This document shows positions 1-35,215 of a stretch of 35,215 nt of DNA, in pieces. The stretch spans positions 1-35,215 of the forward strand of contig NZ_RAWE01000089.1 of the NCBI RefSeq assembly GCF_003611695.1. The letters run 5' to 3'. The stretch comes from Corallococcus carmarthensis. Its GTDB lineage: Bacteria > Myxococcota > Myxococcia > Myxococcales > Myxococcaceae. Positions within the stretch are counted from its first letter, which is position 1. Every line of letters begins with the position of its first letter. Position numbers and translations under genes: made by a program. The notes under the pieces were generated by a model. The model did not search any database, was not told the DNA's origin, and saw nothing but the letters and a program-made list of their open reading frames with translations.

Positions 1-917
1 CCTCCACCACGCCCACCTTCGCCCTCCCCTCCCCGCTCCCCGAGGAGACGGACGCGAAGACCGGCCGCCGCAAGAGCGCCAAGGCGGAGGCCGCCGCCGT
101 CCAGGAGCGCATCGCGCCCAAGAAGCGCATCGCGGACGCGGAGGACGCCGACACCGCCGCCCCGGCTCCGCAGACCCCCCAGGCCCCGCAGGCTCAGGAC
201 GACGAGGAGGCCCCGCGCTTCATCAAGCGCGAGCTGCCCCGCCCCCGCGGCCGCTTCACCCGCGTGGAGGCCCAGCGACTGTCGTTCTTTGAACTGACGC
301 GCGCGGAGGGCAAGGAGACGCTGGAGGCCGCCATCGAGGCCACGGAGCACCGCTACTCCCTCCTGCGCACGCTGGAGCACCGCTACAACGGCCCGCGCGG
401 CGAGCTGACCCAGGTGGACATGGAGAACGTGCTGCGCCAGCACGGCATCATGGAGACGCTGGAGGCCCGCGAGCGCACCAACATCCAGACCGCCTACGCC
501 TCGCAGCGTGGCGCCGCCGGCCGCGTGGCCTGGGCGCTGGGCCTGTCCCCCAGCGAGCTCGAGCGGCTCACCCACGCGCTCAAGCTCGAGGACGAGGTGG
601 AGGCGATGCGCGAGCGCTTCCGCAACGAGGTGCTGGCGACGTCCCACCTCACCCACCGGTTGGATCTGCTCGGCCGGGACAAGTACCTGGTGGACCTGGG
701 CATCCAGAAGCGCTTCGCCGACGCGCTCCGCAAGGAGCTGGAGCGGCTGGCGAAGGATGCCCTGCCGGACGCCACGGATCTGCACTCGCTGGCCAACGTC
801 GTGGGCCGCAAGCACGGCGCGCCCGCGGAGCTGATCACCCGCGCCTTCGAACGCCTGAACCTGACGGAAGGCCTGCGCAAGCAGCTCTCCGCCCAGGCCC
901 AATCCCCTTCGCACTGA
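1..917 (+). CDS. Unknown protein with helical C-terminal region, 5' end outside window
   Basis: The frame is open from base 3 to a TGA at 915-917, so the gene starts before the window; about 304 codons are visible. The first ~85 residues are low-complexity, rich in Ala, Lys, Pro, Gln and Asp, and look like a disordered linker. The rest is charged and probably all-helical. A stretch near bases 509-590 (RGAAGRVAWALGLSPSELER) resembles a Fis-type helix-turn-helix with the usual G-x5-A-x2-LGLS-x3-L spacing, but this is only a visual match. GC at third positions is very high throughout, including upstream of the internal GTG at 264, which argues against starting there. The fmdB-like gene follows 25 bp later, probably co-transcribed. 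I do not recognise the family. Confidence 0.75.
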   Translation, partial: STTPTFALPSPLPEETDAKTGRRKSAKAEAAAVQERIAPKKRIADAEDADTAAPAPQTPQAPQAQDDEEAPRFIKRELPRPRGRFTRVEAQRLSFFELTRAEGKETLEAAIEATEHRYSLLRTLEHRYNGPRGELTQVDMENVLRQHGIMETLEARERTNIQTAYASQRGAAGRVAWALGLSPSELERLTHALKLEDEVEAMRERFRNEVLATSHLTHRLDLLGRDKYLVDLGIQKRFADALRKELERLAKDALPDATDLHSLANVVGRKHGAPAELITRAFERLNLTEGLRKQLSAQAQSPSH

Positions 918-942
918 CTCATCGAGACGAGGTACCCACCCC

Positions 943-1278
943 ATGCCCATCTACGAGTACGGCTGCTCGGCCTGTGGAAAGACCATCGACGTCCTGCAGA
1001 AGATGTCCGACCCGACGCCCCCCGCATGCACCGCGTGCGGCGCCCAGGGCACGCTGAGCAAGCAGGTCAGCCGCTCCAGCTTCCACCTCAAGGGCGGCGG
1101 CTGGTACTCGGACCTGTACGGCTCCACGAAGAAGGACGGCGGCGGTTCGTCATCGTCGTCCTCCTCATCGGCGCCCGCGGCTTCCACGCCCGCGGCCTCG
1201 TCGTCGGGAAGCAGCACGGCGGCCAGCGCGCCCGCGGCCGCTCCGAGCACGCCGTCCGCGTCCGGCGACAAGTCGTAG
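943..1278 (+). CDS. FmdB-family zinc-ribbon protein
   Basis: The 111-residue protein begins MPIYEYGCSACG, the signature start of FmdB-type putative regulatory proteins. Two CxxC pairs (C8/C11 and C29/C32) form a zinc ribbon over the first ~45 residues. The core ends near GGGWYSDLYG, as in the family. From residue ~66 the chain is a low-complexity Ser/Ala/Pro tail, partly from runs of tcg/tcc codons at 1147-1270, which is common in high-GC delta-proteobacterial homologues. FmdB was first linked to formamidase/amide regulation, but the biochemical role of most members is unknown. The ATG at 943 has GACGAGG about 10 bases upstream. The gene lies 25 bp after the preceding reading frame and is probably in its operon. 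Confidence 0.9.
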   Translation: MPIYEYGCSACGKTIDVLQKMSDPTPPACTACGAQGTLSKQVSRSSFHLKGGGWYSDLYGSTKKDGGGSSSSSSSSAPAASTPAASSSGSSTAASAPAAAPSTPSASGDKS

Positions 1279-1344
1279 CGCCCGCGTCCCACCGCCCCCG
1301 GCTGAAAATTCGCTGGGGGCGCGGGGAGACCGCACACTTCGGGC

Positions 1345-1548
1345 GTGCCCTTTCCTCCCTCGAAGCGTCCCCCCCGCCACTGCGCGCTGTGCGGCCATCC
1401 AGAGCTGACGGATGCGCGGGGGCAGGGGCGGTTCCTCCTGGTCGCGGACCCGCATGGCCGGGGTCCCGTGTGTCCTCCGCAGCGGGGCTGCCGCGACGGC
1501 AAGCTCGTGGCGAAGGACACGCCAGCGCTGACGCAGGCCAGCCGCTAG
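1345..1548 (+). CDS. Small Cys-containing putative zinc-binding protein (67 aa)
   Basis: A GTG-started frame of 67 codons lies between the FmdB-type gene and the BamE-like lipoprotein. It encodes CALC at C13/C16 and CPPQRGC at C43/C49, with His12 and His18 nearby. This spacing could bind one metal ion as a small zinc finger. Third-position GC is high across the frame and no competing gene covers the interval. There is no convincing ribosome binding site before the GTG, so the start is uncertain. I do not recognise the family; it could be a lineage-specific small protein or a chance reading frame, although the four paired cysteines make chance less likely. Confidence 0.5.
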   Translation: MPFPPSKRPPRHCALCGHPELTDARGQGRFLLVADPHGRGPVCPPQRGCRDGKLVAKDTPALTQASR

Positions 1549-1601
1549 GCTAAGCAGACACCTTGAGCGCGCGCGTTCCTCCCCGCGTGCCTCCAGGTGC
1601 C

Positions 1602-2357
1602 ATGCCGCGTTCCTTCCGCTCGCTGTCGTCCCGTCTCCTGGTGCCGCTGCTGGTCGTCGTAGTCTCCGCCGGCTGCGCGTCCGCCACCCGCATGTCCCCC
1701 GAGGATCGCGCCTCGCTGGACCGGACCCTCACCGGCCCGGACGCGGAGCAATACCTGCGCGTCTCCGCGTACCTGACGCCCTTCTTCGGGGACGCGTCCA
1801 AGCGGCTGCTCACGCCCTACCCGCCGGAGGACGTGCGGCTGGTGGACGACACCCAGGGCAAGCCCATCTCCCCCGGACCCATCCAGGCCACCCTCCCCGC
1901 CGGCTCGCGCGTGCGGATCACGAAGGTGGAGTTCCCCACCGCGTGGGTCGTCACCGAGCGCGTCCTCTACTCCCCGCGCACCTGGCCGTGGGTGTACGTG
2001 ACGGTGGAGGGCGCGCCCGCGGGCGAGCAGGTGGTGCTGGTGCTGCCGCCCAATCTCGACCGGCCGGACGCCTTCCGCGCGGAGCTGGAGAAGACGCTGT
2101 CGCCCCACTCGCCCAAGGATCAGCTGGACGGCTTCGGCGCGGCGGTGAAGGAGGCGGTGCGCACCAAGAAGCTGGTGGCGGACATGCCCGCGGACGCGGT
2201 GCGCATGGCCTGGGGGCCTCCGGAGTCCGTGCGGCGCACGCTGGAGGGCACCGCGAAGAACGAGGAGTGGCGCTACACCGGGGAGCGCCGCAAGGCGTTC
2301 CTCACCGACGGACGGCTGGTGCGCGCCGAGGAGGCGGGCAGGTCCGTGTTGCCGTAG
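1602..2357 (+). CDS. Lipoprotein with BamE/SmpA-like C-terminal domain
   Basis: The product is a 251-residue predicted lipoprotein. The ATG at 1602 puts a basic N-terminus and the hydrophobic run LLVPLLVVVV directly before a signal-peptidase-II-type Cys25 (SAGC, a slightly atypical lipobox because -3 is Ser). A TTG at 1563 would add 13 residues that spoil the signal peptide, so I prefer 1602. After a middle region of unknown type, the last ~60 residues (DAVRMAWGPPESVRR, then EEWRYTG, then AFLTDGRLV) match the shape of BamE/SmpA-OmlA domains: a helix ending in a WGPP-type turn, then strands with a conserved aromatic-Tyr pair. An outer-membrane location is likely; a role in envelope assembly is inference. 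It is convergent with the PHP gene, 3 bp apart. Confidence 0.85.
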   Translation: MPRSFRSLSSRLLVPLLVVVVSAGCASATRMSPEDRASLDRTLTGPDAEQYLRVSAYLTPFFGDASKRLLTPYPPEDVRLVDDTQGKPISPGPIQATLPAGSRVRITKVEFPTAWVVTERVLYSPRTWPWVYVTVEGAPAGEQVVLVLPPNLDRPDAFRAELEKTLSPHSPKDQLDGFGAAVKEAVRTKKLVADMPADAVRMAWGPPESVRRTLEGTAKNEEWRYTGERRKAFLTDGRLVRAEEAGRSVLP

Positions 2358-2360
2358 CGC

Positions 2361-3095
2361 CTAGCGCCGGCCGCCGCGGCGGTGCTGCTTCTTGCCGCCG
2401 CCGCCACCGCCCTTGCGCTGGGCCTGGGCCTCGCCCGGACGGGTGAGGCGGGGCAGCTCGCCGGCCATCACCGGCCAGTAGTCGCCCTTGAGCAGCTCCT
2501 CCACCAGCTGCGCCTGGGTGAGCACGTCGCGCTTGAAGAAGGTGGCGCCGCGGCCCATCTCGTCCAGGGAGCCGCGCGCATCGCTGCCGCCCACGCAGGG
2601 CAGCTTGAGGACGTCCGCGGCCTCGACGGCCAGGTCGTTCGCGGTCTGCTTCACCTTGGCGTTGTAGCCTTCCACGGCGCACAGCACGCCCGACAGCGAG
2701 CGCACGTAGTCCATGGCGGGGTTGGGCACGTCACGGTCGAACGGGCGGGCGGCGATGATGGCCGCGCCCATCCCCTTCACCTTGGGAAGGCACTCGGCCG
2801 CGCTCCAGGGCTTCTCCCGGTTGCTGCCCCACATCTGCACGGGCTCCGGCGCCAGCTCCGGCTTCGGGAAGAAGCACAGGTATTGGCCCCGGTCCGTGAC
2901 GAGCTCCAGCCCGACGAAGACCTTCACCTTGGATTTGGCGCCGATCTCGAAGAGCTCGTCGCAGCCGTCCTGGGTGTTGGTCTCCGTGAACGCCACCGCG
3001 TCCAGGCCGAACATCGCCGCCCGCTCCAGCACGGCGCGCGGCTCCAGTTCGCACCCCTTGGACAGATGGGAATGGGCGTGTAGGTCGATGAGCAT
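2361..3095 (-). CDS. PHP-domain metal-dependent phosphoesterase family protein
   Basis: The 244-residue product begins MLIDLHAHSH, the first metal-binding motif of the PHP superfamily (H6, H8). Further family ligands appear in FTETN, GLELV and the late GGSDAR motif. PHP proteins use two or three metal ions for phosphoester hydrolysis, e.g. nucleoside 3',5'-bisphosphate or histidinol-phosphate phosphatases and the PHP domain of DNA polymerase III; the substrate here cannot be named. The C-terminus is a Gly/Lys/Arg-rich tail (GGGGGGKKQHRRGGRR) that might bind nucleic acid or membrane. I chose the ATG at 3095 because the upstream extension is low-quality sequence and the domain starts immediately. 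The gene lies 58 bp downstream of the small gene at 3154-3423, with a hairpin between them. Confidence 0.9.
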   Translation of the reverse strand: MLIDLHAHSHLSKGCELEPRAVLERAAMFGLDAVAFTETNTQDGCDELFEIGAKSKVKVFVGLELVTDRGQYLCFFPKPELAPEPVQMWGSNREKPWSAAECLPKVKGMGAAIIAARPFDRDVPNPAMDYVRSLSGVLCAVEGYNAKVKQTANDLAVEAADVLKLPCVGGSDARGSLDEMGRGATFFKRDVLTQAQLVEELLKGDYWPVMAGELPRLTRPGEAQAQRKGGGGGGKKQHRRGGRR

Positions 3096-3111
3096 GGGCG
3101 ACGCGTGCCTA

Positions 3112-3131
3112 ACAGGCCTCCCGGGGCCTGT
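3112..3131 (-). terminator. Short GC-rich hairpin after the 89-residue gene
   Basis: ACAGGCC (3112-3118) pairs with GGCCTGT (3125-3131) across a 6-base loop. It lies between the stop of the small - strand gene (3154) and the start of the PHP gene (3095). There is no T-run, so it may only attenuate transcription. Confidence 0.4.
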
Positions 3132-3153
3132 CGAGCCCGCGCGCACACGCCCT

Positions 3154-3423
3154 TCAGGCGTAGGCGTAGGACTGGAAGTTGCCCTGCTTGGCCTGGCTGT
3201 TCTTCTCCTCGTACGTGCGGATGAGGTAGCCCATCAGCATCAGCGAGGACGTGTTCTCCAGCACCCGCGACGGATCCTTGGAGATGAGGTTGGCGCTGTA
3301 GTTCAGGAAGAACTGCGCCAGCTCCTCGCCCGCTTCCTTCACGATGAGGGCGTTGAGCGCACTCGGCTCCATGGTGCGGATGGTGTTGATGAAATCGACC
3401 GCCAGGTCCTTCTTCGTCTTCAT
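3154..3423 (-). CDS. Conserved-looking small protein of unknown function (89 aa)
   Basis: This encodes an 89-residue soluble protein, MKTKKDLAVDFINTIRTMEP and so on, probably all-helical, with no signal peptide or membrane segment. I chose the ATG at 3423 because AGGA sits 8 bases upstream; a GTG two codons earlier is the alternative. Codon use is less GC-extreme than in neighbours, with many Asn, Lys and Met residues, as expected for a constrained small protein. No family is recognised. The PHP gene follows on the same strand. The gene is divergent from the 64-residue gene at 3683, and the 259-bp gap between them probably holds both promoters. Confidence 0.8.
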   Translation of the reverse strand: MKTKKDLAVDFINTIRTMEPSALNALIVKEAGEELAQFFLNYSANLISKDPSRVLENTSSLMLMGYLIRTYEEKNSQAKQGNFQSYAYA

Positions 3424-3607
3424 GTCCACGGTCCTGCCCCCTTTTTCCGCCCATGCCCCTGAAGCCGTGAATGGCCCCGGGCCCCCGCCCCAATTCCACG
3501 AACCGGGTGCGACCGGGTGAACCTATGCATGCCGCTGGACCTGCAAACCCCCACCCCTCCGCGCTCTCCCGCTCGCCCTCGGATCCGACTTTTGGTCCGC
3601 AGCATTT

Positions 3608-3637
3608 TTGACACCCTGAAAAGGCGTGTGCGATAAC
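3608..3637 (+). promoter_or_regulatory. Sigma-70-like promoter for the 64-residue gene
   Basis: TTGACA at 3608-3613 is followed by GATAAC at 3632-3637 with an 18-base spacer. This matches the -35 consensus exactly and the -10 in four of six positions. Transcription would begin near 3644, about 40 bases before the ATG at 3683. The surroundings are visibly richer in A/T than the rest of the window. Confidence 0.55.
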
Positions 3638-3682
3638 CCTCGGTCAAGCCTTTTCTCACCACCGCACAAGGAGTGGCAGGCG

Positions 3683-3877
3683 ATGTTCACGGGCGTGAAG
3701 GTCTTCTCCGCGACGAAGGCCAAGGAGCGGGAAGAGTTGGGTGAGAACGTCACCCGCTGGATCAAGAGCAACGCGGACCTGGAGATCGTGGACCGGGTCG
3801 TCTGCCAGTCCTCCGACAACGAGTTCCACTGCTACACCTTGGTGTTGTTCTACAAGCACGCGAAGCCGCCGGCCTGA
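3683..3877 (+). CDS. Small unknown protein (64 aa)
   Basis: The 64-residue product (MFTGVKVFSATKAKEREELG and onward) has a short mixed alpha/beta pattern: a strand, a charged helix (REELGENVTRWIKSN), then strands DLEIVDRVVCQS and YTLVLFYK. The layout resembles a one-domain alpha/beta sandwich. The ATG at 3683 is preceded by AAGGAG (3668-3673) with a 9-base spacer, which decides the start against an upstream ATG at 3626. A clear promoter lies upstream, so the gene may be transcribed alone; the next gene begins 100 bp later. No family is recognised. Confidence 0.8.
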   Translation: MFTGVKVFSATKAKEREELGENVTRWIKSNADLEIVDRVVCQSSDNEFHCYTLVLFYKHAKPPA

Positions 3878-3977
3878 CCGCCGCGCCGCTTCTGGCCACA
3901 TCCCGGGCCCGACCTCTTCCGGTCACGCACTTTTCCGGTGCGTGCGGGGAGGCCGGGCCTTTCCATTTCCGTATGTT

Positions 3978-5366
3978 ATGGTCCGCGCCGTGGCGCGCTT
4001 CGGGGACGACAGCGGGGAGGAGGACCGGCAGCTTCGCACGGACGCCCTGCCGGCGATGCGCTCGGCGCGGGTGCGCGTGCGGCTGCTGGTGCTGTCCGGA
4101 CCGGACGCCGGCCACAGCTACCCCCTGGCCCCCGGACGCTACCGCGTAGGCGCGGATCCCGGCTCGGACGTGGTCATCGCGGACCGGGCGGTGTCGCGCA
4201 GCCACCTGCTCCTGGACGTGCGGGAGGACAGCATCCAGGCGGTGGACGTGGGCTCGCGCAACGGCTCGTTCTGCGAGGGCATGCGCTTCACCACCCTGGA
4301 GGTGCGCCCCGGCGCGGTGCTGACGCTGGGCACCACGGAGCTGAAGCTCGTCCCGGAGGGAGAGAAGGCGAACACCCTGCCCCTGTCCAACCGCGAACGG
4401 TTCGGCAACCTGGTGGGCCAGAGCCGCCGGATGCGCGAGGTGTTCACCCTGCTGGAGCGCGTGGCCCAGGGCGAGTCCGACGTGCTCATCCAGGGCGAGA
4501 CGGGCACCGGCAAGGAGCTGTGCGCGGAGGGGCTGCACCTGAACGGCGGACGCTCCAAGGGACCGTTCGTCATCGTGGACCTGGCGGGCGTGGCGCCGCA
4601 GTTGCTGGAGTCGGAGCTGTTCGGCCACGTGAAGGGCGCCTTCACCGGCGCGCAGTCGGACCGGGCGGGCGCCTTCGAGCGCGCCCACGGCGGCACCCTC
4701 TTCCTGGATGAAGTGGGCGAACTGCCGCTGGAGGTGCAGCCCCGGCTGCTGCGCGCGCTGGAGCGCCGGCAGGTGAAGCGGGTGGGCGCCAACGACTACC
4801 GCTCGGTGAACGTGCGCGTGGTGGCGGCCACGCACCAGGACCTGGAGGGCGCGGTGAAGGCGAACCGCTTCCGCGGGGACCTGTTCCACCGGCTCGCGGT
4901 GCTGCGCGCCACGCTGCCGCCCCTGCGCGAGCGGCCGGAGGACATCCCGCTCCTCATCGACACCGTGCTGGAGCGCATGGGCAAGCCGCCCAGCGCCCTG
5001 TCGGACCAGACGCGCGCCCTGCTGGCCCAATACCCGTGGCCGGGCAACGTGCGCGAATTGCGCAACGTGGTGGACCGGGTGGTGAGCCTGGGCGAGTCAG
5101 CGCTGCCGGACATGCCGGACTCGCCTCGCGCGCGGCCCGCCCTGTCTCCGGACCTGGACCCCGAGGACACGCTGTCGCTGGCGCTGGAGCTGCCCTTCAA
5201 GGAAGCGAAGGAGCGCCTCATCGAAGGCTTCGAGCGCGACTACCTGCGCACGCTGCTGGAGCGGTGCGGCGGGAACGTCTCCAAGGCGTCGCGCGAGGCG
5301 GGCATCGACCGCGTCTACCTGCGGAAGCTGCTGCGCAAGCACGGACTGGTGTCCGGCCCGGACTGA
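3978..5366 (+). CDS. Sigma-54-dependent transcriptional activator with N-terminal FHA domain
   Basis: The 462-residue enhancer-binding protein has three parts. Residues ~36-124 are an FHA domain (GRYRVGADPGSD, SRSH at 73-76, GSRNGS at 92-97), which reads phosphothreonine on a partner, so input probably comes from a Ser/Thr kinase. Residues ~144-370 are the AAA+ domain: Walker A GETGTGKE (173-180), the sigma-54 contact loop GAFTGA (220-225), Walker B TLFLDE (240-245), FRGDLFHRL (298-306) and WPGNVREL (354-361). Residues ~432-455 are a Fis-type helix-turn-helix. All activator motifs are intact, so it should remodel sigma-54 RNA polymerase. The start is uncertain: ATG 3978, GTG 3990 and ATG 4056 all keep the FHA domain and none has a strong ribosome binding site. 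Target genes are unknown. Confidence 0.95.
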   Translation: MVRAVARFGDDSGEEDRQLRTDALPAMRSARVRVRLLVLSGPDAGHSYPLAPGRYRVGADPGSDVVIADRAVSRSHLLLDVREDSIQAVDVGSRNGSFCEGMRFTTLEVRPGAVLTLGTTELKLVPEGEKANTLPLSNRERFGNLVGQSRRMREVFTLLERVAQGESDVLIQGETGTGKELCAEGLHLNGGRSKGPFVIVDLAGVAPQLLESELFGHVKGAFTGAQSDRAGAFERAHGGTLFLDEVGELPLEVQPRLLRALERRQVKRVGANDYRSVNVRVVAATHQDLEGAVKANRFRGDLFHRLAVLRATLPPLRERPEDIPLLIDTVLERMGKPPSALSDQTRALLAQYPWPGNVRELRNVVDRVVSLGESALPDMPDSPRARPALSPDLDPEDTLSLALELPFKEAKERLIEGFERDYLRTLLERCGGNVSKASREAGIDRVYLRKLLRKHGLVSGPD

Positions 5367-5506
5367 CGGCGGTCCCCTGCCCCCACCAGGAGTCACGGTC
5401 GCCGTGGCCCGGGAGACACTGGGGGGGACCTCCCTGCCAGGGGTGGTTGTCGGCCCGGGTTTCCGCCCCATCTTGGGGGCACACCAACGCACGCGAGGTG
5501 GGTGCC

Positions 5507-5971
5507 ATGCGCCAGGGATGGGGGAGGTGGCTGTTCGTCGGGGGGCTCGTGCTGGGTGTCAGCGCGTGCCAGTCGCGGGACGGGGCCGTCGCGGAGAGCG
5601 GCATGGTGCCGGCGCTCGCCGTGTTCCAGACCCGGACGGAGCCGCTGACGGAGGAAGGCACCGGCGGGAGCGGGAGCGTGGGCGAGGCGGTGGCCCAGGA
5701 GGTGCCGGACTTCTACGGCACGGTGACCCTCTCAGGCACGCGGGGCTTCACGGTGCGCGACGACGACGGCGTGGAGCGGCCTTTCGAGGTGGCGCCCTCC
5801 ACGCGCATCCTGCGCGACGGCAAGCGCGTGGCCCGCGCCCAGCTGCAGCCGGGCGTGCTGGTGCACACGACCTACGGCGAGCGGCTGGGGACATGGGTGG
5901 CCACCGACGTGGAGATCTACTCCGGCACGCCGTCAAAAGATCTGACCGCGGCGGCGCCGGTGAAGCGCTGA
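5507..5971 (+). CDS. Small lipoprotein, unknown function
   Basis: The 154-residue product has a textbook lipoprotein signal: MRQGWGRW, a hydrophobic run FVGGLVLG, then VSAC with Cys21. The ATG at 5507 is preceded by GAGGTGG. The mature protein has an acidic, Gly/Ser-rich linker, then a compact region (residues ~68-140) predicted to be beta-rich: YGTVTLSGTRGFTVRDDDGV, ILRDGKRVAR, GVLVHTTYGE and ATDVEIYS. This pattern resembles a small OB-like or SH3-like barrel, as in periplasmic DUF5666-type proteins, but the match is by eye. It is convergent with the next gene, 18 bp apart. Confidence 0.8.
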   Translation: MRQGWGRWLFVGGLVLGVSACQSRDGAVAESGMVPALAVFQTRTEPLTEEGTGGSGSVGEAVAQEVPDFYGTVTLSGTRGFTVRDDDGVERPFEVAPSTRILRDGKRVARAQLQPGVLVHTTYGERLGTWVATDVEIYSGTPSKDLTAAAPVKR

Positions 5972-5989
5972 CGCGGACGCGGCGGTCCG

Positions 5990-6955
5990 TCAGTAGACGG
6001 CGAGCGCTTGCGGCAGGTGGTAGCTGACGATGGTGAGCACGGGGATCTTCGGACCCTCGTCCTCGTCGTCGGTGGTCATGCCGGAGGTGACGCGCAGGCC
6101 GTCGAAGCGCGCGAGGATGACGTAGTCGCGGCGGGTCTCCAGGAAGGGATCCGGCGCGGCCAGCCGGCCCAGGGCTTCGCGGCCGGTCTCCTCGGAGAGG
6201 TTGTCGTAGGTGCGCTCGGAGGCGGACTGGGTGGTGCTCTCGCGGGTGAAGATGGTGCCGCCGACGCGGCCCTCGCCGGTGAGCGCCGTGCGTCCGCCCA
6301 GGTCCCCGGAGGACTGCGTCACGGTGTCGGTGTTGTACGCGATGCCGACCTCGCGGCGGGAGCCCACGGACTGGAGGCCCTGCTCCACCAGCCACAGCGT
6401 GGGGCGCTCTCCTTCCGAGCGCTGGTCGGCCACCTGCGCGCGCAGGAGCACGTAGCGGCCGCGGTAGGTGTCCGGCTGGGCGACGGCGGACGCGAGCGAG
6501 AAGATGGGTACCTTGCGCGCGTGGAGCAGGCGCAGCTCGCCGTCCACGCTGCCGCCGCGCTGGGCCACGACGCGGGCGATGAGGTTGGCGGCGTCCGGAC
6601 GCACGCGCAGGTCCTCCGCCCAGGCGCTGCCGAGCACGGCGCCCAGCTGCGTGAAGCCGGGGGCCTCCGCGCAGACCTTGAGGGCCAGCCACGCGTCGTC
6701 GCGCGAGGTCGCCTGGAGCCTGCGGGCGGCGCCCTCACAGGTGGCGGGCGTGGGGAAGCGCGCCAGGAACGCACGGGCGTCATGCGGCGACGGGGGCGGC
6801 TCCTCGGCGGCGACGGAGCGCCTTTCTGCGGGCGGAGGTGTCGTCGGCGGGGGCGCGTCCGTGAGGGCGCGGTCCTCCAGCGCGACGTGGGAGTGCGAGG
6901 CACCGCAGCCGGTGGCGAGCGCACCCAGGAGGGTCAGCAACGGAAGACGGGGCAT
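5990..6955 (-). CDS. Large lipoprotein of unknown function
   Basis: The 321-residue predicted lipoprotein begins MPRLPLLTLLGALATGC with Cys17 as the lipidation site. The ATG at 6955 has AAGGAG 9 bases upstream. Residues ~25-60 are a Pro/Ala linker, then a helical segment (DARAFLARFPTPATCEGAAR), then a beta-rich part beginning VPIFSLASAVAQPDTYRGRY. The phrase PDTYRGRYVLLRAQV looks like the OB-type fold of envelope proteins (a question of whether a step moves a small ligand through a strand barrel), but no named family is clear. It lies 33 bp downstream of the 14-cysteine gene and is probably co-transcribed with it. Confidence 0.8.
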   Translation of the reverse strand: MPRLPLLTLLGALATGCGASHSHVALEDRALTDAPPPTTPPPAERRSVAAEEPPPSPHDARAFLARFPTPATCEGAARRLQATSRDDAWLALKVCAEAPGFTQLGAVLGSAWAEDLRVRPDAANLIARVVAQRGGSVDGELRLLHARKVPIFSLASAVAQPDTYRGRYVLLRAQVADQRSEGERPTLWLVEQGLQSVGSRREVGIAYNTDTVTQSSGDLGGRTALTGEGRVGGTIFTRESTTQSASERTYDNLSEETGREALGRLAAPDPFLETRRDYVILARFDGLRVTSGMTTDDEDEGPKIPVLTIVSYHLPQALAVY

Positions 6956-6988
6956 GGCGCGGGGCTCCTTGAAGTGCGGTTCGGCGGG

Positions 6989-7678
6989 CTACAGCGCGGC
7001 GGAGTCGGTGTGCTGCGTGCTCGCGCGCGACGGCGCCTGGCGCGGAATGGACGCGGACGAGGGCAGCATCATGGAGCAGGCGTCGTGGCAGCGGTCGTCC
7101 ATGCACGCGAGCGTGGTGGGCCCGGCCTGCTGCCGCGACACGGCCGCGTAGCAGCTCTCGCCGGTGCCGGGGCACTGGCTGCGCGCGGCGCATTCACAGC
7201 AGGTGGAGGCCACGGAGGCCATCAGCTGCACGTCCTGGAGCACCGTGGACAGCGCGCGGTAGCAGGCGCGGGCCGCGGGCGCGAAGCGGCCCTTGGCGTC
7301 CACCACCGGCGTGTTGCCTTCGATGCCGCAGCGGCCCACGACGTCCGCGTACTTGCGCTCGCAGACGGCGACGAGCTTCGGATCCGGGATGCCGTCCCGC
7401 GCGTTGCTCACGGCCTCCGAGCAGAGGGCGCGCGACGCGTCCTTCAGCAGCTTCACGTTGGCGGCCTCCTGGTCCGCGTTCGCGGCTTTGGGAGGCAGCA
7501 CCTCCGCTTCGAACACGCACTCCTTGCCCGCGCGCAGCGTGTCGATGGTGCACGACCACGCGGTGGGAGACGCGTCCACGAGCGGGGGCGCCCCCAGCGC
7601 TTCGGGAGGCAGGGACGACGGCGCGGGGCCGGACGGCGCGGCGCCGAGGAAGAGCAGGGATAGGAGCATCGCCTTCAT
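6989..7678 (-). CDS. Exported cysteine-rich protein (14 Cys)
   Basis: The 229-residue product starts MKAMLLSLLFLGAAPSG, a short signal peptide probably cleaved by signal peptidase I near residues 15-20. The mature part holds 14 cysteines, including the cluster CCECAARSQC and later CMDDRCHDAC. An even number of cysteines in an exported protein suggests up to seven disulfides. Spacing such as C-x3-C near the end is reminiscent of small Cys-rich repeats in myxobacterial secreted proteins, but I cannot name a family. It is followed 33 bp later by the lipoprotein at 5990-6955, suggesting a two-gene unit. It may also receive transcription from the six-gene operon ending 34 bp upstream. Confidence 0.75.
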   Translation of the reverse strand: MKAMLLSLLFLGAAPSGPAPSSLPPEALGAPPLVDASPTAWSCTIDTLRAGKECVFEAEVLPPKAANADQEAANVKLLKDASRALCSEAVSNARDGIPDPKLVAVCERKYADVVGRCGIEGNTPVVDAKGRFAPAARACYRALSTVLQDVQLMASVASTCCECAARSQCPGTGESCYAAVSRQQAGPTTLACMDDRCHDACSMMLPSSASIPRQAPSRASTQHTDSAAL

Positions 7679-7712
7679 GGGAACCGCAGCGTAGGACGAC
7701 AGCCCGCGCCGC

Positions 7713-9533
7713 TCAAACCGCTCCGCCGGGAGGATGTTCGTCCTCCATCATGACCATGGGTCCGGGCGGACCAGTCTCTGGCTTCACCGGAAGCGCCTTC
7801 GTGCGGCTGATGACAATGGGCGGCTCGATGAGCCGGGGCGGTGTCGCCCGCGTGTCCGCCGGGTCCGGCACCCACACCGGATCCTCCGGTCCGCTCCCCC
7901 GCTTCCACTTGCGCGGCACCCGCCGGAAACCCACCGGGTACACCGTCAGTTGGCCCTCCGTGTCGAAGTGGAGCCGGAGGAAGTTCTTCCAGTCCGGAAT
8001 GGACAGCGACGAGAACGCCTCGTTGGGGTGACAGGAGAACACGTTGAGCGACAGCAGCAGGTACACGCCCACCACCAGGGGCCCCACCAACGCGCCGCCG
8101 CCCAGCAGCAGCAGTCCGCTGAGGAAGTCCCGCCGCAGGCTCCACTGGAGCTCCGCCGCCAGCGGCGCGGCGATGGCGGACACGCCCCAGGTGAGCAGCA
8201 GCGCCGCGGCCACGTGCGCCAGGCCATGCACGACGCCAGCGGCCTTCTTCCAGAGCGGTCCCCTGCGGCCGTCCGCGAACGCCACGGTGCCCAGCACCAC
8301 CCCCGCCCCCAGCACCAGGGAGCCCGTGCTCTGCAACGCCGCGTTGATGACCTCCCGGAACGAAGGCGCCCCCACGGCGCCCTCGTTGAGGTTCGCGGCG
8401 ATGCCCCAGCCCAGCAGCGTGTAGATGACGCCCATGAAGGCGCTGAACCACGGGTTGAGCACGGGGAACAGCAGGTTGCGCCAGGTGAGCCGCTGCGACG
8501 TCCGCTGCGGCGGGTAGCACTCCTTCAGCTCGAAACCGCCCGGCCGCCGGTCCACCTTCGGCAGGTGCGTGGGGTGCAGGAAGGCCCCTCCCCCACCCGC
8601 GACGATCTTCTGCCGCCCATCCGCGTCCTCGTGCCGGCGGTAGTGGTGCAGGTCTCCCGCGAGGAAGATGCTCACCTTCTTGCCCAGCACCTTGCGCTCC
8701 AGGAAGTCGATGTTGTTGTCCAGGAAGCCGCGGCCCGCGTGGGGCATCACCTGCTGTTTGATCCACGCCGGCTCCGCGTTGCAGAGGATGACGCGATCCG
8801 TGTCCTCCATGCACGCGGCCACCTTCTGGAAGAACCTCACCTGCGGCGCGTCCAGATCGGACTCCAGTTGCATGTCCGTGCCCAGCAGCCACCAGCCGTG
8901 CGGCAGCTTCAGCGCGAAGTAGCTGCGCCGCTGCTGCGTGCGCCAGCCGCTGGAGAATCGGCCCTGGCAGAACAGGCGCGTGAACGACACCAGCCCGTCG
9001 TACCAGTCGTGGTTTCCTGGCACCGCGAACAGGTGCGGCCGGTGGCGCCGCCGGTTCAAGGCGTCCTCGTACGGCACCACCGTGCGCGCCTGGTACTCCT
9101 CCACGCTCGCGGTCGGATAGACCTCGTCCCCACCGAACACGAGCACGTCGCCGCCCCGGGTGACGTGCGTCCTCCCGGAGTCATCCGTCAGCTCCAGCTC
9201 CGGCGCCATCACCGTGGAGGCCACCGCGTAGGTGGAGTCCCAGCCGTCGCCCAGGTCCGACACGTAGTCCAGCCACAGCTCGTCGCGCGGGTGCTTGGAC
9301 GCGTCCAGCGAGTAATCAAACGCCAGCTTCTGGGGCTGCGACACCGCGTCCAGCAGCCGCCGGTCCGCCTGCCTTCCGAACGTGCCCGACAGGAGCGCCT
9401 TCAGGCCCGACTTCACGAGCACGGCCGGGTCGAACCACGACACCATCGGCTTGCCCGGAGGCGTCTCCGACGGGGGCCCGGGCCGCGTGCGCCGGCCCGG
9501 GATGCGGCTCACATCGGAGGCGCGGACGGCCAT
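7713..9533 (-). CDS. Metallophosphoesterase with C-terminal membrane domain
   Basis: The 606-residue product has a calcineurin-like phosphoesterase domain (residues ~88-340) with GGDEVYP (135-140), GNHDWYDG (173-180) and the metal-binding AGDLHHYRRH (292-301). The usual first motif DxH is replaced by SDLGDGWD (92-99), so metal site 1 may be altered. Residues ~355-500 contain about four membrane segments (WFSAFMGVIYTLLGWGIA; STGSLVLGAGVVLGTVAF; VAAALLLTWGVSAIAAPLA; FLSGLLLLGGGALVGPLVVG). A soluble Pro-rich tail follows. It probably hydrolyses a phosphodiester or phosphomonoester at the membrane. The ATG at 9533 has GGAGGAG just upstream and overlaps the GMC gene by 25 bp. It is the last gene of the six-gene unit. 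Confidence 0.9.
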   Translation of the reverse strand: MAVRASDVSRIPGRRTRPGPPSETPPGKPMVSWFDPAVLVKSGLKALLSGTFGRQADRRLLDAVSQPQKLAFDYSLDASKHPRDELWLDYVSDLGDGWDSTYAVASTVMAPELELTDDSGRTHVTRGGDVLVFGGDEVYPTASVEEYQARTVVPYEDALNRRRHRPHLFAVPGNHDWYDGLVSFTRLFCQGRFSSGWRTQQRRSYFALKLPHGWWLLGTDMQLESDLDAPQVRFFQKVAACMEDTDRVILCNAEPAWIKQQVMPHAGRGFLDNNIDFLERKVLGKKVSIFLAGDLHHYRRHEDADGRQKIVAGGGGAFLHPTHLPKVDRRPGGFELKECYPPQRTSQRLTWRNLLFPVLNPWFSAFMGVIYTLLGWGIAANLNEGAVGAPSFREVINAALQSTGSLVLGAGVVLGTVAFADGRRGPLWKKAAGVVHGLAHVAAALLLTWGVSAIAAPLAAELQWSLRRDFLSGLLLLGGGALVGPLVVGVYLLLSLNVFSCHPNEAFSSLSIPDWKNFLRLHFDTEGQLTVYPVGFRRVPRKWKRGSGPEDPVWVPDPADTRATPPRLIEPPIVISRTKALPVKPETGPPGPMVMMEDEHPPGGAV

Positions 9534-11284
9534 GGCCCCTCCTCCGGTGCCCGCCACGCACGTCCCCGCGTGGCGCGGCGGTGCGAATCGATGAGCGCAT
9601 CCGCGAAGCGGTCCGCGAGCGCGGCGATGGTGAGGCTCGGGTTGGGTCCGGTGGGGCCCGGCATCATCGCGCCGTCGACCACGTAAAGCCCCGGATGACC
9701 AAAGGCCTCGCCCGTCGCGTCCACCACGCCCGTCTCCGGACCGCGGCCCATGGGACAGCCGCCCAGCGGGTGCACGGTGATGACCCGGCTCAAGTAGCTG
9801 AGCGGGTTCTGCACCAGCTTGCCCTCCAGCGTCCGGGCAATGTCCGCCATCGAGTGGCGCACCTCATCGAAGTACTCGCGCGAGCCGCTCATCCGCCAGT
9901 CGATGTTCAGCATCCCGTCCTCCGTCAGCCGCATGTGGCCGCTGGGGAGGTCGCGCCCCATGCCCAGCAGCGGCAGCGACGTCGCGGAGCCCAGGCAGTC
10001 CCCGAGCAGCTCGGCGATCTCCTCGCTCACGTCCGAGTCGCGCGTGAGGCCCGTCCATCCGCGGAGGAGGCGCCACGCCAGCCGCAGGCCGCGCTGCACC
10101 AGCGGCACCTGGTGCGCGCCTTCGTAGAGCCAGTTGACGAACTCCGGGTAGCCCGCGTCCTCGATGTAGTAGCCACGGCCCGTGCCGCCCTCCTCCCTGC
10201 CCCGGAAGTGCAGCGCGCTGGTGATGACCGGGCCGTGCCCGCCCTCCAGGATGCGCGGCAGCTGCTTGCCGGTGCTCGAATCGTGGCACTGACGCATGAA
10301 GCCCAGCAGGTCTCCGTTGCCGCAGAAGCGCGTGCCCAGCTGTCCGCTCAGCCCCGGGAAGTTCCGCTGGTTCTTCAAGAGCAGGAACGGGGTGCCGAAC
10401 GTGCCCGCGGCCAGCACCAACCGGTCCGCCGTCACGGTGCTGCGAGGCAGCATCGACTGGGGACCTTCACGCGGCACGTCCTCCGGCGTGTCCGTGTGGT
10501 CCAGGTAGCGCACCACGTAGCCGCCGCCCTCCGCGGGCCACAGCTCCGTCACCTCCGCGCGCGTGCGAAGCTCCGCACCGGCGCGCTTCGCAGCGGACAG
10601 GTACGTGTAATCGAGCGTGTTCTTGCTGCCCGTGTTGCAGCCGATGTCGCACTCGCCGCAGAGATGGCAGGTGGTGCGCGTGCGGTGATGGAGGTTCTCG
10701 GGCTCCCCACGGATGGGCTCACCGGGGACGGGCACCTCGCCGGGGTTGCCGAACGTCACCGCCAGCGGCGGCAGCTGCCAGTCACGCGCGCGGCCCAGGC
10801 GCTCGGCCGCGAGCTTCATGGCCAGCGTCTTCGCGGTGGACGAGTACGGAGGATGCTCCAGCGGGTAGCGCTGCACACGCATCATCCGCTCCACGGCGTC
10901 GTAGTGCGTCTCCAGGTCGGCGCGGGTGACGGGCCAGTCCTCGTAGCCTCCGTCGTGGAGGTCCTCGTGGATGAAGGTCTTCTCGTCCTTGCGCAGCAGC
11001 ACGTTGGCGTAGATGAGCGACCCGCCGCCCAGCCCCGCGGACACCACGCCGCCCAGCCCCTGGAAGGACCAGAGGTTGAACAGGCCGTGCATCCCCTTGC
11101 TCGGGTCCCAGAAGTTGCGGCGCATGTCGTGCGGGCTGCGCGGGAAGGAGCCCGGCGGATACGCCTTGCCGCGCTCCAGCACGCACACCCGCAGGCCGGC
11201 CTCCGCCAGCCGCCACGCCATCACCGAACCGCCGAAGCCCGAGCCCACGATGACGACGTCGAAGTGCTCAGCCCTCGTGGCCAT
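9509..11284 (-). CDS. GMC-family FAD-dependent oxidoreductase (cholesterol/fatty-alcohol oxidase-like)
   Basis: The 591-residue protein starts with an FAD-binding Rossmann motif (VIVGSGFGGS, residues 11-20) and carries the flavin-site GLGGGSLIYANV (84-95). It ends with a GMC active-site region: HPLGGCPMG (His505) and GPTGPNPSLTIAALADR (Asn548). It therefore probably oxidises an alcohol of a hydrophobic substrate such as a sterol or long-chain alcohol. C206, C209, C212 and C216 form CxxCxxCxxxC, the spacing of a ferredoxin 4Fe-4S site, which is unusual in classical GMC enzymes, though related long-chain alcohol oxidases carry Cys-rich inserts here. No signal peptide is seen. It overlaps the patatin gene by 17 bp and has GGGGAGG before the ATG. 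Confidence 0.93.
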   Translation of the reverse strand: MATRAEHFDVVIVGSGFGGSVMAWRLAEAGLRVCVLERGKAYPPGSFPRSPHDMRRNFWDPSKGMHGLFNLWSFQGLGGVVSAGLGGGSLIYANVLLRKDEKTFIHEDLHDGGYEDWPVTRADLETHYDAVERMMRVQRYPLEHPPYSSTAKTLAMKLAAERLGRARDWQLPPLAVTFGNPGEVPVPGEPIRGEPENLHHRTRTTCHLCGECDIGCNTGSKNTLDYTYLSAAKRAGAELRTRAEVTELWPAEGGGYVVRYLDHTDTPEDVPREGPQSMLPRSTVTADRLVLAAGTFGTPFLLLKNQRNFPGLSGQLGTRFCGNGDLLGFMRQCHDSSTGKQLPRILEGGHGPVITSALHFRGREEGGTGRGYYIEDAGYPEFVNWLYEGAHQVPLVQRGLRLAWRLLRGWTGLTRDSDVSEEIAELLGDCLGSATSLPLLGMGRDLPSGHMRLTEDGMLNIDWRMSGSREYFDEVRHSMADIARTLEGKLVQNPLSYLSRVITVHPLGGCPMGRGPETGVVDATGEAFGHPGLYVVDGAMMPGPTGPNPSLTIAALADRFADALIDSHRRATRGRAWRAPEEGPWPSAPPM

Positions 11285-13391
11285 GCGTGGCCTCCCCTTC
11301 CCTCTCGCGCACCGGAGCCTCCGGGGCGTAGAGGTCCCAGAGCGCTCCCAGGAACAGGTGGCCGAAGCGGGCCACCATGCCCGCGCCCTCCACGCCCCCG
11401 CGTGACGAGCGCATGCTGGAGACCAGGTGGAGCAGCTCCCGCATGCCCAGCACCAGGACGCCCGCGCCCACCACCGGGCCTCGCGCGTCCGGGCCCTGGT
11501 GCAGGTAGCTGTAGAGGCGCGTGGTGTCGCGCCAGAGATCCGGTCCCGGGTCGTCGCGCAGCGTCTTCGTGCCGTCCAGGAAGTAGTCCTGGCCGTTGGC
11601 CTGGAAGCGCAGGCCGTAGGTCATGATCTTCGTGCGCGGATCATCCGTGGCGCGGAAGAGGTTGAAGCTCCCCTCGCGCACGGGCAGGTCCATGCCCAGC
11701 GGTTTGTATTGCACGTGCGCCACCAGCCGGGCCGTGTGATCCGGGTCCCGGATGAACGCCTCCATGTCGTCGATGGTGATGGTGCAATGCATGGTGAAGG
11801 GCGTGGAGCGCCCGTCATGGGCGCCCGCCTCGGGGTCGGAGGTGCCCATCGCGAGCGGACCGGCCATGGTCTCGCGGAAGGTCAGGTCATAGGCGGGTTC
11901 AGTCATCTGCGTGATCTCCGGGGTGAGAGGCAGGCCCTGGGCGTCCGCCACCTTCAGGTAGCGCCAGGCGTCCGAGTAGCCCTGGTCGATGAGGGTCGCG
12001 GCCGTGATGTGGCCCGCGTAGAAGTCCGGGTCCAACGGCAGCGGGTGCTCCGGTTTGATGACGTGCACGGTGATGGGCCGCGCGTGTCCCGGCACGTGCT
12101 CGCCCGCGAGGATGCGCGCGTTGAGCTCGCGCACCTGCTCCAGTTCGGCGAAGAGCGCGCCGTTCGCGCTCAGCTCAATCATGTGGACGTACTGACGGAA
12201 GAAGCCGTCGTGGTAGCGGGGCGTGTTGCCGATGCACCAGATGACCCACACCTCGTCCGCCCCCCGGTGCACGGCCTCCATCACGTTGGCGTCCTGGATC
12301 CACACCGAGTCCAGGTAGAGGTGGCCGTCCCTCGCCACGGGAGGCATGAAGAGCGGCAGGGAGATGCCCGCCACCAGCAGGTCGCGGTCCACGTCCGTGT
12401 GCGCGATGGCCTCGTTCGTCTTCCGGGCGAAATCGCACACGTTGAAGGTGCCCGTCCGGTCGCGGTTCGCGCGGATGGCGTCCACGTCCACGCCCAGGTG
12501 CGGGAAGACGCGCTGGACGATGCCGTCCGCGTCCCCCAGCGCGGTGAGCTTCCAGGGCCGCGCGTATTCATCCAGCGGCATCAGCGACACGAAGTCCTTC
12601 ACGTCCAGCGTCCGCCACCGCTCGCACATCTCCGCGGGGGACAGCCCTGACATCCACATCGCCAGGGTGATGATTCCGCCCGACGTGCCGTCCGCGTGGG
12701 AGAAGGACAGCCGCGCATCCGTCAGCGCGCGCAGCACGCCCGCCTGCCACGCGACGCGCATGCCGCCCCCCGCGAGCACCAACGACCGCCGGGGCGCCTC
12801 CGGCGGGGACGCCCGGACGACCTGGCCCTCCCCCAACATCCGCAGGGGGCGCCCCAGCGGCTTGGGCTCGCGGGTCGCATCCGCCACGCGTAGCGCGCTG
12901 ACGGTGGGAGGACTGGCGGCCTCTGGAGGCGCCTCCTCCGCCTGCGGCTTGAGCACGGTGATGATCTGCTCGCGCTGGCGCAGCGATGCGTAGAACGCCA
13001 GCACCAGCACGGCGGACACGGCGTCGAACGCGGCGACCGCCAGCGCCAGCGGCGACAGCAGGCCGCGCCCCACGCCGATGGCCACCATCACGCAGGCCCC
13101 CACCTTCTCGAGGCCAGTCCACAGGAACGCGGCCGGGTTCGCGCGAGGCTCATGCAGGCCGTGCAGGAGCAAGCCTCCGAACAACACCATGAACATGCCC
13201 ACGATGCGGAAGAAGTACGCGGGCGTCGCGGACGTATCCGCGCGCAGCAGGTGCAGCTCCACCCCCGGAATGAGCAGTTGCACCACGCCGGCCACGAGCG
13301 TGATCCACCCGATGGCCGCGAGCACCCAGCGCCAGGGACGCCCATTGACGCGGGCCTGACGCTCCAGCCATCGCGACGCGGCCGGGCTCAT
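11268..13391 (-). CDS. Membrane-anchored patatin-like phospholipase with extra C-terminal domain
   Basis: The 707-residue protein has four hydrophobic segments in residues ~21-136 (WVLAAIGWITLVAGVVQLL; FFRIVGMFMVLFGGLLLHGL; GACVMVAIGVGRGLLSPLAL; AVSAVLVLAFYASL), then a patatin domain from ~203 to 400. It shows the oxyanion motif GGGMR (208-212), the nucleophile elbow GTSGG with Ser237, and the catalytic-Asp candidate QDAN (Asp367). A lipid acyl hydrolase facing the membrane is likely. Residues ~530-690 are a separate domain (PFTMHCTITIDDMEAF, then LGMDLPVREGSFNLF, then YFLDGTKTLRDD), which I recall, without being able to search, from large GMC-oxidoreductase fusion proteins. The ATG at 13391 overlaps the preceding stop as ATGA; the 52 extra upstream codons are not used. 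Confidence 0.9.
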   Translation of the reverse strand: MSPAASRWLERQARVNGRPWRWVLAAIGWITLVAGVVQLLIPGVELHLLRADTSATPAYFFRIVGMFMVLFGGLLLHGLHEPRANPAAFLWTGLEKVGACVMVAIGVGRGLLSPLALAVAAFDAVSAVLVLAFYASLRQREQIITVLKPQAEEAPPEAASPPTVSALRVADATREPKPLGRPLRMLGEGQVVRASPPEAPRRSLVLAGGGMRVAWQAGVLRALTDARLSFSHADGTSGGIITLAMWMSGLSPAEMCERWRTLDVKDFVSLMPLDEYARPWKLTALGDADGIVQRVFPHLGVDVDAIRANRDRTGTFNVCDFARKTNEAIAHTDVDRDLLVAGISLPLFMPPVARDGHLYLDSVWIQDANVMEAVHRGADEVWVIWCIGNTPRYHDGFFRQYVHMIELSANGALFAELEQVRELNARILAGEHVPGHARPITVHVIKPEHPLPLDPDFYAGHITAATLIDQGYSDAWRYLKVADAQGLPLTPEITQMTEPAYDLTFRETMAGPLAMGTSDPEAGAHDGRSTPFTMHCTITIDDMEAFIRDPDHTARLVAHVQYKPLGMDLPVREGSFNLFRATDDPRTKIMTYGLRFQANGQDYFLDGTKTLRDDPGPDLWRDTTRLYSYLHQGPDARGPVVGAGVLVLGMRELLHLVSSMRSSRGGVEGAGMVARFGHLFLGALWDLYAPEAPVREREGEATHGHEG

Positions 13392-13930
13392 GCGTGGGCC
13401 TCCCGGCGCGGCGGCACGGACAGCCCGAAGCGCCAGTGCTCTCCCGCCGGGTGCTCCGCGCGCAGCATCCGGTGCACGAAGTAGCCCAGCGTCAACAGCC
13501 ACTGCACCGTCCACAGCCCCACGCGGATGCGGTTCATCCGCATCCACGCGCCCAGCACATCGGTCAGGCGTTCAGGCGACGTGATGCCGGCCGCCATCTC
13601 GTCGTTGTACGGGAAGATGTAGATGCGCGTGAGCAGCGTGGCCACCACCACCGCCACCAGCACGCCCAGCGGATACCAGAGCAGGCCCGTCTTGCGCTCG
13701 CGCCACGCCAGCACCCCGGCCGACAGCAGCATCACCGCCGTCATCCAGGTGAAGAACCGCGTGGCCGCCTGCACCTGCGGCACGAACTGCAGGTAATAGT
13801 TGTCCACCGTGAGCCGCGGCGCGATGGGGAACGAGAAGAGGATCAGCGACCAGCCCGTGCCCAGGTACATGGACGCGCACAGGAACAGCAGGCACGCGTT
13901 CGCCAGATTCAGGCCGCCGCCACGCTTCAT
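13388..13930 (-). CDS. Four-segment membrane protein of unknown function (180 aa)
   Basis: The 180-residue protein has about four transmembrane helices: ANACLLFLCASMYLGTGWSL (~9-30), FFTWMTAVMLLSAGVLAW, LLWYPLGVLVAVVVATLLT, and VGLWTVQWLLTLGYFVHRML. Charged loops between helices 1-2 and 3-4 contain RLTVDNYYLQF and TSPERLTDVLGAWMRMNRIR. The topology resembles DUF1772/anthrone-oxygenase-like membrane proteins but I cannot confirm membership. The ATG at 13930 overlaps the stop of the decarboxylase-like gene (ATGA), and its own stop overlaps the patatin start in the same way, so its output is tied to both neighbours. It could be a subunit or chaperone for the membrane enzymes of the unit. Confidence 0.85.
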   Translation of the reverse strand: MKRGGGLNLANACLLFLCASMYLGTGWSLILFSFPIAPRLTVDNYYLQFVPQVQAATRFFTWMTAVMLLSAGVLAWRERKTGLLWYPLGVLVAVVVATLLTRIYIFPYNDEMAAGITSPERLTDVLGAWMRMNRIRVGLWTVQWLLTLGYFVHRMLRAEHPAGEHWRFGLSVPPRREAHA

Positions 13931-14871
13931 GGCCGTGATTCCCCGCGCGGGGTGCGCGCTTCCCCAGGCGGCACTGCTTCCTGGAGCGCCATCGGCGGCT
14001 GCCCGTTCGACTCCGGAGGCGGCATGGGCGTCTGGTCCTGGCCCAGATCCACCACGCTCTCCAGCCCCTCCGGATACGTGGCGTCGGGGAGCGTGGGCTG
14101 GGTGAGGAACCACGCCTCGAAGTGGTCATCCAGCACGCCGCTGGACGCCGGGAAGAACCCGGTGAGGAAGGCGCGCGGGGAGATGCTCAAATCCCGCAGC
14201 GCCTGCACGCGCGGGTGGTCTCCCAGCTCCAGCGTCCCCCACGCCCGCTTCCCCATCCGGAAGCCGAAGCGGCCCCGGAAGTAGATGGTGGACTTCATCA
14301 GCATGCCCCGGAAGGCGCAGTAGTTCACCGCCGCCATCTTCAGCGGCAGCCACGCGAACTTCGGCCGTTCGATGCGCACGCGCACCGCCTGCTGGCCTCC
14401 TTCTTCGTAGCGGCTGCTGACGGAGCCGTCCTCCATCTGGAAGTCCAGCCGGGCCAGGTGCTTGGGCATGCCCCAGATGCCCTTGCCGCCCTTCACGGAC
14501 ACCTCCGTGTTCACCGGCAGGTCCACCACGTACTGCCCCAGGCCGAAGCGCTTCTGGAACAGCAGCGGCAACAGCGGCGGCGCGGGCCTGGGGCCGTGCG
14601 TGCATGCGAGCGCGATGCTGAACTCGATGTACGCGCCGATGTCCGTGTGTCTGTAGTCGATGACGGAGATGAGCAGCACGGCCCGGTCGCGCGACAGGCG
14701 CAGCGGGTGCAGTTCGTTGCCGGGCAGCAGGTTCGCCGCGCGGCGGGCGTCCACGGTGAAGGCGGCCACCATCGCCGGTGCGCCTTTCGAATCCACCGGC
14801 AGCGCGTAGGGGATGCCGTCCACCCGCGAGTAGCGGCCGGACTGTTTCTGGATGCGTCGGGGGAGGAACAT
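13927..14871 (-). CDS. Acetoacetate decarboxylase-family protein
   Basis: The 314-residue product has the ADC fold signature: SGRYSRVDGIPYALPV near the N-terminus, an ADC-like core, and GIWGMPKHLARLDF (131-144). The Lys in MPKH (Lys137) aligns with the Schiff-base lysine of acetoacetate decarboxylase (PKK motif). The adjacent pKa-lowering lysine of true ADC is His138 here, so true acetoacetate decarboxylation is doubtful; many ADC-like proteins act on other keto acids or as aldolases/dehydratases. The C-terminal ~35 residues are Pro/Gln-rich and probably disordered. The ATG at 14871 is 17 bp after the hydrolase stop; the stop overlaps the next ATG. The substrate is probably a beta-keto or related product of lipid oxidation, by context. 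Confidence 0.88.
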   Translation of the reverse strand: MFLPRRIQKQSGRYSRVDGIPYALPVDSKGAPAMVAAFTVDARRAANLLPGNELHPLRLSRDRAVLLISVIDYRHTDIGAYIEFSIALACTHGPRPAPPLLPLLFQKRFGLGQYVVDLPVNTEVSVKGGKGIWGMPKHLARLDFQMEDGSVSSRYEEGGQQAVRVRIERPKFAWLPLKMAAVNYCAFRGMLMKSTIYFRGRFGFRMGKRAWGTLELGDHPRVQALRDLSISPRAFLTGFFPASSGVLDDHFEAWFLTQPTLPDATYPEGLESVVDLGQDQTPMPPPESNGQPPMALQEAVPPGEARTPRGESRP

Positions 14872-14888
14872 GGCGGGCCTTTCGTCAG

Positions 14889-15947
14889 TCAGTGGAGCAC
14901 GGGGCGATCCAGCTCGGAGAGGATGAGGGGGAAGACGTCCTGGGAGGCGTGCTTGCCCATGAAGACGTCCAGGTGGCCGTAGCCCGGCAGCATGTGCAGC
15001 GCGTGCCGGCCCGGGTGGAAGTGCTCCAGGTGTTCGAAGCTGCGGCGCTGGCTCTCCGCGAGGAAGCACTGGTTCTGCTCGCCCGCGAAGAAGACGAAGC
15101 GCGCATCCGTTTCGGGCTCGCGCTCGCCCAGGTCCTCGGGCAGCGCGCGGAAGCCCTCCACTGGCACCAGGTGGCCGGCGCGCACGCACGCGTCCATCTG
15201 GCGGAAGAAGCTGAAGGGCACCGGGCCGAACTCGTGCTGGAGCCAGTCGTGCGTGCGGGCGTTCAGGTTCTCGTGCCGCCACAGCACCGGGAAGCCCGTG
15301 CCGTAGGTGAAGCTCGTCCAGCGGCAGACCAGGTTCTCGCACTCGTGATGTGTCGCCTGCACCACGCGCGTCAGCATCCGCGCCGTGCGCGTGGGGCCGC
15401 CGTAGGCCCACTGTGGATCCAGGAAGGGCGTCAGCTGCGCGACCAGCGGGACGGCGTAGTGCAGCTTCAGCTTCGCGGTCGCGGGCACCACCGGGTGCAG
15501 CGACACCGCGTTGGTGATGATGAGGTCCACCTGCGGCAGCAGCCCCGCCACCGCGGCCATGGTGAAGCTGGTGGAGCCCTGGCAGTGGATGATGGCCTTG
15601 ACCTTGTCCGCCCCCGTCTTCTCCACCACGGTGCGGATGGCGGGCGGGTGGTCCAGGACGGCAGCCTGGTCCAACGTCCACTCGCCCGGCTCCACGTCCA
15701 TGCTGGCGCGCCAGTTCTCCAGCCACACGTCGTAGCCGTCTTCAATCAGCGCATCGACCACTGTCTGGCGCACTGGCGCGCGGAAGATGTTCCCGCGCAC
15801 ACCGGCTCCGTGCACCAGCACCACCGGCCCCTTGTCCGCCTTCTTCAGACCGCGCAGGTGCACCAGGTGCAACGCGCGGCCGTCGCCCGCGAGGAAGGGC
15901 ACGATCTCCTCGGAGTAGCGAGGCTCATGAATGGTTTCCGCGGACAT
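14889..15947 (-). CDS. Alpha/beta-hydrolase fold protein with Cys at the nucleophile position
   Basis: The 352-residue protein has the oxyanion segment VVLVHGAGVRG (42-52), a nucleophile elbow IIHCQGST (119-126) where Cys122 stands in place of the usual Ser, and a late GYGHLDVFMGKHASQDVFP with the catalytic-type His325. Cys nucleophiles in this fold are established for polyhydroxyalkanoate synthases (GxCxG); here the elbow is H-C-Q-G-S. An acyl-transfer or thioesterase-like reaction on a lipid is plausible. I chose the ATG at 15947 because GGGGGGA lies just upstream and the preceding 17 codons are GC-biased noise. It is the first gene of the six-gene unit and is divergent from the gene at 16117; the promoter should lie in 15948-16116. 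Confidence 0.88.
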   Translation of the reverse strand: MSAETIHEPRYSEEIVPFLAGDGRALHLVHLRGLKKADKGPVVLVHGAGVRGNIFRAPVRQTVVDALIEDGYDVWLENWRASMDVEPGEWTLDQAAVLDHPPAIRTVVEKTGADKVKAIIHCQGSTSFTMAAVAGLLPQVDLIITNAVSLHPVVPATAKLKLHYAVPLVAQLTPFLDPQWAYGGPTRTARMLTRVVQATHHECENLVCRWTSFTYGTGFPVLWRHENLNARTHDWLQHEFGPVPFSFFRQMDACVRAGHLVPVEGFRALPEDLGEREPETDARFVFFAGEQNQCFLAESQRRSFEHLEHFHPGRHALHMLPGYGHLDVFMGKHASQDVFPLILSELDRPVLH

Positions 15948-16116
15948 GACGGTGTCCCCCCACACCGCAAACGTTGGGCAGTGCGGAGGGTGCGACAACC
16001 GGCATGCAACCCCACCCAGGGCTCCGCTTGTTCCGCTCGTTCGAGGCAGCGCGCGACGGCGCGGCGCCTCCCTGTCACTCCGCCCGCGGCAGCCCGCGGA
16101 GTGCTATGCGTGAGGC

Positions 16117-16464
16117 ATGAACGCGGACACGGGCTGGAGCGACTACGAGGGCGGCGTGACGCTCGGGGGCATGGGAAGCCAGGGCGGCACCATCGCGCGG
16201 GACGAGGGCTTCCGCGACCTCTTGCGCCTGACCTATGAGGCGGACGACTCGCGCTCCTTCCACGTCGTCACCTGCGGCATCTCCGGCTGGCTGGTGCATC
16301 CGCGCTTCTTCGACAACGCCGCGGAGGCGCTCCACGCCTTCGAGTCCATGAAGCCCGCGCTGGAGGAGCTGGGCGCGACGCTTCCCGAGGGCGGGCCAAA
16401 GTCCCAGGCCGACGGACGGGCAGCGGGTCCGCTGCTCGCTGCCTTCCGCGTGCGCTTTTCCTGA
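16117..16464 (+). CDS. Small unknown protein (115 aa)
   Basis: The 115-residue soluble protein begins MNADTGWSDYEGG. A Gly-rich start (GGVTLGGMGSQGGTIARDEG) is followed by a short alpha/beta segment, LLRLTYEADDSRSFHVVTCGISGWLVHPRFF, and a helix AEALHAFESMKPALEELGA. No signal peptide or membrane helix is visible. The only purine-rich sequence before the ATG (GTGAGG) is very close to the start. It is divergent from the six-gene unit and lies 134 bp before the dioxygenase gene; that gap shows no convincing promoter or terminator. No family is recognised. Confidence 0.7.
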   Translation: MNADTGWSDYEGGVTLGGMGSQGGTIARDEGFRDLLRLTYEADDSRSFHVVTCGISGWLVHPRFFDNAAEALHAFESMKPALEELGATLPEGGPKSQADGRAAGPLLAAFRVRFS

Positions 16465-16598
16465 GTCGCGGTCCTTCCGCGCAAGGATTGCTTAAGGTTC
16501 ACCCGCGATAACCCGGTTCGCCGTCCGGTCATCCCCCGGCGGCCCCGCGAGCGGCACCCCCGCCGCTCCTGGCTCCCGAGCTCCCGGAGGAACCCCGG

Positions 16599-17603
<1,005 letters not shown>

Positions 17604-17618
17604 ACTAGGGTGAGCCGG

Positions 17619-17644
17619 GCCACCCCGGAGGACTCCGGGGTGGC
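17619..17644 (+). terminator. Perfect hairpin between the dioxygenase and response regulator genes
   Basis: GCCACCCCGGAG (17619-17630) is the exact reverse complement of CTCCGGGGTGGC (17633-17644), giving 11 usable base pairs and a 4-base loop. It starts 16 bases after the dioxygenase stop. There is no T-run, so termination may be partial and allow read-through to the regulator. Confidence 0.65.
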
Positions 17645-17667
17645 GTGTCCGAAGGGAGGCATGGCGC

Positions 17668-18342
17668 ATGGGCGACCGCATCCTGCTGGTGGAGGATGAC
17701 GACCCGCTCGGGTCCCAGATTGTCGGGCACCTGCGCGGCGCGGGCTTCGAGCCCGTGTGGTGGCGTGAGGGCCGCCTGCTGGTGGCCGGCGACCTGCCGG
17801 ACGTGAGCCTCGTGGTGCTGGACCTGATGCTGCCCGGCACCTACGGCCTGGACATGCTCAAGGCGCTGCGGACCTTCTCGGAGGTCCCGGTGCTCATCCT
17901 GAGCGCGCGCAACGACACCCTGGACAAGGTCCGGGCTTTGAAGCTGGGCGCGGACGACTACATGACCAAGCCCTTCTGGCCGGAGGAGCTGGTGGAGCGC
18001 GTGCGCGCGCGCCTGCGCCGCCCGACCCTGCAGAAGGAACAGGCGGTGGTGGAGGTGGGCCCGCTGCGCATCGACCTTCAGGGGCACACGGTCCAGGTGC
18101 AGGGCCGGCCGGTGGAGCTCACGCGGGTGGAGTTCGAATTGTTGGCGGCGCTGGCGCGCAGGCCCCAGGAGGCGGTGACGCGGCAGTGGCTGGTGGAGCA
18201 CGTGTTGGATCCGGAGCGTGAAGGCACGGAGCGCACGCTGGACGTCCACGTGTCGCGGCTGCGGCGCAAGCTGGGTCCGGTGAAGTGCGTGGAGACGGTG
18301 TGGGGCGTGGGCTACCGCCTGGTGCCCGGGGAGGATGCGTGA
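17668..18342 (+). CDS. OmpR-family response regulator
   Basis: The 224-residue protein has a receiver domain (1-~118) with acidic pocket EDDD (9-12), phospho-acceptor Asp52 in VVLDLMLPG, a switch Ser in ILSARN and Lys in MTKPFW. A winged-helix DNA-binding domain (~127-220) follows, with RVEFELLAAL, TLDVHVSRLRRKL and the typical GVGYRL end. The ATG at 17668 has GGGAGG 8 bases upstream; a nearer ATG at 17661 is in another frame. Its stop overlaps the kinase start (GTGA), so the two are one translational unit. The regulon is unknown; the adjacent exported dioxygenase is the nearest candidate. Confidence 0.96.
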   Translation: MGDRILLVEDDDPLGSQIVGHLRGAGFEPVWWREGRLLVAGDLPDVSLVVLDLMLPGTYGLDMLKALRTFSEVPVLILSARNDTLDKVRALKLGADDYMTKPFWPEELVERVRARLRRPTLQKEQAVVEVGPLRIDLQGHTVQVQGRPVELTRVEFELLAALARRPQEAVTRQWLVEHVLDPEREGTERTLDVHVSRLRRKLGPVKCVETVWGVGYRLVPGEDA

Positions 18343-19841
18343 AGCTGCGGCTGCGGCTGGCGCTCACGGCGGTGGCGGTGACGGTGCCGGCGGTGTTCGC
18401 CCTGGTGCAGGTGGAGCACTCGGTGCGCCGCCGCACGACGGACGAAGTGATCATCGCGTCCACGATGTCGCAGATGCAGTCCGGGGGCCGCGAGCGCTGC
18501 GAGGCCGCACCCGAGACCTGGATGGTCCGCTCCCGAGCGCAGCGTCCGCCGTGGGAGCGCGAAGGCCTGCCCGACGGGAACGGAGGACCGCCCTCGAACA
18601 CTCCAAGACCCAACGATGAAGGCCCGCCGAAGTTGGGGGCCAGGGGGCCGCTGGGCCGACGGCTGCCGCCGGTGAGTCTCTATCCCTTCGACGGACAGTT
18701 CGTTTCGCGCAACCCGCAGGCCCCCGCGATGGACGAGGAATTGCGCAAGGGAGTGCAGGACGACGGCGTGGGCGTGCGCCGCTACTCCAAGGCGGACGGA
18801 GCGCTGGTGCAGGACCTGCTGTTGCGCATGCCCTGGGAAGGAGGGCCGTGCGAGTACGTGCTCGCCCGTCGCGTGGAGCCCGCGGAGTCACCGGAGGTGG
18901 GACTGCCGCCGCTGTACATCTGGGGCGTGCCCACGTTCATCCTCCTGTCCGCGATGGTGGTGGCGCTGGGGCCGGTGGTGCAGCGCCTGCGCCGGCTGAC
19001 GGAGGAGGTGCGAGCCTCGTCGGGAAGCGGCTACGAACAGCCCGTCACGGTGAACGGCAGCGACGAGATCGCGGAGCTGGCCAGGGCCTTCCAACAGGCA
19101 CGGGCGGAGATCCAGGCGCGGATGGCGCACCAGCAAGCGCGCGAACAGACCCTGCGAGACTTCCTGGCGAACACGACGCACGACGTGATGACCCCGCTCA
19201 CGGTGTTGCAGGGGCACCTGGCCGCGATGCAGCAGCGCATGCGCGCGGGCGAGCCGCTGGAGTCCGGCCTGATGTTGTCCGCGATGAGCGAGGCGCACTA
19301 CATGGCCTCGCTGGTGCACAACCTGGGAGCGGCCGCGAGGCTGGAAGCCGGAGCGCCGCAGGTGCAGCACGCGCCCGTGGACCTGAACGCACTGGTGTCG
19401 CGGGTGCTGGGCCGGCACCAGCCCATCGCGAGGCCACAGCGCATCGCCCTGGAGAGCGGAGTGCCGGCCACGCCCACCTGGGTGATGGGCGACGAGACCC
19501 TGCTGGAGCAGGCCGTGAGCAACGTGGTGCTCAACAGCATCCGCTACGGGCGCGAGGACGGCCACGTGGCGGTGGTGCTGGAGTCAACGCGCCAGCAGGG
19601 CTTCAACCTGCGAGTCATCGACGACGGGCCGGGAATCTCCGAGGAGGACCGTTCACGTATCCTGGAGCGCCGCTTCCGTGGCAACGAGGCCCGGACCCGG
19701 GAGCCGCAGGGCCAGGGCCTGGGCCTGCACATCGTGCACAACGTGGTGGAGCTGCACGGTTGGAAGATGACCCTGGCGCCGTCCGAATACGGAGGCCTGG
19801 AGGTCGCCTTCACCGGCCCGTTGATGCCGCCTCCGGGGTGA
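18339..19841 (+). CDS. Membrane sensor histidine kinase
   Basis: The 500-residue kinase starts at a GTG (18339) overlapping the regulator stop by 4 bp. Membrane helix 1 is residues ~5-25; a periplasmic sensor of about 165 residues follows, with Pro/Arg-rich disordered segments; membrane helix 2 is ~193-213 (IWGVPTFILLSAMVVALG). HAMP (~214-265), then the phospho-acceptor His281 in FLANTTHDVMTP (an unusual TTHD in place of SHE). The ATPase domain has the N-box (Asn395/Asn399), DDGPG (428-432) and GQGLGLHIV (458-466). All catalytic boxes are intact. The ligand is unknown. It is convergent with the histone-like gene across a strong hairpin. Confidence 0.95.
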   Translation: MKLRLRLALTAVAVTVPAVFALVQVEHSVRRRTTDEVIIASTMSQMQSGGRERCEAAPETWMVRSRAQRPPWEREGLPDGNGGPPSNTPRPNDEGPPKLGARGPLGRRLPPVSLYPFDGQFVSRNPQAPAMDEELRKGVQDDGVGVRRYSKADGALVQDLLLRMPWEGGPCEYVLARRVEPAESPEVGLPPLYIWGVPTFILLSAMVVALGPVVQRLRRLTEEVRASSGSGYEQPVTVNGSDEIAELARAFQQARAEIQARMAHQQAREQTLRDFLANTTHDVMTPLTVLQGHLAAMQQRMRAGEPLESGLMLSAMSEAHYMASLVHNLGAAARLEAGAPQVQHAPVDLNALVSRVLGRHQPIARPQRIALESGVPATPTWVMGDETLLEQAVSNVVLNSIRYGREDGHVAVVLESTRQQGFNLRVIDDGPGISEEDRSRILERRFRGNEARTREPQGQGLGLHIVHNVVELHGWKMTLAPSEYGGLEVAFTGPLMPPPG

Positions 19842-19911
19842 CGCTCAGGGAGCAGGCTCTCAACGAACCCGAGCTGCTGGTGGCCCGGCTCCTTCTGGCC
19901 CAAGCCCCACC

Positions 19912-19938
19912 GTGTCCGCCCCGCAGCGGGGCGGACAC
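19912..19938. terminator. Bidirectional terminator hairpin, 12-bp perfect stem
   Basis: GTGTCCGCCCCG (19912-19923) and CGGGGCGGACAC (19927-19938) are exact reverse complements with a 3-base loop. It lies in the 167-bp gap between the convergent kinase and histone-like genes and can serve both. No T-run is present on either side. Confidence 0.75.
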
Positions 19939-20008
19939 AGTCCAGCTCCCCTCCCCCTCACCGGACCACGAGCTGGACGCGCCCCGGCTGCCCTCCCCCG
20001 ACAACCCG

Positions 20009-20602
20009 CTAGCGCATCGCGGCCCGGCGCGCCGGCGTCCGGACCTTCGCGGTCCGGTGAACTCGCGCCTTCGCCGCCGGAATGCGGCGAGCCTTGTGCA
20101 CCCGCGCCTTCACCGCCGGAATGCGGCGAGCCTTGTGCGCCCGCGCCTTCACCGGGCCCCGGCGCGCGTAGCCCGCGGGCCGCATCGCCTTCTTCGCCGT
20201 CACCGCCTTCTTGCGCGGGGCCGTGGCGCGGACCGCGGGCCGCATCACCTTCTTCGCCGCCGGCCGCTTGCGCATCGTCGGCCTCGCCTTTCGCACCGGC
20301 GCCATCTCCATCCGCCGCAGCCGCGACTCGAAGCGAGTCAGCGCCGAGCGGAAGAGCGCCGCCTTGCGCCGCGTGTCCAGGCTCCCGCCCATCACGCGGC
20401 TCCCCATGGGGACGCGCATGGCTCCACGGCGCACCCGGCGCGCCAGCTTTTCGTACTGGGTCACCATGCCGCGCGCGCGCCGCACCATCCCCATCAGCTC
20501 GCGCCGCGACAGCTCCATCAAGTTGCGCGGCGCGCTGGCCAATACCAGCCGCATCTCCCGCGCATTCATCAACGCCGCCCCCGCATCCCGCATCTTGCGC
20601 AT
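20009..20602 (-). CDS. Histone H1-like basic protein
   Basis: The 197-residue product has an N-terminal helical region (MRKMRDAGAALMNAREMRLV, then RELMGMVRRARGMVTQYEKL) and, from residue ~100, a Lys/Arg/Ala/Pro-rich tail similar to eukaryotic H1 or bacterial Hc1/AlgR3-type tails. The tail contains a 13-residue unit, KARVHKARRIPAA, in two near-identical copies plus a partial third. Such proteins bind DNA non-specifically and can compact it. I chose the ATG at 20602 because GGGAGGGGGG lies just upstream; an extension to 20674 is possible. The gene lies 128 bp downstream of the ECF sigma gene on the same strand and may be co-transcribed. Myxobacteria carry several such basic proteins; the exact role is inference. 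Confidence 0.85.
   Translation of the reverse strand: MRKMRDAGAALMNAREMRLVLASAPRNLMELSRRELMGMVRRARGMVTQYEKLARRVRRGAMRVPMGSRVMGGSLDTRRKAALFRSALTRFESRLRRMEMAPVRKARPTMRKRPAAKKVMRPAVRATAPRKKAVTAKKAMRPAGYARRGPVKARAHKARRIPAVKARVHKARRIPAAKARVHRTAKVRTPARRAAMR
20065..20142. repeat. Tandem 39-bp repeat inside the histone-like gene
   Basis: Two adjacent 39-bp units (20065-20103 and 20104-20142) differ at only two positions, and a third partial unit begins at 20143. They encode the 13-residue repeat of the basic tail. Copy number could change by slippage or recombination without breaking the frame. Confidence 0.8.
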
Positions 20603-20730
20603 GTCCGCCCCCCTCCCCGGGTTCGCCAAACAGTCGCAAGGTTTGGGGCCCATACCAGTCACGGCAAGGCACACGCGGCCCGGGCCTGCTCCACTGCCCG
20701 TCCCCGCGGAACAGGGGCGCTGTCCTGCAC

Positions 20731-21336
20731 TCAGCCGGACGCGCTCACCGGCCGCGCTTCCAGCAGCACCGCCAGCTTCTCCAGCGCCAGCCGCGCGCGC
20801 GTCTTCACCGTGCCCAACGGCTGGCCCGTCTTCTGCGCAATCTCGCTCTGGGACAGCCCGTCGAAGTACGCGAGCAACACCACCTCACGCTGCTCCGGCG
20901 GCAGCTGCGCCATCGCCACGCGCACCCGCGCCTGCTCTTGCGCCGCGGAAGCCGAGTCGTCCGGTGACGGAGGCGTCGCGCTCACCGGCGGCGGCTGCTG
21001 CGCCACCCCGTCCACCATCCGCGACACCGTGCCCAGCGAACGCAGCCGGTCGATGGCCCGCGTGCGCGCGATGGTCGTGACCCACGTCTCCAGTCCGCCG
21101 CGCGCGGGGTCGAACTCGCGCGCGCGCCGCCACACGTCCAGGAAGGTCTCCTGCAGCACCTCCTCCGCGTCCGCGCGCGTGGGCAACAGCCGCACCGCGA
21201 TGGCGAACGCCCGCGCCGAACACCGCGCATAGACATCCCGCATGGCCGCCGCGCTGCCGAGCGCGACCTGCTTCAGCAGGTCACGGTCGGCCGACAGGTC
21301 ACTCGCTTGCTGAGCGGAGGAGTCGGTTGGCGCCAT
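20731..21336 (-). CDS. ECF-type RNA polymerase sigma factor
   Basis: The 201-residue protein has sigma region 2 (~17-103: AFAIAVRLLPTRADAEEVLQ, DVWRRAREFDP, TWVTTIARTRAIDRLR) and region 4 (~140-192: LPPEQREVVLLAYFDGLSQS, then TVKTRARLALEKL), joined by a Pro/Ser linker, with no region 1 or 3. This is the standard ECF layout. The ATG at 21336 fits the domain start; a TTG at 21381 is the alternative. No adjacent anti-sigma factor is visible, which is atypical. Its neighbours are the histone-like gene (same strand) and the divergent GlgE operon, so control of either or both is a reasonable guess, but no promoter motif proves it. Confidence 0.92.
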   Translation of the reverse strand: MAPTDSSAQQASDLSADRDLLKQVALGSAAAMRDVYARCSARAFAIAVRLLPTRADAEEVLQETFLDVWRRAREFDPARGGLETWVTTIARTRAIDRLRSLGTVSRMVDGVAQQPPPVSATPPSPDDSASAAQEQARVRVAMAQLPPEQREVVLLAYFDGLSQSEIAQKTGQPLGTVKTRARLALEKLAVLLEARPVSASG

Positions 21337-21547
21337 GTTCGTCCCGGATACCGCAACCGGAGGGGCGGATCCCAGCTTCAACTATTGGAAGCCGTCCACC
21401 CAGCCCCTCGGGGTGGGCGACCGCTCCCTCCGTTCCTAACGTTGACAGGCCAACGCGACCAGGCGGCCGCCATCTGCAATCCACCAGACCCGCACATTGC
21501 CGCCTGGAGCCACTGACTCAGAGTCCTATAAGGGGCCGCCAGCCGAT

Positions 21548-23542
21548 ATGACCGAACGACTCGGAAGCGTGTTCATCGAGAACGTCCAGCCGGAGCTGGA
21601 CGCGGGGCGCTACGCCATCAAGCGCGTCGCTGGGGAGAGCCTCACCGTCCGGGCGGACATCTTCAAGGAAGGCCATGACGTCCTCGTGGCCATCGCCCGC
21701 TGGCGGCAGGTCACCCCCGCCGCGCAGAAGACAGACTGGGCGGAAGTCCCTCTCACCTTCAAGAACAACGACGCCTGGGAAGGCTCCATCCCCCTGGCGA
21801 ACAACGGCCGCTACGAATTCACGATTGAAGCCTGGCCGGATCTCTTCCGCACCTGGGCGCATGAATTGAAGCGCAAGGTGGACGCCGGCCGCGACGTGAA
21901 GAGCGAGCTGCTGGAAGGCGCCGCGCTGCTGGAAGGCGCCGCCGCGCGCGCGAAGGGCAAGTCCGCGGAAGACCACCGGGTGCTCGCCGAGGCCGGGGCC
22001 CGCTTGCGAACTCCCCCTTCGCCGGACCATCTCCTCGCCGCGCTTTCCCCCGAGCTGGCGGACGCGGCATCACGCCATCCGGACCGCGCGCTTGCTTGCA
22101 AGTACGACAAGGTGCTGCAGGTGTTCGCGGACCGGGAGAAGGCCCGCAACGCCGCCTGGTACGAATTCTTCCCGCGCTCCGCGAAGCGCGACGGCAAGAC
22201 GCACGGCACCTTCAAGGACGCGCAGGCCTGGCTGCCCTACGTGCAGAAGCTCGGCTTCGACACCGTCTACCTGCCGCCCATCCACCCCATTGGCCGCACC
22301 GCGCGCAAGGGCAAGAACAACAGCCTGCGCGCGCTCCCCGGCGACGTGGGCAGCCCGTGGGCCATTGGCGCCGCGGAGGGCGGTCACAAGGCCGTGCACC
22401 CGGAGCTGGGCACGCTCGCGGACTTCCGCGCGTTCACGGACGCGGCGAAGGCGCACGGCATCGAAGTGGCGCTGGACCTGGCCTTCCAGTGCGCACCAGA
22501 CCACCCGTACGTGAAGGAGCATCCGGAGTGGTTCCAGCACCGCCCGGACGGCACCATCAAGACGGCGGAGAACCCGCCCAAGCGCTACGAGGACATCGTC
22601 AACTTCGACTGGATGGGCCCCGCGCGTGACGCCCTCTGGAAGGAATTGAAGTCCGTCGTCCTGCACTGGGTGGACAACGGCGTGCGGACCTTCCGCGTGG
22701 ACAACCCGCACACCAAGCCCATGCAGTTCTGGCACTGGCTCATCCGGGAGGTGCAGGACCTGCATCCGGACGTGCTCTTCCTGTCGGAAGCCTTCACGCG
22801 TCCCAAGGTGATGAAGGCCCTGGCCAAGGTGGGCTTCACCCAGTCGTACACGTACTTCACCTGGCGCCTCTTCAAGGACGAGCTGCGCACGTACCTGGAG
22901 GAGATCACCAGCCCGCCCGTGTCGGACTACTTCCGCGGCAACCTCTGGCCCAACACGCCGGACATCCTCCCGGAGAACCTCCAGAACGCGGGCCCTGGCG
23001 CCTTCCGCCTGCGCGTGGCGCTGGCCTCCACGCTGTCGTCGGTGTGGGGCATGTACTCCGGCTACGAGCTGTGCGAGGGCCGCCCGGTGCCGGGCAAGGA
23101 GGAGTACCTGGACTCGGAGAAGTACCAGCTGGTCGCCTGGGACTGGGACCGGCCGGGCAACATCTCCGAGTGGATCGCGAAGCTCAACGCCGCCCGCAAG
23201 GCGCACCCCGCGCTCCAGCAGTACCAGGGCCTGCGCTTCTTCGAGTCCGACAACGACCGCGTCGTCTTCTACGGCAAGCGTTCACCGGACGGCCTCAGCA
23301 CGGTGCTGGTGGCGGTGAGCCTGGATCCATACGCGCCGCAGGAAGCGCTGCTCCACGTGCCCATGGAGTGGCTGGGCGTCAACGCGGAGGAGACCTATCA
23401 GGTGCACGAGCTGATGGCCGACCAGCGCTCGCTGTGGCAGGGCCCGGACGTGCAGGTCCGCCTGACGCCTGAACAGCCCGCGTCCATCTGGGCCGTGTAC
23501 CGCTACCGCCGCACCGAACACGCGTTCGACTACTTCGAGTGA
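21548..23542 (+). CDS. glgE: Alpha-1,4-glucan:maltose-1-phosphate maltosyltransferase
   Basis: The 664-residue enzyme transfers maltose from alpha-maltose-1-phosphate to a growing alpha-1,4-glucan. The N-terminal part has a beta-sandwich and helical insert; the GH13_3 barrel follows, with WYEFFPRSA (204-212), [10 protein letters not shown] (241-250), the long [15 protein letters not shown] loop that binds the phosphate donor, the nucleophile Asp385 in [10 protein letters not shown] and the acid/base Glu414 in LSEAFTRPK. All are as in characterised GlgE proteins. The ATG at 21548 was chosen over an upstream GTG-like start since the family starts near here. It leads the operon with treS, mak and glgB; its stop overlaps a possible treS GTG. 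It is divergent from the ECF sigma gene, 211 bp away. Confidence 0.96.
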
Positions 23543-23559
23543 CTCCTTCCGAGAGGCGT

Positions 23560-25209
23560 ATGGACCTGGATCCGCTTTGGTACAAAAAAGCGCTCATCTA
23601 CGAGCTGCACATCCGCGCATTCCACGACTCCAACGGGGATGGCCACGGGGACATCCCCGGCCTGATTGAGAAGCTGCCGTACCTCCAGGAGCTGGGCGTG
23701 GACTGCCTGTGGCTCCTGCCGCACTACCCGTCACCGCTGCGCGACGACGGCTACGACATCGCGGACTACTACGGCATCCACCCGGACTACGGCACGCTGG
23801 CGGACTTCCAGAGGCTGGTGGAAGAGGCGCACAAGCGCGGCCTGCGCATCATCATCGAGCTGGTCGTCAACCACACCAGCGACCAGCACCCCTGGTTCCA
23901 GGAGGCGCGGCGAGACCCGAAGAGCCCCAAGCGCAACTGGTACGTCTGGAGCGACACGGACGAGGCCTACAAGGGCGCGCGCATCATCTTCACCGACACG
24001 GAGCGCTCCAACTGGACGTGGGATCCGGTGGCCAAGCAGTACTTCTGGCACCGCTTCTTCAGCCACCAGCCGGACCTGAACTACGACAACCCCGAAGTGC
24101 AGGAAGCCATGCTGGACGTCATGCGCTTCTGGCTCAACATGGGCGTGGACGGGTTCCGCTGCGACGCCGTGCCCTACCTCTTCGAGCGAGAGGGCACCAA
24201 CTGCGAGAACCTCCCGGAGACGCACGCGTTCCTCAAGCGCCTGCGCAAGACGATCGACTCCGAGTACCAGGGCAAGGTGCTGCTCGCGGAAGCCAACCAG
24301 TGGCCCGCCGACGTGCGCGTGTACTTCGGCGAGGGCGACGAGTTCCACATGGGCTTCCACTTCCCGGTGATGCCCCGCCTGTTCATGGCGGTGCGCCGCG
24401 AGGACCGCACGCCCATCGTGGAAATCATGCAGCAGACGCCGGACATCCCGGACAACTGCCAGTGGGCCATCTTCCTGCGCAACCATGATGAGCTGACGCT
24501 GGAGATGGTGACGGACGAGGACCGGGACTACATGTACCGGGAGTACGCCACCGACCCGCGCATGCGCATCAACCTGGGCATCCGCCGCCGGTTGGCGCCG
24601 CTGATGGACAACGGACGGCGCCGCATCGAACTGATGCACAGCCTGCTGTTCACCCTGCCCGGCACGCCGGTCCTCTACTACGGGGACGAAATCGGCATGG
24701 GCGACAACATCTACCTGGGCGACCGCAACGGCGTGCGCACGCCCATGCAGTGGACCGGCGACCGCAACGCGGGCTTCAGCCGCGCGGACTACGCGCGCCT
24801 CTTCGCACCCGTCATCGCGGATCCCGTCTACGGCTACCAGTCCATCAACGTGGAGGCGCAGGACCGGCAGAAGTCCAGCCTGCTGCAATGGGTGAAGCGG
24901 ATGATCCGCATCCGCCAGCGCTACCCCGTGTTCGCCATGGGCACCCTGCGCTTCCTCACCACGGAGAACCGCAAGGTGCTGGCCTTCGTGCGCGAATGGG
25001 AGGGCCAGACGGTGCTGGTCATCTGCAACCTGTCGCGCTTCGCGCAGCCCGCCGTGCTGGACCTGCGCGAGCTGAGCGGCAGCATCCCCGTGGAGTTGAT
25101 TGGAGAGACCGCGTTCCCCCGCATCAGCGACCTGCCCTATCAGCTGTCGATGGGGCCCTACATGTTCCTGTGGTTCCGGTTGGACAAGCCGCTGCAGGCG
25201 AAGGAGTGA
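23560..25209 (+). CDS. treS: Trehalose synthase (maltose alpha-D-glucosyltransferase)
   Basis: The 549-residue GH13 enzyme interconverts trehalose and maltose. It begins [20 protein letters not shown], typical of TreS, with [12 protein letters not shown], the four barrel motifs including [12 protein letters not shown] (102-113), nucleophile Asp202 in GFRCDAVP, Glu244 in LLAEANQWP and Asp310 in [12 protein letters not shown]. It is a stand-alone enzyme, not the TreS-Mak fusion found in many bacteria. The start is either this ATG with GAGAGG nearby or a GTG at 23539 that overlaps the glgE stop (GTGA), which would add seven residues. Its role here is to make maltose from trehalose for the maltokinase encoded next. 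Confidence 0.95.
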
Positions 25210-25214
25210 CCCGA

Positions 25215-26549
25215 GTGACCCCCCTGGACCTGACCAAGCTGCCAGACTTCCTCAAGGGCCAACGTTGGTTCGCCGGCAAGGCGTGGCCCATCAAGAGCGT
25301 CAGCGTGGCGGACCACGTGATCATGGAGCTGGGCACGTGTTCCTTCACCCTGGCCATCATCGAAGTCGTCTACGAACTGGGCCAGCCGGAGCGCTACCAG
25401 CTCCAGGCCCGGCAGACGCCCGAAGGAGTGGTCAGCGCGCTGGAGGATGACGACTGCGTGCGCGCCGTCTTCAACCTGGCGCGCGAGGGCCGGCAGGTGA
25501 CGTCCGGCTCCGGCCGCGTGGTGGGGGAATGGATCGCCTCCACCGACAGCGGCGTGGCGCTGCCGGAGCCGCTCACCGTGCGCCGGCTCACCGTGGAGCA
25601 GAGCAACACGTCGCTGGTGCTGGGCGAGCGGGTCATCGTCAAGGTCATCCGCAAGCTCGAAGCCGGTGTGAACCCCGAGTACGAGGTCGGCCGCTTCCTC
25701 GCGACGAAGACGTCCTTCCGCGCGACGCCGCAGTTGATGGGCGCGCTGAACCTGGAGGGCCCGGCGGGCGCGACGCTCGCGCTGGCGCACCGCTTCGTGC
25801 CGGACGCCGTGGACGGCTGGAAGTACACGCTGGAGCGGCTGCGTCAGGAGAAGGCGCTGAGCGAGCGCTTCCTCGGGGAGATGCGGGAGCTGGGCGCGCG
25901 CCTGGGAGACCTGCACAAGGCCTTCGCCTCCGCGGGACCGGAGGACCTGGCCTTCTCCCCGGAGCCGCTGCTCCAGGAGGACCTGCAGCGCTGGAGCGCG
26001 TCCATCGTGGGCGAGCTGGGCGTGACGCTGGCGGACGCCGGGCGGCTGCACGCCGACCTGGAGGGCCGGCGCGACGGGCTCATCGCGTACGCGAAGCGGC
26101 TGGCGCAGGTGGCGCCCTCCGGCCAGAAGATCCGCATCCACGGCGACCTGCACCTGGGACAGGTGCTGCGCTCGGAGAACCAGTGGCTGTTCTTCGACTT
26201 CGAGGGCGAGCCGTCCCGCTCCTTCACCGCGCGCCGTGAGAAGTACAGCGCGCTGCGCGACGTGGCGGGGATGATCCGTTCGTTCGACTACGCGGAGGCC
26301 ACCGTGTCGCTGGAGGGCGGCCAGCCGCGCGGGCGCGTGGGCCCCACCCGCGACGCGTTCCTGGAAGGCTACCGCCAGGCGACGCGCGGGGCGGCCTTCC
26401 TGCCCGACAATGATGAAGCCTTCAACGTGATGTTGCGCGCCTTCGAGTTGGAGAAGCTGTTGTACGAAGTGCGCTACGAACTCGCCAACCGGCCGGACTG
26501 GGTGCGCATCCCCGTCGAGGCCCTGTTGCGGATGGAGGATGCCCAGTGA
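25215..26549 (+). CDS. mak: Maltokinase
   Basis: The 444-residue kinase phosphorylates maltose with ATP to give maltose-1-phosphate, the GlgE donor. It shows RWFAGKAWPI near the start (17-26), an N-lobe with VIVKVIRKLE (140-149), the catalytic-loop HGDLHLGQVL (309-318, Asp311) and the metal-binding FFDFEGEP (326-333, Asp328), all as in Pep2/Mak proteins. The GTG at 25215 has AAGGAG (25201-25206) with an 8-base spacer; the GTG at 25206 lies inside that site and is less likely. It starts 5 bp after treS, and its stop overlaps the glgB start, so it is tightly coupled. Confidence 0.94.
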   Translation: MTPLDLTKLPDFLKGQRWFAGKAWPIKSVSVADHVIMELGTCSFTLAIIEVVYELGQPERYQLQARQTPEGVVSALEDDDCVRAVFNLAREGRQVTSGSGRVVGEWIASTDSGVALPEPLTVRRLTVEQSNTSLVLGERVIVKVIRKLEAGVNPEYEVGRFLATKTSFRATPQLMGALNLEGPAGATLALAHRFVPDAVDGWKYTLERLRQEKALSERFLGEMRELGARLGDLHKAFASAGPEDLAFSPEPLLQEDLQRWSASIVGELGVTLADAGRLHADLEGRRDGLIAYAKRLAQVAPSGQKIRIHGDLHLGQVLRSENQWLFFDFEGEPSRSFTARREKYSALRDVAGMIRSFDYAEATVSLEGGQPRGRVGPTRDAFLEGYRQATRGAAFLPDNDEAFNVMLRAFELEKLLYEVRYELANRPDWVRIPVEALLRMEDAQ

Positions 26550-28750
26550 GGAAGCCGGCGGACAGAGCACAGGTGGACGCGGAGCTGCAACGCGTGGTGG
26601 AGCTGCGCCATCCGGAGCCCCACTCCGTGCTGGGCGTCCACCCGGACGGAGACGCGGTGGTGGTGCGCACCTACCGCCCGGAGGCCGTGGCCATCCACGT
26701 CCTGCCGGAGTTCGGGGGCAAGGTGCCCATGGTGCACCGCACCGGCGGCGTCTTCGAGGCGCGCATCAACGGCCGCACGGAGCCCTTCAGCTACCTGCTG
26801 GAGGTGGAGTACCCGGGCAAGCGGACCTTCACGCTGCGCGACCCGTACAGCTTCCTTCCCACCATTGGTGAGATGGACCTGTACTTCGCCGGCGAGGGCC
26901 GCCACGAGCGGCTCTGGGAGCGCATGGGCGCGCACCTCATCCACCACAACGGCGTGAAGGGCACGTCGTTCGCCGTGTGGGCCCCCACCGCCCGGGGCGT
27001 GTCCGTGGTGGGGGACTTCAACGGCTGGGACGGGCGCCTGCACGCCATGCGGCGCATGGGGTCCTCCGGCATCTGGGAGCTGTTCATCCCGGAGGTCGGC
27101 GAGGGCACCCGCTACAAGTTCGAGATCCGCCCCGGCCACGGCGGCGGTCCGCTGCTCAAGGCGGACCCCTTCGCGTTCCGCACGGAGACGCCGCCCGCCA
27201 CCGCGTCGGTGGTGCATGACCTGCAGCGCTACGGCTGGGGCGACGGCGCGTGGCTGGAGGCGCGGGAGAAGCACGTGGACGCGGCCCACCACCCGTGGAG
27301 CGTCTACGAGGTGCACCTGGGCAGTTGGCGCCGCGTGGTGGAGGACGGCGACCGGCCCATGACGTACCGGGAGCTTGCGCCGGAGCTGTCGCGCTACGCG
27401 AAGGAGCTGGGCTTCACGCACGTGGAGCTCCTGCCCGTGGCGGAGCACCCCTACGGCGGCTCCTGGGGCTACCAGGTGGGCGGCTACTACTCGCCCACGT
27501 CGCGCTTCGGCCACCCGGACGACTTCCGCTACCTGGTGGACTACCTGCACCAGGAGGGCATTGGCGTCATCGTGGACTGGGTGCCGGGCCACTTCCCGCG
27601 CGACAGCCACGCGCTGGGCCAGTTCGACGGCACGTCCCTCTACGAGCACTCGGACCCGCGCCAGGGTTCGCAGCCGGACTGGGGCACGCTCGTCTTCAAC
27701 TTCGGGCGCAACGAGGTGCGCAACTTCCTCATCGCCAACGCGCTGTTCTGGCTGGAGGAGTACCACGTCGACGGGCTGCGCGTGGACGCGGTGGCCTCCA
27801 TGCTCTACCTGGACTACAGCCGCAAGCAGGGCGAATGGGTCCCCAACCGCTGGGGCGGCCGCGAGAACGAGGAGGCCATCCAGTTCCTGCGCGAGCTCAA
27901 CGACACCATCCGCCGCAAGCACCCGGGCGTGGTCGTCATCGCGGAGGAGTCCACCGCGTGGCCCAAGGTGAGCCAGCCCGTCAGCGAGGGCGGCCTGGGC
28001 TTCCACTTCAAGTGGAACATGGGCTGGATGCACGACACGCTGTCGTACTTCTCCAAGGACGCTGTCTACCGGCAGTACCACCACAACCAGCTCACCTTCG
28101 GCCTGCTGTACGCGTTCAGCGAGCACTTCATGCTGCCGCTCAGCCACGACGAGGTGGTGCACGGCAAGGGCAGCCTCTACACGCGCATGCCGGGCGACGC
28201 GTGGCAGAAGCGCGCCAACCTGCGCGCGCTGTTCGCGTGGATGTGGGCCCACCCGGGCAAGAAGCTGCTCTTCATGGGCGGCGAGTTCGGCCAGCCGGCG
28301 GAGTGGAACCACGACAAGAGCCTGGACTGGCACCTGCTCCACGACCCGGGCCACAAGGGCATCCAGAAGCTGGTGGGTGACCTGAACCGCATCTACCGCG
28401 ACCTGCCCGCGCTCTACGACTCCGACAGCGAGCCGGTGGGCTTCCAGTGGCTGCAGCCGGACGCGTCCGCGGCGAACGTGCTGGCCTTCGTGCGCCGCTC
28501 GCGCACGCCCGGGCGTCACGTGGTGTGCGTGGCCAACATGTCGCCGGTGCCGCGCGAGGATTATCGCGTGGGCTTCCCGCTGCACGGCCGTTATGTGGAG
28601 CTGGTCAACACCGACGCCGGGGAGTACGGCGGCAGCGGCCTGGGCAACCGGGGCCAGGTGCACACGGAGCCCACGGGCTGGGATGGCCAGCCGGCCTCCG
28701 CGACGCTCACGCTGCCCCCGCTGTCGGTGGTGTGGTTCACGCCGGGGTAG
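26546..28750 (+). CDS. glgB: 1,4-alpha-glucan branching enzyme
   Basis: The 734-residue enzyme makes alpha-1,6 branches in the glucan built by GlgE. It has two N-terminal beta-sandwich (CBM48-type) regions (HPEPHSVLGVHPDG; SFAVWAPTARGVSVVGDFNG), then the GH13 barrel: ELLPVAEHPYGGSWGYQ (294-310), nucleophile Asp414 in GLRVDAVASM, Glu467 in VIAEESTAWP and Asp535 in PLSHDEVVHGKGSL. Length and motifs are typical of full-length bacterial GlgB. The GTG at 26546 overlaps the maltokinase stop by 4 bp. It completes the four-gene GlgE pathway, in the order in which substrate flows to polymer except that glgE is first. Confidence 0.97.
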   Translation: MRKPADRAQVDAELQRVVELRHPEPHSVLGVHPDGDAVVVRTYRPEAVAIHVLPEFGGKVPMVHRTGGVFEARINGRTEPFSYLLEVEYPGKRTFTLRDPYSFLPTIGEMDLYFAGEGRHERLWERMGAHLIHHNGVKGTSFAVWAPTARGVSVVGDFNGWDGRLHAMRRMGSSGIWELFIPEVGEGTRYKFEIRPGHGGGPLLKADPFAFRTETPPATASVVHDLQRYGWGDGAWLEAREKHVDAAHHPWSVYEVHLGSWRRVVEDGDRPMTYRELAPELSRYAKELGFTHVELLPVAEHPYGGSWGYQVGGYYSPTSRFGHPDDFRYLVDYLHQEGIGVIVDWVPGHFPRDSHALGQFDGTSLYEHSDPRQGSQPDWGTLVFNFGRNEVRNFLIANALFWLEEYHVDGLRVDAVASMLYLDYSRKQGEWVPNRWGGRENEEAIQFLRELNDTIRRKHPGVVVIAEESTAWPKVSQPVSEGGLGFHFKWNMGWMHDTLSYFSKDAVYRQYHHNQLTFGLLYAFSEHFMLPLSHDEVVHGKGSLYTRMPGDAWQKRANLRALFAWMWAHPGKKLLFMGGEFGQPAEWNHDKSLDWHLLHDPGHKGIQKLVGDLNRIYRDLPALYDSDSEPVGFQWLQPDASAANVLAFVRRSRTPGRHVVCVANMSPVPREDYRVGFPLHGRYVELVNTDAGEYGGSGLGNRGQVHTEPTGWDGQPASATLTLPPLSVVWFTPG

Positions 28751-28781
28751 AAGGCCCCGGCCTCACCGGAAGGACTGAGGC

Positions 28782-29747
<966 letters not shown>

Positions 29748-29769
29748 CGCGGGTCCAACGCGGGACGGG

Positions 29770-29796
29770 CCCTGGCGCGGAGTGACAGCGCCAGGG
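29770..29796. terminator. Hairpin between convergent aldo/keto reductase and PilZ genes
   Basis: CCCTGGCGC (29770-29778) pairs exactly with GCGCCAGGG (29788-29796) over a 9-base loop. It occupies most of the 53-bp gap between the two convergent stops and could end transcription in both directions. No T-run is seen. Confidence 0.6.
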
Positions 29797-29800
29797 GCGC

Positions 29801-30139
29801 CTAGGTTTCATCCGCGACGAGCACGGTCTTCAGCCGCTCCAGGATGGGCTCCGGCACGTCGGCGAAGGACAGGCCCACCTCGAAGCGGGCGACGGCGTCC
29901 TTGGGTAACTTGATGGCCCAGACGATGCGCGCGGTACATTCCACCGAGCTGCCGTCCGGAAGAAACAACTCCAGATCCAGTCGCGAGCCCACGTCCTGGG
30001 GATCGTCGGAGTAGATGCGCGCGCCGCCGAGGCTGACGTCGAGCACCTGCTTCTTTTCGCCCACCTTCATTCGCGCGGGGCGCGAATAGAGGGGCGCGTG
30101 GATGCGGGGGAATGCGCGGCGATCGATATGAGAGGTCAT
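29801..30139 (-). CDS. PilZ-domain protein (predicted c-di-GMP binding)
   Basis: The 112-residue protein is a single PilZ domain. The c-di-GMP motif RxxxR is present as R8-AFP-R12 (DRRAFPR), and DxSxxG as D34-V-S36-LGG39. The strands DLELFLPDGSS and ECTARIVWAIK and the final RFEVGLSFADV are typical. It should bind c-di-GMP and pass the signal to an unknown partner; myxobacteria have many stand-alone PilZ proteins involved in motility and development. The ATG at 30139 lacks a strong ribosome binding site but sits right before the RR motif as in homologues. It may be monocistronic: the next gene upstream on this strand ends 115 bp away. Confidence 0.92.
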   Translation of the reverse strand: MTSHIDRRAFPRIHAPLYSRPARMKVGEKKQVLDVSLGGARIYSDDPQDVGSRLDLELFLPDGSSVECTARIVWAIKLPKDAVARFEVGLSFADVPEPILERLKTVLVADET

Positions 30140-30254
30140 CTGGAGCGTCACGATCTGCCATCCTAGCGTGCCTGTCACGAAACGGCATATCGCCCTCCCA
30201 GGCGAGGAGGCGACCCGTGGGGTCAGCTCGCCTCCTCGTGGGTTCGGGCCAACC

Positions 30255-31043
30255 CTACCCCGCGGTTCCGCCCAGCCCGTCGAGCTCCGGCGCATCCCGC
30301 GCCAGCTCGTCGCAGATGAGCGTCTGGATCCGGAAGGCCAGCCGCGCCTCCTGGACCACCTCCTGGGCCTCGCCCTCCGTCAGCATCACCTCGTCCAACC
30401 GGGCCGTCAGCCGGGTCTGGAAGGCGAGCAGCTCCGCGGCGGACACCGCGTTGTAGAAGGCCGTGCCCCGGCCGTTCTCCAGCTCGAACGCGGTGGCGAT
30501 GAGCTCCGAGCGCTGGGGCGCGGTGAAGAGGTCCTGCACGATGCGCGCGTAGGCATGCGCGATGAGCAGGTGCGGGGCCTCCGCCGCCACCTCGTGGATG
30601 CGCTCGGCGTGCAGCCGCGTCTCCGCGCAGGCAAAGGGCTTCGTGCGCGTGTCGCCGCAGAACCAGTCCAGGTCCGCCACCAGCGCGGACGCCCGACGCA
30701 GCTCCGGCAGCCGCAGCACCCGCGTCAGCGGACCGTCCTTCAGCCCTGGCAGCACGGACTCCAGCGCCTCGTAGACGACGTGCAGCTGGCGCAGGTGGTT
30801 CACGTAGTGGCGTGCCCGCACGAACTGGCCGTAGACACCGCCGTTCCACGAACCGTGGAAGAGCGCCTCCAGGAAGGTGGACTGCTCCGCCTGGCGCCGC
30901 GCCATCCCCGTCCCCTCCTCCAGCCGCAACGACAGCCGCTGGGTGGACGGAAGGCCCGCGGAGGCCGTGGGGGCGGAAGGCAGGCGCCGGTCCCTCGCGG
31001 AGCGCTCGAAGCCGCCCCAGCGGATCGTGCCCCGGACGCTCAC
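30255..31043 (-). CDS. Heme-oxygenase-like protein
   Basis: The 262-residue protein has a helical heme-oxygenase-type core (residues ~55-247): FLEALFHGSWNGG with a possible proximal His63, HLRQLHVVYEALESVL, HLLIAHAYARIVQDL (158-172), GTAFYNAV (193-200). The AHAYARxxxDL part matches heme oxygenase helix E, but the GGQ that usually follows is replaced by FTAPQ. It may therefore cleave heme differently or be one of the heme-oxygenase-like di-iron or redox proteins. The first ~47 residues are Arg/Ser-rich without a recognisable domain. The GTG at 31043 overlaps the stop of the 82-residue gene (GTGA). A role in iron or heme use, or in making a bilin for phytochrome, is possible. Confidence 0.75.
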   Translation of the reverse strand: MSVRGTIRWGGFERSARDRRLPSAPTASAGLPSTQRLSLRLEEGTGMARRQAEQSTFLEALFHGSWNGGVYGQFVRARHYVNHLRQLHVVYEALESVLPGLKDGPLTRVLRLPELRRASALVADLDWFCGDTRTKPFACAETRLHAERIHEVAAEAPHLLIAHAYARIVQDLFTAPQRSELIATAFELENGRGTAFYNAVSAAELLAFQTRLTARLDEVMLTEGEAQEVVQEARLAFRIQTLICDELARDAPELDGLGGTAG

Positions 31044-31288
31044 TGCTTCCACCCGCTGGTGGGCGCCCCATGGGCGGCGGGGGCCGGCTCGGACGCCTCG
31101 GCCTCGTGCGGCACCTCCAACTGCTGGATGGCCTCCACCAGGGTGTGGCCCAGCGCACGCAGGACGTCCTCCTCCAGGCGAAGGGTCACCGGCCCCACCG
31201 CCAGGTGGATGTGCCCACAGCTGCACCGCGTCACTTCGGCGCACGGGCCTCGCGCCAGCACCGCCCTGCAGCATCCCTGACCGAGCAT
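31040..31288 (-). CDS. Small Cys/His protein coupled to the heme-oxygenase-like gene (82 aa)
   Basis: The 82-residue protein has cysteines at 6, 7, 16, 22 and 24, with a C22-S-C24-G-H-I-H motif that could bind a metal or heme, then an amphipathic segment LAVGPVTLRLEEDVLRALG and a Pro/Ala/Glu tail. The ATG at 31288 has GGAGG 5 bases upstream. The frame stays open further upstream through the AT-rich region, but that part is not coding-like. It ends overlapping the heme-oxygenase-like gene, implying linked production. The perfect palindrome at 31301-31329 lies just before its ribosome binding site. I do not recognise a family; a metal-carrying partner is inference. Confidence 0.75.
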   Translation of the reverse strand: MLGQGCCRAVLARGPCAEVTRCSCGHIHLAVGPVTLRLEEDVLRALGHTLVEAIQQLEVPHEAEASEPAPAAHGAPTSGWKQ

Positions 31289-31300
31289 CGCGACCTCCAG

Positions 31301-31329
31301 ATGATTTTGATTATCGAAATCAAAATCAT
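31301..31329. promoter_or_regulatory. Perfect 12-bp inverted repeat, candidate operator (Fur-like?)
   Basis: ATGATTTTGATT (31301-31312) and AATCAAAATCAT (31318-31329) are exact reverse complements around a 5-base centre ATCGA. It begins 12 bases upstream of the ATG at 31288, next to the ribosome binding site. A dimeric repressor bound here would block the transcript. AT-rich palindromes with TGAT..ATCA are typical of Fur-family operators, and a heme-related operon fits, but the match to a Fur box is only partial. Confidence 0.6.
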
Positions 31330-31412
31330 GAAGCCACAACGCCCTTCCGCCGTCAAGCCCGGCCCATGCGGTTCTGATCCGCGGACCACCGGCCAATACC
31401 TTGAATACAGAC

Positions 31413-31486
31413 ATGAAACATCCAAAACAAAGACAATCAATGCAATCAATTACAATCACATCTCCTTGATTTGTTTCATGTTTCAT
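31413..31486. repeat. Inverted ATGAAACAT/ATGTTTCAT pair around three CAATCA repeats
   Basis: ATGAAACAT (31413-31421) and ATGTTTCAT (31478-31486) are reverse complements 56 bases apart; the second overlaps a tandem GTTTCAT repeat (31473-31486). Between them CAATCA occurs at 31434, 31443 and 31453, 9-10 bases apart, about one helical turn. The array may be a set of regulator sites. Confidence 0.45.
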
Positions 31487-31547
31487 CCAGAGGCGCTGGC
31501 TGGTCTTTTGTTCATGTAGGCACGGGCCTTCGCAGGCATGGCGAAAC

Positions 31548-31620
31548 TGGCTGAAGGTTTGTTCAGGTCGATTCGGGGGTGTTTCAACCCTCGGAAAAAT
31601 GGCTGAAGGTTTGTTCAGGT
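31548..31620. repeat. 21-bp direct repeat with internal dyad, candidate operator pair
   Basis: An identical 21-base sequence occurs at 31548-31568 and 31600-31620, 52 bases start to start (about five helical turns). Each copy contains CTGAA-N6-TTCAG, an imperfect-centre palindrome, so each could bind a dimer. The pair lies 112-185 bases upstream of the dehydrogenase-like start at 31733. Confidence 0.65.
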
Positions 31621-31732
31621 TCCGTTCAGTGGATTCTGGTCCGGACATCCCGGAAAGGCGGGGTGAAATCCGGTCGCCTTCCGTTGCGGACTCCGGTTAG
31701 GAAAAGCGGACCATGCGGGCCAGGCCCCGGAG

Positions 31733-32740
31733 GTGACGCAGTGGGCGAGCGGCCTGGGCAGGCCCCACGACATCGTCTTCCACGAGCGCGACGGACAGGT
31801 CTGGGTCTTCCTGTCGGAGAAGGACCGCGTCACGCGCTCGCGCTGGACCGCCGGTGAGACGACGCGCGGCACGGTGGAGACGGTGGTGACAGGCCTGCCG
31901 GACGCGTCCCTGCCGGAGCTGCACGGCGCCTACGGCCACGAGCTGAAGAACCTCGCGGTGGACTCGCGGCACCGCGTGTACGTGGCCATCGCGTCCACCT
32001 GCAACGTGTGCCTGAGCGACACCACCAGCGACCCGCTGCGCGGCGCCATCTACCGGTGGGACTGGAGCGGCGGCTCGCGCGAGCTGTTCGCCCGGGGCCT
32101 GCGCAACGCGGAGGGCCTGGCGTGGGAGCCGGGCACCGACACGCTGTGGGTCGCGGTCAACAACCGCGACAACACGCCCTACCCGTTCGACGACGGCACC
32201 GGTCAGTACGGCAAGGTGATTCCGGAGTACGTGGACAACCACCCGCCGGAGGCCCTCACCTCCGTGCGCCAGGGCGGCCACTACGGCTGGCCCTTCTGCA
32301 ACTCCAACCCGGACACGGCCAGCGGCCTGAAGCACATGCCCCTGGACCGCGACTACGACATGAACCGGGACGGCTCCAAGGCGGACTGCGCCGCGTTGGA
32401 CAAGACGGACCAGGGCATCCAGGCGCACTCGGCGCCGCTGGGCCTGACGTTCTTCGACAACGGGGAGCTCAACCCTGCCTGGAAGCGCGGCGCGCTCGTC
32501 GCGTACCACGGCTCGTGGAACCGCACGGAGCGGACCGGCTACAAGGTCACCGTCTTCCCGTGGGACCTGGCCACCCATCAGCCCACGGGCGAGGTGGACG
32601 TCGTCACCGGCTTCAAGAACCCGGACCTGAGCGTGTGGGGCCGGCCGGTGGACGTGGCCCTGGCCCCGGGCGGCGGCTTCATCGTCAGCGACGACTTCGC
32701 CGGAGCGCTCTACCGCATCGCCGCCACCACCCAGCCGTAG
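31733..32740 (+). CDS. PQQ-dependent sugar (sorbosone) dehydrogenase-like protein, N-terminus possibly truncated
   Basis: The visible 335-residue protein is a beta-propeller of the soluble aldose/sorbosone dehydrogenase family: YVAIASTCNVC (family IGSsCNvC), ARGLRNAEGLAWEPG, GGHYGWPFCNSNPD, SAPLGLTFFDNGE, ALVAYHGSWNRTERTGYKV and a final PGGGFIVSDDFAGALYRI. Such enzymes oxidise sugars with PQQ in the periplasm. No signal peptide is encoded: the frame begins at GTG 31733, and residues just upstream in the same frame (QAPEVTQWASGL) already look like the mature start, but no start codon lies upstream before the TGA at 31604. No ribosome binding site is properly spaced. The 5' end may have been lost, or the true start is unusual. 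Confidence 0.8.
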   Translation: MTQWASGLGRPHDIVFHERDGQVWVFLSEKDRVTRSRWTAGETTRGTVETVVTGLPDASLPELHGAYGHELKNLAVDSRHRVYVAIASTCNVCLSDTTSDPLRGAIYRWDWSGGSRELFARGLRNAEGLAWEPGTDTLWVAVNNRDNTPYPFDDGTGQYGKVIPEYVDNHPPEALTSVRQGGHYGWPFCNSNPDTASGLKHMPLDRDYDMNRDGSKADCAALDKTDQGIQAHSAPLGLTFFDNGELNPAWKRGALVAYHGSWNRTERTGYKVTVFPWDLATHQPTGEVDVVTGFKNPDLSVWGRPVDVALAPGGGFIVSDDFAGALYRIAATTQP

Positions 32741-32773
32741 CCCGGCGGCGGGGGCGCCGCGCGGCGAGCGGCG

Positions 32774-33301
32774 TCAGCGCGCCTCGCCGCGCGCCAGCTT
32801 CTCCACGTAGTCCGCGGGCAGCCCGGCGCTCTTCGCACCGCGCACCAGGGCCTCCACGAAGCGCGGGCTCACCGGCCCGTCCGACGACGCGCGGCGTGGG
32901 TTGGTCACGAACGCGGTGGCCTCCACCTCCTGGCCGTCCACGCGCACGCGCACCGTGCGCTCCACGCACATGCTGGTGACGAAGCCTTCCTTGTGCTGGA
33001 CGATGGGCCAGTCCTTGCCGGGGATCTCAAAGAGCCGGCCGTACACCCGCGCGCCCGGCACGTCCGTCAGGCCCGCCACCCGGCCGCCCCACCAGCGCGA
33101 CGGGAAGTCATAGACGAGGTCCACGTCCAGCGCCTCGGCGAGCCGGCCTTCCGGCAGCTCGAAGAAGCCGTAGCTGTGCTGGTGCTTCCACTCGTCGAAG
33201 GCGGCCCGGTCCAGGATGGTCGAGTACGCGAAGTAGCGCCGGGGCGCGTTCGCGTCCGCCTGCTCGCGCGCCTTCATCACCTGGTCGTAGTGCGAATCCA
33301 T
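32774..33301 (-). CDS. Gamma-glutamylcyclotransferase-like protein
   Basis: The 175-residue protein has the GGCT-fold substrate loop YFAYSTILD (residues 23-31; family YGSxL-type), the segment GARVYGRLFEIPGKDWPIVQHKEG with the likely catalytic Glu105, and the C-terminal SPRFVEALVRGAKSAGLPADYVEKL typical of the family. True members cyclise gamma-glutamyl amines or peptides to 5-oxoproline; the substrate here is unknown. The ATG at 33301 has AGGA upstream. It lies 18 bp after the GbsR/MarR-type gene and is the last gene of a three-gene unit with the prenyl synthase. Confidence 0.88.
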   Translation of the reverse strand: MDSHYDQVMKAREQADANAPRRYFAYSTILDRAAFDEWKHQHSYGFFELPEGRLAEALDVDLVYDFPSRWWGGRVAGLTDVPGARVYGRLFEIPGKDWPIVQHKEGFVTSMCVERTVRVRVDGQEVEATAFVTNPRRASSDGPVSPRFVEALVRGAKSAGLPADYVEKLARGEAR

Positions 33302-33319
33302 GCGTGTGTCCTCGTGTGC

Positions 33320-33916
33320 CTACCGCTCGCCCTTGCGTGAGAGCGCGCCGTCGCGGAACGCGCCCAGCACCCCTCCCACGTCCAGGCGGGACGTCTTGAT
33401 GAACAACCGCAGCGCGCGCTCCACGTGGTCGGCCAGGACGGCCATGCGCTCCAGCCGCCGCAGCTTCTCCTGATGCACGCCGCCGACGCCTTCCGCCAGC
33501 CGGCGCGCCTCGGACAGGTCCGCGCGGATGCGGGTGACGAAGGCCGCCTCGCGCTCCTCCACCACGTGCGTCACCATCCGCACCAGGTCCGTCTCCGCCG
33601 CGTAGCGCCACACCGTGTCCTGCGGCACGCGCACCCGCTGGACGACGCCCCAGTGCTCCAGGTCGCGCAGCAGCATGGACACGCCGCCCTTGGACAGGTC
33701 CAGCTCGCGCTCAATCTCACCGGCGGTCAGCGGCTCACCGCGCAGGTAGAGCAGGCCCCACACCCTGCCCTGGTTGCGCTTGAAGCCCCAGAACTCGATG
33801 ACGTTGCCCACCGCCTCCACCGCGATGGCTTCCCACGGCGCCAGCCGTCCATGCACTGGCGGTGCGAGGCTCTTCTGGCTCCCGGGATCCCCCCCCGTCC
33901 ACAGGTAGCCCTTCAT
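33320..33916 (-). CDS. GbsR/MarR-family transcriptional regulator
   Basis: The 198-residue protein has a winged helix-turn-helix (~45-110): AVGNVIEFWGFKRNQGRVWG, LTAGEIERELDLSKGGVSML with the recognition helix, and LLRDLEHWGVVQRV. The helical C-terminal half probably dimerises. GbsR-type proteins often act as repressors that sense choline or small metabolites; the ligand here is unknown. The ATG at 33916 overlaps the prenyl synthase stop (ATGA), so it is translationally coupled to it and might control its own operon. Confidence 0.88.
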   Translation of the reverse strand: MKGYLWTGGDPGSQKSLAPPVHGRLAPWEAIAVEAVGNVIEFWGFKRNQGRVWGLLYLRGEPLTAGEIERELDLSKGGVSMLLRDLEHWGVVQRVRVPQDTVWRYAAETDLVRMVTHVVEEREAAFVTRIRADLSEARRLAEGVGGVHQEKLRRLERMAVLADHVERALRLFIKTSRLDVGGVLGAFRDGALSRKGER

Positions 33917-34911
33917 GCAGCGCGCCCCTTCACCTGTTGCGCGATGCCTTCCGACAGCCGGTGCGCCCAGCTCATCAACTCCGCGCCCGCGGCGTCGTTG
34001 GCGAAGGGCCCCAGCTTGTCGAGCGCCGCTTCGATTTCGACGTTCATCATCTCCATGGACGCCTCCACAGCGCCGGTGGCCTCGATGGCGGCGCCAATCT
34101 CCCGGGTGCGCTCCGGGGTGATGACGGAGAACGCCCACGCGTCCTTGAGCTTGCGGCGCAGGGACTCGTCCCGCGACACCGCCAGCAGGATGGGCAGCGA
34201 CGGCGTGCGCGAGTGCACGTCCGCGTACCGGGGCTTGCCCACGTCCGTGCCCAGGATGTCGCGGATGTCGTCGGCGATCTGGAACGCCACGCCCAGGTGA
34301 CGGCCGAACGCGTCGAAGCGCGCCACCGCCTCCGGCTGATCCGCCAGCGTCGCGGCCGCCTTGCCGCACCAGCCGAACAGCGAGCCCGTCTTGCCCTCGG
34401 CGATGTAGCGCAGCCGCGTGAGCGGCAGGTTCATGTCGCCGCGCGCCTCCACCTCCGCGATGGCCGCACGGGTCATCTCCGTGACGATGGCCAGGCCGCT
34501 CTGCACCAGGCGGGCGTCCAGCAGGGACAGCTGCGACAGCGCCGTGGACAGGATGAGGTCGCCGCTCATCACCGCGACGATGTTGCCCCAGCGCGCGTTC
34601 ACCGTCGGGCGGCCCCGGCGGAACATGCCCGCGTCCACCACGTCGTCATGCAGCAGGCTGGCCGAGTGGATCATCTCCGCGGCCACACCCACATCCACCA
34701 ACCGGGTGGCCGGCACTCCCACCACGCCCCCGAACAGGCGGACGAGCATGGGGCGCGCCCGCTTGCCCCCGGCACCCAGGCACAGGTGGCGGGCCGCATC
34801 CATCAGCGTGTCGCCCTTCACGTCCGGGCCGACGTCGCCATCCGCGAGCAATTCGGTCAGACGCTGCTCCACCTGCCCCAGAAACTCCGTCAGCTCGTGA
34901 GCGACATCCAT
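33913..34911 (-). CDS. Long-chain polyprenyl diphosphate synthase
   Basis: The 332-residue enzyme condenses isopentenyl diphosphate with an allylic diphosphate. It has GGKRARP (48-54), the first Asp-rich motif DDVVD (89-93) and the second DDIRD (214-218), with the terminal KTGSLFG and TPSLPILLA segments. The residue five before the first motif is Ala85, a small side chain, which favours long products (C40-C50 type) such as quinone side chains rather than farnesyl diphosphate. The ATG at 34911 has AAGGAG 9 bases upstream. It starts a three-gene unit; the 190-bp gap to the divergent gene at 35102 probably holds both promoters. Confidence 0.93.
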   Translation of the reverse strand: MDVAHELTEFLGQVEQRLTELLADGDVGPDVKGDTLMDAARHLCLGAGGKRARPMLVRLFGGVVGVPATRLVDVGVAAEMIHSASLLHDDVVDAGMFRRGRPTVNARWGNIVAVMSGDLILSTALSQLSLLDARLVQSGLAIVTEMTRAAIAEVEARGDMNLPLTRLRYIAEGKTGSLFGWCGKAAATLADQPEAVARFDAFGRHLGVAFQIADDIRDILGTDVGKPRYADVHSRTPSLPILLAVSRDESLRRKLKDAWAFSVITPERTREIGAAIEATGAVEASMEMMNVEIEAALDKLGPFANDAAGAELMSWAHRLSEGIAQQVKGRAA

Positions 34912-35101
34912 GTGCGCGGTCTCCTTCGGGCGTTCATATAGTTCAAGACCGCGTGAACTGCACCTGAATCCCTCCTGCCCACCAAGCGTGCGGACAGCGG
35001 GCTGAAAGCGACGAATAAGGCCGGTTGGTGGACGGCCGGCCATGGCGGACGCTTTGGGGTCCGATTGAGAGGGAATGCGCGGCCATGGGAAACGAATCCC
35101 A

Positions 35102-35215
35102 GTGTCCGCCGCCCTCCGTCGCCGCCTCGTCCAGAGCTTCGCTTCCCTCGCCACCGGCGTCCCCCTCTTCCGCCCTGGCGCCTCGCTGCCCGGCTCGTCC
35201 GCGCCCCTGCTGGGG
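35102..35215 (+). CDS. Start of an unknown gene, 3' end outside window
   Basis: From a GTG at 35102 the frame is open for 38 codons to the edge, with G or C at nearly every third position, unlike the nine codons before it. It encodes an Arg/Leu/Pro-rich start (MSAALRRRLVQSFASL). TGGGA and TCCCA flank AACGAA just upstream. No family can be named from this piece. Confidence 0.45.
   Translation, partial: MSAALRRRLVQSFASLATGVPLFRPGASLPGSSAPLLG

What the first reader, a model, noticed from the sequence alone, without database searches (positions are those of the whole stretch)
7713..15947. Six-gene, translationally coupled lipid-oxidation cassette
An alpha/beta hydrolase with Cys nucleophile, an ADC-like protein, a membrane protein, a membrane patatin, a GMC oxidase with a four-Cys motif and a membrane metallophosphoesterase are joined by a 17-bp gap, two ATGA overlaps, a 17-bp overlap and a 25-bp overlap. 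The set covers deacylation, alcohol oxidation, keto-acid handling and phosphate removal: a possible pathway for a sterol, glycolipid or long-chain alcohol in the envelope. From memory, GMC oxidases and Cys-nucleophile hydrolases also occur as single fused proteins elsewhere, which would support a shared pathway.
Basis: partly seen in the sequence, partly recalled or inferred. Interest (0 to 1): 0.75.

Follow-up and report, generated by a model that had tools for sequence, protein, structure and literature searches.

The report
Six-gene lipid-oxidising enzyme cassette
Six neighbouring bacterial genes, probably building one membrane-side set of enzymes that frees and oxidises some oily alcohol, travel together across distant bacteria and share a previously unnamed linking domain; what they act on is still unknown.

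Summary
It is more than chance. In the 30 Myxococcota genomes with the cassette-type ADC, that gene sits directly beside the hydrolase in 30 of 30 and within 8 kb of the GMC gene in 29 of 29; the phosphoesterase is linked in 25 of 30. Flanking genes are conserved only inside the genus. Nine of nine newly fetched loci from two actinobacterial groups hold the same set as a cyclic permutation of this order (phosphoesterase in 7); large parts occur in Proteobacteria and an acidobacterium. Many more distant GMC relatives lack partners (27 of 80 loci).
The "oxidase" has three invariant cysteines (92/92) at the [3Fe-4S] ligand positions of FAD glucose dehydrogenase, so is more likely a dehydrogenase. 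The hydrolase is an acid-lipase fold whose Ser/Asp have become Cys/Asn.
Best reading: a horizontally spread, PATC-organised deacylation and alcohol-oxidation module. Substrate and direction are unknown. Ten searches of the held library found no description.

The parts
14889..15947 (-). ABH, 352 aa: alpha/beta hydrolase of acid-lipase fold with Cys122 in place of Ser, Asn292 in place of Asp, His325
   Evidence: nearest solved folds lysosomal acid lipase 6v7n Z 32.7 (rmsd 3.1, 323 aligned) and gastric lipase 1k8q Z 32.1 (rmsd 3.4, 317 aligned)
13927..14871 (-). ADC-like protein, 314 aa, cassette-specific subfamily; KGGKGIWGMPKH stretch with Lys137
   Evidence: PF06314 60.3 bits; Lys137 13/13; in the phylum, cassette members >=474 bits, all other matches <=91 bits
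13388..13930 (-). MEM, 180 aa membrane protein, distant anthrone-oxygenase-like
   Evidence: 20.1 bits, below cut-off 27.3; Arthrobacter homologue 27.7, just above
11268..13391 (-). PAT, 707 aa: N-terminal TM-like region (about residues 1-170), patatin domain (Ser237, Asp361), then PATC
11268..11939 (-). PATC, the C-terminal domain of PAT (about residues 485-707): unnamed hub domain, elsewhere fused to GMC and/or ABH or encoded alone
9509..11284 (-). GMC flavoprotein, 591 aa, catalytic pair His505/Asn548
10637..10669 (-). Cys206-x5-Cys212-x3-Cys216 (plus Cys209): predicted [3Fe-4S] ligands
   Evidence: same columns and spacing as Cys212/218/222 of B. cepacia FAD glucose dehydrogenase
7713..9533 (-). 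MPE, 606 aa calcineurin-type metallophosphoesterase with three TM-like segments near residues 400-500
   Evidence: (metal-site residues 16/16)

Best explanation
This is a complete copy of an apparently undescribed, horizontally spread enzyme cassette that works as one membrane-side assembly. SHOWN (by sequence): the six genes stay together across genera and phyla; PATC is a shared hub domain fused to patatin, GMC or ABH in different organisms; active-site residues are conserved. INFERRED: the membrane-anchored patatin and the acid-lipase-like ABH, a Cys-His-Asn enzyme that works through an acyl-thioester intermediate, release or transfer an acyl group of a hydrophobic lipid. PATC docks the enzymes or holds the greasy intermediate. 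The GMC oxidises the exposed (probably secondary) hydroxyl through FAD and a [3Fe-4S] cluster to a membrane electron acceptor rather than to O2. The ADC-like Lys enzyme then acts on the beta-keto acid formed (decarboxylation, or related Schiff-base chemistry), and MPE removes a phosphate from the lipid head or product. A 3-hydroxyacyl lipid or a triterpenoid/sterol-like ester would fit the chemistry; the substrate is not known.
For: Linkage: ABH-ADC adjacent 30/30, ADC-GMC 29/29, MPE-GMC 25/30. Flanking genes kept around the cassette in 7 own-genus loci (three of four genes in 7/7, the fourth in 6/7) and found in 0 of 14 other-genus loci. Cross-phylum: GMC, PATC, ABH, ADC, MEM, TM and patatin in 9/9 newly fetched loci of two actinobacterial groups, MPE in line in 7/9; all families in a Solirubrobacteraceae MAG and two Arthrobacter, most in Acetobacteraceae and Duganella, partial sets in a gammaproteobacterium and an acidobacterium. 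Patchy: 1/294, 3/232, 9/295 genomes with the cassette-type ADC. PATC: one match (E <= 1e-8) per genome or record in 9/9 cassette-bearing ones tested. Fusions: GMC-PATC 34, TM-patatin-PATC 13, patatin-PATC 7, GMC-PATC-ABH 7, PATC-ABH 4. GMC: 92/92 for three ligand cysteines, His505 92/92, Asn548 89/91; ligand columns match BcGDH; top fold fructose dehydrogenase large subunit 8k6k Z 38.9 (rmsd 3.6, 467 aligned), then cholesterol oxidase 1b8s Z 37.3 (rmsd 2.7, 458 aligned). ABH: Cys122 56/56, Asn292 55/56, His325 54/56, acid-lipase folds 6-7 Z above the next group. A metallophosphoesterase of another type stands beside, or one gene from, the divergent GMC in two further cassettes.
Against: No substrate, product, cofactor or transcript was measured. 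Of 80 loci found with a GMC query, 27 hold no other cassette family within the stretch (some are short contigs, but five of them, L110, L112-L114 and L116, have GMCs at 43-54% or more), 35 hold only ABH, GMC and PATC, and 51 hold PATC. MPE is unlinked in 5/30, has a paralogue in most of the family and occurs without GMC elsewhere. Patatin and MEM are missing from some cassettes. One congener (G064) keeps PATC-GMC-MPE but has neither ABH nor ADC at the locus (L071; no ADC match in its genome). In G201 (L104) the ADC match is distant (267 bits), on the other strand about 5 kb from the GMC, and no MEM or patatin was found. The Fe-S cluster rests on motif and fold alone. Cholesterol oxidases score best by sequence and lack the cysteines in the aligned stretch. 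The modelled GMC-PATC is a relative (L102), not the window protein. PATC's fold was not searched on its own.
Confidence: 0.55

Rival explanations
1. A steryl-ester or triterpenoid-ester pathway proper: ABH (cholesteryl-ester-hydrolase fold) frees a sterol or hopanoid-type alcohol, GMC (cholesterol-oxidase relative) makes the 3-ketone, and the other enzymes process acyl and phosphate parts.
For: ABH nearest folds include lysosomal acid lipase/cholesteryl ester hydrolase; GMC nearest by sequence is cholesterol oxidase (E 1.2e-52 with a profile; NCBIfam NF058674 201.6 bits); the genome has a triterpene-cyclase family protein (PF13243, 215.9 bits).
Against: NF058674 cut-off is 850 bits; the fold search puts fructose dehydrogenase slightly ahead; no 3-oxosteroid 1-dehydrogenase above cut-off in the genome (best 34.7 against 788 bits; the 14 control genomes also give sub-threshold matches). 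Mycobacterial 'ChoD' GMC proteins are reported to lack cholesterol-oxidase residues (PMC4626898, passages read); I did not test how close they are to this GMC.
Confidence: 0.15
2. A biosynthetic or tailoring cassette: the Cys-His-Asn ABH is an acyltransferase (PHA-synthase-like), and the set builds or modifies an envelope or storage lipid.
For: Cys nucleophile as in PHA synthase (recalled); PhaC among the next folds (9knk Z 25.8, rmsd 2.9, 287 aligned) and weak sequence matches; a PhaE-annotated gene lies within 10 kb of the R. leguminosarum fusion. [quoted passage not shown] the paper itself is not held).
Against: The acid-lipase folds score 6-7 Z higher; patatin and phosphoesterase partners suggest breakdown; PhaE proximity seen once.
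Confidence: 0.2
3. The genes are merely co-inherited: a mobile island of unrelated lipid enzymes without a shared pathway.
For: Patchy distribution; MPE and patatin/MEM are separable; GMC relatives often stand without the others.
Against: Direct protein fusions joined by one shared domain, conserved order blocks between phyla, ABH-ADC adjacency 30/30.
Confidence: 0.07

Closest known systems
Cholesterol oxidase, class I GMC (1coy, 1b4v; NCBIfam NF058674)
   Same: Best sequence relatives of the GMC; same fold (1b8s Z 37.3, rmsd 2.7, 458 aligned); the His and Asn of the catalytic pair align
   Different: 201.6 bits against a cut-off of 850; none of the ligand cysteines in the aligned stretch
Fructose dehydrogenase large subunit / FAD glucose dehydrogenase alpha subunit (7w2j, 8k6k; 6a2u, 8grj)
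   Same: Top fold match (8k6k Z 38.9, rmsd 3.6, 467 aligned) and the same C-x5-C-x3-C columns (PMC6719666 passages)
   Different: No PF13618 gamma subunit beside it (the genome's only match is on another contig), no cytochrome gene among the six, 20-21% identity over the structural alignment
Acid lipases: gastric lipase, lysosomal acid lipase (1k8q, 6v7n)
   Same: Same fold over nearly the full chain (Z 31.7-32.7) and aligned active-site positions
   Different: Ser and Asp replaced by Cys122 and Asn292; 16-19% identity; no N-terminal hydrophobic stretch by hydropathy scan
Acetoacetate decarboxylase family (PF06314)
   Same: Above the gathering score; the PK lysine is shared with an annotated family member
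   Different: Cassette members form their own group in the phylum (>=474 bits against <=91 for other matches)
Patatin-like phospholipases (PF01734)
   Same: GGGxR stretch, Ser237, Asp361
   Different: TM region in front and PATC behind; the Asp lies in 'DSV', not the usual DG[GA] (motif recalled)

Membership tests
GMC oxidoreductase superfamily | Pfam N and C domains and His/Asn catalytic pair | tested here: met
   (36.9 and 68.9 bits, both over cut-off); His505 92/92, Asn548 89/91
Cholesterol oxidase (NF058674 equivalog) | Score over the curated cut-off | tested here: not met
   201.6 bits against 850
Cholesterol oxidase (NF058674 equivalog) | Oxidation of 3beta-hydroxysterols with O2 | not testable with these tools
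   needs an assay
[3Fe-4S] FAD dehydrogenases (BcGDH, FDH) | Three cysteine ligands C-x5-C-x3-C in the same columns | tested here: met
   (by way of the genome's own GDH alpha), with ligands named in PMC6719666; 92/92 invariant
[3Fe-4S] FAD dehydrogenases (BcGDH, FDH) | Gamma (hitchhiker) subunit encoded beside it | tested here: not met
   only PF13618 match of the genome is on contig C82, beside another GMC
[3Fe-4S] FAD dehydrogenases (BcGDH, FDH) | Bound cluster and cytochrome electron acceptor | not testable with these tools
   no cofactor data; no cytochrome gene among the six
Acid lipase family | Acid-lipase alpha/beta fold | tested here: met
   6v7n Z 32.7, rmsd 3.1, 323 aligned; profile E 1.7e-18 to gastric lipase
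Acid lipase family | Ser-Asp-His triad | tested here: not met
   Cys122 56/56 and Asn292 55/56 at the aligned positions
PHA synthase | Cys nucleophile | tested here: met
   Cys122 56/56
PHA synthase | Score over the NCBIfam cut-off | tested here: not met
   TIGR01838 16.1 bits against 622.65
Acetoacetate decarboxylase family | PF06314 gathering score and active-site lysine | tested here: met
   60.3 against 29.8; Lys137 13/13. That this Lys is the Schiff-base Lys is recalled
Acetoacetate decarboxylase family | Decarboxylase activity | not testable with these tools
   the superfamily also holds other activities (recalled)
Patatin | PF01734 score; GGGxR, nucleophile Ser, Asp | tested here: met
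Calcineurin-type metallophosphoesterase | PF00149 gathering score | tested here: inconclusive
   21.4 against 21.5 bits; key residues of the GGD, GNHDW and GDxHxY motifs 16/16
Anthrone oxygenase (PF08592) | Gathering score | tested here: not met
   window 20.1 against 27.3; Solirubrobacteraceae homologue 26.7, Arthrobacter 27.7
Known anti-phage defence proteins | PADLOC model match | tested here: not met
   0 of 6 proteins at E 0.01

The most novel reading that the evidence does not exclude
An undescribed cross-phylum lipid-processing machine organised by a new hub domain (PATC): a modular 'deacylase - flavin/iron-sulphur alcohol dehydrogenase - Schiff-base decarboxylase - phosphoesterase' assembly in which PATC passes a hydrophobic intermediate between a Cys-His-Asn acid-lipase-like acyl enzyme and a [3Fe-4S] GMC dehydrogenase feeding the membrane electron-transport chain, on a lipid class not yet assigned to any known pathway.
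Probability: 0.4. Interest if true: 0.78.

Novelty: new variant of a known kind. Interest (0 to 1): 0.6.

Why it matters
A conserved gene set with an unnamed connecting domain points to a bacterial lipid pathway that current annotation breaks into 'GMC oxidoreductase', 'alpha/beta fold hydrolase' and 'hypothetical protein'. If right, many GMC proteins of this group would be iron-sulphur dehydrogenases rather than oxidases; PATC would become a marker for finding the pathway; and the single-protein GMC-PATC-hydrolase version gives a ready purified test object. Related fused proteins occur in rhizobia, Leptospira, Bacteroidota and myxobacteria.

Tried and rejected
Extra conserved partners: all-against-all comparison of ORFs from 40 loci (25 largest groups read) gave mostly what look like antisense frames of the cassette genes, one group of SARP-like regulator matches in 10 loci and one of signalling proteins in 6; inspection of crude gene calls in 11 loci showed no seventh shared enzyme. 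This is not a formal test. PATC in Pfam: 31 members scanned, five families with one member each at E 0.023 or worse. PHROGs: 0 families for 6 queries. PATC against the ADC profile: probability 0.2, no relation. Alignment A3 (PATC-ABH fusions with fragments) was misaligned and not used. The viral-fold search gave GMC and other flavoproteins at the top; the PDB fold search of GMC-PATC was filled by GMC folds over residues 3-572, so PATC's fold stays untested. The PAT-GMC fusion of G071 (L040) was rejected as evidence: the join runs from inside PATC into about GMC residue 42 and drops the FAD-binding glycines, so it is a deletion or an assembly fault. One ORF of L104 with an ADC match and a short GMC match was not interpreted. 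Promoter/terminator scan: one promoter-like site (shuffles 0.3) and one terminator-like site (shuffles 2.5), both on the plus strand inside genes. ADC against the PDB: no match; a plasmid ADC relative: none either. MPE against the PDB: nothing credible. The pattern C-x5-C-x3-C was not found in the genome's own GDH alpha; reading it showed one extra residue between the last two cysteines, and the alignment still pairs all four columns.

Rows dropped before the residue counts: of 133 GMC, 79 ABH, 26 ADC, 23 patatin and 25 MPE places, those with stop codons or below a length limit were left out and near-duplicates removed, leaving 92, 56, 13, 13 and 16 sequences, window included. An error of mine: two of the 18 query pieces (an L079 patatin piece and an L074 PATC piece) were read out of frame. 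Rerun with one corrected and one left out: the nine loci, seven others and all fusion counts stand unchanged.

Literature: searches and 117 of the held open-access library listed no paper on the cassette; subscription papers are mostly not held. Seen: PMC6719666 passages; PMC13083261 passages, irrelevant; PMC13066512 passages; PMC4626898 passages. All others: search listing only.
Full report
Observation. Six minus-strand genes lie between 15947 and 7713 exactly as described: ABH 15947-14889, ADC 14871-13927, MEM 13930-13388, PAT 13391-11268, GMC 11284-9509 and MPE 9533-7713, joined by a 17-bp gap, two ATGA overlaps, a 17-bp and a 25-bp overlap. The assembly has 10.8 Mb; a paralogous GMC region is 86% identical in DNA to Corallococcus llansteffanensis and 78% to Myxococcus xanthus (best segments), so the window is probably from Corallococcus.

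The unit is real inside the phylum. Of 147 class genomes searched with the GMC, 37 hold a close relative (62-100% identity, 793 bits or more), 15 of 16 in the own genus; the next match scores 276 bits. The cassette ADC is in 30 of 96 family genomes, one copy each; in the phylum search (195 genomes) 30 genomes score 474-539 bits while the remaining 8 places, in 7 genomes, score 91 bits or less. In all 30, ABH lies directly beside ADC; in 29 of 29 genomes with both, ADC and GMC are within 8 kb; in 25 of 30 with both, MPE is within 4 kb of GMC. The two mismatches: G061, where the contig ends inside PAT, and G064, where PATC-GMC-MPE remain but ABH, ADC, MEM and the patatin part are not found before the upstream neighbours. 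In the five genomes with unlinked MPE, the two loci read (L162, L163) have it beside a second patatin-PATC gene. Four further genomes (genus g6) have ABH-PATC-GMC without ADC, and three of genus g3 have PATC-GMC with a distant ABH.

Natural boundaries. The two genes downstream (6989-7678, 5990-6955) and two upstream (16117-16464, 16599-17603) accompany the cassette in the 7 own-genus loci tested (16599-17603 in 6 of them) and in none of 14 loci of other genera. So the inherited unit is the six genes, not the stretch of chromosome.

Other phyla. A plasmid search with the PATC domain gave 9 records. Arthrobacter StoSoilB13 holds all six families, its MPE split over two frames. Among these 80: Arthrobacter SW1 and a Solirubrobacteraceae MAG have all families; Acetobacteraceae has ABH-ADC-MEM-TM-patatin-PATC-GMC; Duganella ABH-ADC-patatin-PATC-MPE-GMC; a gammaproteobacterium ABH-PATC-MPE-GMC; an acidobacterium PATC-ADC-ABH at a contig end with a divergent GMC. 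In these last four the GMC is only 33-34% identical although ABH is 55-60%. PATC is found in 51 of 80; 35 hold ABH, GMC and PATC only (ABH 31-65%, mostly 31-35%); 27 hold the GMC alone. An ADC search not steered by GMC, around three of these genomes, found 1 of 294, 3 of 232 and 9 of 295 genomes. Of these 13, four were known loci: three with the set described above and one (G201, L104) with a distant ADC (267 bits), GMC, PATC-ABH and MPE nearby but no MEM or patatin. The nine others were fetched: 9 of 9 have GMC, PATC, ABH, ADC, MEM, TM and patatin in one row, with MPE in line in 7. Their order, GMC, PATC, MPE, ABH, ADC, MEM, patatin, is a cyclic permutation of the window's ABH, ADC, MEM, patatin-PATC, GMC, MPE. 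The scatter suggests horizontal spread (inference; no tree was built).

PATC, the overlooked part. In several myxobacteria the patatin portion is missing and only the last ~200 residues of PAT remain. Across loci L038-L159 I found ORFs with GMC-PATC (34), TM-patatin-PATC (13), patatin-PATC (7), GMC-PATC-ABH (7), PATC-ABH (4) and PATC-GMC (1); these loci were fetched mostly with GMC queries, so the counts are not frequencies. In 9 of 9 cassette-bearing genomes or records tested, one PATC match was found at E <= 1e-8; more divergent second copies behind the patatin exist in some (26-28% identity), and the own genome has further PATC domains beside GMC paralogues. No Pfam family is convincing for any of 31 members. 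In the GMC-PATC model (L102, mean pLDDT 83.8, pTM 0.68) PATC is a mostly confident, largely beta domain with C-terminal helices; its fold was not searched alone.

GMC. Closest by sequence are cholesterol oxidases; by fold fructose dehydrogenase 8k6k (Z 38.9, rmsd 3.6, 467 aligned), then cholesterol oxidase 1b8s (Z 37.3, rmsd 2.7, 458 aligned). Cys206, Cys212 and Cys216 are invariant in 92 of 92 dereplicated sequences, Cys209 is Cys in 72. In B. cepacia glucose dehydrogenase the [3Fe-4S] cluster is held by Cys212, Cys218 and Cys222 (PMC6719666, passages). The genome's own glucose-dehydrogenase-type GMC aligns to that enzyme and to the window GMC, pairing the three ligand columns. So an Fe-S dehydrogenase is predicted; a cluster has not been shown. 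There is no adjacent gamma subunit.

ABH. AlphaFold2 model mean pLDDT 93.9. Nearest solved folds: lysosomal acid lipase 6v7n (Z 32.7, rmsd 3.1, 323 aligned) and gastric lipases (Z 31.7-32.1), then monoglyceride lipase and PHA synthase at 25.8. Aligned to gastric lipase, the nucleophile Ser is Cys122 (56/56) and the acid Asp is Asn292 (55/56; one Asp), with His325 (54/56; two Tyr); that these are the catalytic residues of gastric lipase is recalled. A Cys-His-Asn set suggests thioester chemistry, hydrolysis or transfer (inference).

Other members. ADC: Lys137 in a KGGKGIWGMPKH stretch, 13/13 for the lysine. Patatin: Ser237 and Asp361, 13/13. MPE: metal-site motif residues 16/16, PF00149 score marginal. 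Two cassettes carry a phosphoesterase of another type beside GMC (L140) or one gene away (L133), which argues that the activity matters; but MPE also lives without GMC.

Function. The chemistry that fits all parts is release of an acyl or hydroxyacyl lipid, oxidation of a secondary hydroxyl, handling of a beta-keto acid, and dephosphorylation, at the inner membrane: ABH, ADC and GMC have no hydrophobic segment and none of the six an RRx[FILVM] motif in the first 35 residues, while PAT, MPE and MEM have TM-like segments (signal peptides were not tested otherwise). This is inference. A sterol-ring route is unlikely to be complete here: the best 3-oxosteroid-1-dehydrogenase score is 34.7 bits against a cut-off of 788, although a triterpene cyclase family protein is present. 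Indirect expression evidence from a relative: in Leptospira interrogans, neighbouring locus tags called 'alpha/beta fold hydrolase' and 'cholesterol oxidase' fall together (log2 -1.63 and -1.31; PMC13066512, passages); the L. borgpetersenii plasmid has a fused GMC-PATC-ABH followed by a second, unannotated GMC stretch in two frames, but I did not check that these are the same genes.

Verdict. Observation confirmed; interpretation partly supported and extended. No description was found in ten searches of the held library. Interest 0.6: the genetics is strong and new to the sources at hand, the substrate is open.

Noticed in passing
window 5990-7678 (-): Two genes follow MPE on the same strand (first gap 34 bp), one looking like a secreted protein and one like a lipoprotein; they stay with the cassette only inside the genus and match no Pfam or NCBIfam model at E 0.01.
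   Followed up: partly
window 16599-17603 (+): Divergent gene with an intradiol dioxygenase domain (PF00775, 42.5 bits), an N-terminal RRSILRG stretch and a Gly/Pro/Asp-rich tail.
   Followed up: no
L057 (G000:C54) and L058 (G000:C222): The same genome has two further PATC loci: GMC-PATC, GMC, ABH in a row, and a GMC-PATC fusion.
   Followed up: partly
L040 3907-7560: In congener G071 the patatin and GMC genes are joined in one frame by a deletion that removes most of PATC and the GMC FAD-binding glycines; deletion or assembly fault.
   Followed up: partly
L071: Congener G064 keeps PATC-GMC-MPE but ABH, ADC, MEM and the patatin part are not found before the upstream neighbours.
   Followed up: partly
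L008 / L166 (G000:C82): A gamma-alpha glucose-dehydrogenase-type pair with a Tat-like gamma subunit and a four-Cys motif with one extra residue.
   Followed up: partly
L089 5790-8696, L096 5694-8663, L073 1971-4874: Large regulators (AAA_16 plus LuxR-type, or SARP) stand directly beside three of the three-gene actinobacterial versions.
   Followed up: no
L079 8645-10745: The MPE reading frame of Arthrobacter StoSoilB13 is split over two frames.
   Followed up: no
L148 937-4152: A CHAT-domain protein with weak TPR matches lies just upstream of the Duganella cassette.
   Followed up: no
L140 11584-12918 and L133 5589-6929: A second metallophosphoesterase type (444-446 aa, PF00149 53-54 bits) beside or one gene from divergent cassette GMCs.
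   Followed up: partly
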